Notes under the pieces: generated by a model
Databases searched by the model: none
What the model saw: the letters and a program-made list of their open reading frames with translations, nothing else
Told to the model about the DNA's origin: nothing
Translations under genes and position numbers: made by a program
Shown: positions 1-64,000 of the stretch, piece after piece
How positions within the stretch are numbered: the first letter of the stretch is position 1
Layout of the letters: each line of letters starts with the position of its first letter
NCBI RefSeq assembly: GCF_014466985.1
Contig: NZ_AP022826.1
Span: forward strand, 992,001 to 1,056,000
From: Nitrosophilus labii
GTDB lineage: Bacteria > Campylobacterota > Campylobacteria > Campylobacterales > Nitratiruptoraceae
Length of the DNA stretch: 64,000 nucleotides
Direction: 5' to 3'

Positions 1-408
1 TTTCAGATACTGCTAGAGTCTCATCTACTTCCGGGAGCTATGAAAAGGAATGAAAATCTCCATTTTGTATCCAAATTTCAATATATCAAAGTTTTAAACA
101 ATGAAAACAGATTTTTATCAAAACTTCAAAAAGGCGATATTTTAAATATCCCTATAGCACATGCTGAAGGTAACTACTTTGTTGAAGAAGATAGATTAAA
201 AAAGATGTATGATAAAGGACAAATTATTCTTCAATATTGCGACAAAGATGGAAATATCGACAATCCAAACGGTTCAGTTGATGCAATAGCCGGAATCTGT
301 AACGAAAATAAAAACGTTTTTGGACTTATGCCACATCCTGAAAGAGCCTGTGAAAAAATACTCGGAAGTGAAGATGGAATAAAAATGATTAAAGGATTTA
401 TCGATTAA
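1..408 (+). CDS. purQ: PurQ, phosphoribosylformylglycinamidine synthase subunit I (C-terminal part)
   Basis: This is the glutamine amidotransferase subunit of FGAM synthase, which supplies ammonia to PurL in purine synthesis. The frame is open from base 1 and ends at a TAA, so the N-terminus with the nucleophile Cys lies outside the window. Visible family features are the LLPGAM stretch, the catalytic His and Glu in IAHAEGNY, and the MPHPER motif near the end. The ATG at 40 is internal, not the real start. The next gene starts 4 bases downstream, so the two may be co-transcribed. Confidence 0.93.
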
Positions 409-412
409 AGGT

Positions 413-1486
413 TTGTTAAAGTTTGTTTTTATACCGATTTTGTTGTTAAATCTTTATTGTGAAGAAATAAACCTGGGTATAAGGAGTGATTCCTTATACC
501 TATCGTATCATGACTTACCTAAAAAAATATTCGTAAATCAGATTTTCCCAGTAACTATAAAAATAATAGTAACCGAAGAAGTATATAAAAATCTCTCATA
601 CAATTTTGAAAATACAGAAGGAATAATACCTATTAGCAGTGATATTCCCGAACGACAGGAAGGTATTTACATCTATAAAACTTTCTATTTTAAAGCTTTA
701 ACTCAAAATATTAGACTGCCTGATATTACCGTATATCTTCTAAAAGACAACTATAGTCCCCTTATAAAAGATATATTGCCAGGAAAAAGTATAAAAGCGA
801 TAAAACTTAATCCTCCTAAAGATTTTTGCAACGTGTTGGCAAATTCTTTGGAAATGAAAAATTTTCAGGCTATTCAATATGATAAGGACCAAAATCTTAT
901 AGTTATCAACATTGAAGCCAATCTATCAAATTTGGAAGATTTTCATCTAGATTTCGCTGTCAAAGAAGGAATAGAGGAGATATATCAAAACTTTCCTTTA
1001 ACATCAATCACATATTTTGCTATAGTCCCTTCATATTTAAAAAATTTCAAGTTTTCCTTTTTTAATTTATCTAAAAACAAATTTGAACATATATCTAGAG
1101 AAATTGAAGTAAAAGATGAAACCGTAAGCACACAATCGGACATTAGACCAAGTGAAAGTAGCCACAAAACTATAAAAATCATTATTTTTCTATCTATCTC
1201 TACGTTTTTCTTAATAATAGCTCTTTTTAAGAAATCGTTTTTTTATCTTTTTATAGCGTTTATTTTTGGGGGATACGGCGCATATCTCTCAATACCTTTA
1301 AAAACCGTTTGTGTTAAAGAAAATAGTAAAGTTTCATTACTACCAACCAAAAATAGTACTGTGTTTTTTATAACGGATTATAACTTCAAAACAAAAAGAT
1401 TGAACCATACAAATGGTTATACCAAGATAGAACTGCCTAACGGCAAAATAGGATGGGTAAAAGATGAAGATCTTTGCGAAAATTAG
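413..1486 (+). CDS. Envelope protein with BatD-like N-terminus and C-terminal SH3-like domain
   Basis: No confident family assignment. The start is a TTG four bases after the purQ stop and gives a short hydrophobic signal sequence (KFVFIPILLLNLYC), possibly a lipoprotein or secretion signal. Residues about 30-240 look like the beta-rich region of BatD/oxygen-tolerance-type proteins. Two membrane segments follow at about 255-295, then a small C-terminal region of about 60 residues ending in an NGKIGWVK motif typical of bacterial SH3 domains. The gene overlaps plsC by 23 bases, which suggests translational coupling. A role in envelope or cell-wall function is inference from the domains only. 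Confidence 0.65.
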   Translation: MLKFVFIPILLLNLYCEEINLGIRSDSLYLSYHDLPKKIFVNQIFPVTIKIIVTEEVYKNLSYNFENTEGIIPISSDIPERQEGIYIYKTFYFKALTQNIRLPDITVYLLKDNYSPLIKDILPGKSIKAIKLNPPKDFCNVLANSLEMKNFQAIQYDKDQNLIVINIEANLSNLEDFHLDFAVKEGIEEIYQNFPLTSITYFAIVPSYLKNFKFSFFNLSKNKFEHISREIEVKDETVSTQSDIRPSESSHKTIKIIIFLSISTFFLIIALFKKSFFYLFIAFIFGGYGAYLSIPLKTVCVKENSKVSLLPTKNSTVFFITDYNFKTKRLNHTNGYTKIELPNGKIGWVKDEDLCEN

Positions 1487-2165
1487 AGGAATTTGGGCTA
1501 CCGTTGTTATTATTGTACTAGTTACATTTAACATTTTTGCATTTTTAATTTTTCCAAAAAGTTACTACAAAAAAATTAAAATCTTCTATACCCGAGCTAT
1601 ATTGATATTTTTAGGTATAAAAGTCGTAACAGAAGGCAAGATTGATAAAGAAGCGAAGATGATTATAATGAATCACTCAAGTTTTATAGATATTCCAGTT
1701 ATTGAAGCCACTTATCCGTTTGATATGGTATGGATAGCTAAAAAAGAGCTTTTTGACACTCCGTTTTTTGGTTTATTGCTTAAACTTCCGGAAAATATAA
1801 GACTTGATAGACAAGATAAAAGAGCCATAATAAGACTTTTAAAAGAGGCAAAAGAAAAAGTTAAAAAAAAGACTATAGCAATTTTTCCAGAAGGTACTCG
1901 TTCTAGTAAAGATAGACTTCTTCCATTTAAACCGGGAGCAAAAGTTATAGCAGATAAACTTAACCTAAAAGTGCAACCTATTGTTATCGTATGTGCAAGA
2001 GAGAGATTTGACAGTAAAAAGCTAGAGTTAAATCCTGGAGTTATAAAAGTAAAATATCTTCCATCTTTTGAGGCTAAAGAGGAAGAAGAGTGGCTAAAAA
2101 ATCTAAGAGAAGAGATGCAAAAGGTTTTAGACGAGGAAAAAAGAAAACTTTGTCCTAAAGCTTAA
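1464..2165 (+). CDS. plsC: PlsC, 1-acyl-sn-glycerol-3-phosphate acyltransferase
   Basis: Converts lysophosphatidate to phosphatidate at the inner membrane in phospholipid synthesis. The N-terminal hydrophobic segment (residues about 10-32) is followed by the acyltransferase motif NHSSFID (the family HX4D) and the substrate motif FPEGTRS. Length (233 aa) is normal. It overlaps the preceding envelope gene and converges on an ABC ATPase gene, sharing 11 bases of 3' end with it. The symbol is given because both PlsC motifs are intact. Confidence 0.92.
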   Translation: MKIFAKIRGIWATVVIIVLVTFNIFAFLIFPKSYYKKIKIFYTRAILIFLGIKVVTEGKIDKEAKMIIMNHSSFIDIPVIEATYPFDMVWIAKKELFDTPFFGLLLKLPENIRLDRQDKRAIIRLLKEAKEKVKKKTIAIFPEGTRSSKDRLLPFKPGAKVIADKLNLKVQPIVIVCARERFDSKKLELNPGVIKVKYLPSFEAKEEEEWLKNLREEMQKVLDEEKRKLCPKA

Positions 2166-2727
2166 TTATCTTATCACTGCACCATTTAGCCAAATCCAAA
2201 TCATGCGTTATTAGTAGTATCCCTACCCTATCCAAAAGTTTTACTAAAAGTTTCATAACTTCAAGCTGTATTATATTGTCCAGTGCTGAAGTTGGCTCAT
2301 CTGCCAATAAAAGATCCGGTTTCATCATAATAGATCTTAAAATTGAGCATCTTTGAAGCTGTCCACCTGAAAGCTCATGTGCTCTTTTGTATAAAAGTTC
2401 ACTATCAATCTGCATCATATCTGCCAACTCTTCAATACCTTCTGTGGAGCATACATCTGAAATCTGTTCTATTATCGTATATGAAGGGTGAAATGATGTA
2501 TAGGGGTCTTGAAAAACTTGTGAAATCTTTTTAACCTTAATTGAACCTTTTATAGGTTTTAAAAATCCCCCTATCAGTTCAAAAAGGGTACTTTTTCCAA
2601 CTCCACTTGGACCGACTATGGAGACTACCTCCCCTCTATAAACATCAAGGGAAAAATCTCTAAAAAGAAGATTTTTTTTATCATATCCAAAAGTCAAATC
2701 TCTAATCTCTAATACTTTATCTTTCAT
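2155..2727 (-). CDS. ABC transporter ATP-binding protein (oligopeptide/nickel type)
   Basis: A complete but short ABC ATPase of 190 aa. Walker A is GPSGVGKST, the Q-loop is VFQDP, the signature is LSGGQLQR, Walker B is LLLADEPTSALD and the H-loop is ITHD. The FQDPYTSFHP stretch and the LSGGQ context resemble the DppF/NikE branch for peptides or nickel. It ends soon after the H-loop and lacks the C-terminal oligopeptide-binding extension of longer members. No permease or substrate-binding gene is nearby, so the partner and substrate are unknown. Confidence 0.8.
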   Translation of the reverse strand: MKDKVLEIRDLTFGYDKKNLLFRDFSLDVYRGEVVSIVGPSGVGKSTLFELIGGFLKPIKGSIKVKKISQVFQDPYTSFHPSYTIIEQISDVCSTEGIEELADMMQIDSELLYKRAHELSGGQLQRCSILRSIMMKPDLLLADEPTSALDNIIQLEVMKLLVKLLDRVGILLITHDLDLAKWCSDKIIKL

Positions 2728-2899
2728 AGTAGCAATTATTCCATTTTTTAACTTAAGGGCACCTCTAAATTAATCTAAAAATCATCTTCAATACCCATTT
2801 TTACTCTTATAAAAAGATAAACTCAAATATTAATATTTTTTTTCATTTAGTTATTATTTTTTTTCTAATAAAATCTAATAATAAATAGTTGGAGAGTTA

Positions 2900-3202
2900 A
2901 TGCGTTTGAAAAAGAAAATTCTCGGTTTACTTATAATCAGTTTCTCATTTTTGGTTTTTCACGATTTTGTTTTCGAATACATAGATCCATGCTCTGAAAA
3001 TGTTGTCTGTATAGATGAACTTGATAAAAAAGAGTTAGATACAGCTTGCCAACTTCATGCAGATATTCATCACAGCTTTTTTCTTTTGGATTTTATAAAT
3101 ATTTCATTTGCTGACTTGAAAAAAGAGGAAGTAAACTATAGTGAAAATCCTTATAACGATCATCTAGAAATCTCCATATTTCATCCGCCTGCGATAGTTT
3201 AA
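2900..3202 (+). CDS. Small exported Cys/His-rich protein leading the first RND operon
   Basis: Not a family I can name. The 100-residue product has a hydrophobic N-terminal helix (residues about 6-25), so it is exported or membrane-anchored. It then has C31, C37, C50, H53, H57 and H58, a spacing that could bind a metal ion. A GGAG ribosome site precedes the ATG. It sits 86 bases upstream of a tolC-like gene of a heavy-metal RND pump, in a position comparable to small periplasmic metal sensors such as CzcI. The metal-binding role is inferred from residues and position. Confidence 0.6.
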   Translation: MRLKKKILGLLIISFSFLVFHDFVFEYIDPCSENVVCIDELDKKELDTACQLHADIHHSFFLLDFINISFADLKKEEVNYSENPYNDHLEISIFHPPAIV

Positions 3203-3288
3203 CTACTTTATTCAATAAAATTTCATAAAAATACCGACACGACGTTTATTAATTAATTGACAATAAAACTATATATGAAAGGATATAA

Positions 3289-4488
3289 ATGAGATATATA
3301 ATATTTATATCTTTAATATTTTCATTCTCTATTGCTAAAGAGGTGAATTTAGTAGAGATTATAAATGAGGTAAAAAAAAGCCATCCAATGGTCAATATTA
3401 TCGAAAAAGAGAGAAATCTACTCAGAACTGAAACGAAACTTTCAGTTTCAGATGATGCTTTAGAAGCAGAAATTTTGGGAGCATACGCCGAAGAAAACAG
3501 TGGTGTTAGCGGAAATGAGTTTTATTTAAACCTGTCAAAAGAGTTTTTGACACCTAAAACAAAAGATATACTCAAAAAAAGTGGTGAAATATTTACTAAA
3601 GCAAAAACACTTCAACTACAGAGCAAACTTTTAAACATTATCTACTCCATTAAAAGCAGTTTTTACGAAACATGTTTTAATAAACAGATATATAGATTAA
3701 AAAATGAAAATTTGAAAAATTTAAAAGAGTTTGCTCAAAAGATGAGAAAAGCCTATGAATTAGGAGAGATATCAAAAAAAGATATCTTAAGTATTGAAAT
3801 GGAACTTCAAAGAGCCAAAAACGATCTTTTATTAACCCAAAATGAGATCAAAAACTCTTTGATGAAACTAAAAGAGCTTCTTTCTTCTACTAAAATAGAG
3901 TTTGAAGATATTGTTTGCATAGAAAATATCAAGTTCAATAATTTTAGTTTCAATATAGACTATCTTTTAAAAGAGTCACTAAACATAAAAGCTAAAAAAT
4001 TGCAAATAGAGGCTTTGAAAAATTTACTTAAAAAATACGAATCTTTTACTGACAGGTACTCAATCAAAATAGAATATAGTGATGAATTTGGTACAAAAAA
4101 ATATACTGCAGGTATAGGAATACCACTTTATTTCAGTTCTTCAAAAAGAGAGTTGGAAAAAAGAAAGGTCATGCAAAACATCTCTTTAAAACAGACTGAG
4201 TTAAATAGTGATATATATCAAACAAAAGCCACCATTTTAAAACTTAAAACTAGGCTCGATTCTGTGATAAAAAGCTATGAAATTACAAAAAAAATGGAAA
4301 AAGAACAAAACGAGCTTAATGATATTGTACAAAAAAGTTATTTAAATGGGGAAAGTTCCATCTTGGAACTTTTAAGTATTAAAAGGGATATGATAGATAC
4401 GAAAATAAAACTTATCGAATATAAAAAAGAGTATTTCAATATACTCTTTGAAATATTTAGCACAGCAGGTATAAAGGAGATGAAATGA
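3289..4488 (+). CDS. TolC-family outer membrane efflux protein (CzcC-like)
   Basis: Outer-membrane channel of a tripartite metal-efflux pump. It has an N-terminal signal peptide (about 16 residues ending SIAK) and long amphipathic helices typical of TolC/CzcC proteins. Length is 399 aa. It overlaps the following adaptor gene by 4 bases (ATGA), and the adaptor overlaps the inner-membrane pump, so the three form one operon. An AAAGGA ribosome site lies just upstream. TolC-family sequences diverge quickly, so the CzcC assignment rests mainly on context. Confidence 0.85.
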   Translation: MRYIIFISLIFSFSIAKEVNLVEIINEVKKSHPMVNIIEKERNLLRTETKLSVSDDALEAEILGAYAEENSGVSGNEFYLNLSKEFLTPKTKDILKKSGEIFTKAKTLQLQSKLLNIIYSIKSSFYETCFNKQIYRLKNENLKNLKEFAQKMRKAYELGEISKKDILSIEMELQRAKNDLLLTQNEIKNSLMKLKELLSSTKIEFEDIVCIENIKFNNFSFNIDYLLKESLNIKAKKLQIEALKNLLKKYESFTDRYSIKIEYSDEFGTKKYTAGIGIPLYFSSSKRELEKRKVMQNISLKQTELNSDIYQTKATILKLKTRLDSVIKSYEITKKMEKEQNELNDIVQKSYLNGESSILELLSIKRDMIDTKIKLIEYKKEYFNILFEIFSTAGIKEMK

Positions 4489-5567
4489 GAAGATTAATGA
4501 TAGCAGTTTTTTTAAGTACACTAACACTATTTGCAAGTCAAACTATAACTTTAACAAAAAAACAGATTGAAAACTGGCAAATTAAGAGCAAAAAGATAGA
4601 ATCAACCAAACAGATTCCTTTAGGAGAGTATCTGTCTCAGATAAAGGCTCCTCCATCAATGATCTATTCTGTATCTTTACCTTTTTCCGCTACGGTAGAA
4701 AAGTTAGAAGTTGGCGAGTATGATTTGGTTCAAAAAGGAGACATTTTAGCCAAAGTTACTTCAAAAGAGTGGATTGAAACTCAAAATGATCTAATCAAGC
4801 TAAATATTGAGCTATCAAGAGTCAAAATAGATTATGAAAGAAAATCAAAATTGTGTAAAGAGGGTATCATACCTCAAAAACAGTGTCTTTTTTCAAAAGC
4901 GGAATATGAAACAATCAAAAATGAGTTAAAAAGCAAAAAATCGCTATTGAAGCTTTACGGCGCAACAGATAAAGATATACAAGATATCTTAAAAAATGCC
5001 AAAATCAAAAAGAGCCTGGTTATAAAAGCCCCTACGCGAAGCATTGTTAGTAAGCTACATGTAAACGCCGGCTCAACAACAGAAACTTCAAACCCTTTAT
5101 TAACGCTCATCTCCACCGAAAAAAAGGTTTTAGATATATATATGCCTCTGAATGCATCGAAAAATCTAAATATTGGACAAAAAGTAAGGCTTTCTCTTAA
5201 TTCCTATAGTTTTAACAGCCGCGTTCTAAATAAATCAAAGATAGTAAATCCGCAAAATCAGACTCAAAGAGTAAGGTTTTTTGTTCCTTCAGATTTAGAT
5301 TTACTACTTGATTACAAAACAAACGCAAAAATCCAGATACTAAAAGAGGCTTTAAAAATACCAAAAATAGCCGCTATTTACATATCTAAAAAATATTATA
5401 TCTTCAAAGAAACTAACAAAGGTTTTGAACCGATAGTCATAGACATATTAGCCGAAGACAAAGAGTTTTTCTACGCAAAACCAGATAGTAGATTAGGATC
5501 AAACGACAAAATAGTAGTAGAAGGCGCAATGGTCCTTAAAGGTATGATGGAGGAGACAAATGATTGA
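4485..5567 (+). CDS. RND efflux periplasmic adaptor (CzcB-like)
   Basis: Membrane-fusion protein joining the RND pump to its outer-membrane channel. A signal peptide ends near residue 18 (FAS). The lipoyl-like halves are seen around KLEVGEYDLVQKGDILAKV and LVIKAPTRSIVSKLHV, with a coiled-coil hairpin between them (about 100-165), then beta-barrel and membrane-proximal regions. A Cys pair near the hairpin tip (KLCKEG...KQCLF) is unusual and might bind metal or form a disulfide. Start and stop overlap both neighbours. Confidence 0.86.
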   Translation: MRRLMIAVFLSTLTLFASQTITLTKKQIENWQIKSKKIESTKQIPLGEYLSQIKAPPSMIYSVSLPFSATVEKLEVGEYDLVQKGDILAKVTSKEWIETQNDLIKLNIELSRVKIDYERKSKLCKEGIIPQKQCLFSKAEYETIKNELKSKKSLLKLYGATDKDIQDILKNAKIKKSLVIKAPTRSIVSKLHVNAGSTTETSNPLLTLISTEKKVLDIYMPLNASKNLNIGQKVRLSLNSYSFNSRVLNKSKIVNPQNQTQRVRFFVPSDLDLLLDYKTNAKIQILKEALKIPKIAAIYISKKYYIFKETNKGFEPIVIDILAEDKEFFYAKPDSRLGSNDKIVVEGAMVLKGMMEETND

Positions 5568-8500
5568 TAATATCATTAAATTTTCGCTCTCACAAAGACT
5601 TTTTATTCTTTTAATGGCTCTTATAATACTTGGCTTTGGTATAAAATCTTACAAAGAGCTTCCGATTGACGCTTTCCCCGATATTTCGCCGACTCAGGTT
5701 AAAATCATTATAAAATCCAGCGGTATGACACCTTCTGAAGTAGAATCGCGCATAACTACACCTATAGAACTTGCAATGCTTGGCATTCCCCACCAAAGTA
5801 TCGTTAGGTCCATTTCAAAATACGGACTTTGCGATATCACTATTGATTTTGAAGAGGGAACCGATATTTACTGGGCTAGACAACAAGTAAGCGAAAGGCT
5901 AAATTCTATAAAAGAGGAACTTCCAAAAAATATAGAAGGTGGTCTTGCACCTATTAGTACTCCGCTAAGTGATATTTTGATGTTTACCATAGAGTCGGAC
6001 AAACTCTCTTTAACAGAAAAAAGAACTATTCTCGATTGGATTATAGCCCCAAAAATCAGAAGTATTAACGGAGTTGCGGAAGTAAACTCCTTAGGCGGTT
6101 TTGTAAAAACATATCAAGTAACTCCTAATCTAAAAAAAATGCAGGCTTTTGGTATTCATATGGATATGCTAAAAACCGCCCTTCAAGAAAACAATATGAA
6201 CGATGGTGCAGGAAGAGTAACGGTAGGACCTGAGAGTTTTTATGTTAGAAGTGTAGGAAAGATTAAAGATATTGAAGATATTAAAAATAGAGCGGTAAAA
6301 AAAATAGGCAACAAAATCATAAAAGTTAAAGATATAGCAGATGTTAGTATAGGACATCTAACAAGAGCCGGTTTTGTAACAAAAGACGGAGAAGGCGAAG
6401 CGGTAGAGGGGATAGTTCTTTCACTCAAAGGTGCAAATGCCGCAAAAGTTATAAAAGAGGTTAAAGATGAATTAAGAAAAATAGAAAAATCTTTACCCGA
6501 AGGAACTTCCATAAAACTTTTGTATGATAGAAGCGAACTTGTAAATATCGCTACTCATACAGTTAAAAAGGCTCTCATAGAAGCTATAGTACTGATTATA
6601 GTAATCCTTCTTGTGATGCTTGGAAACATAGCTTCTGCGGTATCTGTTGCTTTGATACTTCCTTTCGCATTGCTTATGAGTTTTATCGCGATGAAAATGT
6701 TTGGACTTAGCGCAAATCTTATGAGTTTGGGAGGACTTGCTATAGCGGTCGGAATGCTGGTTGATTCGGCAGTTGTTATGGTAGAGCATATAACGGCGGA
6801 GTTAGGAAATCCTAAGCATAAAAGATGTTCGAAAACAGACATCATTTTAAGAGCCGCAAAAGAGGTTGCCCCATCTATCGTAACGGGAGTTTTGATTATC
6901 ATTATAGTCTTTATGCCTCTTTTGACGCTTGAAGGATTAGAGGGAAAACTCTTTAAACCCGTTGCTTTAAGTATCGTTTTCGCTCTTTTTAGTTCACTTG
7001 TTTTAGCCATAACTCTAATACCTGTATTTAGCTATATGATACTAAAGATAAGACCGGATAAAGAGTCTTTTGTTATGAGATTATTACTAAAAGCATATAA
7101 ACCTTCCCTACTTCTTGCCATCAAAAATCAGTGGGCAGTTGTATTAACGGCCTTTATTTTAATGGGAAGTGCTGTATATATGTTTATGCATGTTGGTAAA
7201 ACTTTTATGCCCACAATGGATGAAGGAAGTATCATTATAGGAATAGAAAAAAACCCATCTATAAGTCTGGATGAGAGTAAAGTTATGGATCTAAAAATCC
7301 AGCAAAAGATACTTAAAGAGGTTCCTGAAGTAATATCTATAGTTGCTAGAACAGGAAGTGACGAACTAGGTCTTGACCCAATGGGACTAAACGATACGGA
7401 TACTTTTTTAGTACTCAAACCAAAAGATAAATGGAGAAAACCGGATAAAGAGTGGCTAATAAATGAGCTTAGGAAAGTTTTAGAAGAGTTTCCTGGTATT
7501 GAATACAGTTTTACTCAGCCAATAGAGATGAGAGTTTCTGAGATGCTAACCGGTGTTAGAGGAGATCTTGCTATTAAGATATATGGAAGCGATCAGGATG
7601 TTTTAAACGAACTTGGAAAGAAGATAAAAAATCTTTTGGAAAAAGTCCCGGGAAGCACAGATGTGTATAAAAAAGCAAATGAAGGTTTTGAATACCTAGA
7701 ACTTGTTTTTAACTACAACGCTTTAGGACTATACGGGGTTAGCGAAGCCGAAATCGCCACATATCTAAAAACACTTATAGATGGAGTGAAGATAGGCATC
7801 ATACAAGAGGGTATGAGAAGAGTTGATCTAGTTATCAAAGGAGAAGAGACTCTACAAAAATCGATCTCAAAACTTAAAAAGTTAAACTATACCTTGCCAA
7901 ACGGCAAAACAGTTCCTTTGACTCAACTTGTAATGTTCAGTCAAACCGGCGGTCCCGTTCAGATTGAACATGAAAAAGGGCTTAGAAAAACAGTAGTCCA
8001 AAGCAATGTAGAAGGAAGAGATCTTGTGGGATACGTGGAAGATGTTAAAAAACTAATAGATAAAGAGATAAAACTTCCAGCTGGTTACTTTATAGAGTAT
8101 GGTGGAGAGTTTGAAAACCAACAAAGAGCCGCAAAAAGACTTATGATAATTGTTCCTATTTCGATTTTTATGATTTTTATACTGCTTTTTATGTCTTTTA
8201 ACTCTTTGACACAAGCTCTACTAGTTTTAGTAAACATACCTTTGGCCTTAGTTGGAGGAATTGCAGGTCTATACTTTACCGGAGAGTATCTATCCGTTCC
8301 AGCTTCAGTTGGTTTTATTGCACTTCTTGGTATAGCTATACTTAACGGAGTTGTAATGGTAAACTATTTTAATCAACTAGTATTAAACGGTATGAACGTA
8401 AAAGATGCGGTTATTACAGGAGCTATGAGGAGATTAAGACCTGTTTTAATGACGGCACTGATTGCGGCTTTAGGTCTGCTTCCTCTAATGTTTGCTACAG

Positions 8501-8631
8501 GTCCTAGTTCTGAGATACAAAGACCTCTAGCTATAGTTGTTATCTATGGGCTTGCAAGTTCCACCATGCTTACATTGATAGTTCTTCCTATTTTGTATCT
8601 TAGATTTATAAAAGATCTAAATCATAAGTAA
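5560..8631 (+). CDS. Heavy-metal RND efflux transporter, CzcA-like
   Basis: Proton-driven inner-membrane pump of the HME-RND family, 1023 aa, with the usual 12 transmembrane segments in two halves. Segment 4 carries the proton-relay region GMLVDSAVVMVEH, which differs from the DFG/DGA signature of typical CzcA zinc pumps. The periplasmic motifs FMPTMDEGS and TGVRGDLAIKIYG are those of the metal-exporting group. It is the last gene of a tolC-adaptor-pump operon and is followed by a strong hairpin. Substrate (zinc, cobalt, nickel, cadmium or copper) cannot be fixed by eye. Confidence 0.9.
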   Translation: MIDNIIKFSLSQRLFILLMALIILGFGIKSYKELPIDAFPDISPTQVKIIIKSSGMTPSEVESRITTPIELAMLGIPHQSIVRSISKYGLCDITIDFEEGTDIYWARQQVSERLNSIKEELPKNIEGGLAPISTPLSDILMFTIESDKLSLTEKRTILDWIIAPKIRSINGVAEVNSLGGFVKTYQVTPNLKKMQAFGIHMDMLKTALQENNMNDGAGRVTVGPESFYVRSVGKIKDIEDIKNRAVKKIGNKIIKVKDIADVSIGHLTRAGFVTKDGEGEAVEGIVLSLKGANAAKVIKEVKDELRKIEKSLPEGTSIKLLYDRSELVNIATHTVKKALIEAIVLIIVILLVMLGNIASAVSVALILPFALLMSFIAMKMFGLSANLMSLGGLAIAVGMLVDSAVVMVEHITAELGNPKHKRCSKTDIILRAAKEVAPSIVTGVLIIIIVFMPLLTLEGLEGKLFKPVALSIVFALFSSLVLAITLIPVFSYMILKIRPDKESFVMRLLLKAYKPSLLLAIKNQWAVVLTAFILMGSAVYMFMHVGKTFMPTMDEGSIIIGIEKNPSISLDESKVMDLKIQQKILKEVPEVISIVARTGSDELGLDPMGLNDTDTFLVLKPKDKWRKPDKEWLINELRKVLEEFPGIEYSFTQPIEMRVSEMLTGVRGDLAIKIYGSDQDVLNELGKKIKNLLEKVPGSTDVYKKANEGFEYLELVFNYNALGLYGVSEAEIATYLKTLIDGVKIGIIQEGMRRVDLVIKGEETLQKSISKLKKLNYTLPNGKTVPLTQLVMFSQTGGPVQIEHEKGLRKTVVQSNVEGRDLVGYVEDVKKLIDKEIKLPAGYFIEYGGEFENQQRAAKRLMIIVPISIFMIFILLFMSFNSLTQALLVLVNIPLALVGGIAGLYFTGEYLSVPASVGFIALLGIAILNGVVMVNYFNQLVLNGMNVKDAVITGAMRRLRPVLMTALIAALGLLPLMFATGPSSEIQRPLAIVVIYGLASSTMLTLIVLPILYLRFIKDLNHK

Positions 8632-8664
8632 TATACGGGCTTAGCCCCGTATATATATTTTATC
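8631..8664 (+). terminator. Hairpin terminator after the first RND operon
   Basis: An inverted repeat of 9 bp (8631-8639 with 8646-8654, arms ATATACGGG and CCCGTATAT) starts at the last base of the stop codon. It is followed by an A/T-rich stretch. The GC-rich stem is striking in this AT-rich sequence. It separates the Czc-like and Cus-like operons. Confidence 0.65.
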
Positions 8665-8691
8665 TCTTACTCTCTTTTTTTAAACTTCGTT

Positions 8692-8715
8692 AAAAAGCTT
8701 GGTTACACGCTTTTT
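8692..8715. promoter_or_regulatory. Short inverted repeat upstream of the Cus-like operon
   Basis: Arms AAAAAGC (8692-8698) and GCTTTTT (8709-8715) lie about 55 bases before the first gene of the second pump operon. It could be a second terminator or an operator for the downstream two-component regulator. Sequence alone does not decide. Confidence 0.3.
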
Positions 8716-8768
8716 CCACATTTAAAAAGTTATCATTTTCCGTTCAAAAACCAGACAAAGGATGGAAA

Positions 8769-9143
8769 ATGAGACTAACAACAATTATTTTGACTATGTT
8801 TTTAGTTGTATCCTCTTATGCTGCAGGGTTCCAAAAGCATGTAAAATACAGAGGTTTCAATGTAGAATTTACTTCTACAAAACCGCTAACTTCTGGAGAA
8901 AACAGTTTGACCTTAAAAATCAGCAAAAAGGGTTTAAACCCCAAAGAGGTCAAAGTAAAGTTTTTTATGCCCGCAATGCCTGGAATGCCATATATGGAAA
9001 GTTTTGCAAAAGTTAAGCCTTTAAAAGATGGAGAATATCTTTTAAATGTAAAATTTCCAATGAGAGGAACCTGGCAGGTACACGTTTTTGTTACAGACAA
9101 GAACGGAAAAAAGTATAGAGTTAAAACTTCGGTGAGTTTTTAA
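8769..9143 (+). CDS. YtkA/FixH-like exported protein with Met-rich loop
   Basis: A 124-residue exported protein with a signal peptide (cleavage near SYAA, residue about 18) and an Ig-like beta-sandwich resembling the YtkA/FixH-like domain. Its central loop contains MPAMPGMPYM, four Met in ten residues, a pattern often used to bind Cu(I) in the periplasm. It is the first gene of an operon with a TolC channel, adaptor and CusA-like pump; the next ATG begins one base after its stop. A copper-chaperone role like that of CusF is inferred from the Met loop and position, not from homology to CusF. The ATG at 8769 is preferred over 8762, which is in another frame. Confidence 0.72.
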   Translation: MRLTTIILTMFLVVSSYAAGFQKHVKYRGFNVEFTSTKPLTSGENSLTLKISKKGLNPKEVKVKFFMPAMPGMPYMESFAKVKPLKDGEYLLNVKFPMRGTWQVHVFVTDKNGKKYRVKTSVSF

Positions 9144-9144
9144 A

Positions 9145-10326
9145 ATGAAACTCCTTTTAATTTTTATACTTTCGGCGTCTCTTTTTGCCGAAAGTATAGA
9201 GGATATAGTTAAAACGGCTTTAAAAAACAATCCAAATCTAAAATCTATAGAAGAACTGGTACGGCTAAAAGAGACAAAAACCAAAAGAAGCAAAAATCTT
9301 CAAAATCCTGTTTTAAAAATAGGCATAAACGATTTAAGATTGGATAACCCATCAAGAAGAGATTTAGAACCTATGCAAAGTGAATATATATCTATTAAAC
9401 AACAATTTCCATATTTTGGAAAAAGAGATTTGAATAAGAGATTAGCTATTAGCGAAAAAGATATAACTTTTGCAAACTATCTGGAAGCAAAAAACTATCT
9501 TGTGAAATCTATATATTTAAATATCACAGATTATATAGAAATAAATGAATCTTTGAAAATTTTCAATAAATATATAGATTTGACAAAACAGAGTATCGAT
9601 CTTTATAGATCATTTTCCATAACTAACGATTCAAGTCATCTTTTTTTAATGAAATCGGAACTCTTTTTGACAAATTTGAAAACAAAAACAGTAGATTACA
9701 ATTCAAAGCTAGAGGAGATTTTACAAAATATCTCATATTTAGCCTCAAAAAAAATAGTAAAGATAGATTATGATATTAACCATTTATCAAAAATCGATTT
9801 TAAAGGAGTAAAAAAGAATCCAAAACTGATAGCTTTAAGTGAAAAGATCAGATACCAAAAACATAAAATTGCAAGAGTAAAATTGGATAATTTTAGCGAT
9901 TTTGCCATAGAAGCAGGATATTACCGTAGAGATAATTTTCAAGATTATATCTCTTTGGGAATCTCTTTTTCACTTCCAATTTACGGAACGGAAAATATAA
10001 GGTTGGAAGAAGAGAAGATAAAAAAAATCTCTTTAAGTATGAAAAAAAGAGATTTTGAAAACTACCTTCTAAGCAGACTAGCTTTACTCAAAATAAGATA
10101 CGATTCATTAAAAAAGAAGATAGAACTGATTGAAAAAGAGAGTCTTCCCAAAATAGAACATATGTTTGAACTAACAAATGCCGGTGTAATCTCAGGCAGC
10201 ACACTCTTTAAATATATAGATACACTAGAAAGAAGATTTGATCTTGAGTTGAAACTTATTAAATTCAAAGCGCAACTTATTAGGACGAAAGCCCAAATTT
10301 TATGGTTGGAAGGGAGAACTCAATGA
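9145..10326 (+). CDS. TolC-family outer membrane efflux protein (CusC-like)
   Basis: Outer-membrane channel of the second tripartite pump, 393 aa. It has a signal peptide ending around LFAES (residue about 15) and the repeated alpha-helical TolC architecture. The QQFPYFGKRDL stretch resembles the conserved region of CusC-type proteins. It begins directly after the YtkA-like gene and its 3' end overlaps the start of the adaptor gene by 4 bases (ATGA). Confidence 0.85.
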   Translation: MKLLLIFILSASLFAESIEDIVKTALKNNPNLKSIEELVRLKETKTKRSKNLQNPVLKIGINDLRLDNPSRRDLEPMQSEYISIKQQFPYFGKRDLNKRLAISEKDITFANYLEAKNYLVKSIYLNITDYIEINESLKIFNKYIDLTKQSIDLYRSFSITNDSSHLFLMKSELFLTNLKTKTVDYNSKLEEILQNISYLASKKIVKIDYDINHLSKIDFKGVKKNPKLIALSEKIRYQKHKIARVKLDNFSDFAIEAGYYRRDNFQDYISLGISFSLPIYGTENIRLEEEKIKKISLSMKKRDFENYLLSRLALLKIRYDSLKKKIELIEKESLPKIEHMFELTNAGVISGSTLFKYIDTLERRFDLELKLIKFKAQLIRTKAQILWLEGRTQ

Positions 10327-11300
10327 GAATTTTTATTATGCTTATTCCCTTAATGCTCTTTTCGCAAGAGATTAATATAGAACAGTTATTTAACGTTAAA
10401 ACCACAAAAGTTATAGAAAAAACGGTTAGCGAAAAGAGAAGCTATTATGGCTTTTTAAAGCTTGATGAAAAAAAAATTTACGATATTGCCCCTAGATTTG
10501 GTGGATATATAGAAAAACTTTATGCAAAAGAGATCTATCAAAAAGTAAAAAAAGGAGAAAATCTTGCAAAAGTTTATAGTCCAGAAGTCTATAGAGCAAA
10601 AGAGGAGTATGCAAGCTCTTTGATATACAAACGGGATAAAAAAATGATAGGGGCTACATTTGAGAAGCTAAAACTTTTAGATATAGATGAAAATGAGATC
10701 GAAACAATCAAAAAAACTAAAAAATCCTCTGCTTATACATTTATAAATTCTCCTATAGATGGATTTATTATAAAAAAAAGTGTATATAACAAAAGCTCTT
10801 TTAACAAAAAAGAAAAAATTTTTCAAATTGCAGATATGTCAACACTTCAATTTTTGGCAAAAATTCCACAAAAAGAGATATCTTTTGTCAAAAAAGCTCA
10901 ATATTTCAATATCTACATAGATATACTAAGTAGAAATTATCCTGGGAAAAACCTTCATATATATCCTATTATTTCTAAAAATGATTCTTTTATAACCTTA
11001 AGAGTAGATATAAAAAACGACGGAGAGCTAATAGCAGGAATGTATGCAAAACTTGAAGTCGGTTTGAAAGATAAAAAATTTCTTCTAATACCAAAAAGTG
11101 CCGTTATAAGAAAAGATGGAAAATGGTATGCATTTAAAGTAGGAGAATTTGAAGGAGAATATGAGCCGGTAGAGATAGAAGTAAAACCGCTAAACAACAA
11201 ATACTACAAACTAATTTCGGGATTGCAAAAAGGGGATGAGATAGCAGACAGTGCTATGTTTTTGTTAGATAGTGATGCACAAATAAACGGACTATTTTAG
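10323..11300 (+). CDS. RND efflux periplasmic adaptor (CusB-like)
   Basis: Membrane-fusion adaptor of the second pump, 325 aa. I chose the ATG at 10323 because GGGAGAA lies just before it and because it gives a clean signal peptide (MRIFIMLIPLMLFSQ); the longer frame from 10302 would put polar residues in front of the signal. The conserved CusB-like features are APRFGGYIEKLY near the N-terminus, a short hairpin, and INSPIDGFIIKK for the second lipoyl half. The pump gene follows 8 bases later. Confidence 0.87.
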   Translation: MRIFIMLIPLMLFSQEINIEQLFNVKTTKVIEKTVSEKRSYYGFLKLDEKKIYDIAPRFGGYIEKLYAKEIYQKVKKGENLAKVYSPEVYRAKEEYASSLIYKRDKKMIGATFEKLKLLDIDENEIETIKKTKKSSAYTFINSPIDGFIIKKSVYNKSSFNKKEKIFQIADMSTLQFLAKIPQKEISFVKKAQYFNIYIDILSRNYPGKNLHIYPIISKNDSFITLRVDIKNDGELIAGMYAKLEVGLKDKKFLLIPKSAVIRKDGKWYAFKVGEFEGEYEPVEIEVKPLNNKYYKLISGLQKGDEIADSAMFLLDSDAQINGLF

Positions 11301-11308
11301 GATGTAAA

Positions 11309-14300
11309 ATGATTGAAAAAATTATAGAGTACAGCATCAAAAACAGAGTTGTGATTTTTATAATATTTGCAATACTTAGTTTGATATCTATCTATTCAAT
11401 CAAAAATACGCCACTAGACGCCATACCGGATCTTTCCCCTCCACAGGTAATAGTTCAGGTAAAGTGGGAAGGACAAAGTCCAAATATCATAGAAGACCAG
11501 GTAACCTATCCTCTGGTAAGCTCTTTTTTAGGTATTTCAGATATTGAAACAGTTAGAGGCTTTTCTACTTATGAAAACGCTTTGATTTATATTATTTTCA
11601 AAGATGGGGTAGATCTTTACTGGGCTAGAAGCAGAGTTTTAGAAGAGCTCTCTTCTATCGCATCATCTTTACCAAAAGGTGCCGAAGTCTCTTTGGGACC
11701 GGATGCTTCAGGTGTTGGCTGGGTTTATGAGTATGCACTTGTTAGCAAAACAAAAGATCTAGGTTTTTTAAGAACTTATCAAGACTATACTCTAAAATAT
11801 GCTCTTACAGCCATAGACGGTGTAAGTGAAGTAGCAACAATCGGAGGATTTGTTCCAAATTTTCAGGTTACAGTAAAAAACGATGATCTTATTAGATACG
11901 GTTTAAGTGTAGAAGATATCATAAAAACTCTAAAAAGCAACAATAACGATACTGGCGGCAGAGTCATACTAAAAAATGGCTATGAATGGATGGTTCAAAC
12001 CAGAGGATATATAAAAAGTTTACAAGATATTGAAAATTTGACCATAAAAACTCAAGAAAAAATTCCTCTGAGAATAAAAGATGTTGCATCTGTTGAAATA
12101 GTGGCATCTCCTAGAAGAGGTATGGCTGATTTAAACGGTGAAGGCGAAGTGGTTGGTGGCATAGTTATAGCAAAATATGGCGCGGATGTGTATAACACTA
12201 TCAAAAATATCAAACAAAAGATAAAAGAGCTACAAACAGATGATATAAAAATAGTCCCAGTTTATGATCGCTCTAAGCTCATAGAAGACTCCATAGAAAA
12301 TCTAAGAAATACACTGATAGAAGAGAGTATCATTGTTATTATTATTATTGCCCTGTTTCTTTTTCATTTTAGAAGCTCTTTTATTTTGATTATAGTTTTA
12401 CCGTTAACCATAGGTTTGACATTTTTACTTATGAAACTTTTCGGTATCGGTTCTAACATTATGAGTTTAGGAGGAATTGCCATAGCGATAGGAGCTATGG
12501 TTGATGCTTCTATAGTTATGATTGAAAATGCACATAAAAAAATAGATGAAATAACACAGACAAAACTAGAGATTTCAAACAAAGAGAGGCTAAAGGCTAT
12601 ACAGGAATCTTCAAAAACCGTTGGAAGACCGATATTTTTCGCACTAGCACTTGTAGTTATCTCTTTTTTACCAATTTTTGCTCTAAAAGGTCAAGAAGGA
12701 TTACTGTTTTCGCCTCTTGCCTTCACAAAAACATTTGCTATGAGTGCCGGAGCTTTGATAGCTATAACTTTAGTTCCTGCACTGATGGTTATTTTTATAA
12801 AAAAGGTTCCTAAAGAGTCCAAAAATCCTATCAACAGATTTTTTATCTGGTTATATCACCCATTTTTAGTTTTTGCTATGAAATTTAGATACTTGGTTTA
12901 TGCCGCTGCAATAGCAGCACTCTTTTTTTCATACCCTCTTTATCAGAAACTAAAATGGGAGTTTATGCCTCCTTTAAATGAAGGGGTATTGATGTATATG
13001 CCAGTTACTCCTTACGGCATAAGTGTAGACCTTAGCAAAGAGCTTACACAAAAAACAGACAAGATTATAAAAAGTTTTCCGGAAGTTGAGACCGTGTTCG
13101 GAAAAGGAGGAAGAGCTGATACTGCAACAGATCCAGCTCCTTTATCAATGATAGAGACTATTATAACTTTAAAACCTAAGAGCCAATGGCGAGAGGATAT
13201 GAGTATTAAAAAATTAATAGAAGAGCTGGATGACTCTTTGCAAATACCAGGGCTGGTAAACTCTTGGACATATCCTATAAGAGGCAGAATAGATATGCTT
13301 CTTAGTGGTATTAGAACTCCTGTTGGAATAAAACTTTATGGAGACGATACAAAAAAACTGCAAGCTTTGGCAAAAGAGATAGAAGAGAGATTGAAAAATC
13401 TAAAAATAACAGAGTCTGTTTTTGCCGATAGAAGCGATACAGGATATTTTATAAATATAGATATTGATGAAGAGCAACAATCTTTATATAACCTAAATAA
13501 AGATAGAGTTTTAAACTTTGTCAGCAGTGCCATAGGAGGCAAAAAAGTTACAACCTATATAAAAAATTTAGGGAGATATCCGATTTCCGTTAGATTCGAT
13601 GAGGAAGAAAGAAGAGATTTAGAAGATATAAAAGAGCTTAAAATCAAAACCGATTATGGTTATATTCCTTTAAAAGAAGTAGCAAATATTTACTATAAGC
13701 AGAGTTCTTCTGTCTTGAAAAGTGAAAAAGCAAAACCGGTTACATATATCTATATAACACCTGTAAACGAAGTCAGTGGAAGCGAATATAAAAAAATGGC
13801 TGAAGAACTTTTAAAAGATATAAAACTTCCTGCAGGATACTTCTATGAGTGGGCAGGAGAATCGGAGTATCTTGAAAGTGCTATGGAGACAATCAAGTGG
13901 ATAGTACCTACAGTTTTGGTGATAATTTTTATCTTGATATATCTTGCACTAAATGAACTAGTTCCAACTTTTATCGTTTTTACGACTCTTCCTTTTGCCT
14001 TTTTGGGTGGTCTATTTTACATTGATTTTCTAAACTTCAATATGAGCATAGCTGTTATCGTGGGTTTTTTAGCTCTACTGGGTATAGCTGCAGAAACTGC
14101 TATAGTTATGATAGTTTATCTAAAAGAGAGTGTCCAAAAGCGCATAGAGAGCGGAAAAAAGATTGATGACAAAGAGCTCTATGAAGCTATTTATGAAGGA
14201 GCGGTGAAAAGAGTCAGACCGAAACTTATGACAGTTTTTGCCATACTTGCTGGACTTTTGCCTATTATGTATAGTAGTGGAGTTGGAAGTGAAGTTATGC

Positions 14301-14416
14301 AACGTATCGCAGCCCCAATGATAGGAGGGGTTGTCTCTTCTGCAATTTTGTCATTGATAATAATCCCTATTTTGTATATGAGTTATATTAAAAAAGCAAA
14401 CTCCGTTACGCGTTAA
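11309..14416 (+). CDS. cusA: Heavy-metal RND efflux transporter, CusA-like
   Basis: Inner-membrane proton-driven pump, 1035 aa, in the Cu(I)/Ag(I) branch of HME-RND proteins. Segment 4 reads GGIAIAIGAMVDASIVMIEN, close to the CusA signature. Of the Met residues that bind metal in E. coli CusA, two appear to be present here (PLSMIET and RIDMLLSG), while the position in MPxxxxGMS appears to be Ile (YGIS). This reading is by eye from memory of CusA. The gene ends the channel-adaptor-pump operon and is followed at once by a SHOCT peptide and copB. Confidence 0.88.
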   Translation: MIEKIIEYSIKNRVVIFIIFAILSLISIYSIKNTPLDAIPDLSPPQVIVQVKWEGQSPNIIEDQVTYPLVSSFLGISDIETVRGFSTYENALIYIIFKDGVDLYWARSRVLEELSSIASSLPKGAEVSLGPDASGVGWVYEYALVSKTKDLGFLRTYQDYTLKYALTAIDGVSEVATIGGFVPNFQVTVKNDDLIRYGLSVEDIIKTLKSNNNDTGGRVILKNGYEWMVQTRGYIKSLQDIENLTIKTQEKIPLRIKDVASVEIVASPRRGMADLNGEGEVVGGIVIAKYGADVYNTIKNIKQKIKELQTDDIKIVPVYDRSKLIEDSIENLRNTLIEESIIVIIIIALFLFHFRSSFILIIVLPLTIGLTFLLMKLFGIGSNIMSLGGIAIAIGAMVDASIVMIENAHKKIDEITQTKLEISNKERLKAIQESSKTVGRPIFFALALVVISFLPIFALKGQEGLLFSPLAFTKTFAMSAGALIAITLVPALMVIFIKKVPKESKNPINRFFIWLYHPFLVFAMKFRYLVYAAAIAALFFSYPLYQKLKWEFMPPLNEGVLMYMPVTPYGISVDLSKELTQKTDKIIKSFPEVETVFGKGGRADTATDPAPLSMIETIITLKPKSQWREDMSIKKLIEELDDSLQIPGLVNSWTYPIRGRIDMLLSGIRTPVGIKLYGDDTKKLQALAKEIEERLKNLKITESVFADRSDTGYFINIDIDEEQQSLYNLNKDRVLNFVSSAIGGKKVTTYIKNLGRYPISVRFDEEERRDLEDIKELKIKTDYGYIPLKEVANIYYKQSSSVLKSEKAKPVTYIYITPVNEVSGSEYKKMAEELLKDIKLPAGYFYEWAGESEYLESAMETIKWIVPTVLVIIFILIYLALNELVPTFIVFTTLPFAFLGGLFYIDFLNFNMSIAVIVGFLALLGIAAETAIVMIVYLKESVQKRIESGKKIDDKELYEAIYEGAVKRVRPKLMTVFAILAGLLPIMYSSGVGSEVMQRIAAPMIGGVVSSAILSLIIIPILYMSYIKKANSVTR

Positions 14417-14426
14417 TTCCATACTA

Positions 14427-14456
14427 AACGGCTATAATAAAAGAAAAGGAGCCGTT
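14427..14456 (+). promoter_or_regulatory. TATAAT box and ribosome site between inverted-repeat arms
   Basis: AACGGCT (14427-14433) and AGCCGTT (14450-14456) form a perfect 7-bp inverted repeat. Between them lie TATAAT (14433-14438) and AAGGAG (14446-14451), and the second arm abuts the ATG at 14457. In DNA this could be an operator over a promoter; in RNA it could hold the ribosome site in a loop. No -35 box is obvious, so internal promoter activity is uncertain. Confidence 0.4.
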
Positions 14457-14666
14457 ATGGATATGCACATGTTTGGTTATAACCTGGTTTTTTGGTTAGC
14501 TTTTATTGCTTTGATAGTCTATTTAATAGTTATATTAAAAATAAAAAGCAATATAAAAACCCCTAAAGATATTTTGGATGAGAGATTGGCTAAAGGAGAG
14601 ATCGATAAGGATGAGTATAAGTCTTTGTTAGAGACTCTCAAAGGGAAAGAAAATGGAAAAAAATAG
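14457..14666 (+). CDS. Small membrane protein with SHOCT domain
   Basis: A 69-residue protein with one membrane helix (about 10-30) and a short C-terminal SHOCT-type domain (ILDERLAKGEIDKDEYKSLLETL region). Such small SHOCT membrane proteins often accompany metal-transport genes. The N-terminus has MDMHM, which could bind copper. It overlaps the start of copB by 14 bases and lies directly after the Cus-like pump, so it likely belongs to the same regulon. Its function is unknown. Confidence 0.75.
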   Translation: MDMHMFGYNLVFWLAFIALIVYLIVILKIKSNIKTPKDILDERLAKGEIDKDEYKSLLETLKGKENGKK

Positions 14667-16638
14667 CCTTATAAAAAAATATCATTCATCACACATGCAT
14701 CATATGAATGATTTCAAAAAGAGATTTTTACTCTCTTTGGCAGCTACTATCCCCATTTTATTACTATCTCCTATGATATGGAAAATTTTAGGCTTCAAGC
14801 TTGATATTCCTTATAGAGAAGCGATAATTTTTGTTCTATCAACATTTGTCTATTTCTATGGAGGAAAACCTTTCTTAAAAGGGAGTTTCGAAGAGATAAA
14901 AAGAGCAAATCCTGGTATGATGATCCTAATCTCCTTGGCTATCAGTGTAGCCTATTTTTACTCCACATATGCACTTTTTGATCCTAAATCAAAAGAGTTT
15001 TTTGGGGAATTAGCTACATTGATAGATGTAATGCTTATAGGACACTATATAGAAGCTATAAGTGTGATGGGAGCTGCAAATGCTTTGCAAGAACTTGTAA
15101 GATTGATCCCCCACAAAGCACACAAAATGGAAAATGGCAAAGTGGTAGATATCGAAATCGAAAATCTGAAAATAGATGATACCATTTTAATAAAACCTGG
15201 TGAAAAATTCCTTCTGACGGTATAGTCGTAGAGGGAGAAAGCAGTGTGGACGAATCTTTTTTGACAGGAGAATCAAAACCTGTCTTTAAAGAGAAAAACG
15301 ATAGAGTTTTTATGGGCTCAACCAACCTTGATGAAATTTTGGAAGTAAAGATCGAAAAAAGCGGAGAAGAGAGTTATCTTTTTCAAGTTATAGAACTGGT
15401 TAAAAAAGCTCAAAAAAGTAGATCTAAAACACAAAATATTGCAAATAAAGCAGCAAAATGGCTATTTTATGGCGCTATTGCAGTATCAAGCGCTACTTTT
15501 GCTTACTGGATGCCAGTTATTGGAGTTTCAGAAGCTCTCCTAAGAAGTGTTACGGTTCTTATTATAGCTTGTCCTCATGCCTTAGGGTTGGCTGTACCTC
15601 TTGTTGTTGCCATTTCTACCACTCTAGGTGCAAAACATGGGATTTTGATAAGAGATAAAGAGGCATTTGAGAAATTAAAAGATATTGATACCATATGTTT
15701 AGATAAAACAGGAACTATAACTGAAGGAAAACTAAGCATTGCCAATATTGATGGTACTATTGATAAAAACCAGATTTTTCCTATCAGCACTCGTAGAACA
15801 AAACTCTGAACATACTATTGCAAAAGCGATAGTTGAGTATGCTAAAAAACAAGGTATAACAACAAAGAAAATTGAAAAGTTTCAAATAATACCCAGTATA
15901 GGTGCTATAGGTGAATATAAAAAAGATAAAATCTTTGTATGGGACGGCAAACTATTAAAAAGACTTGATTTGAAAATACCAGAAACTTTAAAACAATACA
16001 TTAATGTAGCTTATACAAAAGTTTGGGTAGGTAAAAACAGTGATGTTTTAGGAGTGATTTTATTAAAAGATAAAATAAAAGATGAATCTAAAATAGCTAT
16101 AGTTCAATTTAAAAAGGATAATATAAAAGTTTATATGCTAACTGGTGACAATAAAGATGTAGCTATAGAAGTAGCTAACGAGATAGGAATTGATAACTAC
16201 TTTTCAGTTCTTATGCCAACCCAAAAAGTTGAAATTATAGAAAATCCTAAAAAAGAGGGTAGAATAGTGGCTATAGTTGGTGACGGGATAAATGATGCCC
16301 CTGCTCTTTTAAAAGCAAATGTAGGTATTGCTATAGGAGCAGGAACAGATATTGCCGCTCAAAGCGCAGATATTATCTTGACAAAAAACTCTTTATTGGA
16401 TGTGGTTTATGCTTATAAACTTTCAAAATCAACATATAAAAAAATGATACAAAATCTTTGGTGGGCAAGCGGGTATAATATCGTTACGATACCTTTAGCT
16501 GCAGGCGTACTAGCTAGTTACGGAATATTAATAGAACCTGCTATTGGTGCTATGCTAATGTCTGCAAGTACTGTAATAGTAGCTATAAATGCACAGTTTT
16601 TAAAAAGGTTCAAAGCGGATGAAGATACTTCTTCTTGA
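14653..16638 (+). pseudogene. copB: CopB-type P1B-3 copper ATPase, interrupted by two compensating frameshifts
   Basis: A copper-exporting P-type ATPase split into three frames (14653-15225, 15246-15809, 15739-16638). The N-terminus is His/Met-rich (HSSHMHHM) with no HMA domain, and the membrane motif is CPH (IIACPHALG), both typical of CopB. TGES, DKTGT, MLTGD and GDGINDAP motifs are all present across the pieces. One A appears to be missing from the A5 run at 15203-15207, and one base appears to be extra near 15765-15779 (T5 or A5 run). Correcting both gives one protein of about 661 aa. The usual SEHP reads SEHT here. Read literally, the gene is broken; homopolymer sequencing error is an equally good explanation. 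Confidence 0.85.
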
Positions 16639-17269
16639 AGATGATTTGATGCTCAGTGAGCTTATCAAAGAGCATCTGTCGGAAAAAGGATATGAAGTAA
16701 TACACTTTTTAAATGGAGAAGAGGCTTTTGAATATCTATATGAAAAAAGAGTTGATCTTATACTACTAGATATAAAAGTTCCGGGTATTAGCGGTTTTGA
16801 ATTACTTAAAAAACTCAGAGAAAACAAAGATACTACTCCAGCTATAATGATCACTTCTGCAAACAGCAGCAAAGATGTTAAAGAGGGATTTGAACTTGGA
16901 TGTGACGATTACATAAAGAAACCTTTCGAGTTTGAAGAGCTAGATGCGAGAGTAGAACATATTTTAAAATTATTTAATATCAATAATGGTCTAATAGATT
17001 TTAAAATATTAAAATTTGACCATAAGAGACATCTGTTAATTTTTGAAGATAAAGAGATTTCACTAACTCCTAAGGCCTCAGAGATTTTGCATTATCTTTA
17101 CAAAAACAGAGGAAAAATAGTGACCAAAGAGGAGTTGATACAAAATATTTGGAATTATGACGGGACACCAAGTGAAGCAACTATCAGAAGTTATATAAAA
17201 ATGTTGAGAAAATATATACCTTTTATTAAAACTTATAGAGGGACCGGTTATGAGCTTGAGCCATTATGA
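16619..17269 (+). CDS. OmpR-family response regulator (CusR-like)
   Basis: A receiver domain (residues about 1-115) with acidic pocket LEDD, phosphorylation Asp in LLDIKVPG, and conserved Lys in YIKKPF, followed by a winged-helix DNA-binding domain (about 130-215, ending YRGTGYEL). It overlaps the 3' end of copB by 20 bases and the sensor kinase by 20 bases. Position next to copper-efflux genes suggests it controls them, as CusR does in E. coli; that is inference. Confidence 0.93.
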   Translation: MKILLLEDDLMLSELIKEHLSEKGYEVIHFLNGEEAFEYLYEKRVDLILLDIKVPGISGFELLKKLRENKDTTPAIMITSANSSKDVKEGFELGCDDYIKKPFEFEELDARVEHILKLFNINNGLIDFKILKFDHKRHLLIFEDKEISLTPKASEILHYLYKNRGKIVTKEELIQNIWNYDGTPSEATIRSYIKMLRKYIPFIKTYRGTGYELEPL

Positions 17270-18392
17270 AAAAAGGTCTCTTTTTCGTTTTATGAGTGTA
17301 TATATTGGCTCTATTTTTCTAGTAATAGTAGGATTTGGAATCCTGTTTTACAAAATAGAAACGGAAGCTTACAAAGAGAAAGTTTTTAATAAACTTAGAA
17401 TCGAGGCATTTAAAATCGCATCATCCGCTATAGACGCACATATGAGACATAAAGACTTTATTATTCCAAAAAAGTCAGATTTTATGCTTTTAGATAAAAA
17501 TAAACAGTTTATCGACGGTACATTCAAAGAAGAAGTAGATATAAAAAAGGAGTTTTTTGTTAAAAATGGAAGTGCCTATTATGTAGATAAAGGGGCTAAA
17601 GGACATCTTGGCATAAACTATATTGTTGTAAAAGATAAAGATTTTGAAAAACATCTTAAATCAATTTTTAGAAAAACTATTTTTATATCTTTATTTGCTT
17701 TTATATTTTTAATGTCTGTAGGCTGGTATCTTGGAAAACTTTTTTTAAAACCCATGAAAGAAAAAATCAAAGAGCTTGATAGATTTATAAAAGATAGTAC
17801 ACATGAGTTGAACACTCCAGTTACATCCATACTTTTGGCAACACAAAAAATTGAGCAAAAAGGTGAAAAACCTACTTACATAAAAACTTTAAAAATGAGT
17901 TCAAAACTAATTTCTAAAATATATCAGGATATGAGTTTTATATCTTTCAATCAACACAGCAAATGTGAAAAGAAATTGGTAGATATATCTAAAAAATTGG
18001 ATAATAGTTTGGATTTTTTTGCTCTTTTAATAGAACAAAAAGATTTAAAAATAAAAAAAGAGGTAAATCCGTGTCATATTGAAGCAGATCCTAATCATAT
18101 AGATATTTTGATTAAAAATCTTGTAGATAATGCTATCAAATATGCAAAACCAAACAGTATTATCACGGTAACTTTAAAAAATTGTACTTTATCAGTTACA
18201 AATGAAGGAAAAACTATTAAAAGCGATAAATTATCACAAATTTTTAAAAGATACGAAAGAGATGACGAAACTACAGGAGGCTTTGGAATAGGTCTTGATA
18301 TTGTCTCCACTATCTGCAAAAAATACGGCTTTAAAATAGATGTAATATCTAAAAACAATATTACAACTTTTAAGGTTGATTTTTTATCATAG
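17250..18392 (+). CDS. Sensor histidine kinase (CusS-like partner)
   Basis: Membrane sensor kinase of 380 aa. Two membrane segments (about 14-35 and 140-165) enclose a periplasmic sensor of about 105 residues. The H-box is STHELNTP, the N-box is NLVDNAIKYA, and the G-box is GGFGIGLDI. GAGGG at the correct distance supports the ATG at 17250. It overlaps its response regulator, the normal arrangement for a cognate pair. The sensor has no obvious Met or His cluster, so the sensed metal is not shown by sequence. Confidence 0.92.
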   Translation: MSLSHYEKRSLFRFMSVYIGSIFLVIVGFGILFYKIETEAYKEKVFNKLRIEAFKIASSAIDAHMRHKDFIIPKKSDFMLLDKNKQFIDGTFKEEVDIKKEFFVKNGSAYYVDKGAKGHLGINYIVVKDKDFEKHLKSIFRKTIFISLFAFIFLMSVGWYLGKLFLKPMKEKIKELDRFIKDSTHELNTPVTSILLATQKIEQKGEKPTYIKTLKMSSKLISKIYQDMSFISFNQHSKCEKKLVDISKKLDNSLDFFALLIEQKDLKIKKEVNPCHIEADPNHIDILIKNLVDNAIKYAKPNSIITVTLKNCTLSVTNEGKTIKSDKLSQIFKRYERDDETTGGFGIGLDIVSTICKKYGFKIDVISKNNITTFKVDFLS

Positions 18393-18491
18393 AGTTTTTT
18401 GTTAATTTAAACCTCTGAAAAATCAACATAACTTCTTTAAATATCACAATTTTATATCGTTCATATTTAGAAACAAAATCAGTTATTACTA
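18393..18491. other. Intergenic region with possible truncated hairpin-repeat end
   Basis: Between the kinase and the proA stop. It holds ACCTCTGAAAAAT at about 18411-18423, which matches the terminus of the 178-bp repeat seen at 30209 and 44971, but the rest does not match. It may be a decayed end of that repeat or chance. Confidence 0.3.
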
Positions 18492-18521
18492 AAGGGCGAG
18501 ATTACTCTCTAATCTGCCCTT
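18492..18521 (-). terminator. Hairpin overlapping the proA stop codon
   Basis: AAGGGC-G-AGATTA (18492-18504) pairs with TAATCT-GCCCTT (18510-18521) around a 5-base loop, with one bulged base. The proA stop codon lies inside it. No clear T-run follows on either strand, so it may slow or end transcription of both convergent genes without being a textbook terminator. Confidence 0.5.
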
Positions 18522-19737
18522 CTCCGTAAATTTTGTATTTATAAGTAGTAAGGTCGTTTATACCCATTGGGCCACGTGAGTGAAGTTTGTTGGTACTTAT
18601 GCCTACTTCTGCACCAAAACCGAAAACACCACCATCAGTAAATCTTGTGGATGCGTTTACATAGACACAAGCGGCGTCTATACTATTTAAAAATTTCTCT
18701 GCGGTTGTATAATTTTCAGTAACTATTGCTTCACTATGTCCTGAACCATATTTTCTTATATGCTCTATCGCTCCTTCAACGCCATCAACCACTTTTATTG
18801 AGAGTATATTTTCAAGATACTCTGTATGATAATCCTCTTCAGTAGCCTCTTCAACTTCTATAACCTCTCTCGTTATAGCACATCCTTTCAAAGTAGTTAG
18901 ATGAGGTTTAAAAGCTTCATAAAGTTTTAGAAGCATCTCATCTTTTATGGCATAATCCACCAAAAGAGTTTCCATAGCGTTGCAGACACCTGGCCTTTGA
19001 ACTTTAGCATTTACAGCTATCTTTACAGCTTTTTCAAAATCCGCATCTTTATCTATGTATGTATGGCAAAGTCCTTTGTCATGTTTTACAACCGCAACTG
19101 TGGCATTTTGGCTAATATATCTTATAAGAGCTTCGCCTCCTCTTGGTATGATGAGATCTACGTATTTATCCATCTTTATAAGTTTGGCCACCCCTTCTCT
19201 ACTGTAATCAGGAAGCAAAGAAATTATATCTTTTGGAAGGGAATTCTTTTCCAAAACATCTCTTAAAATATTTGCAATGGCTTCGTTTGAGTGCTGAGCC
19301 TCTTTTCCACCCTTAAGAATACAGACATTCGAACTTTTAAAACATAGCGCAGCCGTATCACTTGTGACGTTTGGTCTTGATTCGTAGATGATCCCTATAA
19401 CCCCTATTGGAATGGATACTTTTTCTATTCTCAGCCCATTATCAAGAACCCAACCATCTAGTACTCTACCTACTGGATCTTTTAATGCAGCTATTTCGGC
19501 AACTGAGTTTGCCATATCCAAAACTCTTTTTTTATTCAACAAAAGCCTATCTTTTAAAGCTGTACTAAGACCGTTTTCTTCAGCATATTGCATATCTATC
19601 GCATTTGCTTCTAAAATCTCTTTTTCATGTCTAACTAAAGCTTCAGCCATCTCTTTTAAAACTTTTTTCTTCTTTTCTCCTGTTATTTGCGATAAAACAG
19701 AAGCGCTTATTTTTGCTCTTTTTAAAAACTCTTCCAT
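18502..19737 (-). CDS. proA: ProA, glutamate-5-semialdehyde dehydrogenase
   Basis: NADPH-dependent reduction of gamma-glutamyl phosphate, the second step of proline synthesis. The 411-residue aldehyde-dehydrogenase-fold protein shows the family stretches YESRPNVTSD, LKGGKEA and IPRGGEALI, the catalytic Cys in QRPGVCNAMET, and ASTRFTDGG. It is divergent from a flavin oxidoreductase gene, an order I recall from Campylobacter. No proB is nearby. Confidence 0.96.
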   Translation of the reverse strand: MEEFLKRAKISASVLSQITGEKKKKVLKEMAEALVRHEKEILEANAIDMQYAEENGLSTALKDRLLLNKKRVLDMANSVAEIAALKDPVGRVLDGWVLDNGLRIEKVSIPIGVIGIIYESRPNVTSDTAALCFKSSNVCILKGGKEAQHSNEAIANILRDVLEKNSLPKDIISLLPDYSREGVAKLIKMDKYVDLIIPRGGEALIRYISQNATVAVVKHDKGLCHTYIDKDADFEKAVKIAVNAKVQRPGVCNAMETLLVDYAIKDEMLLKLYEAFKPHLTTLKGCAITREVIEVEEATEEDYHTEYLENILSIKVVDGVEGAIEHIRKYGSGHSEAIVTENYTTAEKFLNSIDAACVYVNASTRFTDGGVFGFGAEVGISTNKLHSRGPMGINDLTTYKYKIYGEGQIRE

Positions 19738-19816
19738 TACTTTTCTACCCCTTTTTTTGTCACTATTTTACAGCTTCACAGCTTTTTAAGCAATTAAAAA
19801 AATATTTTATAGGGTT

Positions 19817-19834
19817 TTAAGCTTTAAAGCTTAA
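19817..19834. promoter_or_regulatory. Perfect 18-bp palindrome in a divergent promoter region
   Basis: TTAAGCTTTAAAGCTTAA is a perfect palindrome between proA and the oxidoreductase. A TAATAAT -10-like box follows directly (19832-19838). It is a plausible operator for a dimeric repressor, but it is AT-rich and simple enough to be chance. Confidence 0.3.
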
Positions 19835-19865
19835 TAATATAAGAAATTTTTATATAAGGAATCCC

Positions 19866-20819
19866 ATGAAAAAGTTGTTCGATATAGCGATAATAGGAGC
19901 TGGACCGGCAGGAATAGGAACTGCTATAGAAAGTTATATTTTTGGTATAAAAGAGATTTTGCTCATTGAAAAAGCCGACAACCACTCTGCAACTATAAGA
20001 AATTTCTACAAAGATAACAAAAGAGTGGACAAAGATTGGATGGGACAGACTGTAGAGTGTGAGGGAAGAATAGTTTTTATGGATGGAACAAAAGAGACTA
20101 CGCTGGATCTTTTCGATAAACTTTTAGACAGACACAAAATTGATACTCTTTTTAATACTGAAGTAGAAAAAGTTGAAAAAAAAGAGGATTTTTTCGAAGT
20201 ATTTACGACAGACAACAAAATATATAGAGCTAAAAATGTGGTTATTGCAATAGGTAAAATGGGAAAACCCAACAAACCAAGTTATAAAATACCGCCTTCA
20301 ATAAAGCAGTTTGTCAACTTCAATCTAGATAAATGCTCAAAAAATGAAAAAATATTAGTAGTGGGAGGAGGAAACTCAGCGGCTGAATACGCCTATTTTT
20401 TAGCTGACAGCAACGAAGTTACTCTTAATTACAGAAGAGAAAAGTTTACAAGGTTAAACCCGGAAAACGAAAAAATCATAAATGAATATGTAAAAAATGG
20501 AAAGCTTAAATTAAAAATGGGAATAGATATCAACTCTTTAGATAGTGAGCATGGAAAACCAAAAGTTAACTTTTCGAACAATTCAAGTGAAATTTACGAT
20601 AGGATCATATACGCCATTGGAGGAACGACCCCGATCGATTTTTTAAAAAAGTGTGCAATTGAGGTTGTAAACAACAAAGTAGAAGTTGACGAAAATTTTC
20701 AAACTAAAATACCTGGACTTTTTGCAGCCGGAGATATAGTTACAGCAACTGGAGGCTCCATAGCCATTGCTCTAAACCACGGCTACAAAATAGCATCTTA
20801 TATTACTAAGAACCGATAG
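19866..20819 (+). CDS. NAD(P)/FAD-dependent oxidoreductase, YpdA/thioredoxin-reductase-like
   Basis: A 317-residue two-dinucleotide-binding flavoprotein. The FAD site is IIGAGPAGIG, the NAD(P) site is VVGGGNSAAEYA, and the C-terminal FAD motif is GLFAAGDI. There is no CxxC redox pair, which rules out a classical thioredoxin reductase and points to the group with YpdA or ferredoxin reductases. The substrate is unknown. An AAGGA site precedes the ATG. Its 3' end overlaps the HDOD gene by 14 bases. Confidence 0.82.
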   Translation: MKKLFDIAIIGAGPAGIGTAIESYIFGIKEILLIEKADNHSATIRNFYKDNKRVDKDWMGQTVECEGRIVFMDGTKETTLDLFDKLLDRHKIDTLFNTEVEKVEKKEDFFEVFTTDNKIYRAKNVVIAIGKMGKPNKPSYKIPPSIKQFVNFNLDKCSKNEKILVVGGGNSAAEYAYFLADSNEVTLNYRREKFTRLNPENEKIINEYVKNGKLKLKMGIDINSLDSEHGKPKVNFSNNSSEIYDRIIYAIGGTTPIDFLKKCAIEVVNNKVEVDENFQTKIPGLFAAGDIVTATGGSIAIALNHGYKIASYITKNR

Positions 20820-21564
20820 ATTTAGCAATCTCGGCAAATTTTTTTTTGCCGTTGCAGTCATCTTTTGGTTCTTTTAATATCTCCCCTTTTATATTGAGAT
20901 TTTCTCTGATAATATAAAGAGATTTTGCAATCTCGTTTTTAGAGCACTCTTTTGAAGAGAGAATTATATCTATAAGCCTTTTGTCAAAATTCCATTTTTC
21001 GAAAATCGCCCCTGTAACCTCAAGCGTATTAAAACCTAAAAGTTCTTCTTCTATCTTATCTATCTCTATTAATGAAAATGTATCTTCAATCAAAAAATTA
21101 ATATTGTTTGATTTGACATATTTTGCAATAATTATTTTACCTATATCACTTAAAAAAGCGGCACTTTTTAATAGGGACTGACTATTTTTGTCGTTTGCTA
21201 ATAAAACAAATTTACTTTTTACTAACGAGAGTTTTAAAAAATCCTCTTCATTAATACCGTAAGGCGTAAGGTCTATATGAAAACTGTTTTTAATAACGGA
21301 CATTATTGCAAAATTCAAAATCTCTTCAAATCCAAAAAGGACTATTGCATGCCTCAAATCATAAATTTCATGCATAAAACCGTAATAAGGCGAATTTGCC
21401 AGTTTTAAAATATCCGCTACAAGCAAAGGGTCATTTTTTATAATCTCTTCTAACTCTTTTGCAGTTATATTTTTATTCTCGTACGCCTCTTTTATTTTTT
21501 GTACGGTTTTAGATAATGGTGGAAGTTTTTCTATCTCGTCTATTATAGATAGATCTAGCTTCAA
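20806..21564 (-). CDS. HDOD-domain protein
   Basis: 252 aa. The HDOD domain covers roughly residues 10-200 (LPPLSKTVQKI, IIKNDPLLVADILKLANSPYYG). HDOD proteins are non-enzymatic relatives of HD phosphohydrolases and usually act in signalling. No second domain such as EAL or GGDEF is attached. It overlaps gpsA by 4 bases and is probably the last gene of a - strand run. Specific function unknown. Confidence 0.85.
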   Translation of the reverse strand: MKLDLSIIDEIEKLPPLSKTVQKIKEAYENKNITAKELEEIIKNDPLLVADILKLANSPYYGFMHEIYDLRHAIVLFGFEEILNFAIMSVIKNSFHIDLTPYGINEEDFLKLSLVKSKFVLLANDKNSQSLLKSAAFLSDIGKIIIAKYVKSNNINFLIEDTFSLIEIDKIEEELLGFNTLEVTGAIFEKWNFDKRLIDIILSSKECSKNEIAKSLYIIRENLNIKGEILKEPKDDCNGKKKFAEIAKSIGS

Positions 21565-22445
21565 CTTAAGAGATCCTTTAAACTCATTAATGGATTTTTA
21601 CCTTTGATCACTTTAAATACTTCTGTTGCAATAGGTACATAAATACTTTTTTGTAATGAAATCTTATATATAGCTTCTGCTGTATAAACACCTTCTGCAA
21701 CTTCACCCAATTCATCCAAAATCTCTCTCATATTTTTTCCTTTTGCTATCCCAAGACCTACTCTATAATTTCTCGATAGAGTACTACTAGCGGTTAAAAA
21801 AAGATCTCCAGCACCGCTCAGGCCTAAAAAAGTTTCTATTTTAGCGCCGAAATAGCTTCCAAATCTCTCCATCTCCACAAGACCTCGTGCTAGAAGGGAC
21901 GCTCTTGCATTGTTTCCAAGCTTTAGTCCGTCGCAAATACCGGCCGCAATTGCAATAACATTTTTATAAGCCCCGGCGATCTCGGCTCCGATAACATCAT
22001 CGCTTATATATGTTTTGATAAAATCGGGAAAAGCAGAGAAAAATGTTTTAGCTAAATCTTGATTGTATGCATTTATAACAAGAGCGGTAGGTAATCCCTC
22101 TTTTACCTCTTTAGCAAAAGATGGGCCCGTTAAAAAAGAGATATTTTCACGAGGCAGATGTTTTTCATATATTTGATTTAAAAATTCACCTGTTTCTACA
22201 TCTATTCCCTTTGAAGCAACCAAGATTTTTTTATCTTTCCCTATCGGATGATTTTGAAGCCAAACTCTTGTTATCTGAGCGGGAAGAGCTATAACTAGAT
22301 ACTCTATCTTTGTTATCTCTTCAAATGAAACAAAATTTGGCAAATCTTTTTTTCTTCTAGAAGTTATATAAACTTCATTTTTTCTTGAGAGGGCATATTG
22401 CAACGCTTCTCCCCATTTTCCGGCACCTATGACACCAATCTTCAT
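21561..22445 (-). CDS. gpsA: GpsA, NAD(P)-dependent glycerol-3-phosphate dehydrogenase
   Basis: Makes sn-glycerol-3-phosphate for phospholipids. The N-terminal Rossmann motif is GAGKWGEAL, the conserved segments are TGPSFAKEV and the active-site region YKNVIAIAAGICDG with LGNNARA, and GLSGAGDLFLT follows. At 294 aa it is slightly short of the usual length of about 330, but all blocks are present. It lies 9 bases after the TrkA-like gene and overlaps the HDOD gene. Confidence 0.95.
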   Translation of the reverse strand: MKIGVIGAGKWGEALQYALSRKNEVYITSRRKKDLPNFVSFEEITKIEYLVIALPAQITRVWLQNHPIGKDKKILVASKGIDVETGEFLNQIYEKHLPRENISFLTGPSFAKEVKEGLPTALVINAYNQDLAKTFFSAFPDFIKTYISDDVIGAEIAGAYKNVIAIAAGICDGLKLGNNARASLLARGLVEMERFGSYFGAKIETFLGLSGAGDLFLTASSTLSRNYRVGLGIAKGKNMREILDELGEVAEGVYTAEAIYKISLQKSIYVPIATEVFKVIKGKNPLMSLKDLLS

Positions 22446-22453
22446 ATTTACCC

Positions 22454-23179
22454 TTAATGAGTATAATTTTTGGAACTATTTTTCAACTCTTTTTCAAATC
22501 TATCTATACTCTCTTTTTTGCCTATTACAACCAAAATATCTCCGGCATCAAGTTTATGGCTAACGCCTTTTGTTATGAAAGTAAATTTATTTCCAAGCTC
22601 TTTATCTACAATCCCAATAACGATAATATCAAATCTATTTTTAAATTTTGCATCTTTTATATTTATTCCATCCAAAAAAGAGTTTTGTGGAATTTCAATC
22701 TCTTTGAAAGCCAAAGACGAATCTTTAAAAAGTATATGATCAATAGCTTCCGTAACCGCCTGTTTTTCCAATATGAAAAAAATCCTATTTGCGGCTGCTT
22801 CCATAGTATCTATAACTTTATTGGCACCTGCTAGTTTTAGTTTTCTTTCTGTCTCTTTAGATTCGCAAATCGCTATAATGTCTATTTTTTTGAAAATCGC
22901 TTTAAACGTAATTGTTAGGTATATATTTTCTTCTTCATTATCAAAGGCGCAAAAAATTTTCCTAAAACCGTTATCTAGCAATATATCCGTAAGCTCATCA
23001 TCGTTTTCAATATCGACGACCATTATATGCTCAAATCCGTCAATACTGGCACGTTTTAGGTTTTTTTTGTCATACTCCGCTATATATACCTCATAATTAT
23101 TATATAACAACTGTTTTGCAATCTGCTCTCCATATTTCCCGTATCCGAAAAGTAATACTTTATCTTTTTTTTCTAGCAT
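22454..23179 (-). CDS. TrkA-family potassium channel/transport regulator
   Basis: Cytoplasmic K+-conductance regulator, 241 aa, with an N-terminal RCK Rossmann domain (GYGKYGEQIAKQL) and a C-terminal TrkA-C domain (about 160-235). It overlaps the upstream K+ channel gene, which has its own RCK domain, by 20 bases. The separate regulator may form mixed rings with the channel or serve another transporter; this is inference. Confidence 0.87.
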   Translation of the reverse strand: MLEKKDKVLLFGYGKYGEQIAKQLLYNNYEVYIAEYDKKNLKRASIDGFEHIMVVDIENDDELTDILLDNGFRKIFCAFDNEEENIYLTITFKAIFKKIDIIAICESKETERKLKLAGANKVIDTMEAAANRIFFILEKQAVTEAIDHILFKDSSLAFKEIEIPQNSFLDGINIKDAKFKNRFDIIVIGIVDKELGNKFTFITKGVSHKLDAGDILVVIGKKESIDRFEKELKNSSKNYTH

Positions 23180-24752
23180 GTTTTATACTGCTTTCCGTAA
23201 CTAAAGTTTTAAAGTTATTTATACTTATATTGTAACCCATAATTATCAAAATATCGTTTATTTTTAATTTAAAATCTTCAGGTGGATTAAAGAAAAACTC
23301 TCTTTTTAAGTCAGTCGAAAAATCTCCCTCTTTAACTCTTATTACTCCAAGCAAAATTAGTTTGTATTTTCCAAGATCTATCTCACCAACTCTTCTATTT
23401 TCTAAAAAGGAGCCTTTTAAAACCTCCACTTGATCACACAAAGCATTCTTTTTTGCCGTTAAAATATCGTTTATAGCCTCTATTGCTATAGGCTGTTCTA
23501 TAATCTTGGCACCAAAAATCCCTGCCGTTTCGTATGGAGATATGAGATAATCGGCACCGGCCAATTTTAACTTTTTATACGAATTTTTATCTATAGTACG
23601 TGATATTAAAAAAACATCTCTGCTAAAACTCCTAACATTCAAACATATAAAGATATTGTGCATATCTTTTTCAGTTAGAGTAACAACGGCTTTTACTCTC
23701 TTAAAATCAATCTTTTTAAACGCCTCTTTTTTTGTTGCATCCGCGGTTATCGCCAAATACCCTTTAGAGAGTGCTCTTTCGGTTTTTTCTTTTTTAAGAT
23801 CCAAAATAACAAAATTTTTTTTCTCCCTTTTAAGTCTGTTTGCTAGCAACTCAGCCATATGCGTGTATCCGCAGATTATGTAAAAATTATTTAGTTTGTT
23901 TATATTGTGTAAGATTCTATTCTCTTTTACTTCATCCATCTTTTCGTTAAAAGCCGAAACTATGATTGATGTGGCAAAAGAGATTAACCCGATACCGGTA
24001 AGTATGATAATAAGAGTTATTGCCCTTCCCTCTTTTGTTTCGGGAGTTATATCTCCATATCCAACTGTAGAGATTGTAACCAAAGACCAATAAAACGCAT
24101 CAAAAAGTGTGGAAATATTAGGATTTTGTTGCTCTTCAAAAACATATATGCTTATGCCCGATATCAAAACAACAAAAGTAACCAAAAGCAAAAGAGTAAA
24201 TAACTCTAACTTTTTCGAGGCTAAAACTTGCAAAAAATGAGTTATATTTTGAGAGTATCTAAGAAGTTTAAAAACCCTAAAAAGTACAAAAACTCTTAAT
24301 ATCCTTAATTCACGATAGCTTGGTAAAATAGCTAAAAGATCTATAATAGCAAGAGGAGAAGTTACGTACTCAATCTTTTTTTTGATTATCTCTTTTAAAA
24401 CTTTTTTTGTATTAAACTCTTTTTCCAAAAAAATCGAGTTTTCAAACTCATCTATTATGATTTTTCTAGAATCGTTGTACACCCACATTCTCAATAGATA
24501 CTCGATTAAGAATACTCCGGTGACAAAATAGACATCGTAATAATATAGCCATTTGTTTATGGGAGTTTTTACCTCTTCAATGATTATAGCAACGCTAGAG
24601 AGGATCAAAAAGATCATAAAATAATCGAAGTATTTTTTATATTTATAATCATCATTTTCAAGTAGATTTTTAAAAAAGAGTTTTATTTTTTTATATTTTT
24701 GAGAGCCTTCCAAATGGAAGGCAAAATTGACTAAAATCGTAGATAGTTTCAC
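23160..24752 (-). CDS. Voltage-gated-type potassium channel with RCK domain
   Basis: 530 aa. Membrane segments fill about residues 40-280. An S4-like helix with regularly spaced Arg ([18 protein letters not shown]) suggests voltage sensing, and the pore filter is TVGYGD. A cytoplasmic RCK module ([13 protein letters not shown]) and TrkA-C region follow at 290-515. Its start overlaps the gatB stop by 4 bases and its end overlaps the TrkA-like gene, so K+ handling is translationally coupled. Confidence 0.9.
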
Positions 24753-26182
24753 GAAGAGAGTCTCTCTTTGAGAAGTTTATTAACTAGCTTTGGATCTGCT
24801 TTTCCACGACTTGCTTTCATAACCTGACCTACAAAGAATCCAAAAAGTTTTTCCTTTCCGTTTTTATACTCTTGTACTTTATCTTCGTTACTAGCTAAAA
24901 TCTCATCAATCATCGCAACGATAGCGCCTTCGTCACTTATCTGTTTAAGACCCAGCTTATCGATCGCATCATCTACCTCTACATCATTTTCCATCAGATA
25001 GTCTAAAACATCTTTTGCGGCTTTTCCGCTTATTGTTTTATCCTCTATTCTTTTTACCAGTTTGGCCAGTTTTTTAGCATCAACCGGAGAGTTGTCTATA
25101 TCAACTCCTGCTTTGTTTAGTCTCGCCGCTAATTCAACAGTTAACCAAGTAACCGCATTTTTGGCATCAATATCTTCTTTTAGCATTTCCTCGAAAAAGT
25201 TAGCCATTTCAATAGAACCGGCTATTAAAGTGGCATCATAAGCTCTGATACCGTAATCTTTTATAAATCTCTCCTCTTTTTCGTCTGGAAGTTCGGGAAT
25301 ATTTTTAGTCTCGTTAAAAAACTCATCAGGAATTACCACCGGCAAGAGATCCGGATCTGGAAAATATCTGTAATCTGCACTCTCCTCTTTACCTCTCATA
25401 CTTCTAGTAACACCCTTTTGAGAATCAAAAAGTCTTGTCTCTTGAACTATCTCTTGTTCATAAACTCCATCTTCCCAAGCTTCTATATGGCGTTCTACTT
25501 CATACTCTATAGCTTTTTGGATAAATCTAAAAGAGTTTAGGTTTTTGATCTCCACTCTGGTATATAGTTTATCATCGCCTTTAGGTCTGATAGATACGTT
25601 AGCATCACATCTAAAAGAGCCCTCTTGCATATTTGCATCGCTGATATTGAGGTACCTAACTATTGCATGCAATTTTTTTAGATACTGAACCGCCTCTTCA
25701 CTACTTCTGATATCAGGCTCGCTGACTATTTCCAAAAGGGGAGTTCCGGCTCTGTTTAAGTCCACTTTACTTATTTCGCCCTCGTGGATATTTTTACCGG
25801 CATCCTCTTCAAGATGGGCTCTTGTTATACCAATCTTTCTTTTGCTGCCATCCTCTTTATCTATAAAAAGATATCCGTTTTCAACTATGGGTATCTCAAA
25901 CTGACTTATCTGATATCCCTTCGGCAAGTCGGGATAGAAGTAGTTTTTTCTATTGAAAATAGATTTTTTGTTTATTGTTGCGTTTATGGCATAACCAAAC
26001 ATCATGGCTTTTTTAACTGCCTCTTCATTTATAACAGGCAGTGCCCCAGGAAGAGCAAGACATGTAGGACATGTGTTTTTGTTTTGGATTTCGGCAAAAC
26101 TTGTAGGACATGAGCAAAACATTTTTGTTTTTGTATTTAACTGGACGTGTACTTCTAAACCGATAACTACTTCAAACTCCAT
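24749..26182 (-). CDS. gatB: GatB, aspartyl/glutamyl-tRNA amidotransferase subunit B
   Basis: Part of GatCAB, which converts Glu-tRNA(Gln) and Asp-tRNA(Asn) to the amidated forms. 477 aa, with the N-terminal signature [13 protein letters not shown], zinc-type Cys pairs ([16 protein letters not shown]), and the C-terminal YqeY-like helical domain (about 330-475, ending in [14 protein letters not shown]). The ATG has an AAGGAA site. The start lies 84 bases after ychJ. Confidence 0.97.
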
Positions 26183-26266
26183 AAAATTCCTTTTGAATTT
26201 TCTTTTGATTTTACAAAACTATTGATAAAAAGGCGATTAAAAGAGTATTGCTAGCAGATTTTTTAC

Positions 26267-26665
26267 TTAGGAACTTAAAAACTCTCCATCATAATAGAGC
26301 CAGTTTTTCTCTTTTTTAAAACGGCTCTTTTCATGTAGAACGAAATCGTCTATATAGGCTCTAAACTCTACAAATGCCTCATTTTCCTTTTCAAAAAAAT
26401 CCAAAATTTCTAGTTTTTTAAAATTTGACTTCGAAAACTCTCTAATTGATTTTTTCCACTCTATTATATTTTCTTCAAATAGAGGCGACTTTGGATGAGT
26501 GGTTTTGATAATATAATCAATTTCGCCAGCAGCATAAGCGCTATATCTGCTTTTCATCAGCTCTAGTGCATTTTTGCTCAAAGAGCCCTTATGAAACCTA
26601 TAACAACACCCTTTATACTTTTTACCGCTTCCGCAGGGACATTTAGAGTTTTTAGAGAGCTTAAT
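26267..26665 (-). CDS. YchJ-family protein with SEC-C zinc motif, non-standard start
   Basis: The reading frame codes for an SEC-C motif (CPCGSGKKYKGCC) followed by the YchJ core (LMKSRYSAYA, TTHPKSP, FVEFRAY). The first standard start is TTG at 26581, after the SEC-C motif, which would remove it. Upstream, the frame runs back to the thiE stop (26669-26671) and contains no ATG, GTG or TTG. ATT at 26663-26665 is the only start-like codon and gives the length normal for YchJ. Options are an ATT start, read-through of the thiE stop in the same frame, or a mutated start codon. Function of the family is unknown. Confidence 0.7.
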   Translation of the reverse strand: MKLSKNSKCPCGSGKKYKGCCYRFHKGSLSKNALELMKSRYSAYAAGEIDYIIKTTHPKSPLFEENIIEWKKSIREFSKSNFKKLEILDFFEKENEAFVEFRAYIDDFVLHEKSRFKKEKNWLYYDGEFLSS

Positions 26666-26668
26666 ATC

Positions 26669-27229
26669 TTATCTCACAAAATATCTTATAGATGCAAAAC
26701 CGAAAGCTTTTTTAAGATAGACTCTGTTTATCTGATATCTACTTACGATACCACCCAAGGCAATTAAGGGAAGTTTTGCTTTAAAAACAGCTTTTCTTAG
26801 CTCATTTAACCCTTTTGGTTTCCCTTTACCGGGCGAGTAAAAAATAGGACTAAACGTAACCATATCTGCACCTAACCTTTGAGCTTTTTTTATCTCATCT
26901 ATATTATGGCAGCTTACTATTACATAAAGCTTTTTTCTTTTTGCCACTTTTATCTTATCGATCATAGATGTTGGAAGATGAACTCCATCAAAACCAAGCG
27001 AATAGGCCAGGTTTATATCGGAGTTTATAAAAGAGAGTATCTTTTCATTTTTAGCAGTCTCCAAAAAAGATTTCGCCAAACTTTTAGAAAACTTGTTTTT
27101 TTTGTCTCTTAGACAAACTATAGAGGGAGAATATCTTTTTACAGCCTTTTTTAAAACTTTTTTCGTTTTTATAGGAGAACTACCGTAATATAAAGGATCG
27201 GTAATGAGATATGAGAAAAAATTATTCAT
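26669..27229 (-). CDS. ThiE-like thiamine phosphate synthase
   Basis: TIM-barrel protein of 186 aa related to ThiE/TenI, which join the pyrimidine and thiazole halves of thiamine. Motifs include YLITDP, GFDGVHLP, SCHN, ADMVTFSPIFYSPGKGKPKG and ALGGI. It is about 20-25 residues shorter than typical ThiE and lacks some N-terminal residues, so a TenI-like or divergent function is possible. Its stop is followed after one codon by the ychJ frame, in phase. It overlaps the preceding membrane-protein gene by 8 bases. Confidence 0.78.
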   Translation of the reverse strand: MNNFFSYLITDPLYYGSSPIKTKKVLKKAVKRYSPSIVCLRDKKNKFSKSLAKSFLETAKNEKILSFINSDINLAYSLGFDGVHLPTSMIDKIKVAKRKKLYVIVSCHNIDEIKKAQRLGADMVTFSPIFYSPGKGKPKGLNELRKAVFKAKLPLIALGGIVSRYQINRVYLKKAFGFASIRYFVR

Positions 27230-27485
27230 AGAGCCTTTTTTTGATAATTTCTAAAATCTCGGTCTGTCTTTTTATCTCTTTTAACTTCTCTATCTGGATA
27301 TTTGCCATCTCTAAAAGAATTATCAAAATAAACCAAAAAGCGGATGAAAGTATAATAGCAACGAGTGCGGGAAGAATTCCCAAAGGATAGAAAGTTTTAA
27401 AAAGGATAAGGGCGCTCAGTATCAAAAGCGCCCAGAAAATCCCCAAAAGAAAACTTATAACGTTTTCAAGTAAAGTTTTTTTCAA
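27222..27485 (-). CDS. Small two-helix membrane protein between atpB and thiE
   Basis: Unrecognised 87-residue protein with two hydrophobic helices (about 8-30 and 37-60) and a charged, probably coiled-coil C-terminus. It starts 8 bases after the atpB stop and overlaps thiE by 8 bases, so it is co-transcribed. Campylobacter species have a similar small membrane gene after atpB, as far as I recall. A role with the ATP synthase is only suggested by position. Confidence 0.7.
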   Translation of the reverse strand: MKKTLLENVISFLLGIFWALLILSALILFKTFYPLGILPALVAIILSSAFWFILIILLEMANIQIEKLKEIKRQTEILEIIKKRLYE

Positions 27486-27493
27486 ACTAACCC

Positions 27494-28177
27494 TTATAAA
27501 GATTCCTCATGCAATAGTACTGCACCGGCTAAATAGACGTAAGTCAAAATCATAAAGATAAAAGTTTGCAAAAATGCCATAAAAAGAAGTATTGCAAAAG
27601 CCGGTAACGGAACTATCCAAGGAGCAAGCATCAATAGTACTAGCAAGAAAAGATCGTCACCTTTTATATTACCAAAAAGCCTGAAAGATAATGAGATAAT
27701 TCTAGATAAATGAGAAACTATCTCGATAGGAAACATCAAAGGAGCCAACCATTTTACTGGACCGGCAAAGTGAGCAAAATAGTGAACAAAACCGTTCTTT
27801 TTGATACCTTCATAGTTATAGTAGATAAAAACTATCAAAGCCAGCGTCAAAGTAAAGTTTATGTTTCCAGTTGGAGATTCAAAACCCGGAATAATACCTA
27901 TAATGTTAGAAACGAATATAAAAAGCCCTAAAGTTGCAATAAGCGGCAGATATTTTCTTGCATAAGTTTCGCCTACTACATCTCTACCCATTGAGATAAC
28001 GCCATCAAGATAGGTCTCCATTACATTTTGCAATCCCTGAGGAACTATTCTCAAAGATTTTGTTGCAGCCTTTGCCAACAACAAAACTATCACTGCGGCT
28101 AGTAGCGTATGAACTACGAAGATAAAGGTATGATCATGCGAAATTACGCCAAAAAACGTAAAGAGTCTCTCTTCCAT
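27494..28177 (-). CDS. atpB: AtpB, F0 ATP synthase subunit a
   Basis: Membrane subunit that forms the proton half-channels with the c-ring. I chose the ATG at 28177 because TTAGGAG precedes it; an earlier in-frame TTG at 28192 overlaps that ribosome site. The protein has about five to six helices, and the essential Arg is in the SLSFRLFGN segment. The stand-alone position, away from the main atp operon, is typical of Campylobacterota. Confidence 0.96.
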
Positions 28178-28279
28178 ATTTTCTCCTAACAAAATATTTT
28201 GGTAAATTTTATCTTTTTTTTGATTAATGGTGTATTAATTTTTTAAAATTTAAACATAAGAAACCAAGATATTTCAAAT

Positions 28280-29047
28280 TTAAACACTCTTCTCTTGACC
28301 TATTCTGTAAATCGCGAAATCATACTTAACAGGATCTAGCGGATCAAACTTTTTTAAATTTTCCGTAAGTTCCAGAGCAGCTTTTAAATCGCAAGTTTTT
28401 CTGTGCAAAAGTCCAATTTTTTTTGAGACGTTAAAAGTATGTGTATCAAGAGGTATGATAAGATCTTTTTTATCTACCTTTTTCCAAATCCCCATATCTA
28501 TACAATCTTTTCTTACCATCCATCTTAAAAACATATTCCATCTTTTATATGGAGAGAGTGTTGATACTTTTTTCATAGGCGGAGGATTGCCGATTAAAAA
28601 AGTATAGCCCTTGGAATCGTAAGAATTTACTTTTTTTAAAAGCGTTATTACTTCTCTTAAACCGTCTATTACGCTACTTTCTTTTTTATATCCCTTATAA
28701 AAGATATCCTCTAAAGAGTCTATTTGAGAAACTCTTTTTAATGTTATAAATATATTTGCTACGTCGGACGAGTTTTGAAAACGGTAATATAAATGTTTTG
28801 TCTCTTTTTTTATCTTCTCTTCACTCTCTTGCAGCAAAGAAAAATCGAGACTATCCAAAAATCTAACAATCAAAGAGGCTTTTCCGTAAGCAAACAGCGA
28901 GCAAATTAGAGCAACTTTTTCATCTTGATATCTTCTTGCAATCAAAATAGGATCTGGGTTTTCGTAACTTACTTCAAAAAAATTGTCTCTTTTTTCTACT
29001 TCTTTATCAAGTAATTTTTTTAATTTTTCCAAACTCCTAATTCCCAA
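28280..29047 (-). CDS. TIGR02757/DUF2400 family protein
   Basis: 255 aa. It matches the family pattern of NPDPILIARRY near the N-terminus, the FLRWMVRKDCID stretch and the HTFNVSKKIGLL segment followed by KFDPLDPVKYDFAIYRIG near the C-terminus. The family is widespread with no established function; the HhH-like C-terminal part recalls DNA-glycosylase folds. It lies 9 bases after lptB in the same direction. Confidence 0.83.
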   Translation of the reverse strand: MGIRSLEKLKKLLDKEVEKRDNFFEVSYENPDPILIARRYQDEKVALICSLFAYGKASLIVRFLDSLDFSLLQESEEKIKKETKHLYYRFQNSSDVANIFITLKRVSQIDSLEDIFYKGYKKESSVIDGLREVITLLKKVNSYDSKGYTFLIGNPPPMKKVSTLSPYKRWNMFLRWMVRKDCIDMGIWKKVDKKDLIIPLDTHTFNVSKKIGLLHRKTCDLKAALELTENLKKFDPLDPVKYDFAIYRIGQEKSV

Positions 29048-29056
29048 ATTAAATTC

Positions 29057-29779
29057 CTAAAATTTAAAATGTTCTCCCAGATAATGTTTTCTAACTTCTG
29101 GATCTTTAGCTATCTCTTCGCTAGTTCCCTGTGCCAAAAGCCTACCGTCTCTAATAACATAGGCTCTGTCACATACGCTTAAAGTCTCTCTAACGTTATG
29201 ATCAGTTATCAAAACTCCTATATTTATCTGAACAAGCTGTTCTATAATATTTTGGATATCTACAACGGCGATAGGATCCACACCGGCAAAAGGCTCGTCC
29301 AAAAGCAAAAATTTCGGCTCATTAACCAAAGCCCTGGCTATCTCGCACCTTCTTCTCTCTCCACCGCTTAGGCTTATGCCTTTTCTATGTCTTATAGGCT
29401 CTATGTTAAAAAGCTCCAAAAGTTCTTCAACCCTTTTTCTACGCTTTTTTTTATCAAGTTTTCCCGCCTCTGCCGCAAGCATAAGATTATCTTCTACGCT
29501 TAAGTCTTTAAAAATACTTGATTCTTGAGGAAGATACCCTATACCTATATTGGCTCGTTTGTGCAAAGGAAGGCGTGAAATCTCTTTATCATCAAAAAAG
29601 ACCTTTCCTTCTGTAGCTTCAACCAAACCGCATATCATATAAAATGTGGTAGTTTTACCGGCTCCGTTTGGACCCAAAAGTCCTACAACCTCTTTAGAGT
29701 TAACTTCCAAAGTTATATCTTCGACGATAGTCGTATTTTTGATTCTTTTTTTAAGATTTTCGGCTCTTAACTTATGCAT
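29057..29779 (-). CDS. lptB: LptB, LPS export ABC transporter ATP-binding protein
   Basis: ATPase of the LptBFG complex that extracts lipopolysaccharide from the inner membrane. 240 aa with Walker A GPNGAGKTT, Q-loop YLPQESSIFKDL, signature LSGGERRR, Walker B FLLLDEPFAGVDP and H-loop ITDHNVRETL, all close to LptB of other bacteria. It overlaps tsaE by 8 bases; lptA, lptC, lptF and lptG are not in the window. Confidence 0.94.
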   Translation of the reverse strand: MHKLRAENLKKRIKNTTIVEDITLEVNSKEVVGLLGPNGAGKTTTFYMICGLVEATEGKVFFDDKEISRLPLHKRANIGIGYLPQESSIFKDLSVEDNLMLAAEAGKLDKKKRRKRVEELLELFNIEPIRHRKGISLSGGERRRCEIARALVNEPKFLLLDEPFAGVDPIAVVDIQNIIEQLVQINIGVLITDHNVRETLSVCDRAYVIRDGRLLAQGTSEEIAKDPEVRKHYLGEHFKF

Positions 29780-30185
29780 CTGATACCTTGTAAACTCTTT
29801 TGTCCTCTTTTGTCTTTATATCGATAATAATATATTTAAATCCGGCCATCTTCAGTAAATTTTCTAGATTTTCATCTGCCCACTCTATAAAATGGACTCC
29901 TTCTTTTTCAAGTTCATCAAACAGTCCTAATTCTAAAAACTTCTCAAAAGAGGTTTGATAAAGATCATAATGGTAAATATCTCCCTCATAAACTTGCTGA
30001 ATGGAAAAGGTAGGTGAAGTAGCTTCCTCAACTCCTCTTTTTTTTGCAAACTCTTTAACTAAAGTTGTTTTTCCACTACCTAGATTGCCTTTTAATAGCA
30101 CAATTTTGTTATTTTTTAACTTCTCATCTAAAAAATCTAAAAGAATATTCAGCTCATATTCGGCTAAAATAAAAGTTTTCTCCAT
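29772..30185 (-). CDS. tsaE: TsaE, tRNA threonylcarbamoyladenosine biosynthesis ATPase
   Basis: 137 aa. ATPase component needed with TsaB and TsaD for the t6A modification of ANN-decoding tRNAs. Walker A is GNLGSGKTTLV, followed by TSPTFSI and the IEWAD motif. It overlaps lptB. The 352 bases between its start and trpD contain no gene; they hold a 178-bp hairpin repeat and a nested heptad palindrome, described separately. Confidence 0.93.
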   Translation of the reverse strand: MEKTFILAEYELNILLDFLDEKLKNNKIVLLKGNLGSGKTTLVKEFAKKRGVEEATSPTFSIQQVYEGDIYHYDLYQTSFEKFLELGLFDELEKEGVHFIEWADENLENLLKMAGFKYIIIDIKTKEDKRVYKVSDA

Positions 30186-30208
30186 AGATACTCCATAATT
30201 TCGGAATT

Positions 30209-30386
30209 GAGACCTCTGAAAAATTACAGATTGAACGAAGACTTTGAAATTTTAGCTTGAAAATTTTATGTTAGCTAAAAGGCTAAAAAAGTGCGCTTGT
30301 TTAGCACTTTTTAATAAAATTCTCAGCGTTAGTTTACTAAAAATTTCAACTCGCCTGAGTGAAATTTTGTAATTTTTCAGAGCATT
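30209..30386 (+). repeat. 178-bp hairpin repeat, copy A
   Basis: Non-coding element bounded by CTCTGAAAAATTACA and its reverse complement, with an outer shared border GAGAC at one end and GCATT at the other. It can fold over nearly its whole length into one imperfect hairpin, with a central stem AAAAAGTGC/GCACTTTTT. It matches the reverse complement of 44794-44971 over its whole length with scattered differences. It has no ORF. It is probably a MITE-like or structured-RNA repeat. Confidence 0.85.
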
Positions 30387-30387
30387 C

Positions 30388-30507
30388 AATTAGAAATTAG
30401 GAATTTGGTAAAGTAGTTGAGTGGTTGAGTAGTTCTTATTTCGTTACTACTCAACTGTTTTAACTTTTTTAACTACTTAACTAATTCCAATTTCCTAATT
30501 TCTAATT
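30388..30507. repeat. Nested heptad-type palindrome between hairpin repeat and trpD
   Basis: Three nested inverted repeats: 30388-30408 with 30487-30507 (one mismatch or so), 30411-30418 with 30471-30478 (perfect), and 30424-30433 with 30446-30455 (perfect, 10 bp). Units such as AATTAGA/AATTAGG/AATTTGG repeat about every 7-8 bases. It can act as a strong RNA hairpin downstream of trpD. Confidence 0.75.
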
Positions 30508-30537
30508 CCCTTCTATCCTCTTACCACCTTACCAGCC

Positions 30538-31530
30538 TTACCTGCCTAACTCATTCGACACTTCTACAATCTCTTTTAACTTTTTAATTGCCTTTTTACT
30601 TTCAATAGCCTCTTTTGCCATCTCTATACCCTCTTCTAGACTGCCTACTTTCTCATCAGCTACAAGTGCTGCAGCTGTATTTAGCAAAACAATATCAAGC
30701 TTTGCACCCTTTAGTTCTCCACTTAAAATATCCTTGGTAATTTTAGCATTCTCTTTAGCGTCTCCACCTAAAATCGCTTCAAATGGTGAAAAAGGAATAC
30801 CTACTTTTCTAGGATCGATTATAAACTCTTCTATATCACTCATTTCTACTTTAGCGGCATATGTTATATCACTTACGCTTATCTCATCCATACCATCCTT
30901 ACTACTGACAATGATCGCCTTTTTTGTATCGATCAAACTTAAAGCCTTGGCAATTTTAGGTATAAAACTTCTATCAAAAACCCCTAAAAGATATTTTTTG
31001 GCCCCCGCCGGATTTGTTAGAGGTCCCAATATATTAAAAATCGTTCTATGGGGAAGAGTTTTTCTTATAGGCATGATAAATTTCATAGCCGGATGATGGT
31101 TGATGGCAAAAATAAAACAAAAACCGGTCTTTTCAAGCATTTTGACCTGGTTTTGTGGGGATAGATTAAGATTTATTCCCAAAGCTTCTAGCATATCCGC
31201 ACTTCCGCTTTTACTAGTAATGCTTCTGTTTCCATGCTTTGCAACAAAACTTCCAAGAGATGCAAGCAAAATAGCTACAGTACTTGATACGTTGAAACTT
31301 CCGCTCTTATCGCCTCCGGTACCTACCACGTCTATTAGTTTTTCTCTTAAATCTTCGCTTACTGGAAGTTTGATAGAGTGTTCTCTCATAACACTAGCGG
31401 CAGCGGCAATCTCTTCTGGAGATTCGCCCTTTTCATATAAAGAGATTAAAAACTCTTTCGCATCCTTTTCATCCATTCTGTTTTCAAAAAGTTCGGTAAA
31501 TCTCTCATAAGCCTCTTTATAATCCATCAA
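30538..31530 (-). CDS. trpD: TrpD, anthranilate phosphoribosyltransferase
   Basis: Attaches the phosphoribosyl group to anthranilate in tryptophan synthesis. 330 aa with the PRPP motif GTGGDKSGSFNVST-like segment, KHGNRSITSKSGSADMLEALG, and the anthranilate-site region NILGPLTNPA. It stands alone without other trp genes here. Its start overlaps the antiporter stop by 4 bases. Downstream lie the nested palindrome and hairpin repeat. Confidence 0.96.
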   Translation of the reverse strand: MMDYKEAYERFTELFENRMDEKDAKEFLISLYEKGESPEEIAAAASVMREHSIKLPVSEDLREKLIDVVGTGGDKSGSFNVSSTVAILLASLGSFVAKHGNRSITSKSGSADMLEALGINLNLSPQNQVKMLEKTGFCFIFAINHHPAMKFIMPIRKTLPHRTIFNILGPLTNPAGAKKYLLGVFDRSFIPKIAKALSLIDTKKAIIVSSKDGMDEISVSDITYAAKVEMSDIEEFIIDPRKVGIPFSPFEAILGGDAKENAKITKDILSGELKGAKLDIVLLNTAAALVADEKVGSLEEGIEMAKEAIESKKAIKKLKEIVEVSNELGR

Positions 31531-32717
31531 TCATCCTTATATAGGTATTTTATGATAAAAGGAGGTATTATTGTCGTTGCTATTATAACTAAAACTAAGG
31601 CGGCGTATGTTACGTTATCTAAGATATTAGTCACTCTTCCCATTTCAGCAAAGATTAAACCCACTTCCCCTCTTGGAACCATAGAGACACCAACTATAAG
31701 CCTCTTTTTCATCTCTAATGGGATAAACATAGCTCCTATAATTTTGCCTATAATAGCCAATATAAAAATAGTTCCAAAAAGTAGCCAAATATAAGGCTCA
31801 CCCCAGGCTATCTCTTTTAGGTTCATCGAAAGACCTACAGCGACAAAGAAAAAAGGAGTAAAGACATAAACTAAAGGTTTTATCTCGTTTTCAAGTTTTT
31901 GAGAAAACTTAACATCGTGAGCAAGAGCTATTCCAAAAGGTAGGAAAAATCTTCTAGATAAAGCAAGCCCGGCCGCAAAGCCGCCTATGATCTCTGGCGC
32001 TCCTACTTTGTGAGCAAGCCAAGCGAAAAAGAGAACTAACATAAAAACGGAAGTTGGAAGGAGCCCGGGAATCTTGTTTGTATCATGATACTTTTTGATG
32101 AGATATGCCATTACCTTTGCAGCAATAGGCGCAATTATGAAAAATCCGACTATAAAGAGAAAAACTTTTGAGGCATGAACTAAACTAACCTCTCCAGCAC
32201 TTGAAAACTCATATAACAAAGCTAAAAGTATAACGCCTAAAATATCGTCTAAAACTGCGGCTCCTATAACTAGTTCTCCTTCTAGAGAATCGCGTTTTTT
32301 TAGATCTTGCAAAACTCTTACGGTTATACCGATACTTGTTGCGGTTATCGTTCCTCCTATAAACATTGAAACTACGATATCAAAACCGAAAAAGTAGTAC
32401 GAAACGGCCGTTCCAAAAATAAAAGGCAAAACAAATCCAGAAATCGCAACAAAAACAGACATCCAGCCTGTTTTCATTAACCTTTTTAGGTCAGTTTCCA
32501 ATCCTACTTCAAAAAGAAGTAAAATTATCCCTATCTCGGCTAAAAGTTTTAAAACTTCACTTAATTCAATAAATCCAAAAAAAGAGGGTCCTAAGATAAG
32601 TCCGGCAAGCAGTTCACCTAAAACCGGAGGTAAAGAGAGTTTCCTAAAAATCTCTCCAAAAAGTCTTGCACTAAAAAGTACTATTAAAATTACTAGAAAA
32701 AAATCGTGTGGCTGCAT
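31527..32717 (-). CDS. Cation:proton antiporter (CPA2/KefB-type membrane domain)
   Basis: 396 aa integral membrane protein with about 12 helices; motifs GELLAGLILGPSFFG and VLDDILGVILLALL, and GGFAAGLALSRR are typical of the Na+/H+ exchanger domain. It lacks a C-terminal TrkA-N domain, unlike KefB/KefC. It begins directly after the S4-domain gene and overlaps trpD. The transported ion (Na+ or K+) is not resolved by sequence. Confidence 0.88.
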   Translation of the reverse strand: MQPHDFFLVILIVLFSARLFGEIFRKLSLPPVLGELLAGLILGPSFFGFIELSEVLKLLAEIGIILLLFEVGLETDLKRLMKTGWMSVFVAISGFVLPFIFGTAVSYYFFGFDIVVSMFIGGTITATSIGITVRVLQDLKKRDSLEGELVIGAAVLDDILGVILLALLYEFSSAGEVSLVHASKVFLFIVGFFIIAPIAAKVMAYLIKKYHDTNKIPGLLPTSVFMLVLFFAWLAHKVGAPEIIGGFAAGLALSRRFFLPFGIALAHDVKFSQKLENEIKPLVYVFTPFFFVAVGLSMNLKEIAWGEPYIWLLFGTIFILAIIGKIIGAMFIPLEMKKRLIVGVSMVPRGEVGLIFAEMGRVTNILDNVTYAALVLVIIATTIIPPFIIKYLYKDD

Positions 32718-32963
32718 CTACACCTCTCTTACATATTCATCCATTTTGCTTTTTGGAATAGTTTTGGTTTCTGGTATCTTTAAAACTATATAACTTTTTT
32801 CTCCTTTTAGATATTTTATCGTTATTTTATCTCCTATTTTTACCTCTTTACTCGGTTTTACCAACACACCGTTTAAAAAAACCACATTGTTTGTGATCAT
32901 ATCTTGAGCTACGGCCCTTCTTTTAACGATATTGACCGCATTCATAAATTTATCGATTCGCAC
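32718..32963 (-). CDS. Small S4-domain RNA-binding protein
   Basis: 81 aa consisting almost wholly of an S4 domain (MRIDKFMNAVNIVKRR, AQDMITNNVVFLNG, VKPSKEVKIGD). It resembles HslR, the heat-shock protein that binds stalled 50S subunits, and YlmH-like S4 proteins. It overlaps ogt by 22 bases and touches the antiporter gene. Confidence 0.85.
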   Translation of the reverse strand: MRIDKFMNAVNIVKRRAVAQDMITNNVVFLNGVLVKPSKEVKIGDKITIKYLKGEKSYIVLKIPETKTIPKSKMDEYVREV

Positions 32964-33400
32964 TTTTCAAACTCCAAAAGTTTTCTTTTTATCTCAATCC
33001 CGCCGTTATATCCCCCTATCGTCTCTTTGGCAACTACTCTGTGACAAGGAACGATGATCATATAAGGATTTCTTTTCATCGTCATAGCCACGGCTCTATA
33101 ACTATGTGGTGATTTTACCATTTTTGCTACTTCAGAGTAGCTTAAACATTTACCAAAAGGGATATTTAAGACTGTATCGATAACTTTTTGTGTATATGAC
33201 GTTTTAAAAGGTTTCAAAGGAGGTAGCCATAAAGGCTGTTTTTTTTCAAAATAGTTATTAAACCAAAGTTTTGTAATCTCCGTAATTTCGTTTGGTTTTA
33301 TCTGCTCCTTTTTTTCTACTAATTCTATATTATATAAAAATCTATTACCTGCTGATATCTTAAGAGTCCCTATAAATGAATCGAAATAGTCTATATACAC
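32942..33400 (-). CDS. ogt: Methylated-DNA-protein-cysteine methyltransferase
   Basis: Suicide repair protein that moves the alkyl group of O6-alkylguanine to its own Cys. 152 aa with active-site motif VPCHRVV and the helix-turn-helix segment IPFGKCLSYSEVAKM. The N-terminal Ada-like subdomain is short, as in many Ogt proteins. It begins 2 bases after ubiD stops. Confidence 0.94.
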   Translation of the reverse strand: MYIDYFDSFIGTLKISAGNRFLYNIELVEKKEQIKPNEITEITKLWFNNYFEKKQPLWLPPLKPFKTSYTQKVIDTVLNIPFGKCLSYSEVAKMVKSPHSYRAVAMTMKRNPYMIIVPCHRVVAKETIGGYNGGIEIKRKLLEFEKCESINL

Positions 33401-33402
33401 TT

Positions 33403-35214
33403 TTATAATAGTCCGAATTTTTTTATAAATTCTTCATTAGTCTCAATCAAACCTCTTTTTTGTAAATCCTCTATTACCTTTTTATCACACAACACATCAT
33501 CGGGCCATTCCCTTTTGAAGCCGTCAAGCTCATTTTTGTTTGTAGCATCTACCATGATAAATGGCTCTAAAACTATATCTCTTTTTGCATCTATATTGTT
33601 TACAACTCTCCAAATCAACATATAAGGATTTTCCAAATCGTTATTTTTCTCATCAACAACTACTAAAATCTTTAGATATTTATTTAGCTCTTTTATATCT
33701 TTGAAAAACTCTTTTACGCTCCTTTTTTTATCATAAGTTATTACTACTATAGGATTTTTCGTCTCTTTTTTATACTGTTTAAGAGCTTTTACGTTTTTAT
33801 CTATATTTTGCATCACCTCTAGAAGCTCTTCATCTTTCAAAAGTTCGATCCCAAGCTCTTTTATAGGCTCTTTAGTAGCATCGATACCAAGTTTTCCACC
33901 AACAAACTGAATGTCGCTTGCATGGTCTAAGTGATCTATAACGCCTTCGCTGATTAAGATATTTTCTTTACTCACTCTATCTAAAATATATGTAGCCACA
34001 TTTTCATAATCGGTAAGCTTAGGAGAGTCTTCACCCATAAATATAGCGTGTTTAACAAAACTCATCTGTCCAACTCCCCAAAATGCGTGCATGAACTGCT
34101 TAGCGTGACCAGGATACATAACTTTCATATTAGCTAATATTAAGTTATGAAAAACTCCGTTTTCTGGCATATGATAATCGATGAGATCAGGTGCGGTAGT
34201 TTTTAGAAGCGGCAAGAAAATTCTTTCTGTTCCCCAACCCATATATTTATCTTCAAGAGGCGGTTTTCCTACAACGGTAGCTTGAAAAACAGGTTTTTCT
34301 TTTGAAGTTATCTTTGTAACTTCCATTACGGGAAAAGACTCTTTTAGAGTATAGTATCCGGTATGATCTCCAAAAGGCCCCTCAATCTCAAAAATGTTTG
34401 GATCCACATACCCTTCTATAACTATATCCACATCTTCCGGTATATAGATATCGTTTGTTAAAGATTTTACAAGTCTTGGATTTTCTCCTCTTATAAAGCC
34501 ATACATCAAAAGCTCGAATATACCGTGAGGCAAAGGAGCCTGCCCACACCAGATATAGAGAGGATCTCCTCCTATCGCTACGGTAACAGGCATTTTTTTT
34601 CCGGCTTTTTTGTACTCATGAAAAAAGTGGGCGCCGTCTTTATGGATCTGCCAGTGCATCCCTAACTTGGTTTTTGAGTATTGCTGTAGTCTATACATTC
34701 CAAGATTTTGCATATCTCCATCAAGACTTATTGTATAAACCTGCCCCATCGTTATAAACTTACCGCCATCTTTTGGCCAAGTTTTTAAAATCGGCAATCT
34801 ATCAAGATCTAAAGGAAGCTCTCTTTCTTGACAAATACCTCTACCATCCAATCTTTTAGGAAAAACGTTTTTTAGTTTAAAAAGCTTCATTATCAGTGAG
34901 ATTTTATCGCCAAAGCTTCTTGGAGGTTTTAGATGGAGTAGCTCTTCTATCTCTTTTGCAATTAGATCAGGATGTCGTCCTAAAATCTTAGTTGTCAGTT
35001 CAAAATTGGCAAATATATTCATTAAAACGGGCATATCATATTTTACGCCAAGCTCTCTATCTACCGGATTTGTAAAAAGTACAGGTTTAGAAATCTCCTT
35101 TTTTACTTCAATATAGGCTATATGAGGAATCTCAAGATTTACATCTAGCTCATCTTCTATAACCCTTAAACCGCCCTCTTCTTTTAAAAACTCTATAACA
35201 TTATCTATCTTCAT
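33403..35214 (-). CDS. UbiD-family decarboxylase, menaquinone biosynthesis
   Basis: 603 aa prenyl-FMN-dependent decarboxylase. Conserved stretches include GRGICQERELPLD, NLGMYRLQQYS, HWQIHKDGA and EGPFGDHTGYY. This length is that of the Campylobacterota UbiD-like proteins acting in the futalosine route to menaquinone rather than the E. coli enzyme of about 500 aa. In Campylobacter it follows hemC directly, as I remember; here the restriction island separates the two. Confidence 0.9.
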   Translation of the reverse strand: MKIDNVIEFLKEEGGLRVIEDELDVNLEIPHIAYIEVKKEISKPVLFTNPVDRELGVKYDMPVLMNIFANFELTTKILGRHPDLIAKEIEELLHLKPPRSFGDKISLIMKLFKLKNVFPKRLDGRGICQERELPLDLDRLPILKTWPKDGGKFITMGQVYTISLDGDMQNLGMYRLQQYSKTKLGMHWQIHKDGAHFFHEYKKAGKKMPVTVAIGGDPLYIWCGQAPLPHGIFELLMYGFIRGENPRLVKSLTNDIYIPEDVDIVIEGYVDPNIFEIEGPFGDHTGYYTLKESFPVMEVTKITSKEKPVFQATVVGKPPLEDKYMGWGTERIFLPLLKTTAPDLIDYHMPENGVFHNLILANMKVMYPGHAKQFMHAFWGVGQMSFVKHAIFMGEDSPKLTDYENVATYILDRVSKENILISEGVIDHLDHASDIQFVGGKLGIDATKEPIKELGIELLKDEELLEVMQNIDKNVKALKQYKKETKNPIVVITYDKKRSVKEFFKDIKELNKYLKILVVVDEKNNDLENPYMLIWRVVNNIDAKRDIVLEPFIMVDATNKNELDGFKREWPDDVLCDKKVIEDLQKRGLIETNEEFIKKFGLL

Positions 35215-35247
35215 AATTTCTCCTAATCTAACTTTTTTTAATATTGC

Positions 35248-38200
35248 TTATTTTCTCTCTATCAACTCATTTGCTAAAGCTTCAGCTTGTTTTAAAACTG
35301 TTTGAGTTGCAAGCTTTTGCATATCTGGAGGATATCCAAACTGTCTTAGTGTTCTTTTTATAATTACTTTTAGTTTTGCTCTTGCACTCTCTCTTATAGC
35401 CCAATCAATTGATGTATTTTCTCTTACCTTTTGAAATAAGACAGTTGCAAGCTCTTTTAATTTCTCTTTTCCCATAAGCTCTCTTGCACTTTCATTATCC
35501 GCAACAGCGCAGTAGAAGGCATACTCATATTCAGATAATCCAAGTTCATCTGGTTCTTTATCGCTTGCTTTAATCTCTTTGGCAAGTTTTATAAGCTCTT
35601 CTATGATTTCAGCTGCTGTTAGCAGTTTATTATTATACTTTCTTACAAGCTCTTCTAAAGATTCTTGCAAAGATTTGCTTTTTACTATATTCGTTTTGAT
35701 TCTTCCTTTTATCTCATCATTTATAAGTTTTTTTAAAGTCTCAATAGCTAAATTTTTATGTTTCATTGCTTTAATTTCATCTAAAAATTCATCAGAGAGT
35801 ATAGAGATATCTGGTTTTTTTAGCCCCGCTGCATCAAATATATCTATAACACCATTAGAGACTATTGCTTTATCGACTATCTGTTTTATCGCAGTTTCAT
35901 AATTTTGTGCGCTATTTTCGCTTCTTTCAAATTTTATAAGTCTTGATTTTACAGCTTGAAAAAAAGCTACTTCTTCTTTTATCTTTAAAGCCTTTGGATG
36001 AGGGATAGCAAGGGCATAGGCTCTTGAGAGTGCAGTGACCGCATCGATATATCTTTTTTTACCCTGTTCAAGTCCAAGTATAAAATCCTCCGCTTCAAGG
36101 ATGATGTTTAGTTTTTCTTGTGTGTCAGCGCTAAAATATCTTTTATAATCAAATCCGTAAAAGATATCTTTTACAACCTCAAACTTTTCAAGCATAATCT
36201 TAACTGCTTCTTCTTGGAGCTTTGCAGGCTCTCCTTTTCCACCACTTTCTGCATAGAAGTTTAAAGCCTCTTTCAAATCTGCAGCAATTCCTATATAATC
36301 AACAATAAGCCCACCCGTTTTATCTTTATAAACTCTATTTACCCTTGCAATTGCCTGCATAAGCGTATGCCCTTTCATAGGCTTATCGATATACATTGTA
36401 TGAAGAGATGGCACATCAAAACCTGTAAGCCACATATCAACAACTATTACAAGTTTTAGTTCATCATTCGGGTCCTTAAATCTATCTGCTAATGTTCTTC
36501 TTTGCTCTTTTGTTAAATGAAATTTTGTTAATTCTATCTCATCTGAAGAAGAGGTTGTCATAACAACCTTTATTTTTCCTTTTTTTAGTTCATCACTATG
36601 CCAATCTGGGCGTAAAGATACAATCTCATTATAAAGATTTATGGCTATCTTTCTTGACATTGCAACTATCATAGCCTTACCATCCATCACTTCAAGCCGT
36701 TTTTCAAAATGATCTACTATATCTTTTGCTATCTCTTTTATTCTTGGTTTTGTGCCTATTAAAGCTTCCAATTTTGCCCATTTTGTTTTTGCTTTTTCTA
36801 CTTCAGAGAGTCCTTTTTCATCAAGCTCTTTTTCATACTCTTTTATTAACCTTTTTCCTTCTTCTGTTAAGTTGACTTTTACAAGTCTGCTCTCATAAAA
36901 AATAGGCACAGTCGCCCCATCTTCTACTGCATTTGCTATATCGTAAATATCGATATAATTTCCAAAAACAGCGGGTGTATTTCTGTCTGTCTTTTCTACA
37001 GGTGTTCCAGTAAAAGCGATATATGTAGCATTTGGAAGTGCGTCTCTTAAATATTTTGCAAAGCCATATTTTATATCCCCTGATTTTTTATCCACTTTTG
37101 CTTGAAATCCATACTGAGTTCGGTGAGCCTCATCAACAATTACGATGATATTATCTCTTAGTGACAAAGTTTCATAAATATTTCCATCTTCTGGCCAAAA
37201 TTTATGTATAGTTGTAAATACTACTCCTCCAGCATCTACTTTTAAAAGCTCTTTTAAATGTTCCCTACTGTTTGCTTGAACAGGTTCTTGTCTCAAAATC
37301 TGCGAAGCAGAGGCAAAAGTATCAAAAAGCTGATCATCAAGGTCGTTTCTATCTGTGATAACTACTATCGTTGGATTATCTATCGTTTGGATAATTTTAC
37401 CTGCATAAAAAAGCATAGATATAGATTTGCCGGAACCTTGCGTATGCCACACAACTCCAGCTTTTTTATCTCCTTCTAGCTGATCTTTTACATCAGGCAG
37501 TCCATAACTTGCAGGCGGCTCTTTTACGATAAAGCTTGATCTGTTTTGACCAATCGCCCTTAGTGTTGATTTGATAGCTTTGTTTACGGCGTAGTATTGA
37601 TGATAAGCTGCAATTTTTTTTGTAGTTTGTATAGTGGTTTGCCCGTTTTTGTCTTCTTTTTTTGATTTATCAAACAAGATAAAAAATCTTATATAATCGA
37701 TAAGTGTTGGTTTATCTAAAAGCCCTTTTATTAGTATCTCAAGCTGACTCACTAGATGGGAAGCCTCTTTTTTGCCATCAGCAGATTTCCAAGCCATAAA
37801 TCTATCATATCCAGCCGATAAACTTCCTATCTTTGCTTCAAGGCCGTCTGATATGATTAATATTTCGTTATAGGTAAAAAGAGATGGAACTGTTTGTTTA
37901 TATGTTTGAAGTTGGTTGTATGCCGATTTTAGGCTCGCATTTTCATCTGTTGGATTTTTAAGTTCCATAACAATAAGAGGTAATCCGTTTATGAAAATAA
38001 CGATGTCTGGTCTTTTGTTGACACTATTTTCAATAACTGTAAATTGATTGACTACCAAAAAGTCGTTATTTTGGGGATTTTTAAAATCAATAAGCCATAC
38101 AATATCTCCTCTATCAACTCCATCTTTTGTGTATGTTACTTTTATACCTTGAGTTAGCATTTTATGAAAAATCTCATTGTTCGCTAACAAATTAGGCGTA

Positions 38201-38517
38201 TGGATTTGAATTAGCTGTTTTATAGCATCATCTATTGAGCTTTGTGTCAAGTGAGGGTTTATCCTTTTTATAGCACTTTTTAATCTAACAAATAAAATCA
38301 CATCTTCAAATGAGTTTCTAAGTGGATTTTCACCATCAGGGGTGATATCAGCACCAAAAAGATAATCGTAACCTTGTAATTTTAAAAGCTCTATTGCAAA
38401 GTTTTCTATATTTGCTTCAGAAACTGAATGATGAAGTCTGAATTCTGAAGGATGAAATTTTGTTGATTTCTGAAGGTTGAAGTCTGAATTATGAAAATTA
38501 TTGTTTTCTTTTTTCAT
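35248..38517 (-). CDS. hsdR: HsdR, type I restriction enzyme R subunit
   Basis: 1089 aa DNA translocase and nuclease. The N-terminal nuclease region has RPDIVIFINGLPLIVMELK (PD-(D/E)XK pattern); the motor has GSGKSISML, VDEAHRTQYG and TGTPVEK, plus helicase motif VI region ARVNRVYKDK. Family similarity begins near residue 33 (SEANIENFAIELLKLQG); residues 6-32 are translated from heptad-repeat DNA that flanks the four-helix-bundle gene. The start at 38517 overlaps that gene by 20 bases. With hsdM and hsdS it makes a complete type I system. Confidence 0.95.
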   Translation of the reverse strand: MKKENNNFHNSDFNLQKSTKFHPSEFRLHHSVSEANIENFAIELLKLQGYDYLFGADITPDGENPLRNSFEDVILFVRLKSAIKRINPHLTQSSIDDAIKQLIQIHTPNLLANNEIFHKMLTQGIKVTYTKDGVDRGDIVWLIDFKNPQNNDFLVVNQFTVIENSVNKRPDIVIFINGLPLIVMELKNPTDENASLKSAYNQLQTYKQTVPSLFTYNEILIISDGLEAKIGSLSAGYDRFMAWKSADGKKEASHLVSQLEILIKGLLDKPTLIDYIRFFILFDKSKKEDKNGQTTIQTTKKIAAYHQYYAVNKAIKSTLRAIGQNRSSFIVKEPPASYGLPDVKDQLEGDKKAGVVWHTQGSGKSISMLFYAGKIIQTIDNPTIVVITDRNDLDDQLFDTFASASQILRQEPVQANSREHLKELLKVDAGGVVFTTIHKFWPEDGNIYETLSLRDNIIVIVDEAHRTQYGFQAKVDKKSGDIKYGFAKYLRDALPNATYIAFTGTPVEKTDRNTPAVFGNYIDIYDIANAVEDGATVPIFYESRLVKVNLTEEGKRLIKEYEKELDEKGLSEVEKAKTKWAKLEALIGTKPRIKEIAKDIVDHFEKRLEVMDGKAMIVAMSRKIAINLYNEIVSLRPDWHSDELKKGKIKVVMTTSSSDEIELTKFHLTKEQRRTLADRFKDPNDELKLVIVVDMWLTGFDVPSLHTMYIDKPMKGHTLMQAIARVNRVYKDKTGGLIVDYIGIAADLKEALNFYAESGGKGEPAKLQEEAVKIMLEKFEVVKDIFYGFDYKRYFSADTQEKLNIILEAEDFILGLEQGKKRYIDAVTALSRAYALAIPHPKALKIKEEVAFFQAVKSRLIKFERSENSAQNYETAIKQIVDKAIVSNGVIDIFDAAGLKKPDISILSDEFLDEIKAMKHKNLAIETLKKLINDEIKGRIKTNIVKSKSLQESLEELVRKYNNKLLTAAEIIEELIKLAKEIKASDKEPDELGLSEYEYAFYCAVADNESARELMGKEKLKELATVLFQKVRENTSIDWAIRESARAKLKVIIKRTLRQFGYPPDMQKLATQTVLKQAEALANELIERK
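38418..38499. repeat. Heptad array, left arm of the cassette around the four-helix-bundle gene
   Basis: On the - strand the DNA reads as spaced TTCANNN heptads (TTCATAA, TTCAGAC, TTCAACC, TTCAGAA, TTCATCC and others). It ends at ATGAAAATT on the + strand (38491-38499). The arm is the imperfect reverse complement of 38870-38932 and is translated as the start of HsdR. It carries the last bases of the four-helix-bundle stop codon at its tip. Confidence 0.75.
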
Positions 38518-38878
38518 TTTTTAGACCTTTTTTTGTATTAACAATAATTTTTGTAATCACAGATATTATTTCATTAGTTTCTTTTATAAGATATTCCGTA
38601 TCTTCAGTATGTAAAATTTTAGAAGCTCTCAATAATCTAAGCCAATATAGGCTCTCTCTGGCTTCTTTTTGTGCAATACTATATTTATGGATAAAATCAG
38701 CTTTACTTTCTCCTGATTGAGCTTCTTGAATATTTGCCCCTATACTTGTTGCAGACCTTAAATACTGCTTTCCAATAATCAAACCCGCACTCTTTCTTTG
38801 TAATTGCAATTTATTATAAAGTTCAATTGCTTTTAAAGCATATTGAAAAGTTCTATCTTTTATATCATAAATTTTCAC
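38498..38878 (-). CDS. Four-helix-bundle protein (S23/TIGR02436 family)
   Basis: 126 aa, all-helical, with the family patterns YALKAIELYNKLQL, GKQYLRSATSIGANIQEAQSG and KADFIHKYSIAQKEARES-YWLRLL. Members occur in the intervening sequence of 23S rRNA of some Leptospira, and the fold is shared with the Avd protein of diversity-generating retroelements; most are of unknown function. It starts with a GTG that lies in a heptad array and stops in the opposite array, so the ORF fills the space between inverted arms exactly. It separates hsdS from hsdR. I see no reverse transcriptase or rRNA nearby. Confidence 0.88.
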   Translation of the reverse strand: MKIYDIKDRTFQYALKAIELYNKLQLQRKSAGLIIGKQYLRSATSIGANIQEAQSGESKADFIHKYSIAQKEARESLYWLRLLRASKILHTEDTEYLIKETNEIISVITKIIVNTKKGLKNEKRKQ

Positions 38879-38932
38879 TCTTCACCCTTCATACTTCATA
38901 CTTCACCCTTCATCCTTCATACTTCATCCTTA
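38870..38932. repeat. Heptad array, right arm of the cassette around the four-helix-bundle gene
   Basis: Nine 7-base units on the + strand: AATTTTC, ACTCTTC, ACCCTTC, ATACTTC twice, ACCCTTC, ATCCTTC, ATACTTC, ATCCTTA. The hsdS stop codon (38910-38912) and the GTG start of the four-helix-bundle gene (38876-38878) lie inside it. It is the imperfect inverted partner of 38418-38499. Confidence 0.85.
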
Positions 38933-40070
38933 TTTTCCCGCTCATTAGTTTTGGTAGGAGTGTATCTCGTAATCGTTCTAATGTGCGGATTTGTTTGGAA
39001 TTATTTAATAACTTTTTAAAAATGGGATTAACTTGAATTTGGAAATTTGCAAGGCTGTTTTTGTCTGGAACAGTAATCACAAACTCTTTTAAAATACTGG
39101 TTTTTAAGTTTGTAAAAATACTTCCATTACCTTGCATTAAAAGTTGGGGTCTAATATATAAAAACAGCAAATATAGGAATTCATTTGAAAAATATGATTT
39201 TGGAAAATACAACCATCCATCATGGATACAAGAATTCATTTGTAAAATTTTAGGAATCCCAGGAGTTGCACTATTAGACAATATAAGTGAGTCGCTTTTT
39301 AATAATACAGTTTTATTTAGTCCTTCTTCTTTAATATGTTCTTTTATGTCAAAAATAAAAGGTGAGTTTAGATTAGTAATATCTGATATTTTAAGCCATT
39401 TTAATCCGTTATTTGATAAATAATTTTGAATAGGTCTTGGTGAACTGCCTCTTTTTATTGTTACAAGTTCTCCAAGAGGTTTTTCCTCCCAATCCTCTTT
39501 TGCATCTTCAATAAACCACTTTCTAAAAAGAGTTTGCGCCATTTCTTCAAGAGTTTTATTTTGGCGGTGAAGCAGGTCTATTTTATCATCAAAACTTGAC
39601 AACACCCCAGCAATGGCTTTTTGTTCGTTTAAATCTTCTGGAATAAGAACTTCAAGGCTTTCTAAATCTCTTTTAGAGATAGAACCAAAAACAGTTCCGC
39701 CTTCTGAATTTAAAATTTCTTTTTTTGTATAGTGTAATAAATAATATAGAAATAAATTTTCATCATTTTTTGATTTTAATGCTGCCAATCCTCTTCCAAT
39801 ACAAATAGTTTGATTTGCAATATTGATATCACCAACAGGTGCTCTTACACTAAATAATATATCTCCTTTATCAGCTATTTTTATAGGATTTGAACAATAT
39901 ATATCTATTTTTGGATATCTATAACCAAAAGTTCTATTACCTTGGAGAAATGGTAAGCCTTTGCCTTCTGTATTATAAAATTCAGATTTTGGAGATTGTC
40001 CCATTTTAATTTCTGCTACTTCTCCCAACTTAACCTTTTTCCATCTTTTAGGCATTTTCTCACCCATCAA
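38910..40070 (-). CDS. hsdS: HsdS, type I restriction specificity subunit
   Basis: 386 aa with two target-recognition domains (about 1-150 and 185-350), each followed by a conserved helical spacer (EQKAIAGVLSSFDDKIDLLHRQNKTLEEMAQ after the first, LERLRDTLLPKLMSGKI after the second; only short parts quoted here as markers). It sets the DNA sequence recognised by the HsdRMS complex. Its stop codon falls in the heptad array, so the last few residues (KYEG) are repeat-derived. It overlaps the AlbA-domain gene by 4 bases. Confidence 0.94.
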   Translation of the reverse strand: MMGEKMPKRWKKVKLGEVAEIKMGQSPKSEFYNTEGKGLPFLQGNRTFGYRYPKIDIYCSNPIKIADKGDILFSVRAPVGDINIANQTICIGRGLAALKSKNDENLFLYYLLHYTKKEILNSEGGTVFGSISKRDLESLEVLIPEDLNEQKAIAGVLSSFDDKIDLLHRQNKTLEEMAQTLFRKWFIEDAKEDWEEKPLGELVTIKRGSSPRPIQNYLSNNGLKWLKISDITNLNSPFIFDIKEHIKEEGLNKTVLLKSDSLILSNSATPGIPKILQMNSCIHDGWLYFPKSYFSNEFLYLLFLYIRPQLLMQGNGSIFTNLKTSILKEFVITVPDKNSLANFQIQVNPIFKKLLNNSKQIRTLERLRDTLLPKLMSGKIRMKYEG

Positions 40071-41509
40071 AACTCCTCCGTTTCACCCTTCAAAACATAA
40101 TGTGTACTTCTTCCTTTCCCTTTTCTTTCTATTAATTTTTTATGAACTAATGAACTTAATATCTCATGTGCTTTAGTTTTATGAATATCGAGAATTTCTG
40201 TAACTTTTTTTCTATTAATTGTTTTTTTCTCCAAAAGATAGATTAAAATTTCTTTTTCTTCTTTGGTTAATCGTCCGTAATCGTCCGTAATCGTCCGTAA
40301 TTGATCATAATCGGTCGCAGATGTTGATATTTGGATTTTATTTTTTTGTTCAAAATTTATTTTTTTAAATGTTACTCTAAAAGAAATTCCTGGCTCACTC
40401 CACTCCATTTTTATTTCAGGATACTTTTTCAATTCATTAGCAATTAGTCTTAAACCATTTCCCCACTGCTCAATAATTCCTAGTTTTTTAAATACAACCG
40501 CTAACACTTTATTTCTTATATCAGATTGACCTGCTTCCATATTATCAAAATCAATAGTAGGCATAAGCTTATCTGGACTTGTGATTTCAATTTTGTCATC
40601 AAAAATAGCAATCTTTATATCTTTTCCTTTTAAAGAATAATCTCTATGAATTACGGCATTTCTTATAACTTCACGGATAGCAATTATTGGATATTCCCAT
40701 CTATCTTTTCTATAAACTCCTTCATAAGTTGAACCTTGAGAAATATGCCTTAAAACAAATTTATATGCTTCTTCTGGTTGCAAACTTAAAGGCTCGTCAA
40801 TTGTTTTTTGGTCAATAAAATTACCCGGAATTGTTCCTTTGAACCTTGCACATTCTATTTTTGTATAAGGAAAAAGGGTGTTTTTTATTTCATCATTTGA
40901 AAGTAAAATTAAAGCATTTGTAGGAAACTCTTTGTTTTGGTCTGTAATTATCAAATTTAATTTTTTTAAGATTGTTTTTGTTAGTTTTTCCCCAGTAATT
41001 TCTTCAAATTGTTGTGAGAATTTAGAAAAATCTAAATCTTTAATATCTTGTGTATAGATTGGTAAAGAATCAAAAGAAATTCCCTCTTTTTGCCTTTCTA
41101 ATTCCTCTATTATCTCATTATTGGCAAGACGATTTATTGAACCAACTCTAATATATGTTCCTTTCTCTTTTCCTTTGCTTTTTATAAAGTATGGCGGGTT
41201 ATTTCCTTTATAGATTTTTACTACTATTACAATTTTACCTTCAATATTCAAAGAAAAAATGTCAGGTAATATCAACGGATAACAGCTATCGTGAATAATA
41301 CTACTTATAGTTTCTTCCATTTTTAGCAAATCTTCCTCTGGAATACCGATAATCTCTCTTGGATTATCTTTTATTCCTATATAGATTTCACCGCCAGCAT
41401 CATTAGCAAAGGCTACAACAGTTTTACATAAATCATTTTTACTGGGTAAATATTCTTTAAATTCAAGTTTCCTATTTTCAGGATATTTCAAAATTTCTTT
41501 TAAATTCAT
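40067..41509 (-). CDS. AlbA_2-domain ATP-binding protein with C-terminal winged helix
   Basis: 480 aa. The N-terminal AlbA_2/Schlafen-type DNA-binding domain (NRKLEFKEYLP, VVAFANDAGGEIYIGI) is followed by a GHKL-like ATPase region (REVIRNAVIHRDYS, WGNGLRLI) and a C-terminal winged helix of about 70 residues. Such proteins are usually regulators or accessory factors in mobile and defence regions. The coding sequence for residues about 395-412 contains a 10-bp tandem repeat, which could cause frame switching before the winged helix. It starts 17 bases after the RhuM/Fic gene and overlaps hsdS. Confidence 0.85.
   Translation of the reverse strand: MNLKEILKYPENRKLEFKEYLPSKNDLCKTVVAFANDAGGEIYIGIKDNPREIIGIPEEDLLKMEETISSIIHDSCYPLILPDIFSLNIEGKIVIVVKIYKGNNPPYFIKSKGKEKGTYIRVGSINRLANNEIIEELERQKEGISFDSLPIYTQDIKDLDFSKFSQQFEEITGEKLTKTILKKLNLIITDQNKEFPTNALILLSNDEIKNTLFPYTKIECARFKGTIPGNFIDQKTIDEPLSLQPEEAYKFVLRHISQGSTYEGVYRKDRWEYPIIAIREVIRNAVIHRDYSLKGKDIKIAIFDDKIEITSPDKLMPTIDFDNMEAGQSDIRNKVLAVVFKKLGIIEQWGNGLRLIANELKKYPEIKMEWSEPGISFRVTFKKINFEQKNKIQISTSATDYDQLRTITDDYGRLTKEEKEILIYLLEKKTINRKKVTEILDIHKTKAHEILSSLVHKKLIERKGKGRSTHYVLKGETEEF
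40271..40320. repeat. 10-bp tandem repeat inside the AlbA-domain gene
   Basis: TCGTCCGTAA occurs three times without change (40271-40300), followed by two degenerate units (TTGATCATAA, TCGGTCGCAG). The unit length is not a multiple of three, so gain or loss of one copy would shift the reading frame between the ATPase part and the C-terminal winged helix. Confidence 0.9.
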
Positions 41510-41526
41510 TCTTTATCTCTCATACT

Positions 41527-42516
41527 TCATCCTTCAAAAGAAATAAAATTCATAATGAGTTTTACTAACTGCTCTTTTTGTTCTGGTGGGCTTGCTGCTA
41601 CAAGATAGCATAGGGCCGTTAGCGTATTGCTGTTAAATTTATTAAAAAGTTCTTCTTGAGATAGATTTTCATATAAAAAAAGCAAAAACAAAAAAGCACC
41701 AATTCTTTTATTTCCGTCAACGAATGGATGATTTTTTATGATTAAATAGAGCAGATTTGCTGCCTTTTCTTCAAAGGAAGGATAGAGTTCTTCGCCTCCA
41801 AAACTTTGATAAATCGTATTCAACGCACTCTCAAAAAGTCCTCTATCTCGCTCAAGCCCAAAAATTTCTGAAGCTTCGCCTCTTTGCAAAAGATACTCTT
41901 TTAACTCTTTAATTGCTTCTTTTGCTTCTTCATAGCTTATTATTTTTCTCTCTTTTCGAGTTATGATCGCTTTGATTTTTCCAGTGTCATACTCTTCAAT
42001 CCATCTCCAAACCAAAGCATATTTTTCTATAATTTCAAGCAAGCCTTTTGCTTCCTTTGCGCTTAAGGAAGGAGTATTGATATTTTCTTTAATAAACTTT
42101 ATTGCACTTTCAAGCTCTTTTAATTTTTCTTGCGTAAGCTTTTTTTCATTGACGGCATAACCTTTTACAAGGTAGTTTTTTAGGACATTCGTCGCCCAGA
42201 TACGAAATTGTGTCGCTTTTTTGGAATTAACACGATAGCCAACAGCTATGATTACATCAAGGTTATAGTAAGTAATTTTTCTTTTTACTTCTCTTTTACC
42301 TTCAATTTGAACTGTTTCCATTTTGGAAACAGTTGAGTTTGGCTCTAATTCTTTTGAATCAAAAATATTTTTAATATGCTTTGATATAGCTGCTTTTTGA
42401 ACATCAAAAAGATATGCAATTTGATTGAGATTTAACCAAATTGTCTCTTCTTTCAATTGAACCTCAATTTTTTTATCCCTATCTTCAAAAATAACTAGTT
42501 GATTTTCCATTTTCAT
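41527..42516 (-). CDS. RhuM-family protein with C-terminal Fic domain
   Basis: 329 aa. The N-terminal RhuM-type domain has a helix-turn-helix-like pattern (WLNLNQIAYLFDVQKAAISKHI is split: LNQIAYLF and AAISKHI) and the family segment YYNLDVIIAVGYRVNS. The C-terminal Fic domain (about 200-320) has HPFVDGNKRIGA, the catalytic His and phosphate-binding residues. Fic enzymes usually transfer AMP to proteins. No inhibitory (S/T)XXXE(G/N) helix was evident by eye. It overlaps hsdM by 4 bases, so it is translated with the methylase. Confidence 0.88.
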   Translation of the reverse strand: MKMENQLVIFEDRDKKIEVQLKEETIWLNLNQIAYLFDVQKAAISKHIKNIFDSKELEPNSTVSKMETVQIEGKREVKRKITYYNLDVIIAVGYRVNSKKATQFRIWATNVLKNYLVKGYAVNEKKLTQEKLKELESAIKFIKENINTPSLSAKEAKGLLEIIEKYALVWRWIEEYDTGKIKAIITRKERKIISYEEAKEAIKELKEYLLQRGEASEIFGLERDRGLFESALNTIYQSFGGEELYPSFEEKAANLLYLIIKNHPFVDGNKRIGAFLFLLFLYENLSQEELFNKFNSNTLTALCYLVAASPPEQKEQLVKLIMNFISFEG

Positions 42517-44045
42517 TTTTTACCCTTAATATCCACCTTTCCCAAACTCTCAAGTATCAACTTATTCAATCTCTCTTCTTCAACTAACTGCTCTAAAAAT
42601 TCCTGTTTTAGTTTTGTAAACCTCTCTTCAAAATCAAAATCATCCTCTTCTTCAGGAAGCCCAACATATCTGCCAGGAGTTAGCATATAATCAAGCTCTC
42701 TTACTTTCTCAATGCTAACAGATTTACAAAATCCTTTAATATCCTCATAATTAACATCAACTCTAAGCCATCTATGGTAAGTATCAGCTATTTTTTTGAT
42801 GTCATTTTCCGTTAAAACTCTTTGTCTTCTATTGATAAGCTCTCCTAAATCTCTTGTATCAATGAAGAGAATCTCTTTTTTTCTTGTAGTTTTGTTTTTT
42901 CTTAAAAACCATAAAGATGCCGGTATTTGAGTATTTAAGAAAAGTTTTGCAGGTAGATTAACGATGCAATCTACTATATCATCTTCGATCATATTTTTTC
43001 TAATCTCATATTCAGCGCTTTGTTTTGTAGTTAGTGCGCCTTTGGCCAAAACAAATCCTGCTTTTCCGTGAGGCGCAAGATGAAAGATAAAGTGCTGAAT
43101 CCATGCGTAGTTTGCATTGCCAACAGGTGGGATTCCATATTTCCACCTAGCATCTTTTCTTAAAAGCTCGCCACTCCAATCGCTATCGTTAAATGGTGGA
43201 TTTGCGATTACAAAATCTGCCTTGAGGTCTTTGTGAGCATCATTTAAAAATGAGCCTTCGGGATTCCATTTAACTTGAGTTGAGTCAATACCTCTAATTG
43301 CAAGGTTCATTTTACACAGTCGCCAAGTTGTTTGGTTGCTCTCTTGTCCATATATTGAAATATCATTAATCTTTCCTTGATGCTCTTGCACAAACTTTTC
43401 AGACTGTACAAACATTCCTCCACTTCCACAACAAGGATCAAAAACTCTTCCCTTATAAGGCTCAAGCATTTCAACTAGTAACTCAACAACGCTTCTTGGA
43501 GTATAGAACTGCCCTCCTTTTTTACCTTCTGCAAGTGCAAACTCTCCTAAAAAGTATTCAAAAACATGCCCTAAAATATCTGAGCTTTTCTCTTTTGCAT
43601 CATCAAAAGCGATATTGCTAAAAAGATCAATCAACCCTCCAAGAGTTATAGGATCAATATTTCCCCTTGCATACACTTTTGGCAATACCCCTTTTAAAGA
43701 TGGATTCTCTTTTTCTATTAACTCCATCGCATTATCTATGATTTTCCCAATCTCTACATCTTTAGCATTTGCTTTTAGATACTCCCATCTAGCCTTTGGT
43801 GGAACATAAAATACATTTTCTGCTATGTATTCGTCTCTATCTTCTGGATCAGCTCCTAAGTATTCACCTTCACCTTTTTTTAACTTTTCATAAAGTTCTT
43901 CAAATGCTTCTGAAATGTATCTTAAAAAAATCAATCCAAGAACCACATGTTTATACTCTGCAGCATCGATATTTTTTCTTAGTTTATCTGCTGCTTTCCA
44001 TAGCCCTTGCTCAAAAGTTTCTATAGTTTGTTTTTTCTTTGCCAT
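42513..44045 (-). CDS. hsdM: HsdM, type I restriction DNA methyltransferase subunit
   Basis: 510 aa adenine methyltransferase. The N-terminal helical domain is followed by the SAM site VFDPCCGSGGMF, catalytic motif IANPPFND, and the YTPRSVVELLVEM segment. Together with HsdS it modifies host DNA. It starts 11 bases after radC and overlaps the RhuM/Fic gene. Full length and motifs suggest it is active. Confidence 0.96.
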   Translation of the reverse strand: MAKKKQTIETFEQGLWKAADKLRKNIDAAEYKHVVLGLIFLRYISEAFEELYEKLKKGEGEYLGADPEDRDEYIAENVFYVPPKARWEYLKANAKDVEIGKIIDNAMELIEKENPSLKGVLPKVYARGNIDPITLGGLIDLFSNIAFDDAKEKSSDILGHVFEYFLGEFALAEGKKGGQFYTPRSVVELLVEMLEPYKGRVFDPCCGSGGMFVQSEKFVQEHQGKINDISIYGQESNQTTWRLCKMNLAIRGIDSTQVKWNPEGSFLNDAHKDLKADFVIANPPFNDSDWSGELLRKDARWKYGIPPVGNANYAWIQHFIFHLAPHGKAGFVLAKGALTTKQSAEYEIRKNMIEDDIVDCIVNLPAKLFLNTQIPASLWFLRKNKTTRKKEILFIDTRDLGELINRRQRVLTENDIKKIADTYHRWLRVDVNYEDIKGFCKSVSIEKVRELDYMLTPGRYVGLPEEEDDFDFEERFTKLKQEFLEQLVEEERLNKLILESLGKVDIKGKK

Positions 44046-44056
44046 AATTTTCCTTT

Positions 44057-44716
44057 TTATAAAAACCCTTCTTCTTTCAAACTTATAAATCCATCTTTGC
44101 TAAAGATTATGTGATCTAGTAGTTCAATACCAAGTATCTTTCCGCTTTGTTGAAGTTTTTGTGTAACAGATAAGTCTTCACTGCTAGGAGTTAAATTATT
44201 TGAAGGATGATTGTGAGCTACGATAATGCTTGCGCATCTATTTTCAATCGCTGGAGCAAAAACTTCTCTTGGATGAACTAAACTTTGGTTTAAAGTGCCA
44301 ATAGTTACAACTCTTTTTTGGCAAATTCTATTTGCTCCATCAAGATAAATGGACAAAAAATACTCTTGCTTTTTATCATAATACTCTTTTAACTCCTCAT
44401 ATACATCTTTAGCTGAAGTAATTATTTTATATTGTTTTAGAAGATACCTTTTTGATAGCTCTATCGCGCTAACTATTTGAGAAGCTTTTGCTATGCCAAG
44501 TCCGTGGATTTGAAGAAGTTTTTCTAAATCAATTGAGTCAAAATCATCTCTAAAAAGTTTTACAATTTCTCGTGAGAGTTTTATAACATCTTTTCCTTTT
44601 ACCCCACTACCAAGTAAGATTGCGACTAACTCATAATCTTTTAGAGCTCCTACTCCTTTTTCTAAAAGTTTTTCCCTTGGTTTTTCAAACTTTTTAAGCT
44701 CATTGATTTTTTTCAT
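44057..44716 (-). CDS. radC: RadC-family JAB/MPN-domain protein
   Basis: 219 aa with the N-terminal helix-hairpin-helix region (REKLLEKGVGAL, LLQIHGLGIAKA) and a JAMM zinc site (HNHPSNNLTPSSED). The family name is historical; a repair role is doubtful, and members are common in mobile and defence islands. It is the first gene of the hsd operon, behind a good promoter at 44739-44767. Confidence 0.92.
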   Translation of the reverse strand: MKKINELKKFEKPREKLLEKGVGALKDYELVAILLGSGVKGKDVIKLSREIVKLFRDDFDSIDLEKLLQIHGLGIAKASQIVSAIELSKRYLLKQYKIITSAKDVYEELKEYYDKKQEYFLSIYLDGANRICQKRVVTIGTLNQSLVHPREVFAPAIENRCASIIVAHNHPSNNLTPSSEDLSVTQKLQQSGKILGIELLDHIIFSKDGFISLKEEGFL

Positions 44717-44738
44717 CTTGTATCCAAAATTACATTAT

Positions 44739-44767
44739 TTTATACCTTTGCATAAGGTTTTAATCAA
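44739..44767 (-). promoter_or_regulatory. Sigma70-type promoter of the radC-hsd operon
   Basis: On the - strand, TTGATT (-35, 44762-44767) and TATAAA (-10, 44739-44744) are separated by exactly 17 bases, and lie about 25-50 bases before the radC ATG. The hairpin repeat ends just upstream of it at 44794. Confidence 0.65.
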
Positions 44768-44793
44768 CTTCTATTACATTTTTTTTAAATAAA

Positions 44794-44971
44794 TGCTCTG
44801 AAAAATTACAAAATTTTACTCAGGAGAGTTGAAATTTTTAGTAAAACTAACGCTTGTAAATTTTATTAAAAAGCGCTAAACAAGCGCGCTTTTTTAGCCT
44901 TTTGGCAAACATAAAATTTACAAGCTATAATTTCAAATCCTTCGTTCAATTTGTAATTTTTCAGAGGTCTC
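44794..44971 (-). repeat. 178-bp hairpin repeat, copy B
   Basis: Reverse-complement copy of the element at 30209-30386. Its central stem is AAAAAGCGC/GCGCTTTTT, where copy A has AAAAAGTGC/GCACTTTTT, so a T-A pair is replaced by C-G. The second stem GCTTGTAAATTTTAT/ATAAAATTTACAAGC is perfect here and imperfect in copy A. It fills much of the 384-base gap between radC and hemC, which contains no gene. Confidence 0.85.
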
Positions 44972-45041
44972 AAATCTTTAAAAGGATTTTTCTTAGTGAT
45001 TGTTCCATCTGGCATTTGTTCTCAATCAAAACCCATTTCTG

Positions 45042-45098
45042 ATTCCTAATTCCCAATTCCTAATTTACTAATCTCCAATGTCTAATGTCCAATTTCCA
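45042..45098. repeat. Heptad array directly after hemC
   Basis: Eight consecutive 7-base (one 8-base) units: ATTCCTA, ATTCCCA, ATTCCTA, ATTTACTA, ATCTCCA, ATGTCTA, ATGTCCA, ATTTCCA. It ends 2 bases before the hemC stop codon. Unlike the other heptad loci, no matching inverted arm is seen next to it. Confidence 0.8.
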
Positions 45099-45100
45099 AA

Positions 45101-46039
45101 CTATTTAAACGCCATCTCTTCGGCTCTTTTCAAAAGCTCTTTTGCTCCGGCTTCTATCATAGACTCTGCAAGTGTTTTTCCTAACTCTTTATAGTTCTCT
45201 TTCGTTCCAAAAATTTTATCTTTTAAAAGCTCTTTGCCGTTTGGTAGGCCTATAACAGCTCTTGCCACTATATCTCCATCATCCATTAGGGTAGCTTTAA
45301 CGCCTATAGGCACCTGACAACCCCCTTGCAATACATCTACAAAATCTCTCTCTACGGTCGTCTCTATCTGGCTCTTTTCATCATTAAGAGTCTTTACAAT
45401 CTCTAAAATTTTCTCATCCTCAACACACTCTATTCCAAGAGCCGCCTGTCCCATTGCAGGTATCATCCTCTCCTCTTCAATAGGAGTAAAGTAGTTCACC
45501 TCTTCAGTCAATCCTAATCTTTTCAGCCCTGCCGAAGCCAAAATAATAGCGTCAAACTCGCCATCTTTTAACTTCTTAATTCTAGTGTCCACATTTCCTC
45601 TTAAATCTTTTATCTTTAGATCGGGCCTTAGATGAAGAAGCTGCATTTTTCTTCTAAGGCTTGTAGTTCCCACAACAGCTTCTGCTGGAAGATCTTCAAT
45701 AGATGAATATTTTTGACTCAAAAGTGCATCTCTTGGATCCTCTCTTTTTGTAATAGCGCCTAAAACAAGACCATTTGGAAGTTCTGTTGGAACATCTTTT
45801 AGACTGTGAACCGCCAAATGTGCATCACCTCTTAACATCGCATCTTCAAGCTCTTTTGTAAAAAGTCCTTTACCTCCTATCAAAGCAAGAGGCGTATCTA
45901 AGATCTTATCTCCTTTAGTTTTGAAAATCTGCAGTTCAACTCTCATTTGGGGGAATCTCTTTTCTAAAATAGATTTAATATAGTTTGACTGCCAAAGTGC
46001 AAGTTTACTTCCCCTAGTTGCTATAACTAATCTTTCCAT
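45101..46039 (-). CDS. hemC: HemC, porphobilinogen deaminase
   Basis: Assembles hydroxymethylbilane from four porphobilinogens in haem synthesis. 312 aa with VIATRGSKLALWQS at the N-terminus, HSLKDVPTELP, and the cofactor Cys in LQGGCQVPIG. It begins 9 bases after the DsbC-like gene. In Campylobacter the next gene is ubiD, as I recall; here repeats and the restriction island intervene. Confidence 0.97.
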   Translation of the reverse strand: MERLVIATRGSKLALWQSNYIKSILEKRFPQMRVELQIFKTKGDKILDTPLALIGGKGLFTKELEDAMLRGDAHLAVHSLKDVPTELPNGLVLGAITKREDPRDALLSQKYSSIEDLPAEAVVGTTSLRRKMQLLHLRPDLKIKDLRGNVDTRIKKLKDGEFDAIILASAGLKRLGLTEEVNYFTPIEEERMIPAMGQAALGIECVEDEKILEIVKTLNDEKSQIETTVERDFVDVLQGGCQVPIGVKATLMDDGDIVARAVIGLPNGKELLKDKIFGTKENYKELGKTLAESMIEAGAKELLKRAEEMAFK

Positions 46040-46048
46040 ATATTGCCC

Positions 46049-46894
46049 CTAATCTTTTTTTGGTATATATTTTTGATACTCTTCTTTGCTAGGATCTTTT
46101 TTTCCGTCTAAGAAGACGGTAGGAGTTCCTTTAACCAAAAGCTCACCGGCTCTTTTCATATCTAGCTTTAGATGATCTTTTACCCATTTTTGGTTAATAT
46201 CTTCAATCGTTAGGTTGGTTCCAAGTTTTTTATTGAGTTCTTGTAAAACTTTTTTCTCATCCTTCTCTTCATAATTGAAATCTGTTTCGTAAATCTTTTT
46301 TAATAGATCCTTTTTCCCCTCTTTTTGTAACACTATCATAGCTTTGCAAAGCGCGGATGATCCGGGATGAAGCTGTAAAAGGGGAAGATGATAGTAGTAT
46401 ATAGCAAAGATATCTGGATGCTTTTTAGCCGCTTCCAAAATATCAGGAACTATATCTTTACAAAAAGGACAGTTTGGATCGCTAAAGACTAATATTTTGT
46501 GTTTTGCGTTTTTGTTTCCAAAAAGTAGATGCTCATCATCGTAAAAATAGTCTTTAACCTTTGGAGACAGATAGTGTTTTATGCTTCTATTTGTCCTAAC
46601 ATCTATAAAATCTGGACTTATAAAATTATCTTTTACAAATATGATATCATTTTCACTAATATCTAAAGTTTTCCCCCCTCTTTTAAGTTTTAATTTGAAC
46701 TTTATAAAATAGGCTTCCCATCCCTTTGGCTTTTCTATGAGTTGTTTATCTACTATCTCCACACTCTCTACTTTTATTGCCGGATTTTTGCTAAGTCCTC
46801 TTTTTACAAACTTTTTTATCTGCATATCGGTTGCGGCAAAACTAAAAACTGCGGCAGCTACACTAACGCTCAATAATCTCAACATCAATGACAT
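46049..46894 (-). CDS. DsbC/DsbG-like periplasmic thiol:disulfide protein
   Basis: Exported thioredoxin-fold protein with a signal peptide (LRLLSVSVAAAVFSFA) and a CPFC active site in SDPNCPFCKDIV. The N-terminal region of about 100 residues resembles a dimerisation domain and the cis-Pro loop is VKGTPTVFL. I chose the third of three successive ATGs (46894), since GAGGAG abuts the first (46900) and leaves a six-base gap to the third. It overlaps fxsA and precedes hemC by 9 bases. It is an addition to the Campylobacter-type order. Confidence 0.87.
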   Translation of the reverse strand: MSLMLRLLSVSVAAAVFSFAATDMQIKKFVKRGLSKNPAIKVESVEIVDKQLIEKPKGWEAYFIKFKLKLKRGGKTLDISENDIIFVKDNFISPDFIDVRTNRSIKHYLSPKVKDYFYDDEHLLFGNKNAKHKILVFSDPNCPFCKDIVPDILEAAKKHPDIFAIYYYHLPLLQLHPGSSALCKAMIVLQKEGKKDLLKKIYETDFNYEEKDEKKVLQELNKKLGTNLTIEDINQKWVKDHLKLDMKRAGELLVKGTPTVFLDGKKDPSKEEYQKYIPKKD

Positions 46895-47273
46895 CATCAT
46901 CTCCTCTATTTTTAGGTGGTCTCTTTTTTAGATTGAGTATTTTTCTGGCAAAAAGTTTGGCAAATGCGTTAAATTGAAGTAAAACTCCTAAAATATCGGT
47001 AAAAAATCCAGGAATTATAAGTAAAATCGCACCCAAAAGAGTATAGAGGCTCAAAGACTCAAACTCTTCGATACTAATCTCTCTTTTTGCCATAGCCATA
47101 ATATATTCGTTAGTTTTATATTGAAAATTCATCAACATATAAAATCCAACAATAGCCGAAAATATAATCTCTACAAAAGTCCAAAAAGGACCTATGGCGC
47201 TTGCAATCTCAACCGAAACAAAAGTCTCAATAAAAAGATATAGCAAAAAATAAATCATATATTTCCTTTGCAA
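46863..47273 (-). CDS. FxsA-family membrane protein
   Basis: 136 aa with about three to four hydrophobic helices (residues 3-25, 27-48, 78-97) and an FxsA core (LYLFIETFVSVEIASAIGPFWTFVEI; LLGAILLIIPGFFTDILG, of which the last words GFFTDILG mark the family). The charged C-terminus is cytoplasmic. FxsA relieves phage T7 exclusion in E. coli when overproduced; its normal role is unknown. It lies between proS and hemC as in Campylobacter. Confidence 0.85.
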   Translation of the reverse strand: MQRKYMIYFLLYLFIETFVSVEIASAIGPFWTFVEIIFSAIVGFYMLMNFQYKTNEYIMAMAKREISIEEFESLSLYTLLGAILLIIPGFFTDILGVLLQFNAFAKLFARKILNLKKRPPKNRGDDDVIDVEIIER

Positions 47274-47315
47274 TTGGGAATTAGGAATTTGTAAAAATTT
47301 TTCTAATTCCCAATT
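47272..47315. repeat. Heptad palindrome between proS and fxsA
   Basis: AATTGGGAATTAG (47272-47284) and CTAATTCCCAATT (47303-47315) form a perfect 13-bp stem with an AT-rich loop. AATTGGG/AATTAGG heptads are the repeat unit. It overlaps the fxsA start codon by two bases and so lies in the fxsA leader, where it could influence translation. Confidence 0.8.
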
Positions 47316-47323
47316 CTCGATTC

Positions 47324-49027
47324 TTAACGATTGATTTTATTAATTATAAAATCCAATATCTCTTCTTTAGGAACAACAACTTTTTCTAAAGTTTTTCTAT
47401 CAACAAATTCTACTTTTCCCTCTTTTAAATCTTTTCCTACGATTATAGCGTACGGAAAACCGATAAGTTCAAAATCTTTCATCTTAAAACCAAATCTCTC
47501 GTTTCTATCATCCAATATTACTTCTATATTTTTATTTAACAGATTGTTATATAAAGTTTTGGCAAATTCAAACTGCTCTTCATCTTTTACGTTTGAAACA
47601 ACGATATCCACAAGATATGGTGCTACAGAGATAGGCCAGATACATCCCCTATCATCGTGAGACTGCTCTATGATAGCCGCAACCAATCTGCTAACACCTA
47701 TCCCGTATGTTCCCATTACAAACGGCTTTTGTTTTCCGTTTTCATCCAAAAACATAGCTTCAAGAGGCTCAGAATATCTAGTTCCAAGCTGAAATATATG
47801 GCCTACTTCTATACCCTTTTTTAGAGTTAGTTTACCAGAACACAAAGGACACTCATCACCCTCTTTTACTGCAGCAATATCTGTATAATCAGCTTCCATT
47901 TTTGTCAAATCGCATCCAATTATATGGTAATCTTTTTCGTTTGCACCGCAGATAAGACTCTTTTCACCTTTAAGATCCTCATCTATAACAAATTTAACTT
48001 TAAGTTCATAAGGTCCTATAAATCCAGGAACCAACCCATTTTTTTCAAGCTCTTCCTCGCTAACATCCACAAGCTCGTTTGCGCCTATGGCATTTTGCGC
48101 TTTTGTTTCTTGAAGTTCATCGCTTCCCCTTAGAAAAAAAAGGACTATCTCTTCACTCTTATCATAAATCGCCTTTTTTGCAACCGCTTTTAAAAGATAG
48201 TAAGGCTCGACGTGGAAAAAGCTACTTAGTTCATCTATAGACTTTACATCTGGCGTATGAAATTTAGCAAAACCGCTAAATTCAGGAGCCTCCGTAGGGG
48301 GTTGCGGTTTTTTCCTTTTAGCCGCTTCTATATTTGCGGCGTATTCGCAAGATTCGCATACGACTATGGTATCTTCCCCGCTATCTGCCAAAACCATAAA
48401 CTCTTTACTTCCGCTTCCCCCAATAGCCCCCACATCAGCCTCTACTACTCTAAAATCAAGTCCTAGTTTTGAAAATATTTTTTTGTACGTATCTTCCATC
48501 AACTGATACTCTCTTTTCATATCCTCTTCATCTGCATGAAAGGAGTATCCGTCTTTCATCAAAAACTCTCTACCTCTTAAAAGTCCAAATCTCGGTCTTG
48601 CCTCATCCCTAAATTTTAAATGTATTTGATATAGATTTAAAGGAAGCTGTTTATAACTAGTTACTCTGTTTTTTACAAGCTCAACCATCATCTCTTCATG
48701 AGTTGGTCCTAAAACAAAACAGTTATCTCGTCTATCTTTAAATCTTAAGAGCTCTTTCCCGTATTTTCCAAATCTTCCACTTCTCTCCCACATATCACAA
48801 GGTGTTACAAAACCTAACTGAACCTCTTGACATCCAGAACTGTCCAACTCCTCTTTTATGATATTTCTTATCTTATCTAGAACTATTTTTCCTAGTGGCA
48901 AAAAGTTATATATTCCACTTGAAACTTGATTTATAAACCCCCCTCTGATAAGATATATATGACTCGGTAAAACTGCATCTTTGGGCGTCTCTTTCGTCGT
49001 AGGTATAAATGCATTACTAAACTTCAC
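47324..49027 (-). CDS. proS: ProS, prolyl-tRNA synthetase
   Basis: 567 aa class II aminoacyl-tRNA synthetase of bacterial type with an internal editing (INS) domain (about 230-390). Motif 1 region [16 protein letters not shown], motif 2 [17 protein letters not shown], and motif 3 [17 protein letters not shown] are intact; quoted pieces are each within the family consensus. It overlaps hemA by 11 bases. The heptad palindrome lies just downstream. Confidence 0.97.
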
Positions 49028-50348
49028 AATTTTCTCCTTTTTCTTCCACCATATTCATATAATATTCACATTTATATCTGTTTAGATGGTTATATTCATC
49101 TCCGCTTAAATCAAAGAAAAACTTGATTGATTCCACTATTACATCACCACTTGGATCATCTGCAATATTTTTCAGATTTTTGGTCGGTTTATGCAAGAAT
49201 TTATTGAAAGCATTATGAAGTATTTTGGTAACTTCCTCTTCTAGCTCTTTTGGAAGATATCCTTTTTTGATGGCCCTTTTGATTTCATTAATACTTGCTT
49301 CTTTAGCCTTCTCTCTTATCCCTTTTATAATAGGCTCTATTGCTAAAGTCTGAAGCCACTTAAAAAAATCTTTTGTGTATCTACCAACTATTTTATAAGC
49401 TTCCTTAGCTTGAGCTTCTCTTAAAGCAAGACTTTTATTAACAATCTCTTTTAAATCGTCAACTACATATACTTCAATATTTTCAAAATCAAACTCCTCA
49501 ATATCCCTTGGAACGGCCATATCGAACCAGTATCTTTTAAACTCTTTTATCTCAACCATCTCTTTTGTTATTACCGGCTCTTGTGAAGATGTTGCAGTAA
49601 AAAGAAGCTTATGGCGGTTTATAAGACTTTTTAGATTTTCCACAGATTCAGCACTAGCACTTTCACCAAGATCATTAGCGATCTTTTTAGCTTTTTCAAA
49701 ATTTCTGCCTATCAAAATTACGTTACAACCATTTGAAATCAGGTGTTTTGCGGCCAACTGTCCCATCTCTCCCGTTCCCAAAACTAAAGCGGTATATCCC
49801 CCTAGACTCTCTAAAATATCTTTTGCTTGAGCAACCGCCGCACTAGCAATCGAGACGGGATTTTTAGAAATATCCGTACTGTTTCTAACTTCCGCCGCGC
49901 ATTTAAAGGCATAGTGCATAACACGGGCCAACTTTTGGGAAGAGTAACCTTTTTCAAAAGACTCTTTAAAAGCCATCTTGAGCTGCCCTGAAATCTGAGT
50001 TTCGCCTATCACGAGGCTGTCCAATGCTGAAGCTACACTAAAGATATGGTGAATAGCACCATTATCTTCATATATATCGGCTCTTCCTTCTAGTTCGTCA
50101 AAACTGATGCCGGATATTTTCGATAACTCCTCCAAAATTGCATCTGTAGATTTGAAAGGATCTTTAACACTTGCTATAATCTCAACCCTATTACAAGTTG
50201 AAAGAATTATAAGTTCATTGATATATGGAAACTCTATAAGATCTTTATATGCCCTCTCTCTAACCTCGTCCTGACTTAAGGCCAGTCTTTCTCTGGTTTC
50301 GAGGTCCGTATTTTTGTGGGAAAAACTCACTACTAAATATTGCATCAA
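49017..50348 (-). CDS. hemA: HemA, glutamyl-tRNA reductase
   Basis: 443 aa. Reduces Glu-tRNA(Glu) to glutamate-1-semialdehyde, the first step of C5 haem synthesis. The catalytic Cys is in [14 protein letters not shown]-binding [10 protein letters not shown] follows; the C-terminal helical dimerisation region spans about 320-420. Overlaps with both ispB (4 bases) and proS show tight coupling. Confidence 0.97.
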
Positions 50349-51235
50349 TATTCCCTGTCAATCAAATTTTTCATAATCTCTTTAAGTTCTATATCACCTT
50401 CATCTATAGCTTTTAACGCTTCGAAACCGAGTCTTTTAGCAAACTCTTTTGACTTATCTATCGCTCCTGTTTTATCCATCATCTCTTTTATCCACATCTT
50501 CTCATCTTCACTAGCCTCTTTTTTAAACAAAAAAAGAAGCTTTTCTCTATCTTTTTGCTCCAAAGAGTTGTAAAGGTAGATATAAGGAAGAGTGGTTTTT
50601 CCTTCTCTAAAGTCATTCATTACAGGTTTTCCAAGAGTCTCGCTATCTGACACCACATCCAATATATCGTCAACTATCTGAAAAGCAAGACCTAGATTTT
50701 TGCCATAAAGCGCATAAGCTTCACTATTTTTTCCCGCCAATATAGCGGCACACTTGGCACTTGCCTCTATTAAAGATGCGGTTTTTTTATAAATCATATC
50801 AAGATAGATATCCAAATCGGTATTAAAAGCTTTTGTCAAATCCACATCCATCATCTCGCCAATGCTCAAAAGAGTAACGGCATTTGAAACGTTTTTAGCG
50901 ATCTCGTCGCTAAATTTAGTGAGTTCAAAAAAAGCTTTTGAATAAAGAATATCTCCCAACATTATGGCTGTTTTGTTGCCGTATAACGCATTTATAGAAG
51001 GAGCGCCTCTCCTAGTTAATGCATCATCTATAACATCATCATGCAAAAGACTAGCGGCATGGATCATCTCGATAATCGCAGCTAAATCAACAGCTTGTTC
51101 ATTTTTAGCTATTTTGAGTATTAATTTACTCCTAAGCCTTTTTCCTGAAGGAAGTTTTTTATAAAGCCCTTTAATTTTTTCATCTTTTAAATTATCTATA
51201 TACTGCTCAATCTTTTTTTCAACGAGGTTTACCAA
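50345..51235 (-). CDS. ispB: Polyprenyl diphosphate synthase
   Basis: 296 aa trans-prenyltransferase. First Asp-rich motif LLHDDVIDD, second QIVDDILDV, and the GKRLRSKL substrate site near the N-terminus. The long-chain product probably serves as the menaquinone side chain, as the neighbours include haem genes and the genome has a futalosine-type UbiD. Chain length cannot be judged surely by eye. Confidence 0.9.
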   Translation of the reverse strand: MVNLVEKKIEQYIDNLKDEKIKGLYKKLPSGKRLRSKLILKIAKNEQAVDLAAIIEMIHAASLLHDDVIDDALTRRGAPSINALYGNKTAIMLGDILYSKAFFELTKFSDEIAKNVSNAVTLLSIGEMMDVDLTKAFNTDLDIYLDMIYKKTASLIEASAKCAAILAGKNSEAYALYGKNLGLAFQIVDDILDVVSDSETLGKPVMNDFREGKTTLPYIYLYNSLEQKDREKLLFLFKKEASEDEKMWIKEMMDKTGAIDKSKEFAKRLGFEALKAIDEGDIELKEIMKNLIDREY

Positions 51236-51252
51236 GAATACTCCTTAATTCT

Positions 51253-51320
51253 AATGGAATTAGGAATTGGATATTTGGAATTAGGGCTCCTTTCACCCCA
51301 ATTCCCAATTCCTATTTCCT
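51253..51320. repeat. Heptad palindrome between DUF2018 and ispB genes
   Basis: GGAATTAGGAATTGG (51256-51270) pairs with CCAATTCCTATTTCC (51306-51320) with one mismatch; the units GGAATTA, GGAATTG, GATATTT, GGAATTA follow each other at 7 bases. It lies upstream of ispB and downstream of the DUF2018 gene, on the - strand. Confidence 0.75.
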
Positions 51321-51333
51321 CTATCTAAAACAG

Positions 51334-51615
51334 CTACTCCGACTGAGTTAATATATTTCCCATAGATTCAATATAAAGCGAGTTCGTTTTATTTTCTAAC
51401 TCTTTCTTATTCTCTTCGTTGGCTATAAAATATTTCACCTTCTTTTCCACATCATCGATATTGCACTCTTTTTCCAAAATCAGTTCCAGAGCCGCCATCC
51501 ACTCCATCAACCTTTCAAGTTCGTTTTCCACGATATTCTTATTGGCGTGAAAAACTATATCGATAAATTTACTTTTTGGCGTTCCCATCATAAAATCATC
51601 TACATCGTTAAACAT
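51334..51615 (-). CDS. DUF2018 family protein
   Basis: 93 aa acidic helical protein. MFNDVDDFMMGTPKSKF and the FIANEENKKELENKTNSLY stretch agree with DUF2018, a family limited to Campylobacterota; the Helicobacter member HP0242 is, from memory, a small knotted dimer. This supports the taxonomic placement. Function unknown. Confidence 0.82.
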   Translation of the reverse strand: MFNDVDDFMMGTPKSKFIDIVFHANKNIVENELERLMEWMAALELILEKECNIDDVEKKVKYFIANEENKKELENKTNSLYIESMGNILTQSE

Positions 51616-51755
51616 TTTCCCCTCCTAATTTTTTAATCAAAATTATTGTAATAAAATCTATGGAAAATTGAACTTCATATTATATCTTATAAAATTATTT
51701 AATATAACATTTATATATTAAATTTGTTAGTTATACTCATATTTTGTAACTAATT
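51616..51755. other. AT-rich spacer without recognised gene
   Basis: 140 bases between the RND pump stop and DUF2018. Very AT-rich (TTATATATTAAATTTG type sequence) and likely to contain the DUF2018 promoter on the - strand, but no single box is convincing. Confidence 0.4.
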
Positions 51756-54700
51756 TTATCCTTTTATTCTATAAATAGAGCTAAAAAAGAGCGGAACTAA
51801 ATATAGATTGATAATTGTAGCCCATGCTATACCAAACCCTAAAGTTATAGCCATAGGCTGTAGTATAAGGCTTTGTCCCGACGCGAAAAAAATGAGAGTC
51901 GATAATCCTAAAACCGTCGTAATTGAAGTCAATAGGATCGGTCTTAATCTCAATTTTGCTTTTTTTATTATGCATTCTATATTTTTACATTTTCTAATAA
52001 AATCTAACATAATAAGTCCATCGTTAACAACAACACCGGCAAGACCAACAATACCTATCATACTAGGCATAGTTAAATTTACGCCCATTATATAATGCCC
52101 TATCATAACCCCGAATATGGACAAAGGAATAGAGCTTAAAACGATTAAAGATTGTACAATTGACCCAAACATCCAAACTAAAGCTAAAAAAATCAAAAAA
52201 GTTGCTATAATGGCCGCTTCACCTATCTCTTTTTTTACTTTTTTGTTCTCTTTCTCCTCACCCTTTATCTCGATTTTTATACCTCTATCTTCAATTTTAT
52301 TCAAAACAGGTGACATCTTTTTGTAAAATTCAGCGGAAGTAATTATCTTTTTATCTAAAGAAGCATAAATAGTTCTTATTTTATTACCGTTCTCTTTTAT
52401 GATCGTATAAAAATGTCTTTTAAATACAAAATCAGCAACATCTTTTAAAAACACCTTTTTATTACTGTTTGGAAGATTTATCTCCAAATTTTTCAAAGAG
52501 TCGAATCTATCCTTATTGACTCCTTCAAATCTAATTCTTAGTAGTTCTTCGTCTTTAAACATTTTTAAAAACTCACCTTTAAGATAAAGAGGCTTTAAAA
52601 CGCTATAAAGATATCCTTCGGTTATACCTAACGACTCTCCAAATTTATTTACAATTAGTTTGAGCTCCTTCTCTCCTTCAAAAGCATCATCTGTAATATT
52701 AAATACACCGTTTATTTTTTTCATCTCATTTTCGATAATATCTATAGCTTCAATAACGTTTTTATCGTTTTTATAGACTAAAGATATCTCTATATCGCTT
52801 TTTACTATTCCAGCCTGAGGAACGATTACGTTTAACTCTTCAATCTCGGCATTATCTTTAAATCTATATACGACTTTTTTAATATCATTTGCTACCTCTT
52901 TCGCACTTCTATCTCTTATCATATCCGATGGTTCATATTCCAAAGAAAAATATGGAACAATATATTTGTCAACAAAATTTTTAGGTTTAGGTTCATGCAG
53001 ATTTATAAAGATATGAAAAAGATTATCACCGATTTCCGCTTCATTTTTCGCATCTAGTTTCATTCCTACAATCGACGTTACGCTTGAAACCTCTTGCTGC
53101 TTAATATTTTTTAGTATCTCTTTTTCTATATTTGCAATAATCTTTTCCGTTTCGAAAATATCGTTGTTAACATTCACCCTTCCAGAAACATATATCTGAG
53201 TAGTATCAAATTCAGGAAAAAGCTGAAATTTGGAGTTTTTTAGCATTATATAAGTAGATGATAGTATCAAAACAACCAAAGTTATTAAAGAGATATACTT
53301 TCTTTTAAGAAAAAAAGATAATATTTTTTCATACAAATCTCCCATCTTTTGCCAAAACTCACCGTTTTCTTCACTCTTTTTATCAACTTTGAGTATATCC
53401 TTTGCGTGTAGCGGTAAAAAATAAAAAGCCTCAAAAAGAGATGAAAGGAGCAAAATAGATATCATAATGGGTAATATTTTTATAAATATACCCATCTCTC
53501 CGCTCATAATCAAAAGAGGTAAAAAAGCAAAAATCGTAGTGGCAGTTGCCGTCAAAACGGCGGGAAACATCTCTAGCGTTCCGTCAATAGTAGCACTTCT
53601 TGGATCTTTTCCCATCTCTAGATGTCTATAAATATTTTCGGCAACTACTATAGCTTCATCAACCAGCATTCCAAGAGCTATTAAAGCGCCAAGCAAAGAG
53701 AGCATATTTAAACTATATCCCATTATCTCCAATGAAATGAGGCCTATCATAAAACTAACGGGTATCCCTATCCCCACAACTAAAGAGATACGCCAATTGA
53801 GTGTCAAAAATAGAGAAGTAAAAACCAAAATAAGACCAAAAAACAGGTTTGACGTAACGGTATTTAATCTATTTCTTATCCAAACGGAAGTATCCGTATA
53901 TACCTGAAACGTAAACTCGGGATATCTTTTTTTAAACTCTTTAAGCTTATTTTTTATCTCTTTAACAAGCTCTATAGCGTTTCCGTTTTTTGATTTTTCT
54001 ATATTTATAGAAACATTTGGTTTGCCGTTAAAATGAGAAAGCTGGGTAGGATCTGAAAGTGTAAACTTAACCGATGCGATATCTTTTAGATATATCTTTT
54101 TCCCTGAAATGTTTAAAATAGTATCTTCCCACTCTTTTTTAAGTTTCCTGCCGTTTTGAGTAGTGACGAAAAGATGGTTGCCTTTCTCTTTAATAGTTCC
54201 TATAGGAAAAATCGAAGATAAAGTTTTTAATACGTTTACAACTTGGACAAGATCAAGACCGTAAGCGTCAATAATCTTTTCGTTTAAGATTATCTCTAAC
54301 TCCTCATTGGCATCACCCCTTATGGTTATATCACTTAAATCTTTTATATTTGATAGTTCCGATTTTAGTTCATCAGCTATATCTAAAAGCTTTCTCCTAT
54401 CGCCTTCATAAGCGATAGCAATCAAAACAAGAGGAAAACTCTTTTTTAAAACCGTAGCTACGGGTTCATCCATATCAGAAGGTAGATCCCTTCTGATTTT
54501 AGAAATCTGATCTTTAACGTCATTCAAAACCAAAATCTCGTTTGCACCCTCTTTAATGTCCGAAACTATAGTAAATCTTCCATTTTTAACTATAGAGTTT
54601 ATTTCAGATAGGTTCGTTACGTTTTTAAGACTATCTTCTAAATTTTTTACAGCCATATAGTCTAGGTTTTCGGCACTTGCACCAGGATAGCTTCCGGTTA

Positions 54701-54845
54701 TGAGTATCTTGTTTAAATCAATAGGGGGAAAAATCTCTTTAGGAACATTTTTATATGCAAAAATCGATAACATCAAAATAAAAACTAAAAATATATGATT
54801 CAAAATAGGCTTATCAATGGCAAACTCGATAAATTTTCTAATCAC
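51756..54845 (-). CDS. RND efflux pump, HAE1/AcrB-like, without local partners
   Basis: 1029 aa inner-membrane pump with 12 helices. Helix 4 reads GALIALGMLVDEAIVVAEN, close to the hydrophobe/amphiphile branch, with Asp-Glu where AcrB has Asp-Asp. The periplasmic parts are more diverged. No adaptor or TolC gene lies next to it; neighbours are ftsL-like and DUF2018 genes. It may use partners coded elsewhere or work alone. The substrate is not apparent. Confidence 0.87.
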   Translation of the reverse strand: MIRKFIEFAIDKPILNHIFLVFILMLSIFAYKNVPKEIFPPIDLNKILITGSYPGASAENLDYMAVKNLEDSLKNVTNLSEINSIVKNGRFTIVSDIKEGANEILVLNDVKDQISKIRRDLPSDMDEPVATVLKKSFPLVLIAIAYEGDRRKLLDIADELKSELSNIKDLSDITIRGDANEELEIILNEKIIDAYGLDLVQVVNVLKTLSSIFPIGTIKEKGNHLFVTTQNGRKLKKEWEDTILNISGKKIYLKDIASVKFTLSDPTQLSHFNGKPNVSINIEKSKNGNAIELVKEIKNKLKEFKKRYPEFTFQVYTDTSVWIRNRLNTVTSNLFFGLILVFTSLFLTLNWRISLVVGIGIPVSFMIGLISLEIMGYSLNMLSLLGALIALGMLVDEAIVVAENIYRHLEMGKDPRSATIDGTLEMFPAVLTATATTIFAFLPLLIMSGEMGIFIKILPIMISILLLSSLFEAFYFLPLHAKDILKVDKKSEENGEFWQKMGDLYEKILSFFLKRKYISLITLVVLILSSTYIMLKNSKFQLFPEFDTTQIYVSGRVNVNNDIFETEKIIANIEKEILKNIKQQEVSSVTSIVGMKLDAKNEAEIGDNLFHIFINLHEPKPKNFVDKYIVPYFSLEYEPSDMIRDRSAKEVANDIKKVVYRFKDNAEIEELNVIVPQAGIVKSDIEISLVYKNDKNVIEAIDIIENEMKKINGVFNITDDAFEGEKELKLIVNKFGESLGITEGYLYSVLKPLYLKGEFLKMFKDEELLRIRFEGVNKDRFDSLKNLEINLPNSNKKVFLKDVADFVFKRHFYTIIKENGNKIRTIYASLDKKIITSAEFYKKMSPVLNKIEDRGIKIEIKGEEKENKKVKKEIGEAAIIATFLIFLALVWMFGSIVQSLIVLSSIPLSIFGVMIGHYIMGVNLTMPSMIGIVGLAGVVVNDGLIMLDFIRKCKNIECIIKKAKLRLRPILLTSITTVLGLSTLIFFASGQSLILQPMAITLGFGIAWATIINLYLVPLFFSSIYRIKG

Positions 54846-54910
54846 CTTGTTCCTTATGGTTAAATTGATTATAAGAAGTACAAAATAACTACTAAACTAC
54901 TCAACAGATA

Positions 54911-55198
54911 TCAAAACAATGTATCTAATACTTGATTTTTAAATCTCATATATTCTAGTTTTTGTTTTAATAGTCTGTTTTCCTCTTTGAGAATTTGGTA
55001 TTCGTCCAAAAGTTTGTTTATATTTTTACTAGTATAATAGATATGGTTTCTTATATAAATTTTCGGAAATGCTAGTAAAAATACAATAAACATAGTTAAA
55101 ATAACCATAATCAAAAATTTAAAGTCTAGATTTTTATAACCACTTTGAACCTCTTCTAATTCCTCTAGCAACTCTTTTTTTTCAACTTGTTTTATCAT
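54911..55198 (-). CDS. FtsL-like cell-division membrane protein
   Basis: 95 aa: short cytoplasmic N-terminus, one membrane helix (about 28-47), and a coiled coil (NKLLDEYQILKEENRLLKQKL region). This is the FtsL/DivIC architecture, and the gene follows rsmH, where ftsL lies in most bacteria. FtsL would recruit FtsW/FtsI to the septum. Sequence identity in this family is low, so the call rests on topology and position. Confidence 0.7.
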   Translation of the reverse strand: MIKQVEKKELLEELEEVQSGYKNLDFKFLIMVILTMFIVFLLAFPKIYIRNHIYYTSKNINKLLDEYQILKEENRLLKQKLEYMRFKNQVLDTLF

Positions 55199-55275
55199 AG
55201 TTCCTCTACTTTATTAATTTAGCGTAAGTTTCTCTGTTACGTAACTTTTCACTTAAAGCGACACTATTTTTAAAT

Positions 55276-56202
55276 CTACTTAAATTTAAACACTCTCATC
55301 TTTGCGCTTCTGCTTCGAGGGTTTTTTTCAACCTCCTCTTTTTTGGCAATTATTGGTTTTTTTGTCAAAATATATCCAAGCTCGTTATTTTTCCCGCACT
55401 CGCATCTTATACTTTCACTAGGACAGATACATTTTTGTGCCCATTTCTTAAATCTGTTTTTAACTATTCTATCTTCTAAAGAGTGAAACGTTATAATAGC
55501 TATTTTCGCGCCTTTTGGTCTATGTTTTTCTAATTTATCCAGTAATCTCTCAAGCTCTTTTAACTCTTCATTAACCTCAATACGTATTGCTTGAAAAACA
55601 AGAGTGGCCGGATGTATTTTTTTAGTTTTCGTAAAATGTTTCGCTAGCAGTTGGCTAAGCTCTTTTGCACTTCTTATCTCTTTTTTGCTTCTTGTTTTGA
55701 CAATAATATCAGCTATCTTTTTATAATTTTTCACCTCACCATACTCTTTGAAGATATATTCGAGTCTCTCTTTAGGATAGAAGTTGACAACTTCATAAGC
55801 GCTCAAAGTGGCACTTTTATCCATTCGCATATCTAAAACTTCACTCTCAAACGAAAAACCTCTCTCTCTTTTATCAAGCTGTAAAGATGAGACACCGATG
55901 TCAGCCAAAACACCTTTTATATTTAAACTCAAATACTCATCGATTTTGTTTGAAAATCTTCCTTTTACAATTTTAACTCTATCGGCAAACTCTATTAACC
56001 TTTTTTTTGAAAACTCTATCGCCTCTTCATCTTGATCGATTCCTATAAGTTTAATTTTGGGACTGTTTTTTAGTATAGCTTCGCTATGGCCTGCATACCC
56101 TAACGTACAATCTATAAAATATCCATCTTTTAAATCTCTAAAAACCTCTACTACTTCATTTAATAAAACCGGTATATGAGGTATATCTTTTTTTATATCC
56201 AA
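55276..56202 (-). CDS. rsmH: RsmH, 16S rRNA m4C1402 methyltransferase
   Basis: 308 aa SAM-dependent methyltransferase (MraW). HIPVLLNEVVEV at the N-terminus, SAM site DCTLGYAGHSEAIL, ADIGVSSLQLD, and C-terminal HSLEDRIVK with a Cys cluster (KCICPSESIRCEC). It precedes the ftsL-like gene on the same strand, as in the dcw cluster. bioA lies between it and ppiD. Confidence 0.96.
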   Translation of the reverse strand: MDIKKDIPHIPVLLNEVVEVFRDLKDGYFIDCTLGYAGHSEAILKNSPKIKLIGIDQDEEAIEFSKKRLIEFADRVKIVKGRFSNKIDEYLSLNIKGVLADIGVSSLQLDKRERGFSFESEVLDMRMDKSATLSAYEVVNFYPKERLEYIFKEYGEVKNYKKIADIIVKTRSKKEIRSAKELSQLLAKHFTKTKKIHPATLVFQAIRIEVNEELKELERLLDKLEKHRPKGAKIAIITFHSLEDRIVKNRFKKWAQKCICPSESIRCECGKNNELGYILTKKPIIAKKEEVEKNPRSRSAKMRVFKFK

Positions 56203-56220
56203 TTTGTTTAATCCTTTTGA

Positions 56221-57522
56221 CTATTTTAAAAGAGTTTTTATCCCTTCATAAGCTACATCCATCATCTTATCTATCTCATCAAAACTTATAACATAAGGAG
56301 GCATAAAATATATAATATGACCTAAAGGTCTAAGTAAAACTTCGTTTTTCAAACCGTATCTATAAACTTTTAGCCCAACTCTTTCCATCGGATCATAACC
56401 TTTAAGTTCTACTGCCGCAACCATACCTGTTTGCCTTATCTCTTTAACGTTTTCAAGCTCTTTAAATCTTTGAAGTTTTTTTTGTATATATTCAATTTTG
56501 ATTCTATTTTTCTCAATAACTCCATCCTCTTCAAAAATATCCAACGTAGCATTTGCCGCACTGCAAGCAAGAGGATTTCCGGTATAACTATGTGAATGTA
56601 AAAAAGCTTTATATTTGTTGTAGTCACAATAAAACCGACTATATATCTCATCGGTAGTTAAAACTACGGACAAAGGAAGGTATCCTCCAGTCAATCCTTT
56701 TGAAAGACACATAAAATCTGGGGTAATTCCCGCTTGTTCACAAGCAAACATCGTTCCTGTTCTTCCAAAACCAACAGCTATCTCATCAGCTATAAAATGA
56801 ATTTTGTATTTTTTGCACAAATCATAAGATAGCTTCAAAAAAAGTGGATTGAACATGTGCATATATCCAGCACACTGAATCAAAGGTTCAACTATAAACG
56901 CAGATATCTCTCCTTCATATCTTATAAAAGTCTCTTCCAGTTTTTTTGCCGCCTCCACAGCCGCTTCTTCGCTCATATCTTTAGGAACTTCGCTTTGAAC
57001 GGTTTTTATAAGGATCTCTTCGTAAGTATCCTTATACAGTTCCACATCTCCTACAGAAAGCGCCCCTATTGTTTCGCCATGATAACTGTTTTTAAGCGAA
57101 ACGAATAGCGGTTTTATTTCACCTCCGTTTTTATGATAATGAAAACTCATTTTAAGAGCCACTTCAATAGCACTTGATCCGTTATCGGCGTAAAAACATT
57201 TATTTAGACCCTTAGGGGTTATTTCTACTAATCTTTCACTTAACCTTACAATCGGCTCATGTGTAAAACCTGCAAATATTACGTGTTCGAGATTGTCCAG
57301 TTGAGCTTTGATCTTTTCGTTTATTCTCTCGTTTGAGTGTCCAAAAAGATTTACCCACCAGCTACTTATAGCGTCTATATATCTGTTGCCGTCATAATCG
57401 TAAAGATATACGCCTTTTCCTCTTTTTATAGGAATCAGGGGCAAAGTTTCGTGATCTTTCATTTGTGTACACGGATGCCAGATATGTCTTAAATCTCTAT
57501 CCATCAACTCTTTATTTGTCAT
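56221..57522 (-). CDS. bioA: BioA, adenosylmethionine-8-amino-7-oxononanoate aminotransferase
   Basis: PLP enzyme of biotin synthesis, 433 aa from the chosen start. The ATG at 57522 follows AAAGGA and gives the family-like N-terminus (DLRHIWHPCTQMKDH); the longer frame from 57564 adds an unlikely leader. Visible are SSWWVNLFGH, the DEIAVGFGRTG Asp, and PLP Lys in LSKGLTGGYLP. No other bio gene is in the window. It reads toward rsmH with an 18-base gap. Confidence 0.95.
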   Translation of the reverse strand: MTNKELMDRDLRHIWHPCTQMKDHETLPLIPIKRGKGVYLYDYDGNRYIDAISSWWVNLFGHSNERINEKIKAQLDNLEHVIFAGFTHEPIVRLSERLVEITPKGLNKCFYADNGSSAIEVALKMSFHYHKNGGEIKPLFVSLKNSYHGETIGALSVGDVELYKDTYEEILIKTVQSEVPKDMSEEAAVEAAKKLEETFIRYEGEISAFIVEPLIQCAGYMHMFNPLFLKLSYDLCKKYKIHFIADEIAVGFGRTGTMFACEQAGITPDFMCLSKGLTGGYLPLSVVLTTDEIYSRFYCDYNKYKAFLHSHSYTGNPLACSAANATLDIFEEDGVIEKNRIKIEYIQKKLQRFKELENVKEIRQTGMVAAVELKGYDPMERVGLKVYRYGLKNEVLLRPLGHIIYFMPPYVISFDEIDKMMDVAYEGIKTLLK

Positions 57523-57650
57523 ATCTGTCCTTTTTAATAATCTTTTCGTTAAACAATATACCAAATTTTAGTTATCAAACCTTGAATTTATCATAAATTA
57601 ATGGCAATTTCACTAAAATTTAAACAATTTTATCGGTTGAAGGAATAAAG

Positions 57651-59120
57651 ATGATAAGTTGGATGCAAAAACATAAAAAGTGGCTTGTTATAACTATATG
57701 GATAAGTACTATTGCTTTTGTAGGTGCCGGTTTTGTAGGATGGGGCGCTTATCAATACGGTTCAAGTGCGGGTACTGTAGCAAAAGTGGGAGATATCAAA
57801 ATAGATACAAAAGAGTTTCAGCAAAGATACTCAAATATCTATGCCTATTACAACAATATGTTTCAAGGAAATTTTGATCAAAAAAAGGCGAAAGAGTTGG
57901 GATTGGATAAAGAAGCTCTTAACTCTTTAGTCACCGAGGCGCTCTTCTTAAATCTAGCAAAAGATTTAGGGCTTACCGTTTTGGAAGATGAGGTAAAAGA
58001 TAAAATAATAAGTATGAAAGAGTTTCAAAATAACGGTGTCTTCGATAAAAAACTATATCTAGAAGTTCTAAAAAGAGCCGGAATAAAACCAAAAAAGTTT
58101 GAAAAGAGTATCGAAAAAGAGATACTCCTTAGTAAACTACAAGATATATTAAAACCGGTCTTGACTCCATTAGAATTTGATACTTTCGGTTCCGCACTTT
58201 TTATGGGAGATAAAATCAAATACAAAGTATTAACTTCAAAAGATATAAATTTAAATTATTCTAAAGAGGAACTCAAAAAATATTGGGAAAAAAATAAAAA
58301 CCAATATTTAACGGAACCTATGTATGAAATATCTATTTTATGGGTAGAGCCAGATAATGTTGAAATTAGTGAAAAAGAACTTAAAGAGTACTATACAAAA
58401 AATAGACTAAAATTCAGTGATGATAACGGAAAAATAAAAAGCTTTGAAGAGGCGAAAAGCGAAGTTAAAGAAGCTTTGCGATTAAAAAAAGCCAAGAAAA
58501 AAGCGTTAAAAGAGTATCTGAAATTCAAAAAAGGAGAAATTTCCGCAACTGAGCAAAAAACGCTTCCTTTAGATAACTCTTTAATACCTAGTAACATTAT
58601 GAAAGAGATTGCTCAAAAAAACGAAAAAAAATACTTAAAACCTAAACTAATTGGAAAAAAATATGCTATCATAAGATTGGACAGAAAAATCTCCTCCCGT
58701 CCAAAGAGTTTTGAAGAAGCAAAAAACGAAGTTTTAGGGGATTTTTTAAAAGAAAAAAGTGCAGAAGAACTAAAAAAAATGGCTCAAGAAATGTATAAAA
58801 ACTTTGACGGCAAAGTTACAGGTTATATATCAAGAGACGATTTGGACAAATTACCGCCTTTAAAAGAGGTCGAAGCCGCCGAATTTTTAAATAAACTATT
58901 TACGACTCAAAAGGCAGAGGGTTATATACTTTTAGACAATAATAAAGCAGTAGTGTATAATATTTTGGACCAGAAACTTGTACGAAAAAACAAAATTGAT
59001 AAAAATAGAGCCTTTATTACCGATAATAGTATAAAGGTCAAAGAGGCTACTCTAAATAGCAGATTATTGGACGTATTACAAAAAAGTTATGAGATAGAAA
59101 TTTTTTACAAAGGACAGTAA
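57651..59120 (+). CDS. PpiD-like peptidyl-prolyl isomerase/periplasmic chaperone
   Basis: 489 aa with an N-terminal membrane anchor (about 10-32) and a SurA/PpiD-type chaperone domain in the periplasm (VGDIKIDTKEFQQRY, LNSLVTEALF). The central region (about 220-300) resembles a shortened parvulin domain. It sits directly ahead of ftsA (0 bases) as in Campylobacter. Helps fold outer-membrane and secreted proteins; whether it keeps isomerase activity is uncertain. Confidence 0.85.
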   Translation: MISWMQKHKKWLVITIWISTIAFVGAGFVGWGAYQYGSSAGTVAKVGDIKIDTKEFQQRYSNIYAYYNNMFQGNFDQKKAKELGLDKEALNSLVTEALFLNLAKDLGLTVLEDEVKDKIISMKEFQNNGVFDKKLYLEVLKRAGIKPKKFEKSIEKEILLSKLQDILKPVLTPLEFDTFGSALFMGDKIKYKVLTSKDINLNYSKEELKKYWEKNKNQYLTEPMYEISILWVEPDNVEISEKELKEYYTKNRLKFSDDNGKIKSFEEAKSEVKEALRLKKAKKKALKEYLKFKKGEISATEQKTLPLDNSLIPSNIMKEIAQKNEKKYLKPKLIGKKYAIIRLDRKISSRPKSFEEAKNEVLGDFLKEKSAEELKKMAQEMYKNFDGKVTGYISRDDLDKLPPLKEVEAAEFLNKLFTTQKAEGYILLDNNKAVVYNILDQKLVRKNKIDKNRAFITDNSIKVKEATLNSRLLDVLQKSYEIEIFYKGQ

Positions 59121-60473
59121 TTGCAAAATCAAATTCTGGCCATAGATATAGGTTCAAGTAAAATATGTGCCATAATTGCCCAAAAACTTGAAAATGATGA
59201 GATAAAAATCATTGGAACAGGAATTTCTAAATCTCAAGGCTTAAAAAAAGGCACAATTACCAATATAGATCTTGCATCAAGGTCTATAAAAACCGCTTTA
59301 AATGATGCAAAAAGAGTTGCCGGTACCAACATCAATAAAGCTATTGTTTCTATATCTGGAGCATATACAAAAAGTGTAAACAGTAACGGGATAGTTAATA
59401 TTCCCAACAAAGAGATAACTATAAAAGAGATTAACAGGGTTATGCAAACAGCTCTGTATAACGCCAATATTCCTCACGAATATGAAATTTTACACGTCCT
59501 TCCATACAACTTTAAAGTAGATGATCAAGAAAACATCGAAGATCCTCTTGGTATGAACGCAAGCAGACTAGAAGTTGACGTTCATATCATAACGACTCAA
59601 AAATCCAACCTTTTCAATCTTAAAAAAGCCGTAAGATCTGCCGGAGTCGATATAAAAAACGTTGTCTTGAGCGGATATGCATCGGCAATATCCGTTTTAA
59701 ACAAAGATGAAAAAGAGTTAGGTGTAGCAGTTATAGATATGGGAGCCGCAACTAGCAATGTTGTAGTTCATCTTGGCAATTCCATAAGATACAACGATTT
59801 CTTAGGCGTAGGCTCGAACCATATAACTAACGATCTCTCAATGGCTTTACATACCCCTCTTTCAGTTGCGGAAAAGATAAAACTTGAATACGGTAGTCTA
59901 AAAACCACAAAAAATGAGATTATAGAAATACCGGTAATTGGTGATGAAAACAACACTCACGAAGTATCTTTAGAGATCGTTTACAATGTAATTTTTGCAA
60001 GAGTTGAAGAGACTTTGATGATTCTAGCAAAATCGATAGAAAAAAGCTCTCTTAAAGAACAGATTGGAGCTGGAGTTGTTTTAACAGGAGGTATGTCTAA
60101 ACTAGACGGTATAAGAGAACTTGCAGTTGCTATTTTCGATAATATGCCGGTACGCATAGGAAAACCGAAAACAGTTGAAGGAATGTTTGAGGATTTAAAA
60201 GATCCGATATATTCAACCGCTATAGGCCTTGTCCTTTATGGAGCGGGAGAGTTTACGCAATATGAGATAGACTCGAATAAAAATCTAAGACATAGAAGCG
60301 AAGAATTTCAAAGTGAGAAAATGTTACAACCAACTCAGGACAATATTACTGAAACCACCCAAGAACAAGAGTCATCTGAAATGGAGGAGTTAACAAAACT
60401 TCCAAATGAAGAAAAAGTTGGGTTAAAAACAAATATCTCTAAATTTTTTAGATGGATTACACAACTATTTTAA
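59121..60473 (+). CDS. ftsA: FtsA, cell-division actin homologue
   Basis: 450 aa actin-fold ATPase that ties FtsZ to the membrane. It starts with TTG directly after the ppiD stop and begins QILAIDIGSSKICAII. ATP-site segments DIGSSKICA, VIDMGAATSNVVV and GAGVVLTGGMSKL are intact. A long acidic linker precedes a C-terminal amphipathic helix (ISKFFRWITQLF) for membrane binding. ftsZ follows 18 bases later. Confidence 0.96.
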   Translation: MQNQILAIDIGSSKICAIIAQKLENDEIKIIGTGISKSQGLKKGTITNIDLASRSIKTALNDAKRVAGTNINKAIVSISGAYTKSVNSNGIVNIPNKEITIKEINRVMQTALYNANIPHEYEILHVLPYNFKVDDQENIEDPLGMNASRLEVDVHIITTQKSNLFNLKKAVRSAGVDIKNVVLSGYASAISVLNKDEKELGVAVIDMGAATSNVVVHLGNSIRYNDFLGVGSNHITNDLSMALHTPLSVAEKIKLEYGSLKTTKNEIIEIPVIGDENNTHEVSLEIVYNVIFARVEETLMILAKSIEKSSLKEQIGAGVVLTGGMSKLDGIRELAVAIFDNMPVRIGKPKTVEGMFEDLKDPIYSTAIGLVLYGAGEFTQYEIDSNKNLRHRSEEFQSEKMLQPTQDNITETTQEQESSEMEELTKLPNEEKVGLKTNISKFFRWITQLF

Positions 60474-60491
60474 ATAGCATAAGGAGAGGAT

Positions 60492-61610
60492 ATGGAGCCT
60501 TTTATCGTAGAAGAGAGCAAAAAGATAACCGGCGCTAATATAAAAGCTATAGGAGTTGGCGGCGGCGGCGGAAACATGATTGGCCATATGATTAATCAAG
60601 GTATAGAAGGTATAGAACTCTTAGTCGCAAATACTGATGCGCAAGCGCTAAATACGTCAAAAGCTCACGTAAAAATTCAACTTGGAGAGAAAACCACAAG
60701 AGGTCTAGGCGCCGGAATGATACCTGAAAAAGGAAAAGAGGCTGCACTAGAGAGTTATGATGAAATTAAAGAAAAATTAGAAGGTGCCGATATAGTTTTC
60801 GTCGCTTCAGGTATGGGTGGCGGAACTGGAACCGGTGCGGCTCCTATAATAGCTCAAGCGGCAAAAGAGGTAGGAGCTCTGACCATATCAGTAGTTACCA
60901 AACCTTTTAAATTTGAAGGCAGAAAAAGGGCTAGACTTGCAGAAGAAGGACTAGAAGAGCTAAAAAAAGAGAGCGATTCTATAGTTGTTATCCCAAATGA
61001 TAAACTGTTGGCAATAGTTGAAAAAAATTTGGGTATTAAAGATAGTTTCAAGATAGTTGACGATGTTCTCTCAAGAGCTGTAAGCGGAATAAGCGGTGTT
61101 ATCCTCTCTTATGGACAAAACGATATTAACCTAGATTTTGCAGACGTTAAAACTGTTATGAGTCACAGAGGTCTAGCTCTTATGGGCGTTGGTGAAGCTC
61201 AAGGAAGCAATTCGGCTTATGAAGCAATTAAAAGTGCTATTGAATCTCCACTTCTTGACAATATGTCTATTAACGGTGCTATGGGTGTTTTGGTACACTT
61301 TACTATTCATCCTAATTATCCTTTGGTAGATATAGGCGAAGCTATGGATATTGTATATGAAAGTGCGGATGAAGACGCTCATGTTATTTTTGGTACTACC
61401 ACAGACGAATCTATGGAACCTGATAGAGTTAAAATTACGTTGGTAGCTACAGGCTTTGATCATCAAGAAGATGAAAAAGAGAAAGAAGAACTAAAACTAA
61501 TAACTCCAAGACAAACCGAGATGACTACTAGAAGAAAAGTTAGCGGCGGTTATGAATCTAACGAAGAGCTTTTAGATATACCTACATTTTTGAGAAACCA
61601 GATGGACTAA
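60492..61610 (+). CDS. ftsZ: FtsZ, cell-division tubulin homologue
   Basis: 372 aa GTPase that forms the Z ring. [12 protein letters not shown], the tubulin signature [14 protein letters not shown]-like T3/T5 loops, and the C-terminal tail [11 protein letters not shown] for FtsA binding are all present. AAGGAGAGG precedes the ATG. A long palindrome follows the stop. Confidence 0.97.
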
Positions 61611-61671
61611 TAGTCTAAAGTCTATAGTCGGTAGTTAAAACTAGAGACTATAGACTTAACGACTAATGACC
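61611..61671. terminator. Heptad palindrome between ftsZ and the mlaF-like gene
   Basis: A perfect 12-bp stem, AAGTCTATAGTC (61618-61629) with GACTATAGACTT (61646-61657), lies inside a wider TAGTC/GACTA pair (61611-61615 with 61661-61665 approximately) and encloses TAGT/ACTA. AGTC recurs at 7-base steps in the left half and GACT at 7-8-base steps in the right half. It sits between convergent genes and could terminate both, though it has no T-run. Confidence 0.65.
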
Positions 61672-62436
61672 TTAACCAACAATCTTTATAGGCCCTTCAC
61701 TCTCTCCATTTAAGAACTGCTTAACATATTCGTTATCTGTATTTAAAAACTTATCTTTGTCACCAAAGTCTATAATTTTACCTTGATATAAAAACGCAAA
61801 ATAGTCGCCTACTTTAAAACTCTCTTTAATATCATGGCTAATAAGTACCGACGTAACGTTTAGTTCGCTTTGTAGATGCAATATCATTCTTGAGATAAGA
61901 TCGCAAGTAATAGGATCTAACCCTGTTGTCGGTTCGTCAAAAAGTATTATTTCAGGTTCCATTATAATGGTTCTAGCAAGCCCTACCCTCTTTCTCATTC
62001 CACCGCTTAACTCATCTGGATAGAGAGCCATTACCTCTTTCGGTTTAAGCCCTACCATTTCTAAAGATTTTTCGACTTTTTTAATCATCTCTTTTTGCGT
62101 TAGTTTAGTATGCTCTCTTAGTGGGAAGGCTATATTTTCAAAAACATTCATACTATCAAAAAGAGCCCCGCTTTGAAAAAGAAAACCCACCTTTTTTCTA
62201 ATCTTAAAAATAGTCTTTTCATCCGCATTAGCTACATCTACGCCATCAACTAAAATCTCTCCGCTATCAGGCCTTAAAAGCCCAACGATATGTTTAATGA
62301 TGGTAGATTTTCCACTCCCTGAAAGTCCTAAAATAATGGTAGTTTTGTGTCTAATAATATCTAAGTCAATACCTCTTAAAACCTCTTTTTGGCCAAACTT
62401 TTTCTTTAAACCTTTAATAGATATTGCTATATCCAT
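61672..62436 (-). CDS. MlaF-like ABC transporter ATP-binding protein
   Basis: 254 aa ATPase of the Mla/Ttg2 phospholipid-transport type, called IamA in Campylobacter. Walker A GLSGSGKSTI, Q-loop LFQSGALFDSM, signature ELSGGMRKR, Walker B IILFDEPTTGLDP, and H-loop LISHDI. The FQSGALFDSMNVFENIAFPL context is specific to this branch. The permease (MlaE) and MCE genes are not adjacent. Confidence 0.88.
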   Translation of the reverse strand: MDIAISIKGLKKKFGQKEVLRGIDLDIIRHKTTIILGLSGSGKSTIIKHIVGLLRPDSGEILVDGVDVANADEKTIFKIRKKVGFLFQSGALFDSMNVFENIAFPLREHTKLTQKEMIKKVEKSLEMVGLKPKEVMALYPDELSGGMRKRVGLARTIIMEPEIILFDEPTTGLDPITCDLISRMILHLQSELNVTSVLISHDIKESFKVGDYFAFLYQGKIIDFGDKDKFLNTDNEYVKQFLNGESEGPIKIVG

Positions 62437-62476
62437 ATTTTTCCTTATATTTATGCACTAATACTTCGTTAAAATG

Positions 62477-62956
62477 TTAATCTTTATAAAATAAATAGAG
62501 TCTTCTTCCCATCAAAATAGCAAGTGAAAAAGCTAAAAGCATAAAGTCGATTTCGCTTCCTTTGTGAATATTAGCAAAAATTTCACTCTTTGTCATCTCT
62601 TCTCCGGCTGCTTGATAAGCCAAAATATCGGGTGTATAATAAAGTGTAAACATAAATATAGCAAAAACCGCCGTCATTGCCGAAGCAAGTACAATTTTAT
62701 CTCTCTGAAACATTTTAAAGCTGTAGCTTTCTCTTAAAATTATTATAATAGCCGTAATATTTAGAAGGTTGTTCGTTTTTAGAAATATCCCCGTCATTAT
62801 AAGACCCTCTTGATAATGATTCAAAAGTTCTTTACCAAGATACTCTTCACTATGAAAAATGGTTGGTGCCACAAATGCCCCAAGAGTTAAAACGGCTCCC
62901 AAAGTTATACCGAGCAAAACAACATAAAAAACATCTATCCATCGTAAAATTTTCAA
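62477..62956 (-). CDS. DUF4149 membrane protein
   Basis: 159 aa with four hydrophobic helices (about 8-30, 50-72, 82-105, 135-155). GITLGAVLTLGAFVAPTIF near the N-terminus fits DUF4149. It overlaps prmC by 4 bases. Function unknown. Confidence 0.8.
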   Translation of the reverse strand: MKILRWIDVFYVVLLGITLGAVLTLGAFVAPTIFHSEEYLGKELLNHYQEGLIMTGIFLKTNNLLNITAIIIILRESYSFKMFQRDKIVLASAMTAVFAIFMFTLYYTPDILAYQAAGEEMTKSEIFANIHKGSEIDFMLLAFSLAILMGRRLYLFYKD

Positions 62957-63798
62957 GAAATCTCCTTTAAATTATAATTATCTGTTTTTAAAACAAAACC
63001 TCTGTCCAAACCAGCCAAATCCTTATAAAATTTTGGTTTTAAACCTTTTTTTTCACAATATCTTTTTAAACTCTCTTTTTGATCATAACCCATCTCGCAT
63101 ATAAGAAGCTTAGCCTCTTTTAGCAACGCAATATCTATAATCCTTTTTAAAAGCTCATCTCCCCTCTCCCCGCCAAAAAGCGCTTCTTCAGGCTCAAACA
63201 ATACATTTTTGTCTAGTTTAAAATCTTTTGCTATATATGGCGGATTTGAAACTATAATATCCACTTTTTCCTCTACACAATCAAGTAAAGAGCAGTTTCT
63301 AAGATCTACTCTTTCTTCAACCGAGTGGTTTTTTAAATTTATCTTCGTTACTTCTATAGCTTTTTTTGAGATATCAGTTGCAATAAATCTTGCATTTTTT
63401 AGCTTCTTTGCCAAAATGATCGATATCACTCCGCTTCCCACACCTATTTCGGCTACGGTAACTTTTTCATCTAAATTTACATTTTCCAAAACTTTATCTA
63501 TCAAAAGCTCAGTTTCCGGTCTTGGGATCAACACCCCCTCTTCTATATAAAACTCTTCACTGTAAAAAGAGACTCTTTTTGTGATATATTCTACCGGATA
63601 GTTTTGCGCCCTTTTTTCTATATCTTTTAAAAAGATATTTAACAATTTCTCCTCTAAAACCTCTTCATTATGAAGATGAAGATAAACTCTATCTTGTTTC
63701 AAAATATTTGATAGTAATATCTCAGCTTCAAACAGAGGACGCTGTGCTACACCTGATAGTTTTTTAGCGGCAAGCCTCAAAGCCTCTTTTATAATCAA
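62953..63798 (-). CDS. prmC: PrmC, release-factor glutamine methyltransferase
   Basis: Methylates the GGQ glutamine of RF1 and RF2. 281 aa with an N-terminal helical substrate domain, LIPRPETELLID, SAM motif VAEIGVGSGVISI and catalytic VSNPPYI. It overlaps DUF4149 and lies 17 bases after the M48 peptidase stop. Confidence 0.95.
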   Translation of the reverse strand: MIIKEALRLAAKKLSGVAQRPLFEAEILLSNILKQDRVYLHLHNEEVLEEKLLNIFLKDIEKRAQNYPVEYITKRVSFYSEEFYIEEGVLIPRPETELLIDKVLENVNLDEKVTVAEIGVGSGVISIILAKKLKNARFIATDISKKAIEVTKINLKNHSVEERVDLRNCSLLDCVEEKVDIIVSNPPYIAKDFKLDKNVLFEPEEALFGGERGDELLKRIIDIALLKEAKLLICEMGYDQKESLKRYCEKKGLKPKFYKDLAGLDRGFVLKTDNYNLKEIS

Positions 63799-63815
63799 AA
63801 TTCACCTTCAATTAT

Positions 63816-64000
63816 CTAATATTTTTGTTCGTTATTGATATTTTCAATCTCCTCTACTGCACAGTTATCTTTTAAAGCCTCTTTATCAAGTTCAGTCTCT
63901 TCGTTAAAACCCAAAGCTTTTAGTCTTTCCAAAATAGGCGGATGAGAGTAGTAAAAAAAGATATATAGAGGATGAGAAAGAGGAAAATGGCTGTTTTCTT
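63816..64000 (-). CDS. M48-family metallopeptidase (C-terminal end)
   Basis: The - strand frame is open to the window edge and ends with TAG at 63816-63818. The 61 visible residues include NSHFPLSHPLYIFFYYSHPPILERLKALG, of which SHPPILERLKAL is typical of the end of Ste24/HtpX-type M48 peptidases. The catalytic HExxH lies outside. The acidic tail is variable in the family. It is upstream of prmC in the same direction. Confidence 0.75.
   Translation of the reverse strand, partial: ENSHFPLSHPLYIFFYYSHPPILERLKALGFNEETELDKEALKDNCAVEEIENINNEQKY

Follow-up and report, generated by a model that had tools for sequence, protein, structure and literature searches.

A MITE-like repeat of Nitrosophilus labii with a covarying hairpin core and apparently exchanged transposon ends

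Within the window, the 64,000-nucleotide stretch of the Nitrosophilus labii genome analysed here, two copies of a short repeat differ by a paired base change inside a common hairpin, and an earlier note had suggested either a non-autonomous, MITE-like element or a structured RNA family. This raises the question of what has moved such a sequence, and in which form, DNA or RNA, its fold has been kept. On sequence evidence we class the repeat among the MITEs, small mobile DNA elements without coding sequence, and the reading that we favour, with a probability of about 0.6, is that of an old MITE family which carries IS5-type ends in this genus and in which an inherited folding core acts as DNA while its ends have been exchanged.

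The two window copies and their family in the genome

The two copies (Table 1) lie in opposite orientation and align over their full length as the earlier note had claimed, with 165 of 181 aligned columns identical and two one-base gaps. Two of the boundaries first given had to be moved outwards, the right end of copy A by one base and the left end of copy B by three, and the others stand. The termini of both copies are CTCTGAAAAATTACA / TGTAATTTTTCAGAG to within one base, and each copy forms one branched hairpin, so that the shared ends and the single long hairpin are borne out. RNA folding gave z-scores of -4.8 for copy A and -8.7 for copy B, with none of 200 shuffles as good, and folding of the inner 136-137 nt with DNA parameters gave -6.9 and -6.0 on the two strands of copy B and -2.8 and -2.5 on those of copy A. 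The compensatory change between GTGC/GCAC and GCGC/GCGC is real in both central stems. Neither window copy contains an ORF of 80 aa or more, and the element has no match in Rfam, either at the gathering thresholds or at E<=1.

Table 1. Coordinates in the window of the two repeat copies, their flanking duplications and their central hairpins
Feature	Position	Strand	Remarks
Copy A	30209..30387	-	179 bp; strand is the orientation with the TTCACTC arm first
Target-site duplication AATT, left flank of copy A	30205..30208	.	
Target-site duplication AATT, right flank of copy A	30388..30391	.	
Central hairpin of copy A, AAAAAGTGC...GCACTTTTT	30286..30312	.	terminator-like on the - strand (consensus scan)
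Copy B	44791..44971	+	181 bp
Target-site duplication AAAT, left flank of copy B	44787..44790	.	single in the empty site of G002
Target-site duplication AAAT, right flank of copy B	44972..44975	.	
Central hairpin of copy B, AAAAAGCGC...GCGCTTTTTT	44868..44895	.	compensated T-A to C-G pair; terminator-like on both strands

Searches of the whole genome at the DNA level (2.09 Mb, two contigs) put the copy number at about 22. The 18 copies of regular size measure 179-200 bp, two longer ones of about 280-290 bp (L018, L021) carry a G+C-rich apical domain, and two shorter ones (L020, about 75-95 bp; L041, about 54 bp) lack the apical part and retain the outer hairpin; sizes span 54-290 bp and the ends are inverted. 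Because about 22 copies occur here and further ones in relatives, a single recent duplication combined with a sequencing error is ruled out as the origin of the pair. When genes were defined by simple ORF calling (minimum 100 aa), none of the ORFs was split by a copy; one copy overlaps the end of a gene and the remaining copies are intergenic. Seventeen of the 22 lie between tandem genes, and orientation with respect to genes is mixed (7 same, 10 opposite). One full copy is followed, about 15 bp downstream, by a decayed partial one (AATTTCAAATTGAACGAAGAC..., L002 1690-1730).

The neighbourhood of the window copies has features of its own. Both adjoin members of another intergenic repeat family, also A+T-rich (TTAGGAATTGGGAATTAG-like; window 30388-30510 and 45000-45110), which matches dozens of places in the congeneric genome G003; the stretch adjoining copy A is missing from G002, likewise of this genus, along with copy A. 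Copy B lies at the edge of a type I restriction-modification region (window about 35223-45060) with HsdR-, HsdS- and HsdM-like genes, others and a RadC-like gene. The orthologous locus of G003 lacks this region, as apparently do those of G001 and G004, and G002 has it only in part.

Insertion sites and an IS5-type partner

The 4-mers flanking the element match in 13 of 18 copies (AATT, TATT twice, AAAT), more often than in permuted pairings of flanks (p = 0.003; per base 0.00015). At the locus in G002 orthologous to that of copy B the element is absent and the sequence reads ...TTCTT-AAAT-CTTTAAAAGG..., and in N. labii it reads ...TTTTT-AAAT-element-AAAT-CTTTAAAAGG.... The orthologous G002 locus is also without copy A, but there the element is missing inside a larger difference.

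In its own genus the element ends in GA(A/G)NNCTCTGAAAAA, and a decayed insertion sequence of the same genome (G000:C1, about 1932432-1933608) matches it at both ends, AATT-GAATCCTCTGAAAAA...GAGGACTC-AATT or, in a longer reading, AATT-GAATCCTCTGAAAAACCC...TTTTTTAGAGGACTC-AATT. For a second decayed insertion sequence, at about 1186244, one matching end was found (AATT-GAACCCTCTGAA). The transposase fragments of these sequences match NCBIfam transpos_IS5_4 with E = 2e-32, which for fragments lies below the curated cut-off, and Pfam DDE_Tnp_1 above its cut-off. A non-autonomous, MITE-like element is thus upheld by matching transposase ends, target-site duplications (4-bp AATT, TATT or AAAT) and an empty site, while of the transposase that the earlier note had proposed to look for only two decayed IS5-type insertion sequences, and no intact gene, came to light. 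No intact cognate IS5-type transposase was found in the own genome or in 60 relatives; in the 60 related genomes a search with that transposase gave only two weak matches (31% identity, E about 1e-6 to 1e-5), which belong to other families. Current mobility is therefore only putative, and the transposase of the element appears to survive solely as broken copies in its own genome.

We propose that in this genus the DDE transposase of an IS5-family insertion sequence acted in trans on the element, which would have inserted at AATT-like sites and generated the 4-bp duplication, a view supported by the matching ends, the duplications and the empty site. The element resembles IS5-family insertion sequences (NCBIfam transpos_IS5_4) in that the decayed sequences have ends GA(A/G)NCCTCTGAAAAA and a 4-bp AATT duplication, but differs from them in having no transposase and in not being a simple internal-deletion derivative. 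It has only about the terminal 13-20 bp in common with the insertion sequence; the sequence inside the ends differs, for which reason derivation of the interior by internal deletion was rejected. REP/BIME elements, which go with RAYT transposases, are likewise short intergenic imperfect palindromes in many copies; here, by contrast, target-site duplications are present, and a Y1/RAYT transposase was rejected as the mover since none was found in G000, G002 and G003 of this genus. Two other pairs of DDE insertion sequences in the genome (L153/L155 and L157/L158) consist of copies about 99.9% identical and were probably active recently; no ends matching the element were seen in them.

One folding core with several kinds of end

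Of 397 genomes sampled from the class, at least 14 contain this architecture according to a covariance model (R1) built from 22 elements, the kind of search that the earlier note had proposed. They belong to families f1, f4 and f16, and their number is a lower bound since strict filters were applied and six candidates were scored per genome. A DNA search added a member in family f22 (G042), and the same architecture spans at least four Campylobacterota families. It combines one long hairpin and a pair of side hairpins with 2x2 mismatches that are conserved and, at the centre, an A5...T5 hairpin, the most conserved helix. The exact pattern of this central hairpin, searched for in the genomes of 84,980 species, among which records near the N. 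labii genome may be absent, occurs in 30 contigs, all of Campylobacterota by title (Campylobacterales MAGs, an Epsilonproteobacteria MAG, Nitratiruptor sp., a Nautiliaceae bacterium); L084 (G328, family f16) carries an element identical to that of the Nautiliaceae match L207. In G059 the terminal repeat occurs dozens of times, with many copies paired about 165 bp apart. A sequence-only control model (R2) found many of the distant elements, more weakly, including the Nautiliaceae forms and, weakly, those of G059, so that homology does not rest on structure alone. G024 (L104-L124), of the same genus as G059, harbours another small element, distinct from this one, which has ACTGACGTTACGC at its ends and duplications of 7-8 bp.

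The ends vary around this core. The CTCTGAAAAA end is found in three lineages (own genus, MAG S143_45 and MAG 356-284), ends of type ACTGACCTTACGC in G042 and G059, and (GG)YACTGACTAAAT ends in Nautiliaceae and some Nitratiruptor-group genomes. The end types of other lineages, ACTGACCTTACGC or GGYACTGACTAAAT, accompany 8-bp duplications: copies with CTGACC ends have perfect 8-bp duplications in 3 of 14 cases (TTAGGATA, TGAGTTTA, TTATATAA; permutation p = 5e-5), and one family f16 copy (L099/L134) has TTTTAATT at either side. At least two and probably three kinds of end have thus gone with one and the same folding core. Under our preferred reading the inherited unit would be the folding core, its Watson-Crick pairing kept across several Campylobacterota families, and covariation together with the comparison of ends shows that it was joined to at least one, probably two, transposon-end kinds beyond the IS5 type. 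No autonomous partner for the non-IS5 ends, which with 8-bp duplications are CTGACCTTACGC or GGYACTGACTAAAT, was found with PF01609, PF03400, PF12762 or PF01797. As movers of the forms with 8-bp duplications, IS1 (PF03400) and IS1595 (PF12762) were rejected, the former being absent from the ten genomes and the latter represented by a single fragment in one of the ten.

A bolder version, which we consider possible yet would not bet on, makes the folded DNA core itself a replicating parasite that is recognised or required as a hairpin or cruciform, has passed vertically or laterally across several Campylobacterota families and captures the ends of unrelated transposases. If true, the element would be a modular 'folding parasite' and not the decayed copy of any single insertion sequence.

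Covariation and the form in which the fold is kept

In an alignment (A3) of 90 distinct elements, pairing holds in 92.9% of cells, and two-sided compensatory change is seen at 48 of the 53 stem pairs. Compensated cells number 838, against 226 after shuffling of columns and no more than 158 with partners slid; these counts are biased upward because the alignment was fitted to the model structure. In a free MAFFT alignment of 22 elements two-sided changes were found in 31 of 61 pairs. The suspicion that folding has been maintained, raised from a single base pair, is thus confirmed by covariation throughout the stems. Uncompensated stem changes, which the earlier note had regarded as evidence to the contrary, do occur. 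Copies above 95% identity differ on one side of their stems only, as expected of recent unconstrained insertions, and two-sided differences arise with divergence. This fits decaying insertions with the fold kept in those lineages that are still moving.

RNA helices tolerate G-U pairs. In the element the G-U share of standard pairs is 1.7%, and G-T cells (71) do not outnumber A-C cells (99), which mirror them on the opposite strand; the consensus sequences of ten subfamilies contain no G-U among 457 pairs. A small control of 11 tRNAs from the same loci has 11 G-U and no A-C in 237 pairs (p = 6e-6 against the element). Lacking an excess of G-U over A-C, the constraint is strand-symmetric, which leaves DNA, template-switch copying or RNA function on both strands. 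The Watson-Crick-only covariation points to a structure kept as DNA (hairpin or cruciform, perhaps with template-switch correction) and not as one-strand RNA, although it would also be expected from template switching without selection or from a function of the RNA of both strands. A structured RNA, either a small RNA or an element embedded in mRNA, that spread by transposition under selection for RNA folding could account for the strong covariation, the stable RNA folds, the C(UUCG)G loops of some copies and the terminator-like central hairpin, but with G-U in no subfamily consensus, no preferred orientation relative to genes, no Rfam match and a strand-symmetric signal we think it improbable, and this half of the original proposal is not supported. 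A bidirectional transcription terminator or insulator would forbid G-U as well, the RNA of both strands having to fold. It agrees with the A5...T5 of the central helix, nearly invariant even among G+C-rich copies, and with a consensus terminator scan that was positive for copy B on either strand and for copy A on one. It accounts, however, for the central helix only, and the outer and side helices, which a terminator does not need, covary as strictly; we give it equally little credence.

A stronger competitor, if still an unlikely one, is a MITE of the ordinary kind in which polymerase template switching, and not selection, maintains the pairing by copying one arm of a quasipalindrome onto the other, which makes double changes. 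Template switching yields exactly Watson-Crick-only double changes; it has been reported to fix the pairing of existing stems (PMC8794818) and to act at E. coli quasipalindromes (PMC7202029). Acting alone, however, it would erase mismatches, and two 2x2 loops, TC/CT on the given strand and tandem GA/AG mismatches on the opposite one, persist across families and are fully paired in just 5 of 77 and 2 of 82 rows; nor do the copies above 95% identity show any double changes. For the function of the fold in an old MITE family with a DNA core, we infer that the molecule in which it counts is most likely DNA, which when single-stranded or supercoiled would form a snap-back hairpin or a cruciform. 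Such a structure would pair both ends and make the short element a good transposase substrate; copying from arm to arm by template switching may help to maintain complementarity, and the central hairpin probably terminates transcription both ways, which would render intergenic insertions tolerable.

MITEs are usually explained as shrunken insertion sequences of which little but the ends is conserved. In this family the ends are shorter-lived than the interior fold, which covaries as a functional RNA would, yet with a DNA-like Watson-Crick-only signature. It offers a natural data set on whether selection acts on DNA folding in small transposons, whether the folding is maintained by template switching and how such elements switch from one transposase to another, and the count of G-U against A-C on subfamily consensus sequences is a cheap test applicable to other structured repeats. 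Stable stem-loops are a familiar feature among bacterial MITEs (PMC2229807, PMC10969869). The element shares with Correia/NEMIS, RUP and ERIC the short, A+T-rich, non-coding, intergenic sequence, terminal inverted repeats, a target-site duplication, presumed mobilisation in trans and a long stem-loop (PMC2229807, PMC10969869); it departs from them in its long-lived interior, as opposed to ends, in covariation across families and in two to three end types. Phylogenetically conserved secondary-structure properties have been reported for the CIR repeats of Caulobacter and Brucella (PMC2229807), but these comprise two stem-loop arms with a linker and a GANTC site, in contrast to the one closed branched hairpin with transposon ends found here. 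Integron attC sites have little sequence conservation and are recognised by structure as folded single-stranded DNA (PMC2727003), whereas the present element is scattered in single copies between genes and has target-site duplications as well as ends of the DDE type. No description of this repeat family, and no precedent for a MITE-like element combining Watson-Crick-only interior covariation over several families with exchanged ends, was found in a literature search of incomplete coverage, mostly outside subscription papers.

The apical domain of the two longest N. labii copies also occurs in Nitratiruptor-group genomes and in one family f16 genome, and has a constant AACTGCTT loop atop a covarying stem. 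In this 250-290-bp form (L018, L021, L063, L071, L087) the loop, which may be a recognition site, is kept, and the stem is wholly different between genera.
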